Source: an uncultured Acetobacteraceae bacterium
GTDB lineage: Bacteria > Pseudomonadota > Alphaproteobacteria > Acetobacterales > Acetobacteraceae
Direction of reading: 5' to 3'
Length of the DNA stretch: 57,629 nucleotides
Assembly: GCA_903877125.1 (NCBI GenBank)
Contig: CAIRCM010000092.1
Span: 1-57,629, forward strand
The position numbers were made by a program, and so were the translations under genes. Shown here in pieces: positions 1 to 57,629 of this stretch; position 1 is the stretch's first letter, and every line of letters starts with the position of its first letter. Below the pieces are notes generated by a model. The model saw only the letters and a program-made list of their open reading frames with translations. It was not told the origin of the DNA and did no database searches.

Positions 1-192
1 AACCACACGACGGCGTGAATCACGCGATCAAACACAGCGTGATCGCCAGAGGTGGAACCACACGACGGCGCGAATCACGCGATCAAACACAGCGTGATCG
101 CCAGAGGTGGAACCACACGACGGCGTGAATCACGCGGTCAATCAAAAGCTTCCAGAGTGTGATAGGGTCAACTTCACCCTATCACACTCTAG
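1..192. repeat. Tandem 55-bp repeat ending in a CTAG hairpin (family A, locus 1)
   Basis: A 55-bp unit beginning AGCGTGATCGCCAGAGGTGG starts at 36 and again at 91, after a truncated copy at 1-35. The block ends in a perfect hairpin: 15-base arms at 154-168 and 176-190 with a 7-base loop, closing with CTAG at 189-192. Related copies lie at 6028, 41078 and 54952. Units contain the small palindrome GCGTGA-A-TCACGC. Short open frames over it are shadows of the repeat. The left end lies outside the window, so the copy number is a minimum. Confidence 0.85.
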
Positions 193-248
193 GTTCCCCA
201 CCCCGCCCGGTTCGTGCAACATCGCCCCGACGACCGGGGAGGGGACGG

Positions 249-1391
249 ATGGACGCGTTGCGCTGCACGATCATGCGCGGAGGTACCAGCAAAGCGGTGT
301 TTCTGCGGGAAGAAGACCTGCCGCCACCCGGCGCCGAACGCGACGGGATCATTCTCAAAGTGTTCGGCTCGCCCGATAAGCGGCAGATCGACGGTCTCGG
401 TGGCGCCGATCCGCTGACGTCGAAGCTGGCGATCATCGGCGCCCCGCGGTTCAAGGGCACCGACGTGACCTACACGTTCGGCCAGGTCGAGATCGACCGG
501 CCGCATGTCGATTACCATTCCCTCTGCGGCAATATCTCCGCCGCCGTCGGCCAGTATGCGATCGAATCCGGCCTGGTCGAAGCGATCGAACCCGTCACCA
601 CGGTGCGCGCCTACACAACCAACCTCAAACGGATCCTGACGATCGAAGTCCCGGTGAAAGACGGACGCCCGGTACGCCTCGGCACCTACCGCGTCCCCGG
701 CGTCCCGGGGACAGGCGCGCGAATCCTGCTGGATTTCGCCGACACCGCCGGCGGCGCCACCGGCAACCTGCTGCCCACCGGCAATCCGGTGGATACGCTG
801 GATGTGCCCGGCCTCGGCCCGATCGAGGCCTCGCTCATCGACATCGGCAACGCCCATGTCTTCATCCGCGCTCGGGATGTCGGACTCAAGGGCACCGAAA
901 CCCCCGCCGAAATCGATCGCGACAAGACTCTGCTCGACCGGCTGGAGGCGATTCGCGGCGCCGGAGCCTACCGTATGGGCATGGCTTCATCCGGGCACGC
1001 CGCGCGTTCGGAAACCCCGGCGACGCCGATCCTGGGCATAATCTCACCGCCGGCTGCTTATACCGGGCACCTCGACGGTGCGCCCGTCGCCGCCGATGAC
1101 GTCGATCTGGTGTCCCGCCTGTTGTTCATGCAGATCACCCACAAGACCTACGCCGGCACCTCGACCGCCTGCACCGGTGTCGCCGCCCGAATCCCCGGCA
1201 GCATCGTCTACGAAGCAACGGATCCGGCGGCGCGCGATAGGGTCGAGCTTCGCATCGGCCACCCGGCGGGCGTCATCGACACCGAATCCGACGTGGTTCT
1301 GGCCGGCTCGGCTCTCAACCACGGGGTCCGCCGCGCGACCCTCGGACGCACCGCTCGGCGGATTTTGGACGGGACGGTTTACCTGGATTGA
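249..1391 (+). CDS. PrpF-family isomerase (4-oxalomesaconate tautomerase / aconitate isomerase type)
   Basis: A 380-residue protein of the PrpF fold family (diaminopimelate-epimerase-like), whose members move double bonds in tricarboxylic or oxalomesaconate-type acids. Recognisable features are the N-terminal MRGGTSKAVF segment, the HVDYHSLCGNISAAVG stretch with a conserved Cys, and the C-terminal DTESDVVLAGSALNHGVRRA region. An upstream in-frame ATG at 159 lies in the repeat, so I chose ATG 249, which has a GGGGAGGGG ribosome site just before it. The gene converges with the serine hydrolase at 1402 with only 10 bases between them. The substrate cannot be set from sequence. Confidence 0.85.
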   Translation: MDALRCTIMRGGTSKAVFLREEDLPPPGAERDGIILKVFGSPDKRQIDGLGGADPLTSKLAIIGAPRFKGTDVTYTFGQVEIDRPHVDYHSLCGNISAAVGQYAIESGLVEAIEPVTTVRAYTTNLKRILTIEVPVKDGRPVRLGTYRVPGVPGTGARILLDFADTAGGATGNLLPTGNPVDTLDVPGLGPIEASLIDIGNAHVFIRARDVGLKGTETPAEIDRDKTLLDRLEAIRGAGAYRMGMASSGHAARSETPATPILGIISPPAAYTGHLDGAPVAADDVDLVSRLLFMQITHKTYAGTSTACTGVAARIPGSIVYEATDPAARDRVELRIGHPAGVIDTESDVVLAGSALNHGVRRATLGRTARRILDGTVYLD

Positions 1392-1401
1392 GCGGCGAGG
1401 G

Positions 1402-2574
1402 TTATCCGACCGTCTGGTAAACCGCTGCCTCGAACCGGTCCAACAGGTTCAGCACACCCTGATCGGCGAAGGGCAGCACCTGCGTCATCAGCACGCCCGC
1501 GACCTTCCGCTTCGGGTCCAACCAGTAATAGGTGTTGTTGATCCCCGCCCAGGCAAGGCTTCCGGCGCTGCGCCGGCCCGGCACGTCCTGGGTATTGATC
1601 AGGAACGTCAGGCCCCATTTCTTGTCCATGCCGGGGAACAACTCGACATCGTTGGACATCGCCGGCTTGTAGCTCAGCATCGGCAACACGTTCAGATCCC
1701 CGATATGGTTCTGGCCCATCAGCGCCACCGTCTCGGGCCGCAAAATGCGGCTGCCATTGAACGTCCCGCCGTGCATCAACGCCTGCAGGAAGATGAGGTA
1801 ATCGCGGGCGGTGGAGAACAGGCCACCGCCACCGGGGTAGAATTCGGGATTTTCGGCCGGCCGCGCGCTTTGGATCGGCGTCAGCGTCCCGCCTTCGCCC
1901 CGGCTGTGCACCACCGCCAGCCGGTTCTCCCAGTCCGGACGCAGGACAAAGCCGGTATCGGTCATGCCCAGCGGCGCGAAGATGTGACGCTGGAAATAGG
2001 TCTCCAGGTCCAGGCCGCTCGCGACTTCGACCATGCGACCAGCCATATCGATGTTGATGCCGTATTCCCAACGCTCGCCGGGATCGTAGCCGAGCGGTGC
2101 GCCGAGTGCCGCGAGCTTGCCGGTACGCGCGGCCGGCAGCCCGGTTTCCGCGGCAAAGCGGTTCATGTCCTCATTCCAGGTGTCGTAGACGAAGCCCGCG
2201 GTGTGGGTCAGTAGATTGCGCAGCGTGACAGTGCCGCGTGCGGCGCGCAGGATCGGGTTGCCCTTGCCGTCGAAGCCCAGCAGCACCTGCGGATTGGCGA
2301 GGAACGGCAGAATTTCGCCGGCCGGCTGGTCGAGGCTGAGCTTACCCTGCTCCACCAACTGCATCGCCGCCGCGCCGGTGATGGCCTTGGTCATGGATGC
2401 GATGCGAAACACCGTATCGGTCGTCATCCGCGGTGTTTCCGTCAGACTGCGCCGGCCAAACGCGTCTTCGTAGATACAACCCCCGGCGTCGGCCGCGGCG
2501 GCCACGACGCCGGCGGCGGTCGTGGTGGTGATCGCATCGGCCAGCACGTGATCGATCAGCGCGGTCTGCCGCAT
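1402..2574 (-). CDS. Beta-lactamase-family serine hydrolase (class C / esterase EstB type)
   Basis: A 390-residue serine hydrolase of the penicillin-binding-protein/class C beta-lactamase fold. The S-x-x-K nucleophile motif is SMTK in FRIASMTKAITG, and the Y-x-N motif is YGIN in WEYGINIDMAGRM. There is no clear signal peptide, and such proteins are usually esterases rather than antibiotic-resistance enzymes. ATG at 2574 is preferred because GGGGAG lies 9 bases upstream and the longer frame would overlap the divergent gene at 2681. The two genes share a promoter region of about 106 bases. Confidence 0.85.
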   Translation of the reverse strand: MRQTALIDHVLADAITTTTAAGVVAAAADAGGCIYEDAFGRRSLTETPRMTTDTVFRIASMTKAITGAAAMQLVEQGKLSLDQPAGEILPFLANPQVLLGFDGKGNPILRAARGTVTLRNLLTHTAGFVYDTWNEDMNRFAAETGLPAARTGKLAALGAPLGYDPGERWEYGINIDMAGRMVEVASGLDLETYFQRHIFAPLGMTDTGFVLRPDWENRLAVVHSRGEGGTLTPIQSARPAENPEFYPGGGGLFSTARDYLIFLQALMHGGTFNGSRILRPETVALMGQNHIGDLNVLPMLSYKPAMSNDVELFPGMDKKWGLTFLINTQDVPGRRSAGSLAWAGINNTYYWLDPKRKVAGVLMTQVLPFADQGVLNLLDRFEAAVYQTVG

Positions 2575-2680
2575 GTTGGATGACTCCCCGTTTGATACCC
2601 AATTATGATGGACGGCGATCCGGTTGCATATGCCTCGGCCGGAGGCGACAATAGGGCATCGCAACAAGGGAGTTCCAGGG

Positions 2681-3412
2681 ATGATCGAGCAGCACGTGAT
2701 CGTCACGACCAAGCATGGCAAAATGCCGGCATTTACCGCCTGTCCGGAAGGGCCTGGGCCGTTTCCGCCGATCATTCTTTATATGGATGCACCCGGCACG
2801 CGGGAGGAGTTGCGCCATCACGCCCGCCGCATCGCGCGGCACGGCTATTTCTGCATCCTGCCGGATATGTACTATCGTCTTGGCACCGTATTGTTCGACA
2901 TTCCCCGCCGCGACGATGCCATGTCGGCGGTGATCCGGGCGTCGATGAACAGTCTGACCAACGCGCTGGTGATCGACGATACCGCGGCGATCCTGGGTTG
3001 GCTCGATGGTAACGATAAAGTGAAGCCAGGCGGCGTCGGTTGCGTCGGGCATTGCATGAGCGGGCAGTACATCACCACGGTGTCGGCGAAATTCCCGACC
3101 CGTTTCGTCGCCGCGGCTTCGTTGTACGGTGTCGGGATCATTACCGACAAGCCCGATTCCCCGCATCTGTTGCTGGATCAGATCAAGGGCGAGCTCTACT
3201 ACGGCTTCGCTGAAACCGACGCCTCGGTGCCCGCGCACATTCCGCCCGCGCTCGATGAGGCCCTGAAGAAGACCGATGTGAAATATACGCTGAAGGTGTT
3301 TCCGGGCTCGCAGCACGGCTACACGTTCGCGGAACGGATGGCGTACCACCCGACCGCGTCGGAACAGACATGGGCCGACATGTTCGACATGTGGGATCGC
3401 CGCTTGAAATAG
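2681..3412 (+). CDS. Dienelactone hydrolase family protein
   Basis: A 243-residue alpha/beta hydrolase. The nucleophile is Cys125 in GHCMSGQ, with the acid in AETDASVP and the histidine in GSQHGYTF, giving the Cys-Asp-His triad of dienelactone hydrolases. It probably opens a lactone or ester in aromatic or organic-acid catabolism in the cytoplasm. ATG 2681 has AAGGGAG about 8 bases upstream. It is divergent from the serine hydrolase at 2574. The real substrate is unknown. Confidence 0.87.
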   Translation: MIEQHVIVTTKHGKMPAFTACPEGPGPFPPIILYMDAPGTREELRHHARRIARHGYFCILPDMYYRLGTVLFDIPRRDDAMSAVIRASMNSLTNALVIDDTAAILGWLDGNDKVKPGGVGCVGHCMSGQYITTVSAKFPTRFVAAASLYGVGIITDKPDSPHLLLDQIKGELYYGFAETDASVPAHIPPALDEALKKTDVKYTLKVFPGSQHGYTFAERMAYHPTASEQTWADMFDMWDRRLK

Positions 3413-3810
3413 CTGCCGATCGATGCCAGGGGCGGCATGCGTGCCGCCCCGACCGATCGTCGTGGCGGTTGTGATGTTGGCCGTGGTGCACTCGTTGAAT
3501 AAGAAACGGCTGTTTCCCGCGGCGTTGTCTGGAGAGAGCGTTTTATTTTATCTTCCGTCATCGGTGGAGGTTTATTCTCCGCGGCTTCGGCAAATACGAA
3601 TCCGTATCGATATCGTCTTAAATTTGATATTTCCTTCTCAGATTGACGCGGCGTCGTAACGCCGTCTCATAGATCGGTAATCGGCTTCATTCCACGCCAC
3701 AGATCGCATGCAGGCGCAGCAGAAACTAATTCTCCGTGCGCATCCTCAATCTAAATCCTTGCCGAAATTCGCTGCCGGTGTATATTCAGGCGATCAGGGA
3801 ATCGATACAA
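3413..3810. other. AT-richer intergenic region with palindromes, upstream of the MarR gene
   Basis: About 400 bases without a convincing gene, visibly richer in A+T than the surroundings. Two dyads stand out: ATACG-AATC-CGTAT at 3594-3607 and CGGCGT-CGTA-ACGCCG at 3649-3664. They could be a regulator site and a hairpin. The small open frame at 3423-3659 has no ribosome site or recognisable domain. Confidence 0.4.
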
Positions 3811-4320
3811 ATGAAAACACCAAAAAATGCAAATGGCACCCACGAATCCGTGACCGTGCCGTTCGAGTTGGAAAATTTCCTGCCGTACCGGTTGTCGGTG
3901 ACAAGTCACCGCGTGGCCCGCCTGTTCGCCGCGCAATACGCGACGCAGTTCGGCTTGACCATACCGGAATGGCGCGTGCTGGCGGTCATCGGACGCTTCG
4001 GCACCTGCTCCCCCACCGCTGTGGGCGAGTTTGCCGCAATGGACAAAGTCAAAGTCAGCCGAGCCGCCGCCGCCCTGGTCGCGAAGGGATTCCTGCGACA
4101 AAATCAGGATCCGAACGACGGCCGCGGCAGACTGCTGAGCATGACCCGCAAGGGCCTCACCGTTCATACCAACGTCGTGCCGCTCGCCCGCGGGATCGAG
4201 GCAACCTTGGCCGATGGCCTGACCAAGGCTGAATGGGCCACGCTCAACAAAGCTCTCCGGAAACTCAGCGCGCATGTCGGCGAATTGACCGGACCGGATG
4301 TCGGCGCCACGGCGGATTGA
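3811..4320 (+). CDS. MarR-family transcriptional regulator
   Basis: A 169-residue winged-helix regulator. The LPYRLSVTSHRVARLF helix, TIPEWRVLAVIGRFG, the recognition region MDKVKVSRAAAALVAKGFL and the wing DPNDGRGRLLSMTRKG are all typical of MarR proteins, which bind palindromes as dimers and release on a phenolic or other ligand. I use ATG 3811 because AGGGA lies 10 bases upstream. Its own upstream region is AT-rich with dyads, so autoregulation is plausible. The next gene begins 33 bases downstream but looks unrelated. Confidence 0.88.
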   Translation: MKTPKNANGTHESVTVPFELENFLPYRLSVTSHRVARLFAAQYATQFGLTIPEWRVLAVIGRFGTCSPTAVGEFAAMDKVKVSRAAAALVAKGFLRQNQDPNDGRGRLLSMTRKGLTVHTNVVPLARGIEATLADGLTKAEWATLNKALRKLSAHVGELTGPDVGATAD

Positions 4321-4352
4321 CGTTCGGGCCGAACCCGGCCACAGGTCGGGCC

Positions 4353-5114
4353 ATGGCAGAGTTCCTCCGCGCCGATCCCATCGGCTTTCCGCACGGGTTC
4401 TTCACGCGCCGAGGTGGCGTGTCGGAGGGCCCGTTCGCAAGCCTCAATTGCAGTCTGTCCAGCGCCGATGCACGCCCATCCGTCCTCGAAAACCGCGCCC
4501 GCACCGCCCGGGCGCTCGGTGCCGATCCGGATCGCTTGCTCGGCTTGACGCAGGTGCACGGGCACGATGTCGCCGTCGTCGCCGAACCATGGCCGGCCGG
4601 GGCGGGGCCGCGCGCCGACGCCATGGTGACCGATCGCCAAGGGATCGCCCTGGGTATCGTCACCGCCGATTGCGCGCCCGTCCTGTTCGCCGACCAGCAG
4701 GCCGGCGTCGTCGGTGCCGCCCATGCCGGCTGGCGCGGCGCCCTGTCCGGTGTCATCGAAGCCACCATCCAGGCCATGGCCAGCCTCGGCGCCCGGCCGG
4801 AAGCGATTGCTGCCGCCGTGGGGCCCTGTATCGGTCAGGCCTCGTATGAAGTCGGGCCGGACCTGCGCGATGACGTATTGGCCCGCGACGCCGCCGATGC
4901 CATCTTCTTTGTCCCCGGCCGGCGAGAGGACCGTTGGCAATTCGATCTGCCCGGCTATTGTGCTGCCCGCTTGCGGGCAGCCGGGGTCGGTACAGTCGCC
5001 ACGCTCGGCGTGGACACTCTCGCCGACGAGGCGCGTTTCTTCAGCCATCGCCGCCGCACGCTCGCCGGCGGCGGCCCGATTGGGCATCAGATATCGGTGA
5101 TCGCGATTGTTTAA
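4353..5114 (+). CDS. pgeF: Laccase-domain protein, purine nucleoside phosphorylase / peptidoglycan editing factor (YfiH family)
   Basis: A 253-residue member of the YfiH/PgeF family. These proteins bind zinc through two His and one Cys; they remove misincorporated residues from peptidoglycan precursors and have purine nucleoside activity. The ligands are visible: TQVHGHDV, ITADCAPVL and AAHAGWRGAL. FTRRGGVSEGPFASLN near the N-terminus is also diagnostic. The start is ATG 4353, and the ribosome site is weak. The 3' end overlaps the next gene, whose TTG start is at 5107, so translation may be coupled. Confidence 0.9.
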   Translation: MAEFLRADPIGFPHGFFTRRGGVSEGPFASLNCSLSSADARPSVLENRARTARALGADPDRLLGLTQVHGHDVAVVAEPWPAGAGPRADAMVTDRQGIALGIVTADCAPVLFADQQAGVVGAAHAGWRGALSGVIEATIQAMASLGARPEAIAAAVGPCIGQASYEVGPDLRDDVLARDAADAIFFVPGRREDRWQFDLPGYCAARLRAAGVGTVATLGVDTLADEARFFSHRRRTLAGGGPIGHQISVIAIV

Positions 5115-6027
5115 GCTCCGTCTGTTTCTGCTCGCCGTGCTCTGCGCCGTCGGCCTGACCGCGTGCGGCGACTATCCCACCCCCTTCAAAGGCCGCCCCG
5201 GCGCGGAGGCCGAGCGTCTGGCGCAGCCCACCGCGCCGCTGCTGGTCGTGATCCCGCCGGATGCGACTTCCATGCCGCGGGATGCAAGAGCGATGCTGGC
5301 CGAAGATCTGGCGAAAGCCCTCCAGGAGCACGAGGTTCCCGCCGTATCCAACCACCCCGTCGCCTCGGCATGGCAACTGGTCACCAGGCTGGAAGCGCGC
5401 GGCAACACGGTCGTGCCGATCTTCGCCATCGTGGACAATACCGGCAAAAGTCATGGAACCGCCGAGGGCGCGCCAGCATCCGCCGATGCCTGGGTGGTCA
5501 GCAGCCCGGACATGATGCAACGGGTCGCCGTCGATGCGGCGCCGAAGATCATCGACCTGCTCGTCAGCATCCGAATCACCCGCGACATGGCTAACCCGAA
5601 CAGCATGCTCAACCGGGCGCCCCGCGCGGTGGTGGCCGATGTCACCGGGGCGCCGGGCGATGGCAATGAGGCTCTGACCCGGCTGGTGCGCGAGCATCTC
5701 AAGGGCTACGGCGTGCTGGTCGTGGCCGACAGGACCGGTGCCGACTTCCTGGTGACCGGTTCGGTGAAAGTAACCCCGATTCCCAACAAAAAGGATCGGG
5801 TCGAAATCGTCTGGACGGTGTCGCTGCCCAACGGCGACGAACGCGGCAAGGTCGTTCAGTTGAACGAAATCCCCGGTGGCACGTTGAGCCACTATTGGGG
5901 GGAGGTGGCGGTGGTGGTCGCGACCGAAGCGGCCAGCGGCTTGAACGACGTCATCAACCGCCAGTCGGGCCGCACGGAAGCGGCCGAAGCCGCGGCCAAG
6001 GCCGCCGCGGCCGCTGCACATCGTTAA
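5107..6027 (+). CDS. Putative lipoprotein of unknown function
   Basis: A 306-residue protein with a short hydrophobic signal and lipobox LTAC, with the lipidated Cys at residue 20, so it is probably membrane-anchored in the periplasm. The rest is soluble, with an alanine-rich C-terminal tail. I do not recognise a domain. It begins with TTG and overlaps the end of pgeF by 8 bases, suggesting translational coupling. A family A repeat begins on the base after its TAA stop. Confidence 0.75.
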   Translation: MFKLRLFLLAVLCAVGLTACGDYPTPFKGRPGAEAERLAQPTAPLLVVIPPDATSMPRDARAMLAEDLAKALQEHEVPAVSNHPVASAWQLVTRLEARGNTVVPIFAIVDNTGKSHGTAEGAPASADAWVVSSPDMMQRVAVDAAPKIIDLLVSIRITRDMANPNSMLNRAPRAVVADVTGAPGDGNEALTRLVREHLKGYGVLVVADRTGADFLVTGSVKVTPIPNKKDRVEIVWTVSLPNGDERGKVVQLNEIPGGTLSHYWGEVAVVVATEAASGLNDVINRQSGRTEAAEAAAKAAAAAAHR

Positions 6028-6290
6028 AGCGTGATCGCCAGAGGTGGAATCACCCGGCGGCGTGAATCACGCGATCAAACAAAGATTTATACCAGCCCGT
6101 ATAAGCTTTGACGTACCAGCCGACCGAATCACGTCATGCCGGCGAATGCCGGTATCCACGCCTTGCGAGGCTGGGACTACCGAAAGGCGTGGGAACCGGC
6201 ATTCGCCGGCATGACGGGTGGGCAGCCGCCACGAGTCAATCATTGCGCGGGCTGGTAAACGGCATAGGGTCAACCTGACCCTCTGACGCT
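6028..6290. repeat. Family A repeat interrupted by a nested element (locus 2)
   Basis: The left half at 6028-6089 matches the 55-bp unit of locus 1. It is followed by a nested 168-bp element, then by a decayed right hairpin (ATAGGGTCAACCTGACCCT near 6263-6282). It fills most of the gap between the lipoprotein and the convergent TPR gene. The terminal CTAG is lost on the right side in this copy. Confidence 0.8.
6090..6257. mobile_element. 168-bp MITE-like element with perfect 10-bp terminal inverted repeats (family B)
   Basis: The ends are TACCAGCCCG (6090-6099) and CGGGCTGGTA (6248-6257), a perfect inverted pair. Inside are two 33-base arms, 6132-6164 and 6184-6216, that pair with two mismatches and begin CGTCATGCCGGCGAATGCCG. 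There is no open frame of note. The same core occurs inside the repeat at 41143-41308. I infer a non-autonomous mobile element inserted into family A. Confidence 0.7.
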
Positions 6291-6325
6291 CCAGGGCGCG
6301 TCTGCGCGGTGCCCATCCTCCGCCA

Positions 6326-7156
6326 TCAACGCTGATTCGGTCCGGCATCCAGCAGTGCGAGGTTCTGGTCCGCGAGGTCGGCGGTCGTGCTGTTCGGATC
6401 GAGCCCGCGCGCCCGCTGCCAATCCGCCCTCGCGCCGGACGTGTCGCCAAGGCGCTGACGTTCGATACCGCGCTCAAGCAGCGCTTCGGCGTTGTCGGGA
6501 TCGATGCCGAGCGCGCGATCGGCGTCGCGGACCGCGAGATCCAGATGACCGGCGCGCCGCCAGTCCGCGGCCCGCAGCACCAGCGCATCCGTCCGATGCG
6601 GATCGGCCCCGAGCACCAGGGTCAGGTCGTCGATCGCGGCTTTCCAATCCTCCAGGGCATCCGCCGTTTCGGCATGCTGGATCAGTATTTCCGTATCGTC
6701 CGGTGCCAGTTTCAGCGCCTCGGTCGTGTCGGCGCGGGCCTTGGCCGGTTGCTTCGCCATCAACCGCGCCTGCGCCGCCTGTGCGAAAACGATCGCCTTC
6801 GCCATGTCCGGTGCCAGACTGCTCGACGCCAATTGCTCCAGCCGCTCGGCACCCTGGTCGGGCCGGCCGGTGGCGATCAACGCCAGCCCCTGGCAATGCG
6901 CCGCGCCATCTCCGCCCCCGTCAGCAGCCCAGGTATCCGCAAGCAGGCGCGCACTGTCCGGATCGTCCGTCAGGGCCGCGAGGCACTGCTCGTAGGCCTC
7001 GCCGCTGGCGATGCGCGGCGGGAAAGGCGGCACCGCCAGGGGGCCGGCGACAAGGTCCGGCGCGGGCGCGGCGTCGTCGTAGCGCCACAACGTCGTGCCG
7101 ATCGCAGCGAGCAACAACACGCCAATGACCGCGAAAAGGATGATGGGGCGCCGCAT
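6326..7156 (-). CDS. TPR-repeat protein with N-terminal membrane anchor
   Basis: A 276-residue protein with one hydrophobic segment at about residues 4-22, just after MRRP, then a soluble part dominated by TPR helices such as ARADTTEALKLAPDDTEIL and AVRDADRALGIDPDNAEALL. TPR units bind protein partners. ATG 7156 overlaps the stop of the upstream gene as TGATG, a coupling arrangement, which decides the start. It is the last gene of a three-gene minus-strand module with two glycosyltransferase-type proteins. Confidence 0.8.
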   Translation of the reverse strand: MRRPIILFAVIGVLLLAAIGTTLWRYDDAAPAPDLVAGPLAVPPFPPRIASGEAYEQCLAALTDDPDSARLLADTWAADGGGDGAAHCQGLALIATGRPDQGAERLEQLASSSLAPDMAKAIVFAQAAQARLMAKQPAKARADTTEALKLAPDDTEILIQHAETADALEDWKAAIDDLTLVLGADPHRTDALVLRAADWRRAGHLDLAVRDADRALGIDPDNAEALLERGIERQRLGDTSGARADWQRARGLDPNSTTADLADQNLALLDAGPNQR

Positions 7157-8319
7157 CAGCTTGGCCGGGCGAAATGGTGGAACGCGTTCTGGCCGATATG
7201 CATGCCGGGCATGAGGGCGCCGAACGGCGGGAACGCCACGCTGCCCAGGCAACCTGTGAAAATACTGTCGTGAATCAAAATGTTGCCGCGGATCGCCGGC
7301 CAGACGGTTTCCGACAGCAGATCCTGGTCGACATGGTCGTTTTCCATGCGCCAACCGCTGTACTGCCCGAGCAGCATCTCAACGTCGGGCAAAATCCCGC
7401 CAACCCCGCCCCAAAGGCCGGCCAGCAGCAGATCGGTGTGGGTGAACCAGTCGCGCATCGCGTGGAAGTGATAGCCTGAATTGAGCCAGGCATCGACAGC
7501 CACCCGTTCCTTCACACTCAGAAGTGAGTCAGCGTCGCGGATCAGGAAACGGCGAACCGATGAATCGCCAAGGACCGAGAACCGCCACAGCAGCCGCCGG
7601 TGCGGCGGGACGCTCGGGGGCAGCGTCATCGGATGCAGGTCTGCGCCGCGCGTTCGCAACTCGCGCAGGAAGGCCGGGTCGACATCGCCGTCGTGATAAA
7701 CCCGCATCGACCAGCCGGGGAACAGATGCGGCAGGATCCGGCTGTTCTCCGCCAGTGGCACGCGGTAGCGCGGCTCGTTGCCCCAGAGGCAATAGGCGAT
7801 GACGTTCTCGGCGGGATTGGCCGGGTTGAAGCGGGGCGGCGCGGTCGCGGGCAGGGCGACCAGCGGCGGGCGGCAGGAGAATTGCCGGTCCTTTGCCTCC
7901 AGCGCGGCACGTCCGGCCGCGACGGCTTGATCGGGTCGGCCGATCCGGTTGTAGGCGTCGCACAAGCAGTCGTTGACGTTGGGGCTATCGGTGCCCAGAG
8001 CGATCGCGGCCTCGCATGCCGCGATCGCGCCGGGTGCGTCGCCGAGGGCGATCAGCAGAACGCCCAGATTCTCGTGCATCGCCGGATCCCGGGGGAAGCG
8101 CGCGATGCCGTCCCGCAGGATCGCGGTGGCCTCGGCGAAGCGCTGCGCGGCATGCAGCAGCAGGCACAGGAACAGGATATCGTCCGGCAGAGGCGCTGCG
8201 CCGCCATTTTGGACGACGGATTGGGCGAGATCGATCGCCGCGGTCAACCCACCGCGCTTGTAGGCGGAGCGTGCCCGATGGCGGTCGTTATCAAGATCGG
8301 TCGCGGTTATGGCAACCAC
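7156..8319 (-). CDS. TPR domain protein with glycosyltransferase-like C-terminal domain
   Basis: A 387-residue protein. Residues 1-150 are TPR-like helices (ATAILRDGIARFPRDPAMHENLG and following). The C-terminal part resembles a GT-A sugar-transferase domain: IAYCLWGNEPRYR, then FLIRDADSLLS, where R-D-A-D is a DXD-type metal site, and a late HVDQDLLSE segment. The sugar donor and acceptor are unknown. It lies 15 bases after the radical SAM-glycosyltransferase gene and overlaps the next gene by TGATG, so the three are probably one operon. Confidence 0.72.
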   Translation of the reverse strand: MVAITATDLDNDRHRARSAYKRGGLTAAIDLAQSVVQNGGAAPLPDDILFLCLLLHAAQRFAEATAILRDGIARFPRDPAMHENLGVLLIALGDAPGAIAACEAAIALGTDSPNVNDCLCDAYNRIGRPDQAVAAGRAALEAKDRQFSCRPPLVALPATAPPRFNPANPAENVIAYCLWGNEPRYRVPLAENSRILPHLFPGWSMRVYHDGDVDPAFLRELRTRGADLHPMTLPPSVPPHRRLLWRFSVLGDSSVRRFLIRDADSLLSVKERVAVDAWLNSGYHFHAMRDWFTHTDLLLAGLWGGVGGILPDVEMLLGQYSGWRMENDHVDQDLLSETVWPAIRGNILIHDSIFTGCLGSVAFPPFGALMPGMHIGQNAFHHFARPS

Positions 8320-8334
8320 TCCATGGAGGCCTGT

Positions 8335-10530
8335 TCAAGCCCGGCCAAAGACCGCCAGGCGGTCGACCCGCCCGCGTTCCGACCACCGCAAACCGGTTGC
8401 GGCCAGCACAGCCTGGGCTGGCGGCCCATTGGGATCGAACGCGCCAAAGAACCCAACATAGGCCAGGGGGTGCAGGATTGGCAGGGCGGACCGAAGTTCG
8501 GTGATCCAACGTTCGTCGCCGGGCTGGATATCGAGGACGAGCATCCGCAACTGTGGATCGCCGCCGGTCAGGAAGAGCTCCTCGAGGATCGCGGTCGGCA
8601 TGCGGTCGACCGAACGGCTGCCCTCGTCCAGCCATGCCCGAGCGTGCGCGGGAAAACGGCGGGGGATGCCGATATAGCCGCGGCCGGGCGACATCACCGC
8701 GCAACGGTGAAGGAAGTAGCACGCGGGCCCGTCGTCGCCGCCGAACTGGGCGCGGAGCGATTCGTACTGGTGCACGGCGGTGAGCGCCGTGGGATTGGCA
8801 GCCGTATCCCCGCGGAATCCGTCGCTCCAGGCCATCCGGTCCTTGAATTTCCGGACGAACTCGGCGGCGGCAGCGGGCCGGGTGCCGTCGACATCCACGG
8901 CGGCCGCACGGGTCGGGCGCAGCGTGCCATCCACGACCTCGGTCGTATCGATGAATTCGTCGAAATGGCTGCCGGGCCGGATACGATACAGCAGGCAGGG
9001 ATGTGCGACGTAGCGGACGTTGAAGCTGGCCGCGAGCAACTGGCGGAATACGACGTCCTCCCCCGCCGTCGGGCCCCGGAAGGCCCAGTCCTCGGGGAAG
9101 CCGCCCAGCAGTTCGGCGACGCCACGCCGGACCATCACGTTCGACGGGATCGAACTCACAAGCGCTTTGAGGTGTTCGACGTGGATCTCGCGATGCAGGT
9201 TCACCAGCTCGACCCCGGTATAAATCGCGGCAAGCTTCGGATCGGCGGCAAAGGCCTTGACCGCGTTGACGAAGTAGCCGGGGATGTAACAGTCATCGGC
9301 ATCGAGAAAGCAAATAAGGTCGCCGCGCGCGACCTTCAGGCCGCGATTGCGGGCGGCGGCCGGACCCGCATTGGTCTTGGTTTGCAGAAAGCGAATCGTC
9401 CCAGGATGACGGGCGGCAAGCGCCGCGACCTTTTGCGAGGTGTCGTCCGTCGAGGCATCGTCCGCGACCACGATGTCAACCGCGATTGCCCCCGGTTCGC
9501 GCTGGATCAGCACGGATTCGATGGTTTCGACGATCGTGTCCGAACCATTGAAAACCGGTATGACCACCGACACCAGCACGCCGCTGTTCTGCACCACCGG
9601 CTTCGCGACATGCTGCTCGGTGTAATCGGTCACCGGGCGGTTGGTGCGGGTGGTCTGGTCCGGCGATTTTACCTCGACCGTTTTGCGCTTGCCGCGGCTC
9701 GCGCAGGCGATGTCGGCGTTGGTCGGCGAATAATCGTCGGTTTCTTCCGAGTCGAGATGACCTTTGAGGCGGGCCGGCACGCCGCAGCCCGGACAAAAGC
9801 GTTTGACCTGATCTGCGTAGTCGACGATCGAGCGTTGCCACCATCCCTCGGTCACCGGCACCCCGTGATCCCCGTGCCGTGCCAGATCGAAGGATGCCGC
9901 GACTTCGCAAAAATAGGCGCGCAGTTCGCCGTTGTTCTGCACGATCGATGCCGACCAGGTCCGGTTGATGTCGCAGCCGGCGATCGCGTCCCACATCGCG
10001 GTTTCATGCGGGATCACGTCGCGGACCGCGGTCAGCAGCGGGGCGTGGGTGGAGTTGCCCTCATAGAACGAAATGCCCGGTATAACGTCCCGCAGTTTCT
10101 TGAAGGAATCGATGCAGCGTTCGTCGTTGTGCGGGTTGAGGTTGAAGAAGCCGAACGTGTCGCGGATCAGTTCCTGGTATTTGAAGACGTTGTTCGACCA
10201 CAGACCGCGCTGACGTTTGACCGGAATCTCCTCGACGAAGATCGCGCACAGTTCGGTGAAATACTTGTTCAGACAAGGGTTGCCGCCGATCATCGCGATC
10301 ACGCCGGTGAAGCCGCGCAGGCTGCGCAGCGCCGTGCGGAAATTATCCGGCGTCATGTCCCAGTGATAGTCCTGGTTCACCAGCAGCCGGGTGCAGTTCG
10401 AACAGCGGAGGTCGCAGCGGTTGGTCACATCCACGCAGATGATGTGCATGTCCTTCGGCGACCGCATCGTCGCGATCGCCCGATCGGCAATCGTGTCGCC
10501 GCGCGAGTCCAACAGGGCGGCATCGGACAT
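8335..10530 (-). CDS. Radical SAM / family 2 glycosyltransferase fusion protein
   Basis: A 731-residue two-enzyme fusion. Residues about 28-260 form a radical SAM domain: Cys39, Cys43 and Cys46 make the CxxxCxxC cluster motif in TNRCDLRCSNC, and MIGGNPCL at 80-87 corresponds to the SAM-binding GGEP strand. A FCPGCG segment at 245-250 may bind a further cluster. After a linker, residues from about 318 form a GT2 domain: VLVSVVIPVFNGSDTIVETI, VVADDASTDD and the metal motif FLDADD at 408-413. The C-terminal 200 residues are unassigned. ATG 10530 has AGGTG close upstream. Substrates are unknown; peptide or lipid-linked sugar modification is an inference. Confidence 0.85.
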   Translation of the reverse strand: MSDAALLDSRGDTIADRAIATMRSPKDMHIICVDVTNRCDLRCSNCTRLLVNQDYHWDMTPDNFRTALRSLRGFTGVIAMIGGNPCLNKYFTELCAIFVEEIPVKRQRGLWSNNVFKYQELIRDTFGFFNLNPHNDERCIDSFKKLRDVIPGISFYEGNSTHAPLLTAVRDVIPHETAMWDAIAGCDINRTWSASIVQNNGELRAYFCEVAASFDLARHGDHGVPVTEGWWQRSIVDYADQVKRFCPGCGVPARLKGHLDSEETDDYSPTNADIACASRGKRKTVEVKSPDQTTRTNRPVTDYTEQHVAKPVVQNSGVLVSVVIPVFNGSDTIVETIESVLIQREPGAIAVDIVVADDASTDDTSQKVAALAARHPGTIRFLQTKTNAGPAAARNRGLKVARGDLICFLDADDCYIPGYFVNAVKAFAADPKLAAIYTGVELVNLHREIHVEHLKALVSSIPSNVMVRRGVAELLGGFPEDWAFRGPTAGEDVVFRQLLAASFNVRYVAHPCLLYRIRPGSHFDEFIDTTEVVDGTLRPTRAAAVDVDGTRPAAAAEFVRKFKDRMAWSDGFRGDTAANPTALTAVHQYESLRAQFGGDDGPACYFLHRCAVMSPGRGYIGIPRRFPAHARAWLDEGSRSVDRMPTAILEELFLTGGDPQLRMLVLDIQPGDERWITELRSALPILHPLAYVGFFGAFDPNGPPAQAVLAATGLRWSERGRVDRLAVFGRA

Positions 10531-10624
10531 CGTTCACCTGTTTGTTGTCTGGACCACGGGCCGGCCCCGGCCGGCTCCGTCATATAGCGGGCGAAGCGCC
10601 GGGGCCGTCAACCGAATTGGCGTC

Positions 10625-11581
10625 TCAGTAGCCCGCGACGCGGTCGACTTCCTGCAACAGTGGCTTGCCGTCGAGGAACCGGCCGAGATTGTCGACGAAA
10701 AGCTTCGCGACCACGCTGTCACGCCGCGGATGGCCGCCGCCGATATGCGGCAGCACCTGGATGCCTTCGGTGGTCCAGAATGGATGCGCCTTCGGCAGCG
10801 GCTCCTGGCGGAAGACGTCCAGCACCGCGCCGGCGATTTTCTTGCTGGTGACCGCGGCGATCAGGGCGTCGTCGTCGATCAGCGCGCCACGGCCGAAATT
10901 CAACAGATAAGCGCTGGGTTTCATATGCCCCAGACGCTCGGCGTCGATGAAATTCTCGGTATCCGGCGTCGCCGGCAGCAGCAGAAGCACAAAATCCGAT
11001 TGCGCCAGAACCTCGTTGGTGCGGCTGGGCGGCAGCACCTCGGCGACGTCGGCGATACTGGCGGTCGTACGCTTGGTGCCGATCACCCGCATGCCCAGCG
11101 CGGTGGCGAGGCGTGCGACGCGTTGCCCGATTTCGCCCAAGCCCAGAATGCCAAGCGTCTGACCGTTCAACGGCGTCGCCATGCGGCGGACCCAGGACGA
11201 CGATTTCTGATCCTGATTCGCCGCCGCGTAGGGCTTCGTCAGATGGAACAGGCCGCCCAGGATATTCTCCGGCATCGATTCCCGGTGCGTGCCGCGCGCG
11301 CAGGTCAGCGTCAGGCCCGCCGGCAGATCGGGGATCGTGAGCCACATCTCGACGCCCGCCGTCAGCGCTTGTGCCCAGCGCAGCTTCGGCATTTCCGGCA
11401 ACAGACCCTTTGGCGCCCCCCAGGCCAACAGCGCCTCCGTGCTCGCGCGCTGGGCCTCGTTGGGCGTCTGCGAGCGGGGGAGGGATTCGACCCGCACCCG
11501 ATCGGACAGCCCGGCGGCGGCGATGGCGTCGATGTAGGGGCCGGGGCCGTCGGTCCAGAGAAGGACGTTGGTTCGGGTCAT
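10625..11581 (-). CDS. D-isomer-specific 2-hydroxyacid dehydrogenase
   Basis: A 318-residue NAD(P)-dependent oxidoreductase interconverting a 2-hydroxy acid and a 2-keto acid. The Rossmann motif is GILGLGEIGQRVARLA, the catalytic Arg is in LLNFGRGALID, Glu in VFRQEPLP and His in VLPHIGGG. This matches the glyoxylate/hydroxypyruvate reductase branch, but the substrate is not determinable. It is preceded by a VOC-domain gene on the same strand with a 53-base gap. Confidence 0.87.
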   Translation of the reverse strand: MTRTNVLLWTDGPGPYIDAIAAAGLSDRVRVESLPRSQTPNEAQRASTEALLAWGAPKGLLPEMPKLRWAQALTAGVEMWLTIPDLPAGLTLTCARGTHRESMPENILGGLFHLTKPYAAANQDQKSSSWVRRMATPLNGQTLGILGLGEIGQRVARLATALGMRVIGTKRTTASIADVAEVLPPSRTNEVLAQSDFVLLLLPATPDTENFIDAERLGHMKPSAYLLNFGRGALIDDDALIAAVTSKKIAGAVLDVFRQEPLPKAHPFWTTEGIQVLPHIGGGHPRRDSVVAKLFVDNLGRFLDGKPLLQEVDRVAGY

Positions 11582-11634
11582 GGACAGTCTCCTGCGTGCG
11601 TTAACAGCAGGGTAACCGGTTTGGCCGGACGCGC

Positions 11635-12060
11635 CTACTCCGCCGCCGCGGTCTCCGGCCAGGCTGGGCCTTTCAACTCGACGACATTGCCCTCGGGGTC
11701 GTTCACGTAGATCGACGGTCCCTGGCCCTCGGCGCCATAGCGGGACACGACCGGCGCCGGGTCGGCTCCGGCGGCGCGCAAATGGGCGATGATCGCGTCC
11801 GCGTCGAACGGTTCGATCCGCAGACAGAAGTGGTCGAGGTTGCGGCCCTCCCGCCCCGGCGCCGCCCCACCTTTCTGGCCGAGCGGCCCGTCGACGGGTA
11901 CGAGGTCGATCAGTGCCGAGCCCGCGCGAAGCTGATACAATCCCAGCGCCTCCTGGGTCTTTTCCAGCGTGCAGCCGAGGACGTCGATGTAAAACGACAT
12001 CATCGCGCTGAGGTCGGTGACCCGCAGCACCAGATGGTCGAGTTGCTTGATCCGCAGCAT
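11635..12060 (-). CDS. VOC-family (glyoxalase/dioxygenase fold) protein
   Basis: A 141-residue protein of the vicinal oxygen chelate fold, with paired beta-alpha-beta modules: LDHLVLRVTDLSAMMSFY at the N-terminus, LDHFCLRIEPFDADAI in the middle and SIYVNDPEGNVVELKGP at the end. The metal ligands in this fold would be His9, the His in LDHFCL and the final Glu of NVVELKG. Such proteins include glyoxalase I, dioxygenases and resistance proteins; this one cannot be placed further. Confidence 0.85.
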   Translation of the reverse strand: MLRIKQLDHLVLRVTDLSAMMSFYIDVLGCTLEKTQEALGLYQLRAGSALIDLVPVDGPLGQKGGAAPGREGRNLDHFCLRIEPFDADAIIAHLRAAGADPAPVVSRYGAEGQGPSIYVNDPEGNVVELKGPAWPETAAAE

Positions 12061-12097
12061 CGCGCTCTCCCGCTTCTACAGGCGAAACATAGCGCCG

Positions 12098-12403
12098 TCA
12101 GCGGATCGCCGCCAGGATCGTTTCCCGCACCGGGGCCGGTTGAGTCTCGATCGCGCGCAGCACGCTGCGCAGCGAACCGCGGAGTTCGTAGACTTGGTCG
12201 AGCAGGGACAGGATCAGGGGAATCGCGTCCTCCCGCAGGTCCATGCGGAAGATCAGTTCGTGGATCAGTCCGATCCGGGCGATGTCGATGTCCTCGAAGA
12301 CCATGCCGTCCTCGGGGCGGACCCAGCCGCGCTCCACCCAGCCAAGAACGTCGGTCTCCCGCAGGCCGTCGAACCGCGCGACAATGGCGGCGATGCGCAT
12401 CAT
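12098..12403 (-). CDS. cbpM: Chaperone modulator CbpM
   Basis: A 101-residue MerR-like helical protein matching CbpM, which binds the J-domain of CbpA and inhibits its co-chaperone and DNA-binding activities. The DVLGWVERGWVRP segment and the DIDIARIGLIHELIFRMDLRED helix are characteristic. Its ATG at 12403 overlaps the TGA of the upstream cbpA gene (ATGA), so the two are co-translated, the usual arrangement for this pair. A second ATG three bases further in is an alternative start. Confidence 0.88.
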   Translation of the reverse strand: MMRIAAIVARFDGLRETDVLGWVERGWVRPEDGMVFEDIDIARIGLIHELIFRMDLREDAIPLILSLLDQVYELRGSLRSVLRAIETQPAPVRETILAAIR

Positions 12404-13296
12404 GCGTCCTCCAGCCCCGAGCGCGGGTTGAAGTCGTTGCGTGGTGTCCAGTCCTTCAGGAATGCGGCGAGTTCGGGCTCCTCGCCCGGTGGCTGCACGA
12501 TATGCAGTTGCACGAACTGATGTCCTTCCCGAATGCCGCGCCCGCGCAGCCGCAGGCGCGTGCCGCTGCCGGAACCCGGCGGGATCGTCAGCCGCACCTT
12601 GCCTTTGACTGTCGGCACTTCGATCGTCGTGCCCAGCACCGCTTCCTTCACGGTCACCGGCAGTTCGACCACGATGTCGTCGCCTTCGCGATGAAACAGC
12701 GGATGCGGCGCGACGGCGATTTCCACCAGCGCGTCGCCGGCCGGCCCGTCGCCGAGGCCGGCCATCCCCTGGCCCTTCAGCCGCAGCATATGCCCGTCCA
12801 GCACGCCCGCGGGGATTTTGACGTCGAGCGTCTTTCCCTCCGGCATACCAATCCGGCGCGTCGTGCCGTTGGCCGCGTCGAGGAAGCTGATCGTCAGCGT
12901 ATAATGCGCGTCCTGGCCGCGTACGTTGAAGCCGCGTCCACCGCCCCTGGCGCCACGCGCCTCGGCGAAGGCACGGGCAAAGAAGTTGTCCATATCCTCC
13001 GGGTCGGCATTGCCGCTGTAGCGGCGATGGCCATCGGCGAAGTCGCGGTAATTCGGCGGCGCCCGATGGATTTCATGCCCCTCGGCATCGATTTCGCCGC
13101 GATCGAACTTGGCCCGCTTTTCCGCGTCCGACAGCAGCTCGTAGGCGACCGATATCGCCTTGAACCGCTCCCCCGCCTCGGGTTTGCCAGGGTTGAGGTC
13201 GGGATGATGCGTTTTGGCCAGCTTGCGATAGGCGGCGCGGATCGCCGCCGCGTCGTCGCTGCGCTGAACGCCTAATGTGACGTAAGGATCTTGCAT
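12400..13296 (-). CDS. cbpA: DnaJ-like curved-DNA-binding protein CbpA
   Basis: A 298-residue type II J-domain protein. The J-domain occupies residues 1-70 with the HPD tripeptide at 31-33, which stimulates DnaK ATPase. A Gly/Arg-rich linker (GARGGGRGF) follows, then two C-terminal peptide-binding domains (TRRIGMPEGKTLDVKIPAGV; VPTVKGKVRLTIPPGSGSG). There is no zinc-finger, which separates it from DnaJ. It is coupled to cbpM through an ATGA overlap. Confidence 0.92.
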   Translation of the reverse strand: MQDPYVTLGVQRSDDAAAIRAAYRKLAKTHHPDLNPGKPEAGERFKAISVAYELLSDAEKRAKFDRGEIDAEGHEIHRAPPNYRDFADGHRRYSGNADPEDMDNFFARAFAEARGARGGGRGFNVRGQDAHYTLTISFLDAANGTTRRIGMPEGKTLDVKIPAGVLDGHMLRLKGQGMAGLGDGPAGDALVEIAVAPHPLFHREGDDIVVELPVTVKEAVLGTTIEVPTVKGKVRLTIPPGSGSGTRLRLRGRGIREGHQFVQLHIVQPPGEEPELAAFLKDWTPRNDFNPRSGLEDA

Positions 13297-13332
13297 GGTT
13301 GCCCATTCAGGTAATGAGCCGCCAGTGCAACA

Positions 13333-14103
13333 TCAAGACCACACCGGCGGGCGTTTTTGTAGAAACGCGTCTATGCCTTCCTCGGCGTCGTGCGCCATCA
13401 TGTTTTCGGTCATCACCCCGGCGGCGAAGTCGTAGGCGGCGGGCAGGTCCATGTCCGCCTGACGCTGGAAGGCGCGCTTGCCCATCGCGATCGCCATCGG
13501 GCTGCCATGGGCGATCCGCCCGATCAGATCCGCGATTGCCGCGTCCAGCGCATCGTCCGGCACGACGCGATTGACCAGCCCGATCTCCAGTGCGCGGCCA
13601 GCGGAGATCGGCTCCCCCGTCAGCAACATCTCCATCGCCGCCTTGCGCCCCACCGCCCGGCTCAGCGCGACCATCGGGGTGGTGCAGAACAGGCCGATAT
13701 TGACCCCCGGCGTCGCGAACCGGGCCGATTCCGCGGCAATGGCGAGGTCGGCGCTGGCCACCAGTTGGCAGCCGGCGGCAGTGGCGATTCCGTGCACCCG
13801 GGCGATCACCGGCTTCGGCAACGCGACGATCCGCTGCATCAGCCGGCCGCACAGGGCGAAGAGCGCCGCGTAAGCATCCCGGCTGGGGTTGGACCGTACC
13901 TCCCGCAGATCGTGCCCGGCGCAGAACGCAGGGCCGGCCCCGGCGATCACGACCGCGCGGATGGTCGGGTCGCTTTCGATGTCCGCGAGGGTGCAATCCA
14001 GCGCGGTCATCAGGTCCATCGACAGCGCATTGCGCGCATTGGGGCGGTTCATCGTCAGCCAGGCCACGCCGTCCGCGTCCCGTCGCAGCAACACGTTTGT
14101 CAT
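13333..14103 (-). CDS. Enoyl-CoA hydratase/isomerase family protein
   Basis: A 256-residue crotonase-fold protein. FCAGHDLREV contains the oxyanion-hole strand, and VHGIATAAGCQLVASADLAIAA contains the second oxyanion glycine region; the usual catalytic Glu positions are not obvious, so isomerase or hydrolase activity is possible. The long upstream frame is rejected because it runs through the divergent SulP gene; ATG 14103 has AAGGA 7 bases upstream. It is divergent from the transporter at 14155, with only 51 bases between the starts. Confidence 0.87.
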   Translation of the reverse strand: MTNVLLRRDADGVAWLTMNRPNARNALSMDLMTALDCTLADIESDPTIRAVVIAGAGPAFCAGHDLREVRSNPSRDAYAALFALCGRLMQRIVALPKPVIARVHGIATAAGCQLVASADLAIAAESARFATPGVNIGLFCTTPMVALSRAVGRKAAMEMLLTGEPISAGRALEIGLVNRVVPDDALDAAIADLIGRIAHGSPMAIAMGKRAFQRQADMDLPAAYDFAAGVMTENMMAHDAEEGIDAFLQKRPPVWS

Positions 14104-14154
14104 ATTGCGGTCCTTTTGCTTCCCCTTGGGGGGCCCGGGGTGCAGGCTGTGTGC

Positions 14155-15798
14155 ATGATCGGACTCCACCACGGCAAGGTGCAAGACGGGCTCGCCGGCC
14201 TGTTGTTGGCCGCCATCGCCATACCCGAGCAATTGGCAACCGCCCGACTGGCCGGGATGCCGGCCGAGGCGGGGCTGTTCGCCTTCGCCGCCGGCGGGAT
14301 CGGCTTCGCGCTGTTCGGCACCAACCGGTTCCTCTCCGCTGGCGCGGATTCGACGATCGCACCGATTTTCGCCGGCGGCCTGCTGGTCATGGCGGCGGCG
14401 GGGTCGCCGCGCTACGTCGCCCTTGTCATGCTGCTGTCGTTGATGGTGGGCGCGATCCTGATCGTCGCGGGGTTGCTGCGCGCCGGCTGGATCGCGGATT
14501 TGCTGTCGGTGCCGATGGTCACCGGCTTTCTGGCCGGCGTCGCCGTGCACATCGTCGTGGGGCAGTTGCCGGTCGTCCTTGGCATCGAGGCCCCCAACGG
14601 GGCCTTGCTGAGCCAGTGCGTCGCGCTATGGGGGCTGCTGCCCAAGACCAATGTCTGGGCGTTGGGGATTGCCGTGGCGGTGCTGGCGATCACCAAGGTC
14701 GCGGAGCGCGTCGCGCCCCGGCTGCCCGGCGCGTTGCTGGCCTTGATCGCGGTTTGCGGTGCGGTGGCGGCCTTCCACCCGCCGGTCGAGATGCTGACCC
14801 CGTTGCATCCGGCCGTTCCAGACCTGGCAATGCCGAACCTGTCGGATGTTTACCAGTTGATGCCCTTGGCGCTGATCGTGGCCCTGGTCTGCATGATGCA
14901 AACGGCGGCCGTGCTCCGCGCCTACCCCTCGCAGCCCGAGGGGCCGTTGCATGTCGCGCGCGACTTCGCCGGAATCGGCGCCGGCAATGTCCTCGCGGCG
15001 CTGATCGGCGGCTTCCCGGTCAATGCCAGCCCGCCACGGACGGCGGTGGTGGCGGAATCCGGCGGTGGATCGCAATGGGCGGGGATCGCCGCAATCGCCC
15101 TGGCCATGGCGTTGCTGTTCTGGGGTGGCGGATTGATGGCATGGCTGCCGCACGCCGCGCTCGGCGGGATTCTGATCGGCGTGGCCATGCGGGTCTTGCG
15201 GGTCGGCGAAATCCTGCGCATCGCTCGCCGCGGCGGATCGGAAATCCTGCTGGTGGCCGCGAGCGCCATCCTGGTCGTCGCATTGCCGATCCAGACCGGC
15301 ATGATCCTCGGCATCGTGCTGTCCCTGCTGCACGGTTTCTACATCGTCGCGCGGCCCCGCTGCCTCATTCTGGCACGGGCGGTGGGCACAACCATCTGGT
15401 GGCCGCCGCATGACGCGCCCAGCGAAACGGTGCCGGGCGTGTTGGTTTTCGCGCCGGCGGCGCCGATCAACTTCACCAATGCATCGTATATCCGCGGGGC
15501 GCTGAAGGCGGCGATCGAGGCGGCCGCCGAACCGGTGACCCTGGTGGTCATCGATGCCTCCGGCGTGATCGACATCGATTATACCGGCGCGCGCGTGCTG
15601 GCGGACTACATTGTCTTTCTGCGCGCCAAAGGCATCGACCTCGCTTTGGCTCGGCTATCGGCGGAACGGGCGCGGGCCCAGGCGATGCGCACGGGGCTGC
15701 TGGAAACGTTCGGGCGGGACCACGAATTCCTGTCGGTGGAGGAGGCGATCCGGACGATTGTGAAGCGATGCGGCACCCGCGGGGCAGGTGACGCTTGA
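14155..15798 (+). CDS. SulP-family anion transporter with STAS domain
   Basis: A 547-residue inner-membrane transporter. The N-terminal two thirds is highly hydrophobic with about 11-12 helices and the typical GLLLAAIAIPEQLATARLAGMP start. A cytoplasmic STAS domain of about 110 residues (PGVLVFAPAAPINFTNASYI, then VVIDASGVIDIDYTGARVL) follows. The family carries sulfate, bicarbonate or dicarboxylates. Upstream in-frame ATGs lie inside the divergent hydratase gene, so ATG 14155 is used. A MITE lies 40 bases after its stop. Confidence 0.88.
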   Translation: MIGLHHGKVQDGLAGLLLAAIAIPEQLATARLAGMPAEAGLFAFAAGGIGFALFGTNRFLSAGADSTIAPIFAGGLLVMAAAGSPRYVALVMLLSLMVGAILIVAGLLRAGWIADLLSVPMVTGFLAGVAVHIVVGQLPVVLGIEAPNGALLSQCVALWGLLPKTNVWALGIAVAVLAITKVAERVAPRLPGALLALIAVCGAVAAFHPPVEMLTPLHPAVPDLAMPNLSDVYQLMPLALIVALVCMMQTAAVLRAYPSQPEGPLHVARDFAGIGAGNVLAALIGGFPVNASPPRTAVVAESGGGSQWAGIAAIALAMALLFWGGGLMAWLPHAALGGILIGVAMRVLRVGEILRIARRGGSEILLVAASAILVVALPIQTGMILGIVLSLLHGFYIVARPRCLILARAVGTTIWWPPHDAPSETVPGVLVFAPAAPINFTNASYIRGALKAAIEAAAEPVTLVVIDASGVIDIDYTGARVLADYIVFLRAKGIDLALARLSAERARAQAMRTGLLETFGRDHEFLSVEEAIRTIVKRCGTRGAGDA

Positions 15799-15838
15799 AG
15801 CCAAGTTCGTGTGATTGTATTTTAGCTAAATCTGGCTA

Positions 15839-15962
15839 AGGCAACGCGCAAAAATTACCGCTCCAAGTCGCGGCGGTCTCGTTACATCGTCATGGCCCGG
15901 ACGAGCCGGGACATGACGATTTGGGAGTGGTCGGCCGACTCGTTTAATTTTGGGCGTTGCCT
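15839..15962. mobile_element. 124-bp MITE with AGGCAACGC terminal inverted repeats (family C, copy 1)
   Basis: The left end AGGCAACGCGCAAAAAT and right end AATTTTGGGCGTTGCCT form about 17-base inverted repeats with two mismatches. The core holds a hairpin, TCGTCATGGCCCGG (15887-15900) against CCGGGACATGACGA (15906-15919). A longer second copy is at 35259-35430. It ends directly before the ribosome site of the broken antitoxin gene. Confidence 0.85.
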
Positions 15963-15974
15963 AAGGAGAGTGCC

Positions 15975-16275
15975 GTGCCCACGGTTAATATGCTGGAAGC
16001 CAAATCGACCCTATCCCGGTTGGTTGAGGCCATCGAAACCGGCAAGGAGCCCGAATAAATCATCGCGCGCAACGGCATATGGTTTTTTCTTGGGGGCTGG
16101 CTACCGCATCTTGAATATATCGCCCGCCCACACGCTCGCCGTCGAGGAACTGAGGGAGCTGCATGGCGATCCTTTCGACAGGATCATGATCGCCCAGGCG
16201 TTGACCGAACCCGCGCGTCTGATCACGCATGACACGCGGGTTGCGGCCTATGGCGATTCGATCATCCAGGTGTGA
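15975..16275 (+). pseudogene. Remnant of a Phd/VapC-type toxin-antitoxin module
   Basis: A GTG at 15975 with AAGGAG 6 bases upstream begins an antitoxin-like N-terminus, VPTVNMLEAKSTLSRLVEAI, followed by ETGKEPE. A TAA then stops it at 16056-16058, and the homology runs on past the stop as IIARNG, as in Phd-type antitoxins. From about 16110, in another frame, the C-terminal end of a PIN-domain toxin follows: LHGDPFDRIMIAQAL, then LITHDTR and AYGDSIIQV, stopping at 16275. The middle (antitoxin C-terminus and toxin N-terminus) is missing. I infer a deletion-fused, inactive module. It converges with and overlaps the end of the amidohydrolase gene. Confidence 0.8.
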
Positions 16276-17983
16276 TCGCGACGGCGGATGCGTCTCTCTG
16301 TGCCCCCCGCACCAGTCGGCCGGGCAGGGCGCCCGTCGCGATGCCCTGCCGGTAGACGACCTCTCCTGAAACGATCGTCGCGTCGAACCCCGCCGTTCGC
16401 TGGATCAGCCGCTTGCCGCCAGCCGGCAGGTCATAAGCGATCTCCGGGCTCCGCAGCAGCAGCTTGTCGTAGTCCAGCACGTTGATGTCGGCTTTCAGGC
16501 CGGGTTTCAGCAGCCCGCGGTCATGCAGCCCGATCGCGGCGGCATTGTCCCGGGTCAGGCGTTTGATAATGAACGGCACCGAAAACAGCCCGCCCCGCCC
16601 GCGGTCGCGGGTCCAATGTGTCAGCGTGTAGCTGGTCGCCGTCGCATCGCACATCACGCCGACATGCGCGCCACCGTCGCCAAGGCCGATCAGCGTGTCC
16701 GGATGGGCAATCATATCCCGCACGACATCGAGGTTGCCGGCCGCGTAATTCGTCACCGGCAGATACAGAATACCGCGCCCGTCGTTTTCCATCAGCAGAT
16801 CGTAAGCGACCTCATCGGGCGTGCGGTTTTCCCGAGCGGCCCGGGCGGCGATGCTTTGATCCGGTGCCGGTTCATAATCGGGGGGACCGCCGAGGGCGAA
16901 GAGCCGATCCCATTGCATCACCCGGCGGGAGCGCCGACCGCCCTGGAATTCCTCGCCCAGCAGGCGCGTACGGAACACCGGATCGCGCAAATGGCTCAGC
17001 CGTTCGGCAAACGGCAGCGCCTCGATCGCGCGGTAGCTGGGCCGGCGCATGAACGGGTTTTGCGACAGCTCGAAGCCCAGCAGAACCGATGTCGGGCGGG
17101 ACCGGATCTGGCCGGTGATGGACAAGCCCGTGGCGTTCGCTTCCGCGATATGATCCAGCAACCCGCGCCAGCCATCCGGGCGGCTGTCGGATTGCAGCAG
17201 GGTCAGCGTAACCGGGCGCCCGGAATGTTCCGCGATGCGCCGGAATAGCCCAAACTCGGCATCCGGGTCATCGAAATCCGACACGATCTGCACCCACCCC
17301 GCGCCCATCGCGGCCGCGATTTCAGACAGCTCCGCCTCTTCGGCCCGTAGCGTCGGAATATGTTTTCCATCCAGCGTGCGATGGTTCAGCGTGCGGGAGG
17401 TCGAAAAGCCGAGTGCTCCGGCTTCGATGCCTTCCCGGGTCAATGCCGCCATCGCGGCACGATCGCCGGCCGAGGCGATTTCCCGGTCGGCGCCGCGCTG
17501 ACCCATCACGTAGACCCTCAGGGCGGCATGCGGCACCTGCACGGCGATGTCGGTGTCGTAACGCCGCGCCGCCAGGGCATCCATGAATTCCGGAAATGTG
17601 TGCCAGTTCCACGGCAGGCCCTCGGTCAGGACGACTTCGGGAATGTCCTCCACCCCCTCCATCAATTTCACCAGCATGTCGCGCTGCTCGGGGTGGCACG
17701 GCGCGAAACCGACGCCGCAATTGCCCAGCAGCGCCGTGGTCACCCCATTCCATGTCGACGGCGACAACCGCTCCGCCCAGGTCGCCTGCGCGTCGTAATG
17801 CGTGTGCACATCGACGAAACCCGGGGTGACCAGCTTGCCGGTCGCGTCGATCTCGGTATCGCCGCGCGGCAAAGCCGGTCCGATCGCGGCAATCCGCCCG
17901 TCGGCGACCGCGAGATCGGCGACGTACGGTTCACCGCCGGAGCCGTCGACGATGGTGCCGTTGCGAATGACCAGGCTGGGCAT
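16262..17983 (-). CDS. N-acyl-D-amino-acid deacylase-like amidohydrolase
   Basis: A 573-residue metal-dependent hydrolase of the D-aminoacylase branch. It starts MPSLVIRNGTIVDGSGGEPY and has the metal motif VDVHTHYDAQ, a GNCGVGFAP loop, LGDGGAHVGVMCD with the later metal Asp, and the C-terminal composite-barrel strand LKADINVLD. The longer frame to 18691 runs back through hipA; ATG 17983 with GGAGG 8 bases upstream is preferred. Expected chemistry is hydrolysis of N-acyl-D-amino acids or a related cyclic amide, but substrate assignment in this family is unreliable. Confidence 0.87.
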   Translation of the reverse strand: MPSLVIRNGTIVDGSGGEPYVADLAVADGRIAAIGPALPRGDTEIDATGKLVTPGFVDVHTHYDAQATWAERLSPSTWNGVTTALLGNCGVGFAPCHPEQRDMLVKLMEGVEDIPEVVLTEGLPWNWHTFPEFMDALAARRYDTDIAVQVPHAALRVYVMGQRGADREIASAGDRAAMAALTREGIEAGALGFSTSRTLNHRTLDGKHIPTLRAEEAELSEIAAAMGAGWVQIVSDFDDPDAEFGLFRRIAEHSGRPVTLTLLQSDSRPDGWRGLLDHIAEANATGLSITGQIRSRPTSVLLGFELSQNPFMRRPSYRAIEALPFAERLSHLRDPVFRTRLLGEEFQGGRRSRRVMQWDRLFALGGPPDYEPAPDQSIAARAARENRTPDEVAYDLLMENDGRGILYLPVTNYAAGNLDVVRDMIAHPDTLIGLGDGGAHVGVMCDATATSYTLTHWTRDRGRGGLFSVPFIIKRLTRDNAAAIGLHDRGLLKPGLKADINVLDYDKLLLRSPEIAYDLPAGGKRLIQRTAGFDATIVSGEVVYRQGIATGALPGRLVRGAQRDASAVAITPG

Positions 17984-18009
17984 GATGGGATCCTCCGAAC
18001 CGGACGGTA

Positions 18010-19245
18010 TCAAGCCTTGGCGTTGCGTCCAATGGTGACGCAAAGCTTGCGGATTTCGTCGCGTGCCATGTTCAGGACGTAATGATCCCCGGCCGGCAGG
18101 GCGCGCACTGCCGCAATCGCCCGGTCCAGTCGGGCCAGTATCGTATCCGCCATCCGAACGACCCGGCGCGTGGTGGCGGTGGCATTCAGGCCGCATTCCG
18201 CTGCCATGCGTTGCCAATGGCGGGCGTGTATGTGCAGCCCGCGCCGCTGGCCGCCGATGTCCTGAGCGTGATTCAGGGTAATTCCCTCCCACGTCGCGCC
18301 GCACATCAGGTCGTACAACGGCGCGAATTGGAACGATGAACGGTCGACCAGCATCGAATAATTCTTTGCATGTGAATCGACGTTGCCGGTCAGCACATTG
18401 AAAATCACCGCGTCCAGCAGCCGCAGCGTGTCCGCGCCGGTCATGCGGTCTCGCGCCAAACCGAAAAAATCCTTCAGCGAAGGCCCCGGTGTCCCGATCT
18501 GATTGTGCTGGTATTTTGCGCTTGGAGGGCGGCCGAGCGCCTGGCAAAAATCCTCCTGATGGCGGCGGTGCCAAAACGGGGAGGCCGGCACGCGATCGTA
18601 ACGGGTTACCAGAAGATACGATCTCGTACCCGCTTTTTGCGTCGTGACGTCGGCCGTGCGCAGACCGCACATCCGCGCCAATGTCAGGCACAACGCCTCA
18701 TTCTGCACGCTGCCGTCCAGACGCGGGTTGTCGGGCTTCAGGATGTGGGTCGACGGTGCGCCGTGGACCGGGATCGCGATGCGGCCACCGATCGCCGCGA
18801 CCGGCAATTTGTCCTGCGCCCCGGCGAGACTCATCGACACGCCTTCCTCCCCCGTCAGGAAGGGGCGAGCGGGCAGGGAGTCGATGATTCGGACCAGTGC
18901 GTCGTCGTCCGGCACCTCCCGGTATCCGGGCGTCTCCCCGGGTTCGTGTGGCCCGATCGTCAGCGCGCCGGCGGTGTCGCGGCCGATGCGTTCCAACAGT
19001 CCTAGGATATCGCCGCGCGCGACGCCAAGGGTGCGGCCTATCGTGTCGAGCGGGCCACTTTCCGGCAGCAGGTTCTGTAGCCAGGGAATCAGCGTCTCCG
19101 CCGGAACCTCGGCTGGCCCCAGCGGCATGCGCAGCGAGATGGGGAAGGAGTAGGAGGCGGCGAGCCAGTCCGGTTCGTAGCGCAGGACCGGCCCGTCCCC
19201 GATCGTGGCGACGCGGGTGTGCTCATACCAGATCTGGATCGTCAT
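18010..19245 (-). CDS. hipA: HipA-type toxin, serine/threonine kinase
   Basis: A 411-residue HipA-family kinase of full length. The motifs in order are the N-terminal subdomain (MPLGPAEVP), the ATP-binding loop SLAGAQDKLPV, the lysine strand HILKPD, HQEDFCQALGR, the catalytic loop NVLTGNVDSHAKNYSML and the metal-binding APLYDLM. The known family member phosphorylates glutamyl-tRNA synthetase and causes growth arrest and persistence. The start ATG overlaps the hipB stop (ATGA), the standard coupled arrangement. All key residues look intact, so it is probably active. Confidence 0.92.
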   Translation of the reverse strand: MTIQIWYEHTRVATIGDGPVLRYEPDWLAASYSFPISLRMPLGPAEVPAETLIPWLQNLLPESGPLDTIGRTLGVARGDILGLLERIGRDTAGALTIGPHEPGETPGYREVPDDDALVRIIDSLPARPFLTGEEGVSMSLAGAQDKLPVAAIGGRIAIPVHGAPSTHILKPDNPRLDGSVQNEALCLTLARMCGLRTADVTTQKAGTRSYLLVTRYDRVPASPFWHRRHQEDFCQALGRPPSAKYQHNQIGTPGPSLKDFFGLARDRMTGADTLRLLDAVIFNVLTGNVDSHAKNYSMLVDRSSFQFAPLYDLMCGATWEGITLNHAQDIGGQRRGLHIHARHWQRMAAECGLNATATTRRVVRMADTILARLDRAIAAVRALPAGDHYVLNMARDEIRKLCVTIGRNAKA

Positions 19246-19439
19246 GCCGGCGGTTCGATGGGCCAGCCGACTGCCTGCGCGGCAGCCAGAGCCTTGCCGA
19301 GCTGGCAGGTCGCCTTGCCCGCTTCCAACTCGACGATGAAGCGCTCCCCAGCATCGATCACCAGTGCGAGGTCGCGCTGGGTCATGCCTAGGCGGCGGCG
19401 GTGGTCGCGGATGATTTGGCCGAACTGGTCTGCGGTCAT
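19242..19439 (-). CDS. hipB: HipB-type antitoxin, helix-turn-helix repressor
   Basis: A 65-residue helix-turn-helix protein: IRDHRRRLGMTQRDLALVI is the HTH and RFIVELEAGKATCQL the following helix. It would neutralise HipA and repress the operon. The long frame upstream is rejected because it runs through the operator region and lacks antitoxin similarity; ATG 19439 gives the normal size. Three palindromes lie directly upstream. Confidence 0.9.
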   Translation of the reverse strand: MTADQFGQIIRDHRRRLGMTQRDLALVIDAGERFIVELEAGKATCQLGKALAAAQAVGWPIEPPA

Positions 19440-19446
19440 GCGATTG

Positions 19447-19464
19447 TCTTCCCTATCGGGAAGA
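19447..19464. promoter_or_regulatory. HipB operator O1 (proximal)
   Basis: Palindrome TCTTCCC-TATC-GGGAAGA, starting 8 bases from the hipB start codon. It is the same half-site pair as O2 and in part O3. It is probably bound by HipB to repress the operon. Confidence 0.75.
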
Positions 19465-19496
19465 ATAGCGATCCCCGAGGTCTTGGGCAACCCCAT

Positions 19497-19514
19497 TCTT
19501 CCCGAGCGGGAAGA
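19497..19514. promoter_or_regulatory. HipB operator O2 (middle, perfect)
   Basis: Palindrome TCTTCCC-GAGC-GGGAAGA, perfect and extended by one more T/A pair to 19496-19515. Its centre is exactly 50 bases from the O1 centre. Confidence 0.78.
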
Positions 19515-19546
19515 ACCGCCGGATAACCGACACGTCGTCTCCAATT

Positions 19547-19564
19547 TCTTCCCGCTCGGGACGC
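19547..19564. promoter_or_regulatory. HipB operator O3 (distal, degenerate)
   Basis: TCTTCCC-GCTC-GGGACGC: the left half is intact and the right half decayed. Its centre is exactly 50 bases from O2. It touches the stop codon of the MFS gene at 19565-19567. Confidence 0.6.
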
Positions 19565-20758
19565 CTAGGCCAGCGCGACGCCCTTCCGTTCGGGGATCAG
19601 GAACCACATCGCCACGATATCGATGACGTACAGCACCGCCAGCAGCGCGATCGCCATCTCGAACCCATGGCTCGCCGCGACCACGCCCACCGCCACCGGT
19701 CCGAACCCGCCTACCGCGCGTCCGATGTTGAACAACACGTTCTGCGCGGTGGCCCGCAACGCCGTCGGGTAGAGCTCGCTCATCAACGCTCCGTAGCCGC
19801 CCAACATCCCGTTGACGAAAAAGCCCATGACCGCGCCCCCGATCAGCAGCGCGGTAGGATCGGACAGCCGGGAATAAACCACGACCATGATCGCCGCCCC
19901 CGCCATCCAGCCGATGAACGACGGGCGCCGGCCAATGCGGTCGGCGACGTGGCCGAACACGAAAATGCCCAGCGCCATGCCGGCGATCGTCACGGCGGTC
20001 CAGGCGGACGATTGGGTCAGGCTGAACCCGAAACGGGTGCCGAGGTAGTTCGGCAGCCAGATCATCACCCCGTAATAGCCGAAATTCTGCACCGAACAGA
20101 GCACGATCATGCCCAATCCGACGCGACAGTTCTTGAACAGTGCCATCGCCGAAACGCGTGTCGCGGGGCGGTGCGCGAAGACCGCGGGTTCAGGGCACGC
20201 CAGGCGCACGCCGAAAGCGACGATGGCGGGGGCGATGCCCAGCGCGAACATGCCGCGCCAGCCAATGCTGGGCAGCAGCAGCGGCGTCAGCAACGCCGCC
20301 ATCAGCACGCCCGCCTGCCAGCCGAGGCCGACATAGGACGACACCCGCGCGCGCTTCGCCGCCGGCCAGGCTTCGGCGGCCATCGCCATGCCGATCCCGA
20401 ACTCGCCGCCCAGACCCAGCCCGGCCAGCGTGCGGTAGGCCAGCAGGTCCCAATAACCCTGAGCGAGTGCGCAAAGCCCGGTGCACACGGCGAACAGCAC
20501 GATCGTCCAGGTCAGCACCCGCACCCGCCCCAACCGGTCGGACAGCATACCGAACCCGATGCCCCCCAGCACCGCGCCGACCAGCGTCGCCGTCACCAGC
20601 GACGCGCCCTGCGCCGGGGTGAAGTGCAGATCGGCCGAAATCGCGCGCAGCATGAAGCCGAGGATCAGCAGATCGAACCCGTCCATGGCGTAGCCGAGCG
20701 CCGAACCCCAGAGCGCCTTCCAGGCCTCCGGGGTCACATGTTCGTCCGCGTTCGTCAC
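19565..20758 (-). CDS. MFS transporter (aromatic-acid / sugar-acid symporter type)
   Basis: A 397-residue, 12-helix major facilitator. The helix 2-3 loop is GFGMLSDRLGRVRV, and a second VFGHVADRIGRRP occurs after helix 8, both signature motifs. The N-terminal ALGYAMDGFDLLILGFML resembles acid:proton symporters of the AAHS group. It starts with GTG at 20758, overlapping the stop of the 38-residue small-subunit gene (GTGA), so it is translated with the transporter genes upstream. The substrate is unknown, probably an organic acid. Confidence 0.85.
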   Translation of the reverse strand: MTNADEHVTPEAWKALWGSALGYAMDGFDLLILGFMLRAISADLHFTPAQGASLVTATLVGAVLGGIGFGMLSDRLGRVRVLTWTIVLFAVCTGLCALAQGYWDLLAYRTLAGLGLGGEFGIGMAMAAEAWPAAKRARVSSYVGLGWQAGVLMAALLTPLLLPSIGWRGMFALGIAPAIVAFGVRLACPEPAVFAHRPATRVSAMALFKNCRVGLGMIVLCSVQNFGYYGVMIWLPNYLGTRFGFSLTQSSAWTAVTIAGMALGIFVFGHVADRIGRRPSFIGWMAGAAIMVVVYSRLSDPTALLIGGAVMGFFVNGMLGGYGALMSELYPTALRATAQNVLFNIGRAVGGFGPVAVGVVAASHGFEMAIALLAVLYVIDIVAMWFLIPERKGVALA

Positions 20759-20871
20759 TGGATCAGCTTCAGCGCATTCAACACGGTTTGGTAAACGCCC
20801 AGCGCCAGGGGAATCCCAACGAACCCCCAGGCAAGGGCCAGATGCAGCGGCGTGGTGCCTTTGCGGTCCAT
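20755..20871 (-). CDS. MFS transporter small subunit (38 residues, one membrane helix)
   Basis: A 38-residue protein starting MDRKGTTPLHLALAWGFVG; residues about 8-34 form one hydrophobic helix with LALAWGFVGIPLALGVYQT. This pattern matches the short MFS transporter small subunits found next to OxlT-like transporters. The start is supported by GGAG 8 bases upstream of ATG 20871. It sits 13 bases after the OxlT-like gene and overlaps the next MFS start. How it acts on the transporter is not known to me. Confidence 0.75.
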   Translation of the reverse strand: MDRKGTTPLHLALAWGFVGIPLALGVYQTVLNALKLIQ

Positions 20872-20884
20872 GATCGGATCTCCG

Positions 20885-22180
20885 TTACGATGTCGTTTCC
20901 GCCATGTGATGGCGGCGATTGACGGCGGTGATGCAGAGGTTGGCGATAAACCCGACAATCAGCAGCGCCGCCAGAACATACATCGTGTTGTTGTAGGCAT
21001 CGCGCGTGGCGACCCCATGGTTCACGTTGTATTGCCGGATATAGTTGACCAGCACCGGCCCGACGACACCCGCGGTCGACCACGCTGTCAGCAGCATGCC
21101 GTGAATGGCGCCAACATAACGGGTGCCGAACATGTCGCACAAATAGGCCGGAACCGTGGCGAAACCCCCGCCATACATGCTGAGGATCACGCAAAAACAC
21201 AGCACGAACAGGCCGAGGTTACCCGATTCGCCAGCGGTGGGGACCACCGCGTACAAAACGAATCCCAGGACGAAAAACACCAGATACGTGTTCTTCCGTC
21301 CGATATAGTCCGAGATCGAGGCCCAGAAGAACCGCCCGCCCATGTTGAACAGGCTCAGCAGCCCGACGAAGCCGGCGGCGGCGACCGCGGTGACCTTGCC
21401 CGGGAACATCTCCTGACTCATCGCCGACGCCTGCCCCAGCACGCCGATGCCGGCCGAGACGTTCATGCAAAGGACGATCCAGATCAGCCAGAACTGCGGA
21501 GTTCTCAGGGCCTCATACACGTAGACGTTGTGGGTTGTGATCATCTTGCTGGATTCGGCCGGGGGAACATACCCCTCCGGCACCCACCCGGCCGGCGGCA
21601 GCCGAACGATCGCCGCGCCCACCATCATGAAGCAGAAATAGATCGCGCCCATCGCGACGAAGGTTTCCATCACGCCGACATGGGTGGCGGTCGAGAAGCG
21701 CGCCATCAGCCAGACCGACAAAGGCGAGGCGATGAAGGCCCCGCCGCCGAAGCCCATGATGGCCATGCCCGTCGCCATGCCCGGCCGGTCGGGAAACCAT
21801 TTTATCAGGGTCGAGACCGGCGAGATGTAACCGATGCCAAGCCCGCAGCCGCCCAGCACGCCATAGCCTAGGTAGATCAGCCAGATATTATGGATTTGCA
21901 CGCCAAACGCGGAGATCAGGAACCCGCCGCCCCAGCACAATGCCGCGGTGAACATCGCCCGACGCGGTCCACCTTCCTCCACCCAGCGGCCCATCACCGC
22001 CGCCGACAGCCCAAGAAACACGATCGCGATGCTGAAAATCCAGCCGAGGTCCGTCAGCTTCCAGTCGTCCGGCGCCGAGGCCGTGATACCGATCAGCTTG
22101 GTCATCGGCAGATTGAAGACGCTGATCGCGTAAGCCTGACCGATACAAAGATGCACGCACAAAGCGGCCGGCGGCACCAT
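20885..22180 (-). CDS. OxlT-like MFS antiporter (oxalate/formate family)
   Basis: A 431-residue, 12-helix major facilitator of the OxlT group. PPAALCVHLCIGQAYAISVF is the first helix, GGCGLGIGYISPVSTLIKWF the family-typical helix 4 region, and NMGGRFFWASISDYIGRK the second-half loop. It should exchange or import a small carboxylate. ATG 22180 is the first in-frame start but has no ribosome site, and the family normally has about 20 more residues. Those are found upstream in another frame, so the true 5' end may be damaged. Confidence 0.82.
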   Translation of the reverse strand: MVPPAALCVHLCIGQAYAISVFNLPMTKLIGITASAPDDWKLTDLGWIFSIAIVFLGLSAAVMGRWVEEGGPRRAMFTAALCWGGGFLISAFGVQIHNIWLIYLGYGVLGGCGLGIGYISPVSTLIKWFPDRPGMATGMAIMGFGGGAFIASPLSVWLMARFSTATHVGVMETFVAMGAIYFCFMMVGAAIVRLPPAGWVPEGYVPPAESSKMITTHNVYVYEALRTPQFWLIWIVLCMNVSAGIGVLGQASAMSQEMFPGKVTAVAAAGFVGLLSLFNMGGRFFWASISDYIGRKNTYLVFFVLGFVLYAVVPTAGESGNLGLFVLCFCVILSMYGGGFATVPAYLCDMFGTRYVGAIHGMLLTAWSTAGVVGPVLVNYIRQYNVNHGVATRDAYNNTMYVLAALLIVGFIANLCITAVNRRHHMAETTS

Positions 22181-22384
22181 CCAGCGGCTGAAGCCGGGTG
22201 GCGCGATACTGCGTGCGCGGCTCAGCAGGCCGCCCGCGGTGGTCGATTACATGCGATTCCCCCGGGTTATCTTCTTCTTTGCCGTCGCCAAATTGTCATC
22301 AATTGGCCGTCCCGCCAAGCGAATGTTGATGGAACCGGCCGCCGATCCCATACTGAACAGCCAAAAACGGAGCGTAGTCAGCAT
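22181..22384. other. Divergent intergenic region with a disrupted 5' end of the OxlT-like gene
   Basis: On the minus strand, GGGGGAA is followed by ATG at 22250 and at once by TAA. In that frame it then reads S-T-T-A-G-G-L-L-S-R-A-R-S-I-A. The in-frame continuation P-P-G-F-S-R-W-M of the transporter is in the neighbouring frame. This looks like the natural N-terminus with a nonsense codon and a one-base shift near 22201. The rest of the region should hold the promoters of both divergent genes. Confidence 0.5.
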
Positions 22385-23170
22385 ATGTCATCGTTGTTCG
22401 ATCTGACCGGCAAGGTCGCCATCGTCACCGGCTCCACCAAGGGAATCGGCCTCGCCATCGCCCGCCGCATGGCGGAACACGGCGCGACGGTGGTGGTGTC
22501 CAGCCGCAAGGAAGACGCGTGCGAAGCGGTGGTGGCCGAGATCCGCGCTCAGGGCCGGAAGGCCGTATCGATCCCCTGCCACGTCGGCCGGAGGGAGGCA
22601 CTGCAGAACCTCGTCGACCAAACCGTGGCGCAATGCGGCGGCATCGACATCGTGGTGGCCAATGCCGGGATCAACCCCTATTTCGGCCCCGCCGCCGGCG
22701 CGTCGGATGAGGTGTTCGACCGTGTGATGGCAACCAACGTGAGGGCGAATTTTCAGCTCGCCAACATGACCATTCCGCACATGGTCGCGCGCGGCGGCGG
22801 CTCGTTCACGATCATCTCCTCGATCGGCGGCATCGTCGGGCAGCCGAAAATCGGCATCTACGGCATCTCCAAGGCCGCCGACATGCAACTGATCCGCAAT
22901 ATCGCCGTGGAATGGGGGCCGTCGGGCATTCGCGCCAACGCCATCGCGCCGGGGCTGGTGCGGACCGATTTCGCCCGCGCTTTGTGGGAGGACCCGGTGC
23001 GCTACAAAAAGACCACCAGCCAGGCCCCATTGCAGCGGATCGGCGAACCCGACGAAATCGCCGGCGCGGCCGTCTTCCTGGCCTCGGCGGCGGGAAGCTT
23101 CACCACCGGCCATACCTTGGTGATCGACGGCGGCATCACCGCCGGCACCGTCACCCAGCCAGAGGCGTAG
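22385..23170 (+). CDS. Short-chain dehydrogenase/reductase (canonical)
   Basis: A 261-residue SDR. The cofactor motif is TGSTKGIGLAIARRM, NAG is in VVANAGINP, and the catalytic Ser and Tyr-x-x-x-Lys are in IISSIGG and YGISKAAD. The C-terminus GHTLVIDGGITAGT is typical. It reduces or oxidises an alcohol/ketone with NAD(P)H; the substrate is unknown. The start ATG 22385 has GGAG 12 bases upstream. The PLP-enzyme gene begins 8 bases after the stop, so the two are probably co-transcribed. Confidence 0.9.
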   Translation: MSSLFDLTGKVAIVTGSTKGIGLAIARRMAEHGATVVVSSRKEDACEAVVAEIRAQGRKAVSIPCHVGRREALQNLVDQTVAQCGGIDIVVANAGINPYFGPAAGASDEVFDRVMATNVRANFQLANMTIPHMVARGGGSFTIISSIGGIVGQPKIGIYGISKAADMQLIRNIAVEWGPSGIRANAIAPGLVRTDFARALWEDPVRYKKTTSQAPLQRIGEPDEIAGAAVFLASAAGSFTTGHTLVIDGGITAGTVTQPEA

Positions 23171-23178
23171 GGTCGCAC

Positions 23179-24279
23179 ATGCCGTTGTTCGACCCCGCCG
23201 ATTTTCGTCTCCCCCCCGGCATAACCCATGTGTGCGCCGGTGGGGAAACCCCGTTCCTGCACCGCCACGACGCGGCCCTGCTGCGTTACGCCGAGGACAA
23301 AAGCAACGGCATGCCAGGCCGCCACGCCCAGGAATCCCAAATCGAATCCACCCGCGCCGCCATCGCTCGGCTGTGGAACGTCGAACACGGGGATATCGGT
23401 TTCGTGTCGAACGTGGCCGAGGGCGTGTCGATCGTCGCGGAAAGCCTGGCATGGCGGGAGGGCGACAATATCGTCATCGATGCCGACGAGTACCCATCGG
23501 TCGTCGGTCCCTTCGCGATGCGCCGCCCGGCCCCGGAACTGCGTATCGCCAGGGGCGGGGAGCCGGACCGTCTCGCCGCGATGGTAAACGAACGCACCCG
23601 CCTGATCGGTGTCAGCGCGGTGTCGTACCTGACGGGTGAGCGGTTCGACCTGACCGGCCTGCGCGCCGCGGCCGATCGGGTCGGCGCCTTGCTGATGGTC
23701 GATTACACCCAGGCCTCAGGCTATCTGCCGATCGAGGCCTCCATCGCCGATTTTGCCTTCTCCGCCTGCTACAAATGGCTGCTGGGCACCACCGGCGTGG
23801 CGATCGCCTATTGGAACCGGCAGCGCCAACCCGATTGGTCCCCGGCCTCGGCCGGTTGGAACTCATTCGGTGCGGGCGCGCGTGGGTATGACACATTGCC
23901 GCCGCTGCGCCCCGACGCGATGCGATTTACCCGCGGCAATCCGGCGCATGCGCCGATTTACGTGCTGAACGCGGCGCTGGATTATTTGGCGGGGTTCGAG
24001 ATGCGGGACGTGTACGCCCATATCCAGGGCCTGACGACGGCGTTTCTGGACGCATTGGCCGCCTGTCAGATCCCGTCCACCACGCCGCGAGATCCCGCGA
24101 GGCATGGTGCAAGCGTCTGCGTGGCCAGCCCCCAGGCGAAGGCGATGCAGGAAGGGTTGGCGGAACGCGGTGTTTGGGCCTGGAACGGGCACGGGCGGGT
24201 CCGCTTCAGCTTCCATGCTTACAACGACATGGCGGATGTCGACCGCGCGGTCGAAGCCATGCGGGCGGTCTACGTCTAG
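23179..24279 (+). CDS. Class V aminotransferase-fold PLP enzyme (kynureninase/cysteine-desulfurase-like)
   Basis: A 366-residue fold-type I PLP enzyme. VDYTQASGYLP carries the cofactor-ring Asp, and FSACYKWLLGTTG holds the Schiff-base Lys. GFVSNVAEGVSIVAESL corresponds to the phosphate-binding turn region. Family V includes desulfurases, kynureninase, isopenicillin-N epimerase-like proteins and serine-glyoxylate transaminases, and the sequence does not settle which. It follows the SDR gene by 8 bases. Confidence 0.82.
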   Translation: MPLFDPADFRLPPGITHVCAGGETPFLHRHDAALLRYAEDKSNGMPGRHAQESQIESTRAAIARLWNVEHGDIGFVSNVAEGVSIVAESLAWREGDNIVIDADEYPSVVGPFAMRRPAPELRIARGGEPDRLAAMVNERTRLIGVSAVSYLTGERFDLTGLRAAADRVGALLMVDYTQASGYLPIEASIADFAFSACYKWLLGTTGVAIAYWNRQRQPDWSPASAGWNSFGAGARGYDTLPPLRPDAMRFTRGNPAHAPIYVLNAALDYLAGFEMRDVYAHIQGLTTAFLDALAACQIPSTTPRDPARHGASVCVASPQAKAMQEGLAERGVWAWNGHGRVRFSFHAYNDMADVDRAVEAMRAVYV

Positions 24280-24355
24280 TCCTGGCCGGGACGGGTGCCA
24301 CTGGCGCACCAGGCGCGTGCGTGAGATAGAGCGCCCCTATTTCAAGGCCATCTCC

Positions 24356-24865
24356 ATGACGACGTACGTGGCGTTTCTACGAGCGGTGAACGTCGGCGGA
24401 CGGGGCAACCTGAAGATGGACGACCTGCGCGCCATCTGCGTCGGTGCCGGCCTGACCGACGCCCGCACCTACATCCAAAGCGGTAATGTCGTGTTCTCCA
24501 GCGATCGCTCCGAACGGTCGCTGGTGTTGGAACTGCAACGGCTCATCGGGGACAGGCTGTCCCGAGCGGTGGGCGTGCTGATCCGAACAGCCGAGGAACT
24601 GCGCGCCATCCTCGACGGCAACCCGTTCCCGGATGCCGACCCGTCGCTGGTCGGCGTGTGGTTCGTGCCGAAGGCGCTGCCGGAGCGGTTGCTGACCGCG
24701 CTGGCGCTGGGCGGGCCGGAGGATGTGCGGATGATCGGGCGCGAGATTTACGTGCATTATCCCGACGGGATCGGGCGATCCAAGATCAAAATCCCGTTCG
24801 CCGCGGATGGCACGACGCGGAATTTGAATACGGTCGAGGCTTTGGTGGAAATGGCCGGAGGGTAA
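24356..24865 (+). CDS. DUF1697 family protein
   Basis: A 169-residue protein with the DUF1697 pattern: TYVAFLRAVNVGGRGNLKMD at the start, TYIQSGNVVFSS, and near the C-terminus YVHYPDGIGRSKI followed by TRNLNTVEALVEM. The function of the family is not established. ATG 24356 is the first start that gives the family N-terminus. It is convergent with the dehydrogenase at 24903. Confidence 0.88.
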   Translation: MTTYVAFLRAVNVGGRGNLKMDDLRAICVGAGLTDARTYIQSGNVVFSSDRSERSLVLELQRLIGDRLSRAVGVLIRTAEELRAILDGNPFPDADPSLVGVWFVPKALPERLLTALALGGPEDVRMIGREIYVHYPDGIGRSKIKIPFAADGTTRNLNTVEALVEMAGG

Positions 24866-24902
24866 CGGCAGCGGTCCAAGGACCGCCGCCGCATCGTCGG
24901 AC

Positions 24903-25847
24903 TTACTTGGTCTTCTTTTCCATCGCCTCGGCCAGCCGCTGCGGATCGACTTTGATCTCGATCCCCGCGCGTTCCGTCTGCAGCACCATGATCGAGCGTG
25001 AATCGCGGTTGCCCCAGCCCCGGTTCAACCCTTCCGACAGATCCGCCAGCGCCAGGTTGGACAGACGCATCGGCACGTTCAGCTCGCGGCCCAGAGCGGT
25101 CGCCAGCGACACGTCCTTGTGCGCCAGACGCAGCGCGAAGGCCGGCGGTTCGTATTTGTTCGGCAGGAACTGGTCGGTCATGGACTCGAACGCACCGCGA
25201 CGCCCGATCGCCCCCTGGCGCACCGCTTCCCAGATCGCCAGCGGCTCGATGCCCGCCTTCACACCCATGCTGAACACTTCCGCCGCCGCCGCGGTGGCGA
25301 TGTAGCCGTAACAGTTGTGCACCAGTTTGGCCACCGAACCCGCACCGATCGGGCCGATATACGAAGCCTGATCGCCAATCATGTCCAGCACCGGCTTCCA
25401 CTTGTCGAACACGTCGGAATCGCCGCCGCACCAGATCGCCAGCTTGCCGGTGAACGCACCGCGCGGCCCACCGCTGACCGGGGCGTCGAACAGGTAGGCG
25501 CCCTTCTTTTCATACTCCGCATGCGCCTTGCGCATCGTGGTGGGGGAGTTGGTGGTCAGGTCGAAATACGCCGCGTCCTTGCGCACCCCGGCCAGAACCC
25601 CATTCTCGCCATACGTCACGGCTTCGAATTCGACCGGGCCGGGCAACGAGGAAAAAATCACGTCGCATTCCGCCGCCAGCGCCTTGGGGCTATCCGCCCA
25701 GACCGCGCCGTTCTTGAGGTGCGGCGCCGCCGCTTCCTTGCGCACGTCGTGCACCAGGACGGTGTTCCCAGGGGTCTGAAACCCCTTCTGCAGATTGGCG
25801 GCCATGCTGGCACCCATGGTGCCCAGGCCGATGAAACCGGCTTTCAT
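24903..25847 (-). CDS. NAD(P)-dependent beta-hydroxyacid dehydrogenase (3-hydroxyisobutyrate dehydrogenase family)
   Basis: A 314-residue two-domain enzyme. FIGLGTMGASMAANL is the N-terminal cofactor motif, DAPVSGGPRGAFTGKL the substrate-binding DAPVSGG motif, and GSVAKLVHNCYGYI contains the catalytic Lys (the K in VAKLVHN). Family substrates include 3-hydroxyisobutyrate, tartronate semialdehyde and 6-phosphogluconate. The CMD-family gene lies 12 bases upstream on the same strand, so they are likely one transcript. Confidence 0.9.
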   Translation of the reverse strand: MKAGFIGLGTMGASMAANLQKGFQTPGNTVLVHDVRKEAAAPHLKNGAVWADSPKALAAECDVIFSSLPGPVEFEAVTYGENGVLAGVRKDAAYFDLTTNSPTTMRKAHAEYEKKGAYLFDAPVSGGPRGAFTGKLAIWCGGDSDVFDKWKPVLDMIGDQASYIGPIGAGSVAKLVHNCYGYIATAAAAEVFSMGVKAGIEPLAIWEAVRQGAIGRRGAFESMTDQFLPNKYEPPAFALRLAHKDVSLATALGRELNVPMRLSNLALADLSEGLNRGWGNRDSRSIMVLQTERAGIEIKVDPQRLAEAMEKKTK

Positions 25848-25859
25848 TGAAAACGCTCC

Positions 25860-26183
25860 TTACGGGTTCGCGGCAAAAATATCCTTGGCGATGTTCGCCG
25901 CCGTCATCGATGCCGGCCAGCCCGAATAGAACGCGAGGTGCGTGATCATCTCGGAAATCTCGTCCTTCGTCACACCGTTATCCAGCGCCCGTTGCAAATG
26001 CCCGCGCAGTTGCTCCGGCCGGTAGGTCGCGATCAGCGTCGCGCAAACGATCAGGCTGCGGTCGCGCTTGGACAGATTCGGGCGTTCCCAGATGTCGCCG
26101 AACAGCACCTTCTCGGTCATCTCGATCATGTAGGGGACGGTGTTGCGGACGGCGTCGCGGGATGCGGACGGGGGCGTTGCCAT
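25860..26183 (-). CDS. Carboxymuconolactone decarboxylase (CMD) family protein
   Basis: A 107-residue single CMD domain: LSKRDRSLIVCATLIATYRP, then LRGHLQRALDNGVTKDEI and THLAFYSGWPASMTA. The AhpD-type CxxC is absent, which favours a decarboxylase-like or uncharacterised role over a peroxidase. It is transcribed just upstream of the hydroxyacid dehydrogenase and divergent from the SDR at 26274. Confidence 0.85.
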   Translation of the reverse strand: MATPPSASRDAVRNTVPYMIEMTEKVLFGDIWERPNLSKRDRSLIVCATLIATYRPEQLRGHLQRALDNGVTKDEISEMITHLAFYSGWPASMTAANIAKDIFAANP

Positions 26184-26273
26184 GGATTCCTCCTGAGGGG
26201 TTCGACGATACAGCCCCTATTGCACACCATCGGCCATTCGGAGTCCAATCGGCGCCAACCCAAGGAGCACCCC

Positions 26274-27020
26274 ATGACCGAACAAACCAAGGTCGCGCTG
26301 GTCACCGGCAGCGCGTTGAACATCGGCCGCGCGATCGCCCAACACCTTTCCCGCGACGGCTTCCGCGTGATGGTCACCGCCCGCCAGTCGGAAGCCGACT
26401 GCCGCGAAACCGTCCGTCTGGTGAACGAAGCCGGGGGGGAGGCCGACATGCACCTCGCCGACATCTCCGACCCCGATCAGGCGAAAGCCCTGGTCGAGGC
26501 CACCGTCGCCCGCTTCGGCCGGCTGGACGTGCTGGTCAACAACGCCTCGATCCGCCGCCAGACCAAATTCCTCGACCTCACCCCGGCCGAATGGCGGGAG
26601 ATCATGGGCACCACCATCGACGGCGCTTTCTACTGCGCCCACGCCGCCGCCCCGCACATCATCGCCGCCGGCGGTGGCACGATCATCAACCTCGGCGGCA
26701 TTTCGTCCCACGTCGGCACCAAAGGCCGCGTGCATGCGATCACCGCGAAGGCCGGCATGGTCGGCCTGACCCGCGCGCTGGCGAAGGAACTGGCCGAATA
26801 CAACATCACGGTGAACACCGTCGTCCCCGGCTCCATCGAAACCATCCGCGGCTTCGCCGCCGGCGGCAACCACGGCCGCTCGGCTTTGCCCGACTCCCCC
26901 CTCGGCCGCCGCGGGAAACCCGACGAGATCGCGGCCATGGTGCGGTTCCTGTGTTCGGACGAAGCCCGCTACATCACCGGCCAGGCGATGCATGTGAACG
27001 GCGGGGCCTACGTGAATTAG
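26274..27020 (+). CDS. SDR-family protein lacking the catalytic tyrosine
   Basis: A 248-residue Rossmann protein with TGSALNIGRAIAQHL, LVNNAS and a C-terminal GQAMHVNGGAYVN. The active-site segment reads GRVHAITAKAG: the Lys is kept, but the position four before it is Ala rather than Tyr, with His next to it. Either His does the job or the reaction differs. AAGGAG 6 bases before ATG 26274 fixes the start. Confidence 0.85.
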   Translation: MTEQTKVALVTGSALNIGRAIAQHLSRDGFRVMVTARQSEADCRETVRLVNEAGGEADMHLADISDPDQAKALVEATVARFGRLDVLVNNASIRRQTKFLDLTPAEWREIMGTTIDGAFYCAHAAAPHIIAAGGGTIINLGGISSHVGTKGRVHAITAKAGMVGLTRALAKELAEYNITVNTVVPGSIETIRGFAAGGNHGRSALPDSPLGRRGKPDEIAAMVRFLCSDEARYITGQAMHVNGGAYVN

Positions 27021-27117
27021 CCGGCGGCGGCGATTCCCGCGGACCATCGCCCCATTTTTGCCGATGGGGCGAGGTGCCCCTGAGGCCGATCGCGGCAAAC
27101 CCCCGATTCACGGATTG

Positions 27118-27660
27118 TTCTTCGCGTCCTTGCGCCATCGTGCCTCTGCGTTGAAATGCGATGCCGCCACCCGCACCGCGTTTCAACGCCAAGACCCGAA
27201 GCCCCCAAGAAAACCCAAACAAACAACCGGCGCAGCCCATCCCTCCACGCCGTGGCCACCCCGCCACTCGACCAACCCCAAATGCCCGCGCCGGCGAACA
27301 CAGACCGGTGCAGCCGGGTCCAAATCCCCTTAGCGTCTTTGCGCCATCGTGCCTCTGCGTTGAAATGCGATGCCGCCACCCACACCGCATTTCTACGCCA
27401 AGACCCAAAGCCGCAAAGCCGCCAACAAAACCCAAACAAAGAACCGGCGCAGCCCATCCTTCCACACCGTGGCCACCCTGCCATTCGACAAGCCCAACAT
27501 GCCCGCGCCGGCGAACACAGACCGGTGCAGCCGAGTCCAAATCCCCTTAGCGTCTTTGCGCCATCGTGCCTCTGCGTTGAAATGCGATGCCGCCACCCGC
27601 ACCGCATTTCAACGCCAAGACCCAAAGCCGCCAATAAACTCAAGCAATGAACCGGTGCAG
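27118..27660. repeat. About 213-bp tandem repeat (2.4 copies) following the GxxExxY gene
   Basis: Unit landmarks TGCGCCATCGTGCCTCTGCG start at 27131, 27340 and 27557, giving spacings of 209 and 217. Each unit holds a hairpin with 13-base arms GCGTTGAAATGCG and CGCATTTCAACGC (0-1 mismatch). Each full unit also carries a stretch (AACCGG-GCAGCCCATCC) matching the last 25 or so bases of the GxxExxY coding sequence at 27649-27670. Overlapping open frames are translations of the repeat. Confidence 0.85.
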
Positions 27661-28035
27661 CCCATCCTTCAACAGCGCCACGTTGAAATTCATCAACAAC
27701 CCGATCGAACACCCGCTCAGGCGAGTGTAACTCAGTGTCTGCGCCTTATGCACCGGCAGCACATGCTCAACCGCCTTCAGCTCCACTAGCACCGTGTCCT
27801 CCACGATCAGGTCCGCCCGGAACGCCCGATCCCAGCGCATATCCCGATACACCAGGGGAACCGGCACCTCCCGAGCATACCGCAACCCCGCCCGGTCCAA
27901 CTCCCAGCACAGGCATTGCAGATAAATCGCCTCAAGCAGGCCCGGCCCAAGTGCTCGGTGGATGACGATGCCGAGCCGGATAATCTCGCGGGTCGGATCG
28001 GATAACGGGCTATCGTCGGTCATGCCGCCGATCAT
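27640..28035 (-). CDS. GxxExxY protein (PD-(D/E)XK-like fold)
   Basis: A 131-residue protein with the naming motif in GPGLLEAIYLQCL (G-L-L-E-A-I-Y) and the nuclease-like core FRADLIVEDTVLVELKAVE, where Asp, Glu-x-Lys match PD-(D/E)XK. These short proteins occur widely, often in several copies per genome, and their function is not established. ATG 28035 or 28023 could be the start; neither has a good ribosome site. Its 3' end is copied into the tandem repeat that follows it. Confidence 0.82.
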   Translation of the reverse strand: MIGGMTDDSPLSDPTREIIRLGIVIHRALGPGLLEAIYLQCLCWELDRAGLRYAREVPVPLVYRDMRWDRAFRADLIVEDTVLVELKAVEHVLPVHKAQTLSYTRLSGCSIGLLMNFNVALLKDGLHRFIA

Positions 28036-28152
28036 GGCGGCAAAGGGTTAACAAGGGGTTAACCGCTCGGACCTTTCATCCCCCCTGGACAATTCCCCCC
28101 CCACCGCATAGCACCCCCTGGACGTGTCACCAGGGACTCCCAAACCGCCCCC

Positions 28153-29730
28153 ATGATGTATTTCAGCCGCCTGAAGACCTGGTCGATCCTCAGCGCCTGC
28201 CTGATCGGCCTGCTTCTGTGCATCCCCAACGCCATGCGCGCCCCCGCATCCTGGCTGCCCTGGCGCACCGTCCATCTCGGCCTCGACCTGCAAGGCGGCA
28301 GCTATCTGCTGCTGGAGGTCGACATGAAGGCCGTCCTGAAGGAGCGGCTGGACAGTCTCATGGACTCCGTCCGCCAGTCGCTGCGCCCCGGCGCGATCTA
28401 CTATCAGACGCTGGAAGCCCATCCCGACCAAAACCAGGTGTTTCTGAAGCTGCGCGACCCCACCAAGACCCAGGCCGCTGTCGCCGCGCTTAAGCCCCTG
28501 ATTTCCACCGACAATGCCGCCGGCGCACCGGACATGACGCTGGTTTCCGGCGATGACGGCACCATCACCCTCACGCTCTCGCCGGTCGCGCTGAATGCGA
28601 GGGCAACCGGCGCCATCCAGCAGTCGATCGAGATCGTGCGCCGTCGTATCGACGAAACCGGCGTCGTCGATCCCCAGATCACCCAGCAGGGCCAGGGTCG
28701 AATCGTCGTCCAACTCCCCGGTATCGGCGATCCCGACCGGATCAAGCGGCTGATCGGCAAGACCGCGCATATGACGTTCCGCCTGGTCGACGAAACCGTC
28801 AACGCCAATGCCCCCGGCCTGCCGCCGCCCGGAGTCGATTTTCTGGCGCAGCAGGATATCCCGAACATGAAGATCGCCGTGCGCAAGCGGATCGACGTCG
28901 ACGGCGCCGATCTCACCGATGCGCGCGCCGGCACCGACTCGCAAACCGGCGAATGGGTGGTGAACTTCACCTTCAACTCCGCCGGCGCCCGCCGCTTCGC
29001 CGATGTGTCCACCGCCAACGTCAACCACCGCTTCGCCATCGTGCTGGATGACAAGGTGATCAGCGCCCCCGTTATCCGCAGCGCCATCACCGGCGGGCGC
29101 GGTCAGATCAGCGGCTCCTTCACCGCCGCCAGCGCCAACGATCTCGCGACCCTGCTGCGAGCCGGTGCCCTGCCGGCCCCGCTGACGGTGATCGAGGAAC
29201 GCAGCATCGGACCCGAACTCGGCGCCGACAGCATCCGCGCCGGCGCCATCTCCCTCGCGGTCGGCTTCGTGCTCGTCATCGCCTTCATGGGCGTCTTCTA
29301 CGGCCTGTTCGGCTGGTTCGCGAACGTCGCGCTGCTCGCCAACCTCATTCTGATGCTCGCGATCATGTCGCTGATGGAGGCGACGCTCTCGCTCCCCGGC
29401 ATGGCCGGCATCCTCCTGACCCTCGGCATGGCCGTCGACGCCAATATCCTCATCAACGAGCGTATCCGCGAGGAACAGAAACTCGGACGCCCACCCCTCC
29501 AGGCGCTGGAGCACGGCTTCAGCCGCGCCTTCCGCACCATCTTCGACAGCAACGCCACCGCCTTCCTCGCGCACGTCATGCTGTTCGCCTTCGGCTCAGG
29601 CCCCGTGAAGGGCTTCGCGGTCACCATCACCCTCGGGATCGCCACGTCGATGTTCACTTCCTGGATGCTGACCCGCCTGCTGGTCGCGCGATGGTATGTC
29701 GCGCATAAACCCAAGCTGCTGCCGGTCTGA
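28153..29730 (+). CDS. secD: Protein translocase subunit SecD
   Basis: A 525-residue SecD of normal size. It has the first helix after MMYFSRLKTW, the periplasmic domain with HLGLDLQGGSYLLLEVD, and the C-terminal six-helix export domain with TVIEERSIGPELGADSIRAG, GMAVDANILINERIREE and the family-typical GFSRAFRTIFDSN. SecDF uses the proton gradient to pull proteins across the membrane after SecYEG. A second ATG three bases in is an alternative start. secF follows 8 bases later. Confidence 0.96.
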   Translation: MMYFSRLKTWSILSACLIGLLLCIPNAMRAPASWLPWRTVHLGLDLQGGSYLLLEVDMKAVLKERLDSLMDSVRQSLRPGAIYYQTLEAHPDQNQVFLKLRDPTKTQAAVAALKPLISTDNAAGAPDMTLVSGDDGTITLTLSPVALNARATGAIQQSIEIVRRRIDETGVVDPQITQQGQGRIVVQLPGIGDPDRIKRLIGKTAHMTFRLVDETVNANAPGLPPPGVDFLAQQDIPNMKIAVRKRIDVDGADLTDARAGTDSQTGEWVVNFTFNSAGARRFADVSTANVNHRFAIVLDDKVISAPVIRSAITGGRGQISGSFTAASANDLATLLRAGALPAPLTVIEERSIGPELGADSIRAGAISLAVGFVLVIAFMGVFYGLFGWFANVALLANLILMLAIMSLMEATLSLPGMAGILLTLGMAVDANILINERIREEQKLGRPPLQALEHGFSRAFRTIFDSNATAFLAHVMLFAFGSGPVKGFAVTITLGIATSMFTSWMLTRLLVARWYVAHKPKLLPV

Positions 29731-29738
29731 GGCCCATC

Positions 29739-30698
29739 ATGTTCCTGAAACCCAGCTTCCGCCTCGCCCCGGACACCACGCATTTCAACTTCATGCGTGG
29801 CCGCTTCCTCGGCCTGCTCGTCTCGGCCGTGCTGTCGACCGCCTCCGTCGCGCTGTTCTTCTATCCCGGCCTGAACCTCGGCATCGATTTCTCCGGCGGC
29901 ATCGTCATGCAGGTGCGGACCCCGGGACCGGCCAACTTCACCCAAATCCGCGCCGCGCTGACCGCTGACCATATCCCCGAACAGGGCGTGCAGCGCTTCG
30001 GCGATGACTCCGACGTGCTGATCCGCCTGAACACCCAGCCCACCGAGGCAGCGACGCAGCAGGCGGTCGCGGCGGTGAAGGCGGCACTGGAAAAGGCGGT
30101 GCCCGGCACGCGGATCATGCGAACCGACGCCGTCGGCGCCAGCGTCTCGGCCGAACTGTTCCGCAATGGCTTGCTGGCGCTGGGCATCAGCCTGCTCATG
30201 ATCCTGGCCTATATCTGGTTCCGCTTCGAATGGCAGTTCGCCGTCGGTGCCGTGGTGACGTTGGTGCTGGATATCACCAAGGCCATCGGCTTCCTCGCTC
30301 TGACCCGGATCGAGTTCGATCTCGTGATGGTCGCCGCCATCCTCACGGTGCTCGGCTATTCCACCAACGACAAGGTGGTCGTCTACGACCGCGTGCGCGA
30401 AAACCTGCGCAAATATAAAACAATGCCGCTGCGGGAACTGATCGATCTGTCGATCAATGAAACACTGAACCGAACCCTGGGCACCTCGATGACCGTGTTC
30501 CTGGCGAGCCTCCCGCTGGCGATCTTCGGCGGCCAGTCGATCTCCGGTTTCGCCACGATCATGCTGTTCGGGATCGTGGTCGGCACCTCCTCCTCGATCT
30601 TCATCGCCGCGCCCATCCTGTTGTTCCTGGGCGAGCAGCGCCTGCGGCGGGATACCGCCGCGCCGGTGCCGAAAGAGACCCCGGCCGCCGATCGGTGA
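29739..30698 (+). CDS. secF: Protein translocase subunit SecF
   Basis: A 319-residue SecF: GLNLGIDFSGGIVMQ after the first helix, TDAVGASVSAELFRNGLLAL, then LGYSTNDKVVVYDRVRENL and the closing SINETLNRTLGTSMT. It partners SecD, forming the accessory complex of the Sec translocon. Its TGA stop overlaps the GTG start of the next gene (GTGA), an unusual link to a binding-protein gene. Confidence 0.96.
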   Translation: MFLKPSFRLAPDTTHFNFMRGRFLGLLVSAVLSTASVALFFYPGLNLGIDFSGGIVMQVRTPGPANFTQIRAALTADHIPEQGVQRFGDDSDVLIRLNTQPTEAATQQAVAAVKAALEKAVPGTRIMRTDAVGASVSAELFRNGLLALGISLLMILAYIWFRFEWQFAVGAVVTLVLDITKAIGFLALTRIEFDLVMVAAILTVLGYSTNDKVVVYDRVRENLRKYKTMPLRELIDLSINETLNRTLGTSMTVFLASLPLAIFGGQSISGFATIMLFGIVVGTSSSIFIAAPILLFLGEQRLRRDTAAPVPKETPAADR

Positions 30699-31672
30699 TC
30701 GGGCGCCGCGCCGCTCTGGCCGGGTCGGCCGCGGTCCTGTCGGTGCGGCCGGCGGGCGCCGTGCGGGTCAATCCGCGCCCACGAAACGTGCCGCTGATAA
30801 TCGGTGCCACCATGGGTTCGGGCCTGGATATGAGTGCCCGGTCTTTCCTGCCGTTCCTGGCGCGATCCATGCCCGGCTTCGACATCATGCCGGTCAACGT
30901 GCCAGGGGAGGGCGGGATGAACGCCCTCCGAACGCTCATGGATGCGCCATCCGGCAGCCTGACCCTGGGATGGGTCGCTACCCCATCCTTCGCCGCTCGC
31001 ATGATCGACCGGTCCGATCCCACCCCGGCACAGCGCCTGCAACTGCTTGGCGCGGTGGAGCGGGAGCCGATCGCCTTCGTCTCCCCCGCCGCGCACCCGC
31101 TCGATTCGGTGCAGGATCTGATCGATCGTTCGGGCGCCGATCGGGACGCCGAACCGCTGGGCACGCCGCCGCCCGGCAGCCCGCCGCATCTGGCCGTGGT
31201 GCGCCTGCAATTATTGACGCGGACGCAGTTGAACGTCGTGACGTTTCCCTCCGCCGCCGCCGCGGCACGCGCGGTGGTCGCGGGCAACGTCGCCGCGGCC
31301 GCGCTGGGCCTGTCGGATGTCATCGGCGCGCTGCGCGACCAAAGCCTGACCGGCATGGGCCTGGCCGCGCGCGACCGCTTCAGCGCGCTGCCCGACCTGC
31401 CCATCCTGCAGGAGGGCGGGGTGAACCTCTCAGCCTCCATCCGGCGCGGCCTCGCCACCCCCGCGGGGATCGGCAGCGAGATGAAAGATGTGCTGGTGGC
31501 AGCGCTGAAGGGGATCGCCGCCGATCCGGATTTTCAGAAACTCGCCAACGAGAGCGGCTTCCAGGCCAGTTGGCTGCCGCCGTCCGACTGGATGGCGCTT
31601 GTGGACCGGGAACTGATCGATCTCGGCAAGCTCTGGGCGACGGAGCCCTGGCTGTCGTCGAACGGCGGATAG
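30695..31672 (+). CDS. Tripartite-tricarboxylate-transporter-type substrate-binding protein
   Basis: A 325-residue periplasmic binding protein of the Bug/TctC type. It begins with a Tat-like signal, IGRRAALAGSAAVLS, ending near AGA, then has GATMGSGLDMSARSFLPFL, FDIMPVNVPGEGG and the C-terminal LKGIAADPDFQKLANESGF. No membrane partner genes adjoin, as is common for this expanded family. GTG 30695 overlaps the secF stop, so expression is coupled to secDF. The ligand is unknown, probably a carboxylate. Confidence 0.82.
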   Translation: MIGRRAALAGSAAVLSVRPAGAVRVNPRPRNVPLIIGATMGSGLDMSARSFLPFLARSMPGFDIMPVNVPGEGGMNALRTLMDAPSGSLTLGWVATPSFAARMIDRSDPTPAQRLQLLGAVEREPIAFVSPAAHPLDSVQDLIDRSGADRDAEPLGTPPPGSPPHLAVVRLQLLTRTQLNVVTFPSAAAAARAVVAGNVAAAALGLSDVIGALRDQSLTGMGLAARDRFSALPDLPILQEGGVNLSASIRRGLATPAGIGSEMKDVLVAALKGIAADPDFQKLANESGFQASWLPPSDWMALVDRELIDLGKLWATEPWLSSNGG

Positions 31673-31701
31673 AGGGGGGGGGAACGCCGGTCCGCACCGG
31701 T

Positions 31702-33675
31702 CTAACGGTCCGCGGTTCTGGCAAGCCGGAAGCCGATACTGTTGGTCCGGGCGCCCAGCACGTAGTCGGTCGTTCGGTATGCGGAGCGCAGGAAGACAGG
31801 AGCGCTGGCCCAGGAACCCCCGCGAACCACGCGTGCGCTGCAGCTGCCCTCCTGGCCGATGGTGCCAGCATCGGCCGGTGCGCCACTGTAGTTGCCGGTA
31901 TAGCAACCCGACACCCATTGCCAGACATTGCCTTGCATGTCGTAAAGGCCCCAGGGGTTGGCAGGGTAGCTGCCAACAGGCTGAGTTCGACGAATTTGCG
32001 AATCTACATAATTCGCCTGTTGCGGGCCGATCGTCCCTCCGAATGGATACGCCGTGGTCGTTGCCGCTCGGGCGGCATATTCCCACTCCGCCTCAGTCGG
32101 TAGGCGATAGGCGTGACCCGTCTTGCGGCTAAGCCAGCGTGCATACGCCTGCGTATCATCCCACGACACATTGATGACCGGACGTCGGTTGCGCCCCCAT
32201 CCCGCATCGGCCGGCCGGCTGGCACAGCCACCCGCGGCAACGCAGGCATCCCACTCCGCAAACGTCACCGCGTATTTGCCGACCGCCAATGGCACGCTGA
32301 CCGAGACTTCATGCCGAGGGTTTTCGTCATCGGCGTGACCGGTTTCGCTCGCTGGCGATCCCATTAGGAACCGCCCTGCGGGGATCACCACCATTTCCGG
32401 ACAGTCGGAGCAGTCACGAAACGTCCCTCCGACCGGGGCGGGAAAGCTGCCGGCGGCAGACAACGTCGTCGGCGGCTGTGATGTTGCCGCGATCGAGGTC
32501 TCCGCTGCGTTGTCCGGCTGTTCACCCAAGCCGTATCGCCGGTTCAATTCATTGATCCCGAAGATCGCCACGATCAGGGCAAACCCGACATAATACCATC
32601 GAAAGCCACGCTTCACGCTTGGCACCGGCGTCGGCTCAGTCACCTGCCGAACAGGTTCGGGCTCGGTGATCGGGATCGGAACCGCCACAGCGGGCGGGGG
32701 CGCGACAGTCGCGGCCGGCACCAGCTTGGCCCGCCGCGGATCCAGCACCGTCGTATCGCCGTCCACCGCCGCCGGAGCCATCAGCGCGATCAACGCCCCC
32801 ACCGTCTGCGGCCGGTCCTCCGGCGTCACCGTCAGCGCCGCGTCGATCATCGCCAGCAGCGCGGGCGCGTATCGCCCGGCACCGATCTCCGCCGCCGCCC
32901 GCTGCGGGTCGGCCCGGCCGCGCAACAACGCCTGATGCCGCGTAAACGAATCCACCGTCGTTCCGCCGATCGCACGATAGAACGTCGCCCCGAGGGCATA
33001 GATGTCCGAATACGGTCCCTGCCGCGTCCCCGAGAACTGCTCGATCGGCGCATAGCCTTCGGAATAAATTTGCGTGAACGTCCGCGTCAGCCCATGGCTT
33101 TGTTCCCGCACCGCGCCGAAATCGATCAGCACCGGCCGCCCGTCGTCGCGGAACAGGATGTTGGCGGGTTTGATGTCGCGATGCAGCAGCCCCGCATCGT
33201 GCACGCAGCCAAGCGCATGCAGCAGCCGGGGCAGCATATCGTTCAACCGTTGCTCCGGCAGGCCCTGGGGACTCGCCTTGATCAGCGTGTCCAACCCCCC
33301 GCCGCCCAGATATTCCATCACGATGTACGCGGCGCTATTGGCCTGAAAAAACGTCGCGACCTTGACCACCCCCTCGCCCGCCGCCCCGATCGTGGAAAGC
33401 TGCCGCAGCGCCCGCGCTTCCTTCATGAACCGGGACAGGCAGTCCGCGAGCGGCTCTTCCTCCATCGCGTCGGTAGGCAACACCTGCGTGCCCTCACGGA
33501 CGGCGAATTGTTTCGGAAAACACTCCTTGATCGCGAACACCTGGTCGATCGCATCGACCGCGCGATAGGTGATCCCGAACCCACCCCGCCCGATGATCCC
33601 GTCCAGCAGATACCCGTGCAGTTCCGTCCCTTTCGGGAGCGCATCGCGCGGCCAGTTGGTATCCGTATAACGCAT
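31702..33675 (-). CDS. Membrane serine/threonine kinase fused to an FGE-sulfatase-type domain
   Basis: A 657-residue fusion. The N-terminal kinase has the Gly loop GRGGFG at 29-34, Lys50 in FAIKECFP, HRDIKPAN and LIDFGAV, all intact. A Pro-rich linker and one membrane helix (YYVGFALIVAIFGINEL, about residue 363-380) follow. The outer part is a formylglycine-generating-enzyme-like domain: MVVIPAGRFLMGS, YRLPTEAEWEYAARA, WGLYDMQGNVWQW and RVVRGGSW. The kinase would be cytoplasmic and the FGE-type domain periplasmic. ATG 33675 has GGAAGG upstream; a TTG two codons before is less likely. Role unknown; such domains often sense or bind ligands. Confidence 0.88.
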   Translation of the reverse strand: MRYTDTNWPRDALPKGTELHGYLLDGIIGRGGFGITYRAVDAIDQVFAIKECFPKQFAVREGTQVLPTDAMEEEPLADCLSRFMKEARALRQLSTIGAAGEGVVKVATFFQANSAAYIVMEYLGGGGLDTLIKASPQGLPEQRLNDMLPRLLHALGCVHDAGLLHRDIKPANILFRDDGRPVLIDFGAVREQSHGLTRTFTQIYSEGYAPIEQFSGTRQGPYSDIYALGATFYRAIGGTTVDSFTRHQALLRGRADPQRAAAEIGAGRYAPALLAMIDAALTVTPEDRPQTVGALIALMAPAAVDGDTTVLDPRRAKLVPAATVAPPPAVAVPIPITEPEPVRQVTEPTPVPSVKRGFRWYYVGFALIVAIFGINELNRRYGLGEQPDNAAETSIAATSQPPTTLSAAGSFPAPVGGTFRDCSDCPEMVVIPAGRFLMGSPASETGHADDENPRHEVSVSVPLAVGKYAVTFAEWDACVAAGGCASRPADAGWGRNRRPVINVSWDDTQAYARWLSRKTGHAYRLPTEAEWEYAARAATTTAYPFGGTIGPQQANYVDSQIRRTQPVGSYPANPWGLYDMQGNVWQWVSGCYTGNYSGAPADAGTIGQEGSCSARVVRGGSWASAPVFLRSAYRTTDYVLGARTNSIGFRLARTADR

Positions 33676-33765
33676 GCTCAACCTTCCCGCGGACGCCGCC
33701 GAAAGGCAACGCCGTCTGTGCCTGCGGCACCGGGGACGCCGGCGCGTACCCCGATCCGGAAAGGC

Positions 33766-34509
33766 CTACGCGAACGCCGCGCTCAGCGCGCCCAACGCAT
33801 TCAGCGCCGGCGGAAATCCTGAATAAGGCGCGGTCTGAATGATCGCTTCGATCACCTCGGTCTTGCTCAGGCCCATGTTCAGCGCCGACTGGCCGAACTT
33901 GCCCACCTGCTCCGGCAGCCGCAGCGCGGTGAAGCCGGCGACCGCGACCAAAGCGCGCTGGCGGCGCTCCAGGCCCGGTCGGAACCAGATCTCCCCATAA
34001 CCATACTGAATCGCCGTGGGATACAGCGCCCCGGTCGTCGGATTGTCCGGCGCCGCGTACCCCTGCGTCGCGCGTGCGCCATGCAGGCTCCGCATCAGTT
34101 CGGCACCGCGCGCCGTCAGTTCCTCCAGGCTCGCATCCTCCGGCGGATCGGCCGGGAAGGGGATGCCGCGATCGGCGAAAATCTCGGCCGCTAAAGCGAG
34201 CGTCTCCTCCGCGGCGGAAAACCCGGCATAAAGCGCGCATTGCACCAGGATTTCCCGAATGGCCACCGGGGTTAGTCCATGCGCCAGCCCCCCCACGATA
34301 TGCCGGCGCAGCGGTCGCAGCCGCGGAAAGGTCCCCAGCGCGGCGATCACGCACAGAAAGCGGTCGGCCACCCCCAGGCCAGGCCGATTCCAGACGCCGC
34401 CGAACACCGGTTCGGTCAGAAGATTGGCAAAACCGCGTTGTTGCGTGGCCTCGCCGAACAGGCGTTGCAGGGTTTCCTCGCCTTGGCGGCGAAGGTCTTG
34501 ACGGGTCAT
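33766..34509 (-). CDS. Tandem carboxymuconolactone decarboxylase-domain protein
   Basis: A 247-residue protein with two CMD domains. The first has NRPGLGVADRFLCVIAALG, LRRHIVGGLAHGLTPVAI and ILVQCALYAGF; the second has FRPGLERRQRALVAVAGFTA and KFGQSALNMGLSKTEVIE. Related proteins act on gamma-lactones in aromatic catabolism. No pathway genes adjoin. It is divergent from the lipoprotein at 34684. Confidence 0.85.
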   Translation of the reverse strand: MTRQDLRRQGEETLQRLFGEATQQRGFANLLTEPVFGGVWNRPGLGVADRFLCVIAALGTFPRLRPLRRHIVGGLAHGLTPVAIREILVQCALYAGFSAAEETLALAAEIFADRGIPFPADPPEDASLEELTARGAELMRSLHGARATQGYAAPDNPTTGALYPTAIQYGYGEIWFRPGLERRQRALVAVAGFTALRLPEQVGKFGQSALNMGLSKTEVIEAIIQTAPYSGFPPALNALGALSAAFA

Positions 34510-34683
34510 CTTGGAGCCTCCGGCATGTGTGCCGTCGATCCTACAACGGGATTCTCCATGCTGCGCAACCGCTTGTGATCGCGCGCCAGTGGCATCAAGG
34601 CATGGGTCACACTATGTAACGTCGAGGAAACCGGCCACGGGATACACTGAGGCCGTCGAGAATCCGACAAAGGAGATAATAGG

Positions 34684-35259
34684 ATGCGTCGTCTTGGCTT
34701 GCCGGCCGTGCTGACCGGAACCGCTTTGCTCGCGGGGTGCGTCGCTCCGCCGCCCGCCGGTCCAACAGTGATGGCGTTGCCGCCGCAGGGCAAATCCTTG
34801 GATCAGTTCCGTCAGGAGGACGGGTATTGCCGCCAAAGCGCGGCCCAAGGCAGCGGCGCGGCACAGACCACCGCGCAGGCGCAGAACAACGCCGTCGGCA
34901 CAGCCCTTGTTGGCACCGCATTGGGCGCCGCGGCGGGTGCGGCGATCGGCTCTGCCTCGGGCCAGGCTGGCGCCGGTGCGGCGATCGGCGCGGGGTCCGG
35001 CCTGTTGATCGGCAGCGCCATGGGCGCGAATCAGGCGGCCGGCGGCGGCTACTACGCCCAGCAGCAATATGACGCCGCCTATACCCAGTGCATGTACTCC
35101 TACGGAAACTCGGTGCAGAGCGCGCCGGTCGGCTATGCCGGACCCTACCCGTACCCATACCCCGCGGCCTATCCCGCACCTTACGGCTACGGCTATCCGC
35201 CCCCTGGCGTCGTGATCGGCGTCGGCGGCTATTACGGACCCCGCTGGCACCGCTACTAA
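34684..35259 (+). CDS. Glycine-zipper lipoprotein
   Basis: A 191-residue exported lipoprotein: a signal of 18 residues ends in the lipobox LLAGC with Cys19. Residues about 72-115 are a Gly/Ala zipper (AAGAAIGSASGQAGAGAAIG), likely to insert in or lie along the outer membrane, and the tail is Tyr/Pro/Gly-rich (YPYPYPAAYPAPYGYGYPPP). AAGGAG lies just upstream of ATG 34684. Family C copy 2 begins on the last base of its TAA stop. Role unknown; related proteins are structural or stress-related. Confidence 0.8.
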   Translation: MRRLGLPAVLTGTALLAGCVAPPPAGPTVMALPPQGKSLDQFRQEDGYCRQSAAQGSGAAQTTAQAQNNAVGTALVGTALGAAAGAAIGSASGQAGAGAAIGAGSGLLIGSAMGANQAAGGGYYAQQQYDAAYTQCMYSYGNSVQSAPVGYAGPYPYPYPAAYPAPYGYGYPPPGVVIGVGGYYGPRWHRY

Positions 35260-35430
35260 GGCAACGCGCAAAAATGACCGCTCCAAGTCGCGGCGGTCTC
35301 GTTACATCGTCATGGCCCGGCTCGTCCGGGCCACCTATAGCGGCACACTGCCACAACAGGTGGCCCGGACGAGCCGACCCCTATCGATTTGGGAGTGGTC
35401 GGCCGACTCGTTTAATTTTGGGCGTTGCCT
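35259..35430. mobile_element. 172-bp MITE with AGGCAACGC ends (family C, copy 2)
   Basis: Same ends as the 15839 copy: AGGCAACGCGCAAAAAT and AATTTTGGGCGTTGCCT. The core is longer, with a perfect 18-base inverted repeat, GGCTCGTCCGGGCCACCT at 35319-35336 and its complement at 35358-35375. Its left end overlaps the TAA stop of the glycine-zipper lipoprotein gene. Confidence 0.87.
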
Positions 35431-35449
35431 AACCCAAACCCCGCTGGCT

Positions 35450-36070
35450 TCAGCTAACCAGCTTCGCCAGCGCCGCCGCCAACTGATCCGGATCCATGTC
35501 GGCTCGGATGGGCGCGATAAACCGCCCGTCCGGACCCATCAGATACAACACCGAACTGTGATCCATCGAGTAATCGTCCGGACCAGGCCCGGTCCGGTGC
35601 TCGGCGTAATAAACCCGATACTCTTTTGCAACCGTCGCGATTTGCGCCGCGTTCCCCGTCAATCCTTGGATCCGCGTGCCGAACGCCGCGGCGAACTGCT
35701 TCACCACAGCCGGTGAATCCCGCTTGGGGTCGACCGTGATGAACAGCGGCGCGATCCGGTCCGCCTTGGGGCCAAGCTTGTCGAGCGCATCGGCAACAGC
35801 GTTCAGCGTGGTCGGACAGACGTCGGGGCAATACGTATAGCCAAAATACACCAGCATATATTTGCCCCGGAAATCGGTGTCCGCCACCGGCTTGCCGTCG
35901 CCGTTCGTCAGCGCGAACGGACCGCCGACCGTCAGCCCGGGTGCCGATCCGCCGGAAAACCAGATGTAGCCCCCGGCCCCGATCAGCAGCACCGCCATGA
36001 CCAGGCCCAGGATCGCGTAAACCCGGCCCGGGCCGCCGGAATGCCGGGTATCGTCAGTGTTCGTGGACAT
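35450..36070 (-). CDS. Sco1/SenC family copper chaperone
   Basis: A 206-residue thioredoxin-fold protein anchored by one helix (YAILGLVMAVLLIGAGGYIW, about 18-37). The copper ligands are Cys81 and Cys85 in YTYCPDVCPT and a later His in SMDHSSVLYL. Sco proteins deliver copper to the CuA site of cytochrome oxidase or act as thiol reductases. It is the last gene of the copper operon and its start overlaps the end of the CopD-cytochrome gene by 17 bases. Confidence 0.92.
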   Translation of the reverse strand: MSTNTDDTRHSGGPGRVYAILGLVMAVLLIGAGGYIWFSGGSAPGLTVGGPFALTNGDGKPVADTDFRGKYMLVYFGYTYCPDVCPTTLNAVADALDKLGPKADRIAPLFITVDPKRDSPAVVKQFAAAFGTRIQGLTGNAAQIATVAKEYRVYYAEHRTGPGPDDYSMDHSSVLYLMGPDGRFIAPIRADMDPDQLAAALAKLVS

Positions 36071-37898
36071 GAATGCCTCCCAAGGCCGAGGTGATGGGCT
36101 GGTCTCGCAGTGTCTTCAACGCCGATCTTAGCACGGCGGGGTCGTTCCAGTCCGGGCCGCCGGCACCATGCGCGACCCGCAGCCACCCCTGGGGATCGAT
36201 CAGGAACTCCCATCCGGCCAGGGCGTCGGCGCTGACGCCGGCAAGGGCGGCATAGGCGCCCCAGGCCGCCACGGTGGCCGAGGCGCAGCCATTGACCGGC
36301 AACGCCTGCCCCGCCACCCGGTCCAACCGCACGACCGCCGTGGCGTCGGTCGCTCGGGCAAACGTCGATGTGGTAACAATCCGGACGAAGCGGCCACGCA
36401 GATCGGTCAGACGATCGATCGCGTCGCTGGGGCAGGCGATGGGGAAATCCGGTGCGGGAACCGAATGGACCCATGCCCCGCTCAACTGCATCGACGCCCC
36501 GGCGTTCAGGCTCCGAACGTAATCGATGACCGCCCAGCGGTCCTCGGACGGCAAACCATCCCCAAAGCCGGGCATCGCCAGACCGCCTTCAGGACCCTCG
36601 ATTCCATGCGAAATCCACCAATAAAGCTCGCCGTCCCGATGCTCCCACAAATGCCCGGCGGTGAGGTCGGCAGGCTTGATGCGAAGCGCACTGGCGGCCG
36701 GCCCGTCGCCGCCGCCGCTGCCGTGACAGGCGGCGCAGTTGGCGGCGAAAACGCGCCGGCCCTGTTCGATGGAAATCGCCGTGAAACCGGTGGTGGAGAA
36801 CTGATAACTGGTGGGATAGGCCTCGACCAGCAGCAGCCCGAGGTCCGGCGCCTGCCAGACCGTCAGCCCGATCGCCGCCAGCACGGCGGCAATCCGGAAC
36901 CGGCGAAAGAACACACTGACGGCGACCGCGCCGATGCCCGCGCCAACCGCGATGATGGCCAGTGCCACATCGCCGCGCAGGTCGGGATCCGCAAGCACCG
37001 CCAGACTGGGGCGTGACGCGAAGGGCCAGACGGCCTGTTCGTGCACGCCGGGCACCAGCGAGGCCAATACCCCGGCGGCGAGAACCACCAGCAGACCGCA
37101 GCAGGCTTCCGTCGCGACCGAGACCATGAGCATTCGGCGTACCCGATCGGGATGGGCGCTATCGAGCCGGTCCGTGAGCGAGAGGCGGTTCCACAGCGCC
37201 AGCATCAGCATCGCCACGAACAACCCCAGTTTGACCAGGGCCGCCCGCCCATAATCGGTGCCGATCAGGGCCGGAAAACCGCCGATCAACGACATCGCCT
37301 GCACGAACGCCGTTGTGCCGATCGCCAGCACCGACATGATGCCGATGGGTGAAAACCGTTCCGCCGCCAGACGCCCCTCATGCGGCGGCAAGGTCCGCAG
37401 ACAGCACAGCATCGGCAACAATGAGCCCAGCCAGGCACCCGCCGCCAGCAGATGCACGGCCTCGGACGCGATCAGCCCACCCGCCCCATTGCCCTCCGCC
37501 GCTCCGGCATGACCGAGCGCACCCTGCATCGCCAGACCGGCGCCGGAAAGAACCATCGCGATCCAGCGCCCGCCGCCACGGATAAAGGACGCGCCGACCG
37601 CCGCCGCGATCAGCAGCAGGCGAAGGCCGAGAATATGCCCGAAGCGGGAATACATCAGCGTATCGGGAACCGCGGATGCCAGGTCCCACGAATCCGCGAA
37701 CACCGATGCCTGCACGGATAACCACGCCACACCCAGGACACCGGCAACGAGGCCGGCGGGCCGGGCATGCCGGGCACATGCGTCCCGCAAGCCCGCCGGC
37801 GCCACCAGATTGGCGAACACCAGCGTGCCGAACAGGCCCAGCAGTGCCGCCACGTGCAGACCTCGGAGCGCCGCCACTGCCAGGAGGTGCCGGTCCAT
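36054..37898 (-). CDS. CopD-family copper-import membrane protein fused to cytochrome c
   Basis: A 614-residue protein. The N-terminal half (about residues 1-365) has roughly nine membrane helices of the CopD family (SEAVHLLAAGAWLGSLLPML has the conserved His). A cytochrome c domain follows with the haem motif CAACHG and the Met-ligand region AMPGFGDGLPSEDRWAVIDY. The last 130 residues are another soluble segment, perhaps thioredoxin-like. It overlaps Sco1 and directly abuts copC. I infer copper import combined with periplasmic electron transfer. Confidence 0.85.
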   Translation of the reverse strand: MDRHLLAVAALRGLHVAALLGLFGTLVFANLVAPAGLRDACARHARPAGLVAGVLGVAWLSVQASVFADSWDLASAVPDTLMYSRFGHILGLRLLLIAAAVGASFIRGGGRWIAMVLSGAGLAMQGALGHAGAAEGNGAGGLIASEAVHLLAAGAWLGSLLPMLCCLRTLPPHEGRLAAERFSPIGIMSVLAIGTTAFVQAMSLIGGFPALIGTDYGRAALVKLGLFVAMLMLALWNRLSLTDRLDSAHPDRVRRMLMVSVATEACCGLLVVLAAGVLASLVPGVHEQAVWPFASRPSLAVLADPDLRGDVALAIIAVGAGIGAVAVSVFFRRFRIAAVLAAIGLTVWQAPDLGLLLVEAYPTSYQFSTTGFTAISIEQGRRVFAANCAACHGSGGGDGPAASALRIKPADLTAGHLWEHRDGELYWWISHGIEGPEGGLAMPGFGDGLPSEDRWAVIDYVRSLNAGASMQLSGAWVHSVPAPDFPIACPSDAIDRLTDLRGRFVRIVTTSTFARATDATAVVRLDRVAGQALPVNGCASATVAAWGAYAALAGVSADALAGWEFLIDPQGWLRVAHGAGGPDWNDPAVLRSALKTLRDQPITSALGGIHVHEH

Positions 37899-38255
37899 CT
37901 ATGGCAGGACCGAGAAGGTGAACTTGCCTTCCGTCTTATGCGTGTCCACCGATGTCGCGTGCCAGATCACGGTATAGGTCCCCGGTGGCAGTTTGGGCAG
38001 CTCGACAGCGAGATTCTCGATCGGCCCATCGGCATGCGCGTTGCCGGCGTTCAGGCGCTTGCCCGCGGCATCCAGCACCTGAATCGAGGAAAAATGCGGC
38101 TCCACCCCCTCGGTGAAGGTGATCCGAACCGTCGTTGGCGGGGCGCGCAACTCGGCCCCGGCCGAGGGGCTGGCGTGGTCGAGGAAGGCGTGCGCGAAAG
38201 CGGGGGGCGCCGCGAACAGCGCCCCCGCGATCAGGATGGTGCGGATCAGAACCAT
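37899..38255 (-). CDS. copC: CopC-family periplasmic copper-binding protein
   Basis: A 118-residue protein. After a signal peptide ending AFA, the mature end HAFLDHASPSAG supplies the copper-binding N-terminal His, and WHATSVDTHKTEG supplies further ligands; EGVEPHFSSIQVLD is the middle strand typical of CopC. It would hand copper to the CopD domain encoded immediately downstream. The long frame upstream is rejected; ATG 38255 slightly overlaps the outer-membrane protein gene. Confidence 0.9.
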   Translation of the reverse strand: MVLIRTILIAGALFAAPPAFAHAFLDHASPSAGAELRAPPTTVRITFTEGVEPHFSSIQVLDAAGKRLNAGNAHADGPIENLAVELPKLPPGTYTVIWHATSVDTHKTEGKFTFSVLP

Positions 38256-39199
38256 TGCGCCACCGGCTTGCCGAGACTGTTCGGCAAAAGATCGTCGAAA
38301 AAGAGATGGAACTGCACGATGAACCCGGGGTGGGAGCCGGATTGGCTGTTGCCTGGGAACAGTGCCTCGGCGGTCACGGCGTAGGTGGTGGCGGTGTAGT
38401 TGATGCCCGCGCCGAACAGGTACTGGGTGTTGCCGTTGTTCGGCCGCGATGCGGGGGATGACCATGCGACCTCCACCACAGGGGTCAGATTTCTCACGAA
38501 GGCCGGCAGGTGGTGATCCTGCACTTGGGTTTCCAGGTAGCGGATACTGTACTGCAACGACAAACCGCCCTGCCATTGGCGGGAGCCACCGTTGTTCGCA
38601 TTCCCGTTGAAATCGTATTTCAGCAGCCGGTCCGGCACCGACAGCCCGAACGTGCCGGTCACCGCCAAGGCCCGCAACGGCCCGATCGGCAGATCTCCCA
38701 ACCCCTTGCTGGCATACAGCGTCGGCGTGGTGGAGCCGACGTCGTCATTGCCGAGCGCCGCGCCGTTGGTACTGTTGGCGCCGGTGCGGGCGAATTGCCG
38801 CGTCACCCCGACCGAGGCCATGAATTCATGCGCGTCGTTGACATACACCTTGTATTTCAGCGTCGCCGCGAGGTTCTGCCAGCCGTTGAGCGTCTTCTGC
38901 CCAGGCGTGGCCAGCCACTGATAGCCGGTGTTGAGCGCGAAGCCGAAATTTTCGGTCAGGCGCTTGTCGATCTCGATCGTGGCGGACGATGCGATGGGGG
39001 AGGGGCCGCCGCTGCCGCTGGACTGCGGCAACCACATGAAGGTGGGCAGGCTCGCTTCGTCGGCGACGTTGGAATCGTCGATCAGCAGGGTGTTGATGAA
39101 CATGTGCGCACCGGCAACGCCGTGTGCATACGCAGTGGGGGACAGCAGCAGGGCACACGCCGCCGCCGCGCAAAGTGAACGAAACATGATGATATCCAT
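38246..39199 (-). CDS. Predicted outer-membrane beta-barrel protein of the copper operon
   Basis: A 317-residue protein with a signal peptide (SLCAAAACALLLSPTAYA, then HGVAGAH) and repeating amphipathic strands such as ENFGFALNTGYQWLATPG and NTQYLFGAGINYTATTYAV, ending in F as outer-membrane barrels do. I do not recognise a specific family. Position between DUF2946 and CopC suggests a role in copper passage or sensing at the outer membrane (inference). ATG 39199 or 39187 could be the start. Confidence 0.7.
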   Translation of the reverse strand: MDIIMFRSLCAAAACALLLSPTAYAHGVAGAHMFINTLLIDDSNVADEASLPTFMWLPQSSGSGGPSPIASSATIEIDKRLTENFGFALNTGYQWLATPGQKTLNGWQNLAATLKYKVYVNDAHEFMASVGVTRQFARTGANSTNGAALGNDDVGSTTPTLYASKGLGDLPIGPLRALAVTGTFGLSVPDRLLKYDFNGNANNGGSRQWQGGLSLQYSIRYLETQVQDHHLPAFVRNLTPVVEVAWSSPASRPNNGNTQYLFGAGINYTATTYAVTAEALFPGNSQSGSHPGFIVQFHLFFDDLLPNSLGKPVAQWF

Positions 39200-39227
39200 G
39201 GCTTGAGTGTGAGCGATAACGCGGAAC

Positions 39228-39590
39228 TCAGGCTTGGATCGGCGGTGCCCTCGGTTGAGCGCCGAGGCGCGTGGGGGACGGTGGGGCACTGGCCTCGGCC
39301 GGCAAGCCGGCCAGGGGGCGTCCGACGACGCGCGGCGTGGGGATCGACGGGCCGCTTGCCGGCAACGCGAACGCCACGCTGGCGACGGTCAGGCACAGCG
39401 GGCAAAGCGCGCAATCCGGCGTGTGCGGGCTGGAAGGCGTGCCGCTGCCGTCGTCCGAATGGCATAAGGTGGCGGTGGCGAGAACCGCCTCCGCATCCGA
39501 TCGCGGCAAGGGGGCGCTGACCCCGATCTGCATGACCAGCGCCAGCAGAGCGAGCAGCAATCCCAGCGAATGCGAGCGGCGCACCATCAT
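39228..39590 (-). CDS. DUF2946-type exported protein (copper locus)
   Basis: A 120-residue exported protein: a signal-like helix LGLLLALLALVMQIGV, then the Cys/His cluster LCHSDDG and HTPDCALCPLCLT that defines DUF2946, and a hydrophobic stretch. Proteins with this pattern are found beside copper and cobalt transport genes. It is first in the block running into the outer-membrane protein, CopC, CopD-cytochrome and Sco1. The two Cys pairs suggest metal binding, which is an inference. Confidence 0.75.
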   Translation of the reverse strand: MMVRRSHSLGLLLALLALVMQIGVSAPLPRSDAEAVLATATLCHSDDGSGTPSSPHTPDCALCPLCLTVASVAFALPASGPSIPTPRVVGRPLAGLPAEASAPPSPTRLGAQPRAPPIQA

Positions 39591-39685
39591 CGTGACACCG
39601 AAGATAACAGAAATGCCACGAACTGGCTACCGCCATCGCCGAACATCCGCTTGCACGGCGGCTCGTTGCACCGCAACATGGCAAC

Positions 39686-41080
39686 ATGACCCAGTACGAC
39701 GCGATAGTGATCGGCAGCGGCCCCGCGGGCCGCCGAGCCGCGATTCAGGCCGCCAAGGGCGGGATGTCGGTGCTCGTGGTGGAGAAAGGACGGCGGGTCG
39801 GCGGCGTTTCGGTCCATACCGGCACCATCCCGTCGAAGACCCTGCGGGAGACCGTCCTGAATCTCACCGGCTGGCGCGAACGTGGGTTCTACGGCTCCGC
39901 CTATCGCGTCAAGCACGACATCCAGGCCAAGGATCTGATGGCTCGGCTGCACATGACCCTCGATCACGAGGTCGACGTGCTGGAACATCAGTTCGCCCGC
40001 AACGGCGTGCACACGATGTTCGGCCGCGGCCGCTTCGTCGGGCCGCACGAAATCGAAATCACCTTGGACAACGGCGACGTGCGCGTCGTCACCGGCAACA
40101 AGATTCTGATCGCCGTGGGCACGCGTCCCTATCGTCCCGCGAACGTGCCGTTCAACGGCACCTCGGTGCTCGATAGCGATGAAATCGTCGAAATTCCCCG
40201 GCTGCCGCGCAGCCTCGCGGTGATCGGTGGCGGCGTGATCGGCGTGGAATACGCGACCATCTTCTCGGCACTCGATGTCGCCGTCACGCTGGTCGAATCC
40301 CGGGACCGTTTCCTGGAATTCGTCGATCACGAGCTGATCGAGGACTTCACCCACCAACTGCGCGACCGCGGCATGGCGATCCGCTTCGGGTCGGCGGTGG
40401 CGGAGTTCGCCTTTCATAACGACCACCCCGTCGTCACCCTGGAGAACGGGCGGACCATCCGCGCGGACATGATCCTCTACGCGGCCGGCCGGGTCGGCGC
40501 GACGGACAGCCTGAACCTCGGCTCCTGCGGGATCGAAACGGACGACCGTGGGCGAATCAAGGTCGATCCGCATACATTCCAGACCGCCGTGCCGCACATC
40601 TACGCCGCGGGGGATGCGATCGGATTTCCCAGCCTGGCCTCCACCTCGATGGAGCAGGGACGGATCGCCGCCTGCCACGCGCTGGGATTGCCGATGCCGC
40701 CCGCGCCGGAATTCTTCCCCTATGGCATCTACGCGGTGCCGGAAATCTCGACCGTCGGCATGAGCGAGGAAGAAGTCCGCCGCCGCGGCATTCATTATGA
40801 ATGCGGCATCGCTCGGTTTCGGGAAACCTCGCGCGGCCACATCATGGGGCTCAACACCGGCATGATGAAGCTGATCTTCTCGCTCAAGACCCGGCGCCTG
40901 CTGGGGGCCCATATCGTGGGAGAGGGCGCGACCGAGTTGGTGCATATCGGGCAGGCGGTGCTGAACCTGCGCGGCACGCTGGATTATTTCATCGAGAACA
41001 CGTTCAACTACCCGACCCTGGCCGAAGCCTACAAAATCGCCGCTCTCGATGCCTGGAACCGGATGCCGCACCCGACGTAG
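39686..41080 (+). CDS. sthA: Soluble NAD(P)+ transhydrogenase
   Basis: A 464-residue flavoprotein disulfide reductase fold. FAD motif IVIGSGPAGRRAAIQAAK, NAD(P) motif AVIGGGVIGVEYATIF and AAGDAIGFPSLASTSM are present. The position of the redox disulfide reads GGVSVHTGTIPSKTLRE, without the Cys pair, exactly as expected for SthA, which moves hydride between NADPH and NAD+ without a disulfide. The gene is of full length. A family A repeat begins at its TAG stop. Confidence 0.92.
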   Translation: MTQYDAIVIGSGPAGRRAAIQAAKGGMSVLVVEKGRRVGGVSVHTGTIPSKTLRETVLNLTGWRERGFYGSAYRVKHDIQAKDLMARLHMTLDHEVDVLEHQFARNGVHTMFGRGRFVGPHEIEITLDNGDVRVVTGNKILIAVGTRPYRPANVPFNGTSVLDSDEIVEIPRLPRSLAVIGGGVIGVEYATIFSALDVAVTLVESRDRFLEFVDHELIEDFTHQLRDRGMAIRFGSAVAEFAFHNDHPVVTLENGRTIRADMILYAAGRVGATDSLNLGSCGIETDDRGRIKVDPHTFQTAVPHIYAAGDAIGFPSLASTSMEQGRIAACHALGLPMPPAPEFFPYGIYAVPEISTVGMSEEEVRRRGIHYECGIARFRETSRGHIMGLNTGMMKLIFSLKTRRLLGAHIVGEGATELVHIGQAVLNLRGTLDYFIENTFNYPTLAEAYKIAALDAWNRMPHPT

Positions 41081-41351
41081 AGCGTGATCGCCAGAGGTGG
41101 AACCACACGGCGGCGTGAATCACGCGATCAAACAAAGACTTATACCGACCTGCGATGATTTGGACTCTCTCGACCGTCCAGTCTCCACCGTCATGCCGGC
41201 GTATGCCGGTATCCACGCCTTTGTTCCAGCACGAAAATCGTGGATGGTGGCATGCACCGCCATGACGTGAAGACGACCCTGGACGGTCGAATTCAAGGCG
41301 GACTGGTACTATAGAGCACGATAGGGTCAACTTGACCCGATCCCGCTCTAG
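41078..41351. repeat. Family A repeat interrupted by a nested element (locus 3)
   Basis: Left half from the TAG stop of sthA (GTAGAGCGTGATCGCC) to about 41142, right half a hairpin with GAGCACGATAGGGTCAA against TTGACCC and CTCTAG, ending at 41351. CTAG at 41348-41351 supplies the stop codon of the kinase on the other strand. Between them lies a nested element. Confidence 0.82.
41143..41308. mobile_element. Nested MITE-like element (family B, copy 2)
   Basis: The ends (TACCGACCTGC and GCGGACTGGTA) are imperfect inverted repeats. Inside, perfect 12-base arms TCGACCGTCCAG lie at 41170-41181 and 41279-41290 in inverted order. The central core begins CGTCATGCCGGCGTATGCCG, the same as in the 6090-6257 copy, but with a more diverged second arm. 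Confidence 0.6.
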
Positions 41352-44300
41352 TCCGATCGTGTCGCGCTTTCGAGCGACGATCGAACCAGCCGCATCTCCC
41401 GCCCCAGGGCATCCAATGCGGCGGCGCAGGTCGCGTGCAGCCCGTCCTTCGCGGCAGCCTCGATCTCGGCCGAAAGACTGGCCAGGGTCGCCGCCCCCAC
41501 GGCCAGGGAACCGCCTTTCAGCTTATGCGCCGCCGCCGCCGCGGCCGCCATATCGCCCCTGATCAGCGCACCGTCGATATCCCGTGCGGAATCCCTCGCC
41601 GTATCGATGAAGTGGCGCACCAGGGTGTCGATCGCATGCGGGTCGTCGCCCACCCAGTCCTTCAGCCGTTCCCGGTCGATGCCCGACCGTCCCGAAGCCG
41701 CCGGGCCGTTCTCCCGCCGCCCAACCTCGACCCAGCGAAGCAACGTTTCGCGCAGTCGGGAAAGGCTGACCGGCTTGGCGATATAGGCGTCCATGCCGGC
41801 GGCGAGGCAACGTTCCTCCTCGCCCCGCATCGCATTCGCCGTGACCGCGACGATCGGCGTGCGCGTCGCCTCTGCTCGGGCTTCCCGCGCGCGGATTTCC
41901 CCGGCAAGGCCATAACCATCCATCCGCGGCATGTGCATGTCGGCGAGCACGGCGGCGTAGCGGCCAGGTTGCCACAGCGTCAAAGCGGCCACGCCGTCCT
42001 CGGCCGTGTCGGCCCGCAGGCCGAGGAGACCGAGTTGATGGACCAGGACCTTCCGATTGACCGGGTGATCGTCGACCACGAGGATTCGCCCGCCGATCGC
42101 CGTCAGGTGCCCCATGACGGGCGTCGGTTCAGACTGGATACCGGCGCTCGGAGCGGCCCGCAGTCGGAGGTGTACGGTAAAGACCGACCCTTCCCCCGGC
42201 GTGCTGGTCGCCGTCACGTCGCCGCCCATCAGCTGAGCGAGACGCCGCACGATCGACAACCCCAGGCCGGTGCCGCCGAATTTTCTGGTCGTGGAGCTGT
42301 CGGCCTGCGCGAACGGCTGAAAAAGGCGGGCTTGCTGTTCGGCGTCCATGCCGATCCCCGAATCGGCAACCGTCAGCGTAACGCGTTGCTGACCATCGCC
42401 CAGCGGTTCGGTACCCGCACGAACCTGGATGCTGCCCCGTTCCGTGAATTTCACCGCGTTGCCCAGCAGGTTGAACAGAATCTGCCGAACCCGCGTGGGG
42501 TCGCCGATCAGCGCGTCCGCCGATCCGGGATCGATCGTCGCGCCCATCCGGATGGATTTCGCCGCCGCCGGCGCCCGCAGGGTGTGCAGCGTACCCGTGA
42601 CGATCTCGATCAACGAGAAAGCCGTCTCCTCCAGCTCCATCCGTCCGGCTTCGATTTTCGAGAAATCCAGCACGTCGTCGATGATGCGCAGCAGCGATGT
42701 CGCGGACTCCCGCATGATCGCCACCGTGCTCCGCTGGTCGTCGTCCATGCGCTGATGCTCAAGCACATCCATCATCCCCAAAACACCGTTCATCGGGGTG
42801 CGGATCTCGTGGCTCATGGTTGCCAGGAAGGTCGATTTCGCCTGGTTCGCGGCTTCCGCCTCGGCCCGGGCGGCCTCCGCGGCGTCGCGTTCCAGAACGA
42901 TGCGCTCTTCCTGGTTTTTCAGGGCGGTGACATCGCGATGGGTCAACAGGCGCCGGCCGTCCGGCAGCACGATCGAATTCGCTTCGACCCATCGCCCGTT
43001 CATTCGGCGCCGCGCGGGCCGATGGGTAGCGCCGGCCGCGAAGGCGCGCATCAGCGCGTCGATCTCCGCTTCGATCGTATCGTGGCTGAGCGGAATAAGC
43101 CCACGCTCCAACTGCCAGCGCAGGGCCTGCGCGATATTGGTGTAGGGTATGAATTCATCGCGCGGGAACGCATTCATCTCGAAGATCGCGTTGTTTCTTA
43201 GCACCATCGTCCCGTCGGCTTCGCACAGCGCGACGCCGTCGGTCATGTTGTCGAGGATGGTTTGCAGCAGCCCGCGTTCGTGGGCCAGACGGTCTTCCTG
43301 GATTTTCATCGCCGTGACGTCGCGGAACACGCCCAGCGTTCCGCCATCGGCGGTTCGGTGGAACGTGCCCTCCACCCACCTTCCGTCGGGCGTGGCACGC
43401 AATTTCGGCTCCCCGTCGGCGCGGTGGAACCGGTCGATGGCGGCCGAGCGGAAGGCGTCGTCGACCAGGCCGCGATCGACCATCCCATCCATCATCGCTT
43501 CGAAACGCCGAAGGCGGGCAAGACGCTCCGCGGAGGTTTGCTGGATATCGCAGAACGCCTTGTTGGCGTACAGCCAGTCGCCGTTGCCGTCCCACAGGAT
43601 CACCCCGTCGGCCATATTGTCCAGGACGGTTTCCATCAGCAGTCGCGCCTGTTCGGTCGCATCGCGGGCCTGCCGAAGTTCAGCCTCCCGATTCTTGGAC
43701 TCGGTGACGTCGCGGTGCGTGACCAGGCGGCGGCCGTCGGGCAGGACACGCCATTTCACGTCGACCCACCGCCCGTTCGGCCGCTGCGTTGTCGCGCTGT
43801 AGGGCTTCCCCTGAACGAACTCGCCGAGGAAGTGTTCGGTGATCGCCTCGGGCGTGCGGGGATCGTTCGGCATATGCCCGTGCCTGGCCTGCCAAAGGAT
43901 GGCGTCGTGCAAAGTCCGGAAGTGCACTCTGGCCTCCCACGGCACGGCGTTGATTTCGTACATCGCATCGTTCGCCAGCGCGATGTCGCCATTGGCTTCG
44001 ACCAGGCCCATGCCGTCGGGCATGTTGCTCAGCACGGCTTCCATCAGGGCGCGTTCGCGCTCGACCTCATGACGGGCGATCTGCTGCTCGTCGAACAACC
44101 GCGCGGTTTCGATGGCGATGGCAACGTGATCGCCGAAGATCGCAACCTGTTCGATCTGGCGGTCGGTAAACGGTTGGACGGCGGAGCGGCTCAGCGCGAT
44201 GGCACCGATCGGCACGCCGTCGCGCAGCAAGGGCACGCCGAGCATCGACCGCAGTCCACCAAGACGCGCACGATCGACCGGCGCGTATCCAGGTTCGGCC

Positions 44301-46393
44301 CAGGCGTCGGCGATGTGGGCTTGACGACCGGTCAGCAAAGCCCGGCCGATCAACGTGTCCTGCCCCGGCACCAGCGCGATGTTGCGGATCAGCGCCTCGT
44401 GCTCGGGCAACATGCCGACGCCCACCCCGAAGCGGCAAACCCCGTCCTGATAGCGGTAGATGATGGCCTTATCGGCCTGACAGAGGTCGGTCGCATAACG
44501 AAGAACCTCGGTCAGAACGCTGTCCAGGTCCGACGCGGAACGGCTGATCGCACGCAGCGCGTTGGCGAGCGCCGACTGGAATTCGAGGGACTCCTGCAAA
44601 TCGGTCGATCGTTGGGTCAGAGCCAGTTCTTTCTGCTTCAGCTCGGTGACGTCGCGATGGATGAGCAGGGTGCGCCCGCCTTGGAGGGCGCGGGTCTGGC
44701 GTTCGACCCAACGGTTGTTCGGGCGCAGTACAGCGGGGCGAAAGGAATCGCCGGCCGACAGGCCCGCCATGCGGCACCGCACCAGCGCTTCAAGTTCCTG
44801 CTCGGAAAGTGTTGGCTGTGCCTGCCGCGCAAGCCAGCGGACCGCATCGGCGACATTGCCGACATCGATCTGATCGCGCGGAATGCCGTTGATCTGATAG
44901 GCAGCGTCGTTGACTTGCAGAACCTCGCCGTCGGGCGCGAACAATGTAACGCCATCGGTCATGTTATCCAGCACGACCTGTATCGTTGCCCGCGACTGCT
45001 CGGCGGCATCCCGAGCCTGCTGGAGTTCGAGTTCCCGCTGTTTGAGATCGGTGATGTCGTGATGGGTCACCAAACGGCGGCCGTCGGGCAGGGACGACCA
45101 ACGGACGTCCAGCCACCGACCGTTGGGACGCTGGCGGGTTACCTTGATGACATCGGTGGAGCGGAAGCGCTGCATCGCTTCCTGGACATCTTCTTCCTCG
45201 TTCTCATGCTGACGGGGGATCATGCCGTTCGCGACCTGCCAGGACAGGCTGTCGTAGACGGTTCGGAACGTCTGGAACACATCCCGCGGGTAGTCGTTGA
45301 TGTCGTACATCGCGTTGTTCCAAAGCGCGATCTCGCCGTTCGGCTCGTACAAAGCCATGCCGTCCCGCACATTGTCCAGGATCGCGCGCATCAGGGCGCG
45401 CTCGCGTTCGGCTTCCTCCTGGGCGCGGCGCACTTCTTCCAGCAGGCGAGCGTTTTCGATCGCGATCGCCGCCTGATCGGCGAAGCCCGTGACCATTTCG
45501 ATCTGGCGTTCGGTAAACGGCTCAACTGTTTTTCGGGCAAGGGCGATGACGCAAATCGGCTCCCCATCGCGCAGCAGCGGCACGCCCAGCAGCGAGCGGA
45601 CCGACCCCGCCCGGGCTTCGTCCTTGCCGACATAGTTGGCATCGGCCAACACGTCGACGATCTGAATGGTTCGGCGTTCGACGACCGCGCGTCCGGCGAC
45701 GGTGCGGTTGTTTGGGAACAGCGGGCGCCCGCGAATAACTTCCTCATACCCTGGCGGCGTGTTGTGACCCGCTTCGAAGCGGCAAGCGCCATCCTGGTAG
45801 CGGAACAGAATGGCGCTCTCCGCGCCGCACAGTTCCGCTGCCTTGGTCACGACCGTCTGCAGCACCGATGGCAGATCGAAGGCCGAGCGGCTGATCGCCT
45901 GTAAAACTTCGTTCATCGCCGCGGCGTAGGCGAGGGTTTCGCGCAGCTCGTTTTCCTGCCGCTTCAGTTCGGTGATGTCGTTGTGCACCGTCATGGTTCG
46001 CCCGCCAGGCAGCGAAATGAACCGGTGCTCGAAAATGCGGCCGCGATATTCCCGAATCATCGGCGTGCCGTCCGCGATGGCCTGACGGTTCAGGGCGGAG
46101 GCAACGCTTTCCTCCATCGTGTCGTGAGTCAGCGGCTGCCGCCCGGTTTCGAATTGCCAGCGAAGCCGTGCCTCCGATGTCCGCAATGCGGCGATATCGT
46201 TCCGCTCGCAGCCCATCACGGCGAGGTAGGCATCGTTGGCGAGGCGAACACTGTCGTCGGGATCGACATAGGCGATCGCGGTCGGCAGGCTGAGGACGAC
46301 TTCCCGCAGTATATCCGCTTCGTCTTCGGGTGATGGCGGGGGGCTGCGGCCGGCGGAGATGTCCGCGCTGGCGAAGGAGCGTACAGTTGGCAT
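41348..46393 (-). CDS. Giant hybrid histidine kinase with six PAS and two GAF domains, receiver and HPt
   Basis: A protein of about 1680 residues with no clear membrane segments. Order: PAS, GAF (about 165-325), PAS, PAS, GAF (about 620-780), PAS, PAS, PAS, then HisKA with the phospho-accepting His in FLATMSHEIRTPMNG (residue about 1195), the ATPase domain, a receiver with RILVVDDHPVNRK and VLADMHMPRMDG, and an HPt with AAAHKLKGGSLAVG. The chain holds a complete internal phosphorelay. Several PAS units repeat the motif DGRRLVTHRDVTE almost word for word, showing internal duplication. ATG 46393 or 46423 could be the start. Its stop is inside a repeat. It is divergent from a response regulator. 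Confidence 0.9.
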   Translation of the reverse strand: MPTVRSFASADISAGRSPPPSPEDEADILREVVLSLPTAIAYVDPDDSVRLANDAYLAVMGCERNDIAALRTSEARLRWQFETGRQPLTHDTMEESVASALNRQAIADGTPMIREYRGRIFEHRFISLPGGRTMTVHNDITELKRQENELRETLAYAAAMNEVLQAISRSAFDLPSVLQTVVTKAAELCGAESAILFRYQDGACRFEAGHNTPPGYEEVIRGRPLFPNNRTVAGRAVVERRTIQIVDVLADANYVGKDEARAGSVRSLLGVPLLRDGEPICVIALARKTVEPFTERQIEMVTGFADQAAIAIENARLLEEVRRAQEEAERERALMRAILDNVRDGMALYEPNGEIALWNNAMYDINDYPRDVFQTFRTVYDSLSWQVANGMIPRQHENEEEDVQEAMQRFRSTDVIKVTRQRPNGRWLDVRWSSLPDGRRLVTHHDITDLKQRELELQQARDAAEQSRATIQVVLDNMTDGVTLFAPDGEVLQVNDAAYQINGIPRDQIDVGNVADAVRWLARQAQPTLSEQELEALVRCRMAGLSAGDSFRPAVLRPNNRWVERQTRALQGGRTLLIHRDVTELKQKELALTQRSTDLQESLEFQSALANALRAISRSASDLDSVLTEVLRYATDLCQADKAIIYRYQDGVCRFGVGVGMLPEHEALIRNIALVPGQDTLIGRALLTGRQAHIADAWAEPGYAPVDRARLGGLRSMLGVPLLRDGVPIGAIALSRSAVQPFTDRQIEQVAIFGDHVAIAIETARLFDEQQIARHEVERERALMEAVLSNMPDGMGLVEANGDIALANDAMYEINAVPWEARVHFRTLHDAILWQARHGHMPNDPRTPEAITEHFLGEFVQGKPYSATTQRPNGRWVDVKWRVLPDGRRLVTHRDVTESKNREAELRQARDATEQARLLMETVLDNMADGVILWDGNGDWLYANKAFCDIQQTSAERLARLRRFEAMMDGMVDRGLVDDAFRSAAIDRFHRADGEPKLRATPDGRWVEGTFHRTADGGTLGVFRDVTAMKIQEDRLAHERGLLQTILDNMTDGVALCEADGTMVLRNNAIFEMNAFPRDEFIPYTNIAQALRWQLERGLIPLSHDTIEAEIDALMRAFAAGATHRPARRRMNGRWVEANSIVLPDGRRLLTHRDVTALKNQEERIVLERDAAEAARAEAEAANQAKSTFLATMSHEIRTPMNGVLGMMDVLEHQRMDDDQRSTVAIMRESATSLLRIIDDVLDFSKIEAGRMELEETAFSLIEIVTGTLHTLRAPAAAKSIRMGATIDPGSADALIGDPTRVRQILFNLLGNAVKFTERGSIQVRAGTEPLGDGQQRVTLTVADSGIGMDAEQQARLFQPFAQADSSTTRKFGGTGLGLSIVRRLAQLMGGDVTATSTPGEGSVFTVHLRLRAAPSAGIQSEPTPVMGHLTAIGGRILVVDDHPVNRKVLVHQLGLLGLRADTAEDGVAALTLWQPGRYAAVLADMHMPRMDGYGLAGEIRAREARAEATRTPIVAVTANAMRGEEERCLAAGMDAYIAKPVSLSRLRETLLRWVEVGRRENGPAASGRSGIDRERLKDWVGDDPHAIDTLVRHFIDTARDSARDIDGALIRGDMAAAAAAAHKLKGGSLAVGAATLASLSAEIEAAAKDGLHATCAAALDALGREMRLVRSSLESATRSD

Positions 46394-46534
46394 GATTGGG
46401 CGATCCTGGTCCACCCGCAGCATGTCACATCGTCGCCGACCCGTCAGCGTGTGTTTGTATCGTCTGTATCGCGACTTCGCATCGGTGGCGCCGAAACGCG
46501 AATCGTGCTTGACTGGAGGTTACGGCGAAGGGGC

Positions 46535-47254
46535 ATGCGTCGGCAGATGGTGGACACCAACCAGATCTTGGTGGTCGAGGATGAGACAACCCAGCGAATA
46601 ATGCTGGTCGAATACCTCGCCAGACAAGGCTTTCGAGTGACCGGCGTACCAGACGGTGCGGCGATGCGTCGCGCGTTGCAGCGCGGCGAGCCCGATCTCG
46701 TGCTACTGGACCTCGGTCTGCCCGGCGAGGACGGGCACAGCTTGGCCCGATACCTGCGGGAACAACATCCCAAGGTCGCGGTGATCATGGTCACCGCCGC
46801 GGGTTCGACCGTCGATCGTATCATCGGTCTCGAAACCGGCGCCGACGACTATATCCCCAAACCATTCGAACCGCGCGAACTCCTCGCCCGCATCCGCAGC
46901 GTCCTGCGGCGGGCGGTGCCGGCGGCAACGCAACCAACCGGTCCACGGGTTGCGATGGGACGTCGGACCCTCGACCTCGAGCATCGTGTCCTGCTGGATG
47001 CCGAAGGTTCCGAGGAGCGGCTGACCGCCAGCGAATTCGAACTGCTGCGCCTCTTCGCGGAGAACCCGAATAAACCGCTCAACCGCGAATGGCTTTTGGA
47101 AGCAACGAGCCACCGGGAAGCCGAGGCCTTCGATCGGGCGATCGATCTGCGGATCACACGCCTGCGGAAAAAGATCGAGGTCGATCCGTCCCATCCCGAT
47201 GCGATCCGGACGGTGCGTGGCGTGGGCTATGTGTTCGTTCCCCCGGGGGCCTGA
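46535..47254 (+). CDS. OmpR-family response regulator
   Basis: A 239-residue two-domain regulator. The receiver has the phosphorylated Asp59 in LVLLDLGLPGEDG and the conserved Lys in DDYIPKPFEP; the winged-helix domain has LTASEFELLRLFAENPNKPL and VRGVGYVFVPP. It is divergent from the giant hybrid kinase, 140 bases away, so they are probably partners. The start is ATG 46535 or ATG 46547; ribosome-site spacing does not decide. Confidence 0.9.
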   Translation: MRRQMVDTNQILVVEDETTQRIMLVEYLARQGFRVTGVPDGAAMRRALQRGEPDLVLLDLGLPGEDGHSLARYLREQHPKVAVIMVTAAGSTVDRIIGLETGADDYIPKPFEPRELLARIRSVLRRAVPAATQPTGPRVAMGRRTLDLEHRVLLDAEGSEERLTASEFELLRLFAENPNKPLNREWLLEATSHREAEAFDRAIDLRITRLRKKIEVDPSHPDAIRTVRGVGYVFVPPGA

Positions 47255-47296
47255 AGCCGCTATACCCGCGTCCAATCATCCAGAGGACGCTCCATC

Positions 47297-48280
47297 ATGT
47301 CAGGTGCCAATTCCTTCAAATTCGTGATGCTGCCCCCGCAGTCCGAAACCACGCGCGCCTGGGGCAAGCGGCTGGCGGACTCCGTCCCGGAAGCGCGCGT
47401 CGTCATCGCCGAGGACGCCGATACCGCGGCACGGGAGATCGTGGACGCCGAAGGCGCGTTCGGCTGGTTGAACCCCGATCTGCTCGGTGCGGCGAAGAAG
47501 CTGCGCTGGCTGCAGGCGCCCCAGGCCGCCCCGGCGGCGGGCTATTATTTCCCCGAACTGGTCGCCCACCCGCTGACGGTCACCAATTTCCGGGAAATCT
47601 TCAACGACCATATCAGCGCCCACATCATGGCCTTCGTCCTGGCTTTCGCGCGTGGCCTGCACGTCTTCATCCCCCAGCAGTTGCGCCGGGAATGGAAGAA
47701 GTCCAGCCAGGAATCCGGCGACGTCGTGCACCTTCCCGAAGCCACCGCGCTGATCGTCGGTGTCGGCGGCATCGGCGCGGAAGCCGCCCGGCTGCTCGCC
47801 GCGTTCGGGGTGACGGTGCTCGCGACCGATGCCCGCCGAACCTCCGCACCCGAGGGCGTGGCCGAACTGCATAAACCGGAGGCGCTGGATGAACTGCTGC
47901 CGCGCGCCGATTTCGTGATCCTGACGGTACCGCACACCCCGGCGACCGAAGGCTTCTTCAACGCCGAACGGTTCGGGCGGATGAAGAAGACCGCATTCTT
48001 CATCAATATCGGCCGGGGCATGACGACCCGCCTTGACGATCTGGTCGGGGCGCTGAACGCCGGCACGATCGCCGGCGCGGCATTGGATGTCTACGAGATC
48101 GAACCGCTGCCGTCGGACCATCCGCTCTGGACCATGCCAAACGTGCTGCTGACGCCGCACATGGCCGGTCACGGCCCGTATCTGAACGATCGACGCTACG
48201 AGATCATGGAAGAGAATTGCCGCTCCTTCGCCGCCGGCCGGGAACTGCGCAACGTCGTCAACAAGGGGTCGTGGTTCTGA
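47297..48280 (+). CDS. D-isomer-specific 2-hydroxyacid dehydrogenase (first of a pair)
   Basis: A 327-residue NAD(P)-dependent dehydrogenase with VGVGGIGAEAARLLAAFG (cofactor motif), FINIGRGMTTR (catalytic Arg), YEIEPLPSDHPLW (Glu) and LLTPHMAGHG (His). Its stop overlaps the start of a second dehydrogenase as TGATG, so they are translated together. The pair precedes the selenoprotein-B-like gene. Confidence 0.87.
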   Translation: MSGANSFKFVMLPPQSETTRAWGKRLADSVPEARVVIAEDADTAAREIVDAEGAFGWLNPDLLGAAKKLRWLQAPQAAPAAGYYFPELVAHPLTVTNFREIFNDHISAHIMAFVLAFARGLHVFIPQQLRREWKKSSQESGDVVHLPEATALIVGVGGIGAEAARLLAAFGVTVLATDARRTSAPEGVAELHKPEALDELLPRADFVILTVPHTPATEGFFNAERFGRMKKTAFFINIGRGMTTRLDDLVGALNAGTIAGAALDVYEIEPLPSDHPLWTMPNVLLTPHMAGHGPYLNDRRYEIMEENCRSFAAGRELRNVVNKGSWF

Positions 48281-49266
48281 TGGCCGATACGCTCGTCGTC
48301 ACCTTCCCGCAGGACGCCAAGGGAAGACCGTTCATCGACGATGCCTTGGGCGGGGCGGCCGAGGTCGTCTACCTCGCCGATCTCGACGACGATCAGGCGC
48401 GAGCCGCCGCACTTCGATCCGCGACGGCGGTGTTGGCCCGCAATACGGCCAAGGAGTTGCGTCCGCACGAGGCGGCATTGCTGGAGCATGCGAAACTGAT
48501 CCAGTTCATCAACGCCGGCGTCGATTTCGTGCCACTGAACGCCTTCCCGCCCCAGGTGCCGATCGCCTCCAACGGCGGCGCCTATGCCGAACCGATGGCC
48601 GAACACGCGCTGGCGATGGTCCTGGCAGCGGCGAAACGGCTGCTGGTCGAGCATGAGGCGCTGAAGACCGGCGCGTTCAACCAGCACAAGCGCAATCGCA
48701 CGCTGGCGGGTGGCGTCTGCGGAATCCTCGGCTTCGGCGGCATCGGCGTCGCCACCGCTCGGCTGATGCGGGCGCTCGGTATGAAGATCCACGCGATCAA
48801 CCGGCGCGGCGCCTCCGACGCGCCGACCGACTGGATCGGCACGCCCGCCCAACTCGATACGCTCCTGGCAGCGGCGGATGTGCTGATCATCGCGACGCCG
48901 CTGACACCGGCGACCTTGGGATGGATCGGCGCTCGGGAATTGGGCCTGATGAAGCCGGACGCGATACTCGCGAATCTGGCGCGCGGGGAGATCGTGGATG
49001 AAGCGGCGCTGTTCGCCCATCTTCAGGCCACCCCCCGGTTCCAGGCCTGTATCGATGCCTGGTGGATCGAGCCGGTACGACACGGTTCGTTCCGCATGGA
49101 CCACCCCTTCCTGACGTTGCCGAACGTGATCGGCTCCCCCCATAACTCGGCCTCCGTGCCGGGCACCGGGGAGACTGGATTGCGGCGCGCGGTCGCCAAT
49201 ATCCGACGCGCGCTGGCGGGGGAGACGCCGCTTTATCTCGTGGATGCGGATCAGCGGATGATGTGA
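48280..49266 (+). CDS. D-isomer-specific 2-hydroxyacid dehydrogenase (second of a pair)
   Basis: A 328-residue dehydrogenase with the cofactor motif ILGFGGIGVATARLMRALG, LANLARGEIVDEAALF (Arg), DAWWIEPVRHGSF (Glu) and IGSPHNSASVPGTGE (His). It has diverged far from its neighbour. Together they could form a heteromer or act on successive substrates, but sequence does not say. The selenoprotein-B-family gene starts 60 bases downstream. Confidence 0.85.
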   Translation: MADTLVVTFPQDAKGRPFIDDALGGAAEVVYLADLDDDQARAAALRSATAVLARNTAKELRPHEAALLEHAKLIQFINAGVDFVPLNAFPPQVPIASNGGAYAEPMAEHALAMVLAAAKRLLVEHEALKTGAFNQHKRNRTLAGGVCGILGFGGIGVATARLMRALGMKIHAINRRGASDAPTDWIGTPAQLDTLLAAADVLIIATPLTPATLGWIGARELGLMKPDAILANLARGEIVDEAALFAHLQATPRFQACIDAWWIEPVRHGSFRMDHPFLTLPNVIGSPHNSASVPGTGETGLRRAVANIRRALAGETPLYLVDADQRMM

Positions 49267-49325
49267 GCGCACTTCCCTTCGCGCGCCGTGCGGACCATGA
49301 TGCGATAGATTAGGGAGCATAATGA

Positions 49326-50534
49326 ATGGCACGCCTTGAGGACATACCCGGACCAACGCGAACGGCCGTGGCAACGATCGATTGCCCCGCGTTCGAGACA
49401 ACCCCGTTCGTATCCGGTCCGCCGCTGTCCAAGCGCCGGGTCGCGATCGTCAGCAGCGCCGCGCTGATCGAGCGCGGGGACAAGCCCTTCGATTTCGGGT
49501 CGGGCGAATGCCGCCCGCTGCAACGGAGCGCGAATGCCGACGATATCCTGATCAGCCATGTCTCGATCAACTTCGATCGGGCCGGGTATCAGCGCGATAT
49601 CAACGTCGTCTACCCGATCGACCGGTTGAAGCACATGGCGATCGACGGGTTGATCGGCAGTGTGGCGAACACCCATTACACGGTCATGGGCTCCACCGAT
49701 CCGGCCGCGATGGTCGAATCCGCGGATTTCATCGCCGCCGCCTTCAAGGCCGATCACGTCGACGCCGTCGTCCTCGCCCCCGTTTGACCGCTGTGCACCC
49801 GCGCCGTGAGCGCGATGGCACATATGCTGGAAGAACGCGGCCTGCCGACGACGGTACTGGCTCTGGTATTGCCCCAGGTCGAAAAGACCCGCCCGCCGCG
49901 CGCCTTGATGGTGCCGTTCATGCTCGGGCGCCCATTGGGCGAACCGGGGGACAGCGATTTCCAACGCCGGGTTCTGCTGCAGGCGTTGCGGCTGCTGGAA
50001 CGGACGGATGGCCCGGTCGTTCTGGAACACTTCCCCGATGACAACCCGAGCCATTTCGACCGGCCGGGTTGGGAGCCGTCGGTGACACTCCCGCCACCAG
50101 GGACCTATGCGGACGCGGACGAATGGGAAACGGCCTTCCGCGACGAACTGGAGGCGGTAATCCCAGCCTGGGAGCGGTTCGAAGCCCGCTTCGGCCGGAC
50201 CACGGTCGGGTTGTCGGGTCAGCCACTACAGGACTGGCCGGACTGCGCGGCCTCGGTCCTGCGCGGCGCGCTGCCGGTGGTGGCGCCGTTCGAATCGACC
50301 GCCTTGTCGGTGCGGTTCATGTGCGATGACATCAAGGCGATGTACGGCGAAGCCGCGCAGGCCGACGGTCCCGCCCCATCGGCGGGGCAGATCGACCGGT
50401 GGTTCTGGCGGCAGACCGTCGCCGGTCAATTGCTGATCGCCTTGCGCGCAAAGGCAATGGAAAGCCCGAACAACGGGCTGAAGACGGTCGGCGGCCGGTT
50501 CTTCGTGCCGGCGCCGTATTTGCCGAAAGGTTGA
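49326..50534 (+). CDS. Glycine/betaine/sarcosine/D-proline reductase selenoprotein B family protein, with UGA-encoded Sec
   Basis: One continuous frame of 402 codons with a single internal UGA at 49785-49787 (codon 154). The part before it (MARLEDIPGPTRTAVATIDC, then SHVSINFDRAGYQRDINVVYP and GSVANTHYTVMG) and the part after (CTRAVSAMAHMLEERGLPTT, then PFMLGRPLGEP) together match one GrdB-type protein. The UGA falls in APV-U-PLCTR, where this family has Sec (or Cys) in a U/C-x-x-C-T-R redox motif. A SECIS-like hairpin follows directly. Read as ordinary code it would be two genes, 49326-49787 and 49806-50534. Family members outside clostridia are poorly understood; a redox enzyme is inferred. 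No selA/B/C/D is in the window. Confidence 0.82.
49793..49821 (+). promoter_or_regulatory. SECIS-like hairpin behind the UGA codon
   Basis: Stem GTGC (49793-49796) with GCAC (49818-49821) and CGCGC (49800-49804) with GCGCG (49810-49814), separated by a 3x3 internal loop, with apical loop CGTGA at 49805-49809. The loop lies 17 bases after the UGA and carries a G-U, as bacterial SECIS elements do. Assigned by eye; GC-rich DNA forms hairpins easily. Confidence 0.6.
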
Positions 50535-50564
50535 GCGGACGGCTGGTGCGGATCAGCCGTCCGC
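50535..50564 (+). terminator. Terminator-like hairpin after the selenoprotein gene
   Basis: Perfect 10-base arms GCGGACGGCT and AGCCGTCCGC with a 10-base loop, starting on the base after the TGA stop. There is no T-run, so it may be an mRNA-stabilising or Rho-assisted hairpin. Confidence 0.55.
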
Positions 50565-50667
50565 ACCAGCACCACCGCTTGGTGTCGCTCGGATCGACCG
50601 GATATCATCCCACGAAACCGAGCGACGTTGGGTTTCAACAGAAAGGACGATCTTCGGGAGGTAGGCT

Positions 50668-51041
50668 ATGCGTACTTGGCGGTTTATGGTTTGGGGGTTC
50701 TGCTTCGTAGCGATTCTGGCGACGCTGCCGCGGCGGCGACGGCGCAACGGCTTTCGGCTGACGTCCTGCTTGGAAAATGGTGCGGCGAAACCGCCGACTA
50801 TTTGTTCACACGCAAGAAACTCACCGTCCTGCGGCCCGACGGCTCGACACGGGAAATGCCGATTGCGCGATTTGTGACCGGACCTGACTGGATACAGGTC
50901 TACTGGCTGGGGCTGCCTCCGACGAACGGTGTTGCCGCCAACACGCTGTTCAACGAATTCTCGCCGGACCGGCGGACGATGAATCAGCAACGACAGGATA
51001 TCGGCGATAAGGGACCGTTGCGGATATTCCGCCGCTGCTGA
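50668..51041 (+). pseudogene. Small exported protein gene with a frameshift
   Basis: ATG 50668 has a strong ribosome site (GGGAGGTAGGCT) and encodes a signal peptide, MRTWRFMVWGFCFVAILATL. That frame then turns into meaningless Arg-rich sequence. The next frame continues as a plausible mature protein from about 50725 to 51041, with RLSADVLLGKWCGETADY, TRKKLTVLRPDG and GPDWIQVYWLGLPP. The switch lies in a GC-repeat tract (about 50725-50748), a slippage-prone place. I do not recognise the family. It could be a mutation, an assembly error or programmed frameshifting. Confidence 0.6.
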
Positions 51042-51060
51042 TCGGGCGTCTCGCCCGCCC

Positions 51061-51864
51061 TCACACCATCCCCCGGATCCGCCCGCCATCGACCCTGATC
51101 ATGCTGCCGGTGATGTAGCCAGCCCTGTCGCTCGCCAGAAAAGCGCCCATGGGCCCGTATTCCTCCGGCATGCCAACCCGGCCCGCGGGGATCTGCTTCG
51201 CCGCCTCCGCCAGCCGTTCGGCCAGCGCCTCCTCCTGGCTGATATTCTTCCGCCGAGCCAGGGCCGCCGCGGAATCCCGTGTCCGGTCGGTCAGGATCGT
51301 GCCCGGCGCCAGCACGTTCATCGTGACCCCGTCCGGCGCGACCTCCGCCGACAGCGTCTTCAACCACGCCCAGATCGACGCCCGCAGCGTGTTGCTCAGG
51401 GCCAAATTCGGGATCGGCTGCTGCATCCCCGTGCTGCCGACCACGATGATCCGGCCCCAGCCACGCTCGCGCATCGCCGGCAGCAGCCGGTTGGCGATGC
51501 GGATCGGGGAGACGACGATGTGCTGGAACCATTTCACCAGATCGGCCTCGGTCATCTCCGAAGCGATGCACTGCGGCGGGCCGCCATGGTTCAGCACCAG
51601 GATGTCCACACCGCCCATCGCCGCCACCGCCGCATCGGCCAACCGGTCCATCGCCTCTCCGGAGGCAACGTCGGCCACGATCCCGCTCGCGCCGCTCGCG
51701 CCCAGGGCCGCCAGTGCGGCGGCGGCCTCATCGAGGCGCCCCTGATCCCGTCCGCTGATCGTCAGAACAGCGCCTTCCTCGGCCAGGGCGTCGGCGATCG
51801 AGCGCCCAAGGCCCTTGGTACCACCCATCACGAGTGCCCGCCGGTTCCGCAATCCAAGGTTCAT
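51061..51864 (-). CDS. SDR-family protein lacking the usual Tyr/Lys pair
   Basis: A 267-residue Rossmann protein with LVMGGTKGLGRSIADAL, VLNHGGPP in place of the NAG motif, and a C-terminal GYITGSMIRVDGG. Where Y-x-x-x-K is expected after IIVVGSTGMQQP, the sequence reads PNLALSNTLRAS, so the pair is Ser/Arg-like. This matches a divergent branch of 3-oxoacyl-reductase-like SDRs. ATG 51864 has GGGAAG 6 bases upstream; the longer frame upstream overlaps the anti-sigma gene and is rejected. Confidence 0.85.
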   Translation of the reverse strand: MNLGLRNRRALVMGGTKGLGRSIADALAEEGAVLTISGRDQGRLDEAAAALAALGASGASGIVADVASGEAMDRLADAAVAAMGGVDILVLNHGGPPQCIASEMTEADLVKWFQHIVVSPIRIANRLLPAMRERGWGRIIVVGSTGMQQPIPNLALSNTLRASIWAWLKTLSAEVAPDGVTMNVLAPGTILTDRTRDSAAALARRKNISQEEALAERLAEAAKQIPAGRVGMPEEYGPMGAFLASDRAGYITGSMIRVDGGRIRGMV

Positions 51865-51935
51865 GGTCCGCTTCCCAGTTGATTGTTTGCCGCCCGAAGC
51901 ATCCCCGGCGGAAACTGGGAACGCAAGCCCGCCGG

Positions 51936-52697
51936 CTAATTCCCCCCGCTGACCAACCTGGCAAAGGCGGCGAGCTGGTCGGCCTCCAGGTCGGACACCG
52001 CATGGTACGCGATCCCGTCCCGCCGCCAGGTGACGACGTTGAAACCCTGATGCGCGGTCTCGCTGAAGCCGGTGTCGGCCCCCGCGGCGGCCCCCGTGGC
52101 GGCCCAGGCAAAGAGGTTGATGATGTGCTTGGCGTGCCGGTACACGACCGCCGCGCTTTTGTGCCCATCGACATAATCCAGCCGCCCGCCAAGCAGCGGA
52201 AACCCAAGCTCGGCCAGATCCCGGACGGGAGGGGAAACGTCCAAACGCGCGGACAGCCAAGGTTTGACCGTGTGCTGATCGCTGGTCGGCACATCCATCA
52301 GATGCTCGGCCAGCAGTGAACGCACATGGCTGTCGATCACGTCCTGGACAACCGGGTCGGTGCGGCTGGGCGCATGCAGAACAACGAAGGTGAGCGCGAT
52401 GCCGGCCAGTGCGCCGACCAGTCCGCCCCCCAACGCCTGCGTCGGAAACCAACGGCGCAGCGGCACCGGCGGCGCTTCCCGTGGCAGGGCGGCCCCGATG
52501 CGCGACGCCAGATTCGGCGGCGCCCGATGGAACGGCAGCTTGGTCCGCAGCATCGTACGCGCGGCCTGCAACGCTTCAAGCGCGGCGGCACAATCGGGGC
52601 AGCCGCCGACATGCCGTTCGGCGAGGAACCGGCGGGGTTGCCGAAGCGCGCCGTCGGCCAGCATCGCCGGGATGGTCCGGGTGCGGTTACAGGCCAT
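51936..52697 (-). CDS. Anti-sigma factor with zinc-finger domain
   Basis: A 253-residue membrane protein. The N-terminal zinc site is RHVGGCPDCAAAL (His-x3-Cys-x2-Cys), the binding part of anti-sigma factors of the ZAS type. One helix (LGGGLVGALAGIALTFVVLH, about residues 88-107) follows, then a periplasmic domain of about 145 residues. It would hold the ECF sigma factor at the membrane until a signal. Its start overlaps the sigma gene by 11 bases, the usual arrangement. Confidence 0.88.
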   Translation of the reverse strand: MACNRTRTIPAMLADGALRQPRRFLAERHVGGCPDCAAALEALQAARTMLRTKLPFHRAPPNLASRIGAALPREAPPVPLRRWFPTQALGGGLVGALAGIALTFVVLHAPSRTDPVVQDVIDSHVRSLLAEHLMDVPTSDQHTVKPWLSARLDVSPPVRDLAELGFPLLGGRLDYVDGHKSAAVVYRHAKHIINLFAWAATGAAAGADTGFSETAHQGFNVVTWRRDGIAYHAVSDLEADQLAAFARLVSGGN

Positions 52698-53238
52698 GCG
52701 GGACCTCCATCTTATGGGTGTCGAGCCATGATTTCCGCAAGGCGAGGCGGGCGCGGGAAAGGCGGGACATGACCGTCCCGGTTGGCGTGGCGGTGATGGC
52801 GGCGATTTCCTTATAAGAGAGGTCTTCGACTTCCCGGAGCAGCAGCACCTCCCGGTACTCGAGCGGCAGACGGAGCATCAGCCGTTCCAGGGTCTGGCTG
52901 TCGATACTGTCGAGCAGCATGGCTTCGGGGTCGCGTGGCGGATGGCCCCACAGGGTCTCGTCGGTCTCGGCCGGTGGTTCGGCCTGGAACAGCAGCCGCG
53001 CGGACCGGTTTTCCCTCACCCAGTCGAGGAAGCTGTTGCGAACGATCGACAGCAGCCAGACGCGGAATTCCCCGCCATTGAACGAATCCAGATAACGATA
53101 GGCGCGGAGGTAGGCGTCCTGAACGATATCCTCCGCATCCGCGGGATTGCCCGCCAGCCAGCGGGCAAGGTTATACGCCGCATCGAGATGCGGGAGCGCG
53201 AGAAGCTCGAAGCGGCGTTTGCGGTCGTCCTGCGGCAC
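52687..53238 (-). CDS. ECF-family RNA polymerase sigma factor
   Basis: A 183-residue sigma-70 family protein with region 2 (DAEDIVQDAYLRAYRYLDSF, then FRVWLLSIVRNSFLDWVREN) and region 4 (LPLEYREVLLLREVEDLSYK, then VMSRLSRARLALRK). It starts with GTG at 53238 and is directly followed by its anti-sigma gene. Target promoters cannot be read from this window. No conserved partner such as a catalase or copper gene adjoins. Confidence 0.92.
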   Translation of the reverse strand: MPQDDRKRRFELLALPHLDAAYNLARWLAGNPADAEDIVQDAYLRAYRYLDSFNGGEFRVWLLSIVRNSFLDWVRENRSARLLFQAEPPAETDETLWGHPPRDPEAMLLDSIDSQTLERLMLRLPLEYREVLLLREVEDLSYKEIAAITATPTGTVMSRLSRARLALRKSWLDTHKMEVPHGL

Positions 53239-53335
53239 GCGGTTGGGGTCCTGGCTTGTCCTTCCATCATACCGGCGGTTCCGGCGGAAAATTCCCGGTT
53301 GGGGGAAAAATCGTCCGCCATCGTGTCTGTCCGGC

Positions 53336-54250
53336 CTATGAACCCGGCGGACGCGGCGGCGGTGGCGCGTCGGGGGCAGGCGTACGCTGCCCCTTGCCAG
53401 CCAGCAGATTGCCGAATACCGAAATGAACTGGTTCAGGATGTCATGCACCAGATCGGCGGAAAATCCACCAAGCAGCGCCAGAACCGGCTGACCGAAGGC
53501 GCTGAGGGTGCTCGTCGAATCCGGGTTGCTGCCGACCAGTGCCGAATACACGACCTGGGACAGGATGATCCCCGAAATCACCCCCATCACCAGCCGCGAC
53601 CAATAGCTGCTGTCGAACCTTTGTTCATAGGTGCAGGACACGATATACCGGTCGAGCCGCCGCAAATTGGTCAGCGACGCGCCGACCGCCGCCGCGGCAA
53701 CGAGGAAGACCTCCACGCAAAACAAATCCAGCCCGTAGAGATTGAGCAGTCCCTTCGTCATGTTTTCGGCGTTGACCCGGTCCGACAATGAAATTCCGAG
53801 CAGCACGAGAAGAGAAATGACGGCTATTGCCTGCATGGAACGAACGAGCGGTACCGCGCCGAAGGTCTGCCAGCCGAGATGGCTGCGTCGTTGCTCGACC
53901 AGCAGCAAAATGGAGCCTGGTTTGGCGGGCGCGATCAGCTTCGTCAGACTGTAATGGGCTTCAGCCAGTGCCGTGACACGGGTGCAGCGGGGCGCCGGCG
54001 TTTCCCCACCGGCCGGTATTGGATCGGAGCCGGAAATGGCGGGCAGCGCGAGATCGACGTTGGCCAACGTTTCGACCGGCACACCCAGCCCGCTGGCGAG
54101 AGCATACAGCGTCATCGCCTCGACCTCTCGTTCCAGTCGGTTTTCGATCCGTTCGTGCGGGCTGAGCTGCGATTCGTCGATTCGGCCGCTTCTGGTCACC
54201 GGCAGGGGCCTCGTGACCCCGGCCGGTGCGGTCGTGTCCATCTTGTTCAT
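53336..54250 (-). CDS. Membrane protein of unknown function
   Basis: A 304-residue protein with a soluble N-terminal half (LSPHERIENRLEREVEAMTL) and about three hydrophobic helices in the second half (AIAVISLLVLLGISL, LDLFCVEVFLVAAAAVGASL, SRLVMGVISGIILSQVVYS), ending in a Pro-rich tail. I do not recognise a family. It lies upstream of the sigma factor but with a gap of about 98 bases, so it may be a separate unit. Confidence 0.65.
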   Translation of the reverse strand: MNKMDTTAPAGVTRPLPVTRSGRIDESQLSPHERIENRLEREVEAMTLYALASGLGVPVETLANVDLALPAISGSDPIPAGGETPAPRCTRVTALAEAHYSLTKLIAPAKPGSILLLVEQRRSHLGWQTFGAVPLVRSMQAIAVISLLVLLGISLSDRVNAENMTKGLLNLYGLDLFCVEVFLVAAAAVGASLTNLRRLDRYIVSCTYEQRFDSSYWSRLVMGVISGIILSQVVYSALVGSNPDSTSTLSAFGQPVLALLGGFSADLVHDILNQFISVFGNLLAGKGQRTPAPDAPPPPRPPGS

Positions 54251-54316
54251 GGGCGGGTATTCCCGTCTGGTTTCCGCCCCGGTGTATCACGGCCGCCACC
54301 CCTCGGCGATACGGGC

Positions 54317-54937
54317 CTACTTGTCCGCGCTCGGGCCGCACCAGCCCGGGAGATACGCCGCCTGTCTATGACGCGCGAGGTCCCGCGCCGCCGTCAGCGC
54401 GGCTTCGAAATCGTCGGCCACCAGTTTCGCTTTGATATTGCGCCGTAGGAAATCGGCCCAGAGAAATTCGCTGTAAAACGCCGTGTCCTTCGCATAGCCC
54501 CCGGCCTGGCGCAATTCGCCGGCCAGGGAACGATACGGATCGTCCTGCAGGCCTTCGACGGTTTTCGGGATGGCCGCGTGCGTACGCAGTTTCCCGTGCT
54601 TGTCGTAAATGTGCATCCAGTTCTTGTGCGCCAGAACGAACCAGAACGTTTCCTTGTCCAGGCTGCTGAGGTCCGAAACGACCGAGGTCAGCACATGCTC
54701 CACCCCATCCCGATGCAGCGCCAGCGCAAGGTGATGATGATCCAGGATATAGGGCCGTTTTTTCGGTCCCAGCACGACCGGTATCACGTGGGTGCCAAGA
54801 AACGTCCCGGCCTTTTCGCCCTTGTCCTTGAAAGCCTTGAGCTTCTTTTCGACCTCCCGCATCCCGACCGTGATCTGCGTGGGACGGAGGTCGAGGATCG
54901 GGGTGGGGTGCAGGACCGGCTCCGGCGCGCCATGCAT
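54317..54937 (-). CDS. ParB-like nuclease-domain protein
   Basis: A 206-residue protein whose first half has a ParB/Srx-like fold: LRPTQITVGMREVEKKLKAF, then PYILDHHHLALAL with a His-rich active-site-like motif. This resembles the second ParB-like family rather than plasmid ParB. No parA gene or centromere-like site is visible, so a partition role is unlikely. A family A repeat starts 15 bases upstream of its start codon. Confidence 0.75.
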   Translation of the reverse strand: MHGAPEPVLHPTPILDLRPTQITVGMREVEKKLKAFKDKGEKAGTFLGTHVIPVVLGPKKRPYILDHHHLALALHRDGVEHVLTSVVSDLSSLDKETFWFVLAHKNWMHIYDKHGKLRTHAAIPKTVEGLQDDPYRSLAGELRQAGGYAKDTAFYSEFLWADFLRRNIKAKLVADDFEAALTAARDLARHRQAAYLPGWCGPSADK

Positions 54938-54951
54938 GGGTTGGTGCCTTC

Positions 54952-55057
54952 CTAGAGCGTGATCGCCAGAGGTGGAATCACACGGCGGCGTGAATCACGC
55001 GATCAAACAAAGACTTATAGAGCACGATTGGGTCAACTTGACCCGATCGTGCTCTAG
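54952..55057. repeat. Complete CTAG-ended palindromic element (family A, locus 4)
   Basis: An uninterrupted 106-bp copy, from CTAG at 54952 to CTAG at 55057. Ends CTAGAGCGTGATC and GATCGTGCTCTAG are inverted repeats (11 of 13). The right third is a hairpin at 55019-55055 with 18-base arms AGAGCACGATTGGGTCAA and TTGACCCGATCGTGCTCT (one G-T pair). The right CTAG supplies the TAG stop of the amidohydrolase on the minus strand. Confidence 0.88.
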
Positions 55058-56256
55058 GATGCGGCCAGGATGTCCGCCGCCGCGTCGGCGAATACCTGGC
55101 ATCCCAGCACGAGGTCCGCCTCATGGGTATCCTCGCTGTAATGATGCGAAATCCCGTTGATGCTGGGCACGAACAGCATGCCGGAAGGCATCTTTTCCGC
55201 CAGGATTTGCGCGTCGTGCCCGGCCCCGCTGGGCATCCGCTGGTGCGAGCCCGGGGCATGCCGTTCCGCCGCCCTCTCCAGCGCGGCCTGAAACCCCTCG
55301 TCCATCTGGCGCGGGATCGAACGGCCGATATGCGCGATCGTGACCCGGCAAGGCCCTTCGTTCGCCCGCGCGACCAGCGCTTCAACCGCTTGTTCCAGCA
55401 TCCGCAGCATCGCGGGATCGGTATCCCGGAACTGAAACAGCATCTCCGCCTTGCCCGGCACGATGCTCGGCGCACCAGGATCGAGCGTGATGCGGCCGGT
55501 GGTCCAGACCGTGCGAGGGCCGACGATCTCGGGGAAACGGTCCTCGATTGCCGCGGCGAGTTTGATCAACGCAACGCCGGCATCCCGCCGGACGGCCATG
55601 CGGGTGGTGCCGGCGTGGTTCTGCTGCCCCTCGAAGACGATGCGGAACCGGTGACTCCCGACGATGGCGGTGACGATGCCAATCTTCTGCCCGGCGTCTT
55701 CGAGCGTCGCGCCCTGCTCGATATGCGCTTCGAGGTAGCCGCGGTAGCGAGCGGGATCCGCGGTCAAACGGGGCTTGCCGGCGAAACCGGCATTGGCCAG
55801 CGCGATGCGCAACGGTGTGCCGTCGTCGACGCTTTTGCAGCCATCGATTTCCGCCTCCGGCAGCAGCCCGGCGTACGAACGGCTGCCCAGGAAGGAGCCG
55901 AAATGCCCTTCCTCATCCGCCCAGCCCGCGACATCGATGCCCTGGCCAAGCGTGCGCGCGACCTCCAGCGCGAAAATCACGCCCATCGCGCCGTCGAGCC
56001 AGCCGGCATGGTTCTGGGTTTCCAGATGGCTGCCGAGCAGAAGCTTGCGGCCGGGGGAGGGATCGTGGCCGATAACATTGCCGATGCCGTCGATGGTCGC
56101 GGTCAGCCCGGCCTCGGTCAGTTTCCCGGCCAGCCAGTGGCGCGATTTCACATCGTCGGTGCCATACGTAGGCCGGTGCACGCCGGTCTTGTAGGCGCCG
56201 ATGGCGCGCAGCGCATGAAGATCGGCGAGCAGGCGGGCGGGATTGATGGCGGGCAT
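55054..56256 (-). CDS. M20-family Zn-dependent amidase (allantoate/N-carbamoyl-amino-acid hydrolase type)
   Basis: A 400-residue metallo-amidase: LLLGSHLETQNHAGWLDGAM carries the first metal ligands, GWADEEGHFGSFLGSR the Glu-Glu-His, YLEAHIEQGATLEDAG the dimer/ligand His, and SGAGHDAQILAEKM plus GISHHYSEDTHEADL the distal metal site. Such enzymes cut the carbamoyl or ureido amide in purine or hydantoin breakdown. ATG 56256 is used; the 12-residue extension upstream is unlikely. Its TAG stop is inside the family A repeat. Confidence 0.9.
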   Translation of the reverse strand: MPAINPARLLADLHALRAIGAYKTGVHRPTYGTDDVKSRHWLAGKLTEAGLTATIDGIGNVIGHDPSPGRKLLLGSHLETQNHAGWLDGAMGVIFALEVARTLGQGIDVAGWADEEGHFGSFLGSRSYAGLLPEAEIDGCKSVDDGTPLRIALANAGFAGKPRLTADPARYRGYLEAHIEQGATLEDAGQKIGIVTAIVGSHRFRIVFEGQQNHAGTTRMAVRRDAGVALIKLAAAIEDRFPEIVGPRTVWTTGRITLDPGAPSIVPGKAEMLFQFRDTDPAMLRMLEQAVEALVARANEGPCRVTIAHIGRSIPRQMDEGFQAALERAAERHAPGSHQRMPSGAGHDAQILAEKMPSGMLFVPSINGISHHYSEDTHEADLVLGCQVFADAAADILAAS

Positions 56257-56357
56257 GGGGCGGCTCCGAGCGTGATCGATGCAGTGCAACATATTCCCCG
56301 GCGCGGCGTCTATGGGTTGTGCTACACAAACGCCCGTATCGAACCGAGGAAGGCCCC

Positions 56358-57257
56358 ATGAACGACGCCATCCAAGCCCTCGTCATTCCCCGCACCGCCG
56401 ACCTCGGCGGGTTCGAGGTCCGGCGAGCTTTGCCATCGAAGGAGCGCCGAACCGTCGGCCCATTCGTGTTCTTCGACCAGATGGGGCCTGGGACGTTCCT
56501 CACCGGCCGGGGCCTGGATGTCCGGCCGCACCCCCATATCGGCCTGGCGACCGTCACCTACTTGTTCGATGGCGAAATCCTGCATCGCGACACGCTGGGC
56601 AGCCTTCAGGCAATCCGTCCGGGCGACGTGAACTGGATGACCGCCGGTCGCGGCATCGCACACTCCGAACGGACCGATCCGGCGCGCCGCGCGCACGAAA
56701 ATCCCCTCTACGGCATCCAACTCTGGTGCGCCCTGCCGGCCGCGTCGGAGGAGACGGCACCCGCCTTCGTGCATCACCCCGCCGCTGCTTTGCCGACATT
56801 CGCCGATGCCGGCGCCGCGGTGCGCGTGATCGCCGGGAACGCCTGGGGCACGCGCGCACCGGTCGATACGCTTTCCCCACTGTTTTACGCCGATGCCGCA
56901 CTTCAGGCCGGTGCGACGATCCCCCTGCCGGACGAGCACGAGGAGCGCTCGGTTTACGTGCTGGAAGGGGCCGTCGAGGTCGCCGGGGACCGCTTCGATG
57001 CCGGGCGCCTGCTGGTCTTCCGGCCCGGCGATCGGCTGTCGTTGCGCGCGGCGGAACGGTCGCGGGTCCTGTTGCTCGGGGGCGCGCCGCTGGATGGACC
57101 ACGGCATTTGTTCTGGAATTTTGTCAGCTCGCGACAGGATCGGATCGAACAGGCGAAGGCGGACTGGAAGAACGGCCGGTTCGGCACCGTACCCGGAGAC
57201 GAGGCGGAGTTCATTCCGTTGCCGGAGACTGTGCGGGTGCCCGCTGGGCAGGGTTGA
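56358..57257 (+). CDS. Pirin-family protein
   Basis: A 299-residue bicupin. The metal site of the N-terminal cupin is RPHPHIGLATVTYLFDGEI with HRDTLGS; VNWMTAGRGIAHSERT is the pirin signature. The second cupin holds LPDEHEERSVYVLEGAVEVA. Pirins bind iron and some oxidise quercetin; the cellular role here is unknown. ATG 56358 has AGGAAGG about 5 bases upstream. Confidence 0.92.
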   Translation: MNDAIQALVIPRTADLGGFEVRRALPSKERRTVGPFVFFDQMGPGTFLTGRGLDVRPHPHIGLATVTYLFDGEILHRDTLGSLQAIRPGDVNWMTAGRGIAHSERTDPARRAHENPLYGIQLWCALPAASEETAPAFVHHPAAALPTFADAGAAVRVIAGNAWGTRAPVDTLSPLFYADAALQAGATIPLPDEHEERSVYVLEGAVEVAGDRFDAGRLLVFRPGDRLSLRAAERSRVLLLGGAPLDGPRHLFWNFVSSRQDRIEQAKADWKNGRFGTVPGDEAEFIPLPETVRVPAGQG

Positions 57258-57329
57258 GTGTCCGGCTGAACTGGATCGCTTTTCTGAATGTCCGCCTTGA
57301 TTGCCCTGTCCGGGGATCGCTGGAAAAAA

Positions 57330-57362
57330 GTTCTTGATTTGTTCCGTAGACCCTGCTACATT
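57330..57362 (+). promoter_or_regulatory. LexA (SOS) box overlapping a sigma-70 promoter
   Basis: GTTC-TTGATTT-GTTC at 57330-57344 is the alphaproteobacterial LexA box (GTTC-N7-GTTC). A -35 TTGATT (57334-57339) lies inside it and a -10 TACATT (57357-57362) follows at 17-base spacing, so LexA bound there would block the promoter. The ATG of the next gene is 8 bases after the -10, implying a leaderless or very short 5' end. Confidence 0.7.
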
Positions 57363-57370
57363 CAACCCGA

Positions 57371-57629
57371 ATGACACGAACAGCCCCACCCACCCCGGCC
57401 GCTACAAAACCCCGCCCCATCCCTGGGCGTATCGGGGCTGTTCTCCGCGTCCTCGCCACCCTCATCACCCACGCTCGGCACTTCGCCGCGACCGTCGGCA
57501 CCCGCGTCAACGCCCCGGAATTCGCAACCGGCGCCGTCCTCTTCGGCACCTACGATCTCCCCACCATCCGGCTCCGCGTGCAGCGCGGCCTCCTCCGCGC
57601 GCTCGCCCTGCAAGAGTACCTGCTCGCCC
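57371..57629 (+). CDS. Hypothetical protein, 5' part, cut by the window end
   Basis: A frame from ATG 57371 runs out of the window after 86 codons. It reads MTRTAPPTPAATKPRPIPGR, then VLRVLATLITHARHFAATVG and a Leu/Arg-rich stretch, LRVQRGLLRALALQEYLLA. I recognise no domain. Being behind a LexA-box promoter, it is predicted to be induced by DNA damage. The 3' end and full length are unknown. Confidence 0.65.
   Translation, partial: MTRTAPPTPAATKPRPIPGRIGAVLRVLATLITHARHFAATVGTRVNAPEFATGAVLFGTYDLPTIRLRVQRGLLRALALQEYLLA

Follow-up and report, generated by a model that had tools for sequence, protein, structure and literature searches.

A TGA-interrupted gene in an Acetobacteraceae genome

The window analyzed here—57,629 nt of contig CAIRCM010000092.1 (GenBank assembly GCA_903877125.1), from an uncultured bacterium of the Acetobacteraceae—contains a frame that begins with an ATG at 49326 and ends with a TGA at 50532–50534, with a single TGA inside it (Table 1). 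When the internal UGA is translated as U, the motif at codon 154 reads PV-U-PLCTR. An earlier note on this DNA had described one TGA separating two halves in the same frame; its coordinates are exact, and the 402 codons do lie in one frame. The note had also foreseen that ordinary annotation would split the gene, and ORF calling indeed yields two fragments, 49326–49787 (153 aa) and 49806–50534 (242 aa), the second beginning at the earliest start codon of the downstream frame (GTG at 49806, codon 161). Its partner Cys "two residues on" needs a small correction: the UxxC motif stands, with the Cys three residues after Sec and two residues in between. From the sequence of the locus and its relatives, we estimate a probability of about 0.93 that 49326–50534 is a single selenoprotein gene with selenocysteine encoded by the UGA at codon 154.

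Table 1. Features of the locus, in window coordinates
Feature	Position	Strand	Basis
D-2-hydroxyacid dehydrogenase, upstream gene	47297..48280	+	PF02826, 176.8 bits; 87–93% identity in L051–L053
Second D-2-hydroxyacid dehydrogenase	48280..49266	+	PF02826, 141 bits; 82–88% identity in L051–L053
AGGGAG, likely ribosome-binding site, 8 nt 5' of the ATG	49312..49317	+	Sequence reading
Predicted selenoprotein CDS	49326..50534	+	402 codons plus stop; Sec would be codon 154
In-frame TGA, putatively read as selenocysteine (Sec154)	49785..49787	+	TGA at the same codon in 22/23 loci
Putative bacterial SECIS hairpin	49788..49830	+	Folds, synonymous constraint, published criteria
Codon of Cys157 in UxxC, the Cys presumed to resolve	49794..49796	+	Invariant in the 22-sequence alignment

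Directly upstream lie two genes for D-2-hydroxyacid dehydrogenases, the nearer of which (frame open from 48217, first ATG at 48280) ends 59 nt before the start of the predicted selenoprotein. Both are kept in its three closest relatives (L051–L053), and a counterpart of the nearer one was found in none of the 19 other loci compared, ten of which cover only ~1.5 kb on each side. Gene neighbors are conserved among the closest species only, and there are no fixed partner genes. Farther upstream, on the reverse strand, 41348–46423 encodes a hybrid sensor kinase of 1691 aa in which PAS and GAF domains recur and which also has response-regulator and Hpt domains.

Relatives carry UGA or Cys at codon 154

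How widespread is this gene, and what do its relatives encode at codon 154? A protein database search returned 1197 matches, of which 120 were listed and 12 of these fetched. Among the matches listed, 118 of 120 are short (231–247 aa, 58–60% of the query); the ten short ones fetched are all C-terminal pieces, eight of them beginning MAHMLE, 3' of the UGA. The other two, P0003 and P0006, are full-length proteins with Cys at position 154. A second search, with query residues 1–160, found four proteins. P0124 and P0126, which come from other contigs and are known from protein predictions only, stop exactly one residue before the Sec position, their frames having started in other sequence; such ends indicate that the gene is mispredicted in more than one way. 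Since the database relatives listed are nearly all short, and those fetched C-terminal pieces, ordinary annotation would miss the full protein as well as its active residue: a little-known branch of an established enzyme family, with a rare amino acid and in little-studied bacteria, may thereby have been hidden as two genes.

We therefore turn to DNA-level counts, where the codon itself is visible. Some match was present in 32 of the 299 genomes sampled from the order, and the long form in 16 of them: 15, the window's own counted, encode a full-length relative with TGA at codon 154 (one, L031, has an extra TAG at codon 389), and the remaining one, G118, carries a full-length locus (L036, 37–38% identical) that has Cys there and is free of stops. 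A scan of named genomes added 13 loci, all in metagenome-assembled genomes (MAGs), 12 labelled Acetobacteraceae, Rhodospirillales, or Asaia bogorensis (two) and one Thermoleophilaceae. After removal of duplicates (L051, L055, L056, L058, and L060, whose 183 bases around the UGA equal those of L022, L026, L027, L028, and L030) and of L063, which covers the C terminus only, 23 distinct full-length loci remained (L021–L036, L052, L053, L054, L057, L059, L061, and L062). Codon 154 is TGA in 22 of these and Cys in one (L036); put otherwise, the window shares its TGA with 21 of 22 other loci, at 34–88% identity. A TGA at the same codon in 22 of 23 loci is not explained by chance or sequencing error. 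The alignment that the earlier note had proposed as a check accordingly finds Cys or the Sec codon at this position in 23/23 full-length loci and in the two database proteins. In a 22-sequence tree, the Cys pair P0003/P0006 groups with L029, at a support of 0.91, from within the clade of UGA forms, so their Cys looks derived, as expected for a Sec-to-Cys replacement. The full-length form was absent from the 397 other genomes of our phylum sample. The Thermoleophilaceae MAG holds a long UGA form (L062:5129–6283) that is 34–36% identical and has its own version of the hairpin.

Selection across the UGA and a putative SECIS element

Is the TGA instead a true stop, so that the locus is a pseudogene or encodes two proteins translated independently of each other? 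ORF finding does show two frames, and the short database relatives (118/120 among the matches listed; the ten fetched all C-terminal) would suit such an arrangement. However, pairwise dN/dS against six relatives is low on either side of the UGA (0.08–0.25 upstream, 0.11–0.25 downstream). Furthermore, residues 155–160, which precede the first possible start of the second frame and would be translated only by read-through, are conserved: across 22 sequences P155 and C157 do not vary at all, and T158 and R159 hardly do. Together with the first start at codon 161, this conservation fits a single read-through product. The UGA also alternates with Cys and with no other codons, and all 15 sampled genomes with the gene have selA and selB (see below). 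A true stop is, in our judgment, extremely improbable; comparison among relatives shows both halves to be under purifying selection, as one frame.

If the UGA is decoded as selenocysteine, a SECIS hairpin should mark it. The candidate has a GC upper stem (49800–49804 paired with 49810–49814) and an apical loop, CGUGA, at 49805–49809. Criteria given for bacterial SECIS elements are a loop of 3–9 nt, an upper stem of 4–16 bp, a G within the first two loop positions, a distance of 16–37 nt from the UGA, and a minimum free energy of at most −7.5 kcal/mol (PMC13188914). The candidate lies within all of these bounds, with a 5-nt loop, a 5-bp stem, G at loop position 2 followed by U, a loop start 17 nt after the UGA, and −17.6 kcal/mol over 46 nt. 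Its folding energy is unexceptional against shuffles in such GC-rich DNA (z of −2.07, −1.11, +0.12, and −1.81 for 61, 46, 76, and 81 nt, respectively). Covariation is weak: in the 13 loci used for counting stem pairs, one pair changed on both sides. Owing to GC repeats in the stem, pairing persists in 83.3% of cells when partners are shifted by −2 columns and in 71.8% when they are shifted by +2; the +2 shift scores 0.130 for covariation vs. 0.124 for the unshifted register, with two both-side-changed pairs. The lower stem differs among relatives. In 21 UGA loci (L062 and L036 were left out), synonymous constraint reaches its maximum for the gene at codons 153–163 (z 4.3), just 3' of the UGA; the ten most constrained 11-codon intervals all begin at codons 151–160, and codons 160–161 (GCC, GTG) are identical in 21/21. 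Synonymous constraint is better evidence for the putative SECIS than energy or covariation. In L062, whose label belongs to a family of another phylum, the stem is retained, one G-C being replaced by A-U (both sides changed) and one pair being G-U. The hairpin sequence is lost at the Cys locus L036.

Selenocysteine machinery and paired SelBs

Can the host decode UGA as selenocysteine? The window's own genome (5.15 Mb, 97.94% complete, 2.85% contamination) holds selA, selB, selC, and selD, the genes whose presence the earlier note had made a check on its claim: selA occurs once, selD once over the cut-off, and selB as two full-length genes over the cut-off, and a single tRNA-Sec (anticodon tca) adjoins selA. 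Rfam gave one further tRNA-Sec hit over the cut-off, which was rejected because ARAGORN calls it tRNA-Ser. Across the 299 genomes of the order, matches at E of at most 1e-60 place selA in 53 and selB in 52, and both occur in all 15 genomes with the long UGA gene (Fisher p about 1e-12, related genomes being treated as independent). Likewise, at E of at most 1e-10, tRNA-Sec was found in 23 of the 32 genomes with any relative (15/15 with the UGA gene, 8/17 others). The Cys-carrying genome G118 had no match to selA, selB, or tRNA-Sec at the same thresholds. We infer that SelB would bring Sec-tRNA(Sec) to the hairpin-marked UGA; because of that delivery, the ribosome would then produce one 402-residue protein.

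Two selB matches occurred in 6 of the 52 genomes (the window's own, G220, G222, G284, G176, and G011, the second in G011 being below the cut-off). Five of these six have the long UGA gene (Fisher p 0.006, again with related genomes treated as independent), and at the thresholds used each shows a single selA and a single tRNA-Sec. In the window's genome the two are divergent full-length genes on contigs C96 (L001) and C115 (L002). Contamination is disfavored as their source, since the pairing recurs in several genomes. In a tree of 47 of the 58 SelB matches (48 were picked; the one from G213 lacked an open frame), one clade of ten members, including the C115 copy, is restricted to genomes in which a PrdB-like UGA gene, long or short, is present, and the C96 copy falls in a different clade, near the SelBs of genomes encoding the formate dehydrogenase FdhA. 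Six UGA genomes have SelBs solely outside the C115 clade (G213 is unplaced); a C115-type SelB is therefore not required for the long gene. Genomes with two SelBs offer a test case for whether such copies share out the SECIS elements.

A long PrdB/GrdB-like protein

To which family does the protein belong? The earlier note had assigned it to the GrdB family. The superfamily part of that assignment stands: the first half scores 32.4 bits with PF07355 (GRDB) against a gathering cut-off of 22, over profile positions 275–345 of 347 only. The nearest named model, by contrast, is not GrdB but PrdB, the selenoprotein subunit of D-proline reductase (TIGR04483). This model matches both halves (59.6 and 19.6 bits separately, 95.7 joined), bearing out the note's view that they are one protein; from the PF07355 and TIGR04483 matches together, both fragments can be assigned to one protein of this superfamily. 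The joined score does not reach the equivalog cut-off of 300, nor does the 48.9 bits with TIGR01918 reach 65.45, and the protein is below the cut-offs of all five matching NCBIfam models.

PrdB, in which Sec is encoded by UGA in a UxxC motif (PMC13188914), is homologous over residues 33–228, with UxxC in the same place. The window's protein differs from it in having ~170 further C-terminal residues, outside the PrdB and GrdB matches, and in its narrow spread, its named relatives being Acetobacteraceae/Rhodospirillales MAGs and one Thermoleophilaceae MAG. GrdB, GrdF, and GrdH (PF07355, TIGR01917, TIGR01918, NF040794, NF040795) belong to the same superfamily around the Sec motif, but the protein matches their profiles only from about position 270 on. 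UxxC selenoproteins of the PrdB family, which we liken to ours by description, are also common in marine datasets: 42 genes are reported from the Sargasso Sea (PMC1088965) and 235 Sec and 110 Cys forms from GOS (PMC2398784). Closer to hand are 312-aa paralogues in the window's genome and other Alphaproteobacteria (NCPVC/NUPVC), with a PrdB-like domain and Cys or sometimes TGA at the same place. The paralogue L094 (contig C12, 1272–2210, reverse strand; Cys, NCPVC) is 28% identical, follows the motif with HQT where the long protein has TRA, and is without the helical domain at the C terminus; the frame adjoining it is presumably a CaiB-type CoA-transferase. The PrdB/GrdB superfamily and the Sec machinery are known; what may be new here is the long subfamily and the paired SelBs. 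The subfamily is set apart by scores well short of the equivalog cut-offs (L062, which passes TIGR01918, being an exception), its added domain, its narrow spread, and its link with FdhA absence. We found no description of such a long subfamily or of two SelBs in one bacterium in the open-licence PMC literature (supplements aside), which is a weak absence.

Might the protein nonetheless be a genuine reductase subunit of the D-proline or glycine type, acting together with a pyruvoyl partner (PrdA/GrdE)? PrdB is its best named match, JGI names the relative P0123 "D-proline reductase (dithiol) PrdB," and L062 passes the TIGR01918 cut-off of 65.45 with 71.4 bits and reaches 145.6 with the PrdB model. 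Against this stand the gap between 95.7 bits and the PrdB cut-off of 300 and the lack of PF09338 (the PrdA pyruvoyl partner) among 19 neighboring frames scanned and in the window's genome, the latter a weak point, as the control genomes were likewise without a match. We consider a partner-dependent subunit of this kind quite unlikely.

Structure and a possible mechanism

An AlphaFold2 model built from 22 sequences (mean pLDDT 89.4) comprises an alpha/beta domain (about residues 32–240) and a helical C-terminal part (264–393). Residue 154 lies at the N terminus of helix 155–170, with Cys157 one turn further. The structure searches turned up no close solved structure; the fold matches, of broad Rossmann or periplasmic-binding types, span 32–240. 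Like many redox selenoproteins, the protein has its UxxC motif at a helix N terminus after a strand. This arrangement, together with the lack of fixed partner genes, could mean that the protein is a general selenol-thiol oxidoreductase that reduces peroxides or disulfides rather than cleaving a C-X bond. However, its domain sequence resembles PrdB/GrdB, not thioredoxin, and glutaredoxin chains were recovered in the structure search at E of 0.27–0.3 only. Such a general role seems to us possible, if doubtful.

More broadly, the window's protein is probably a Sec/Cys reductase, as predicted from motif and superfamily. In glycine and sarcosine reduction, Sec attacks a C-N bond polarized via a Schiff base to a carbonyl group close by, and a GrdB-like operon has been proposed for C-F bond cleavage of monofluoroacetate (PMC10838667). 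In the protein described here, Sec154 would attack an electrophilic small metabolite and reductively cleave a C-X bond; Cys157 would resolve the Se adduct as a selenenylsulfide, which thiols would reduce; and the reaction would proceed without a pyruvoyl partner. We offer this partner-free C-X cleavage, with Cys157 resolving, tentatively and at somewhat less than even odds. As to the substrate, the two upstream D-2-hydroxyacid dehydrogenases are the sole neighbor hint to function that the sequence may offer.

FdhA and retention of the selenocysteine trait

Why do these bacteria keep a costly Sec apparatus? For Alphaproteobacteria, Betaproteobacteria, and Pseudomonadales that decode Sec, a 2006 survey named FdhA as the sole selenoprotein (PMC1794560). 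We searched 53 genomes for FdhA (TIGR01553, E of at most 1e-100) and found it in 31: 3 of the 15 with the long UGA gene vs. 28 of the 37 other selB genomes. In 26 of the latter 28, the FdhA frame has a TGA within it. FdhA and the long UGA gene thus tend not to co-occur, and 12 of 15 genomes have the long PrdB-like protein without FdhA. The window's genome is one in which the best FdhA-type match scores 132.8 bits vs. a cut-off of 814.2, with no stop in it; FdhA was not found in G118 at the same threshold.

The rarity of FdhA in its genomes suggests that the long protein may help explain Sec retention, and it is a candidate reason for Alphaproteobacteria without a selenium-dependent FdhA to keep the machinery. 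That it is a main reason why the Sec trait persists in Acetobacteraceae without FdhA we would put at even odds. The fuller proposal—that a long PrdB/GrdB-like selenoenzyme acting alone maintains Sec in FdhA-less Acetobacteraceae, some of which also have a second divergent SelB that shares the single tRNA-Sec and SelA—is speculative and rather unlikely to hold in every part.

Other selenoproteins presumably keep Sec as well, since both the long UGA gene and FdhA are missing from 9 of the 37 other selB genomes. Seven of these nine (G113, G013, G069, G116, G236, G251, and G286) matched none of the three candidates—long UGA gene, short UGA gene, or FdhA—at the thresholds used and may hold other selenoproteins. 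The remaining two, G206 and G264, carry a short PrdB-like UGA paralogue, which also occurs beside the long gene in five of the 15 genomes (G154, G176, G222, G228, and G290).
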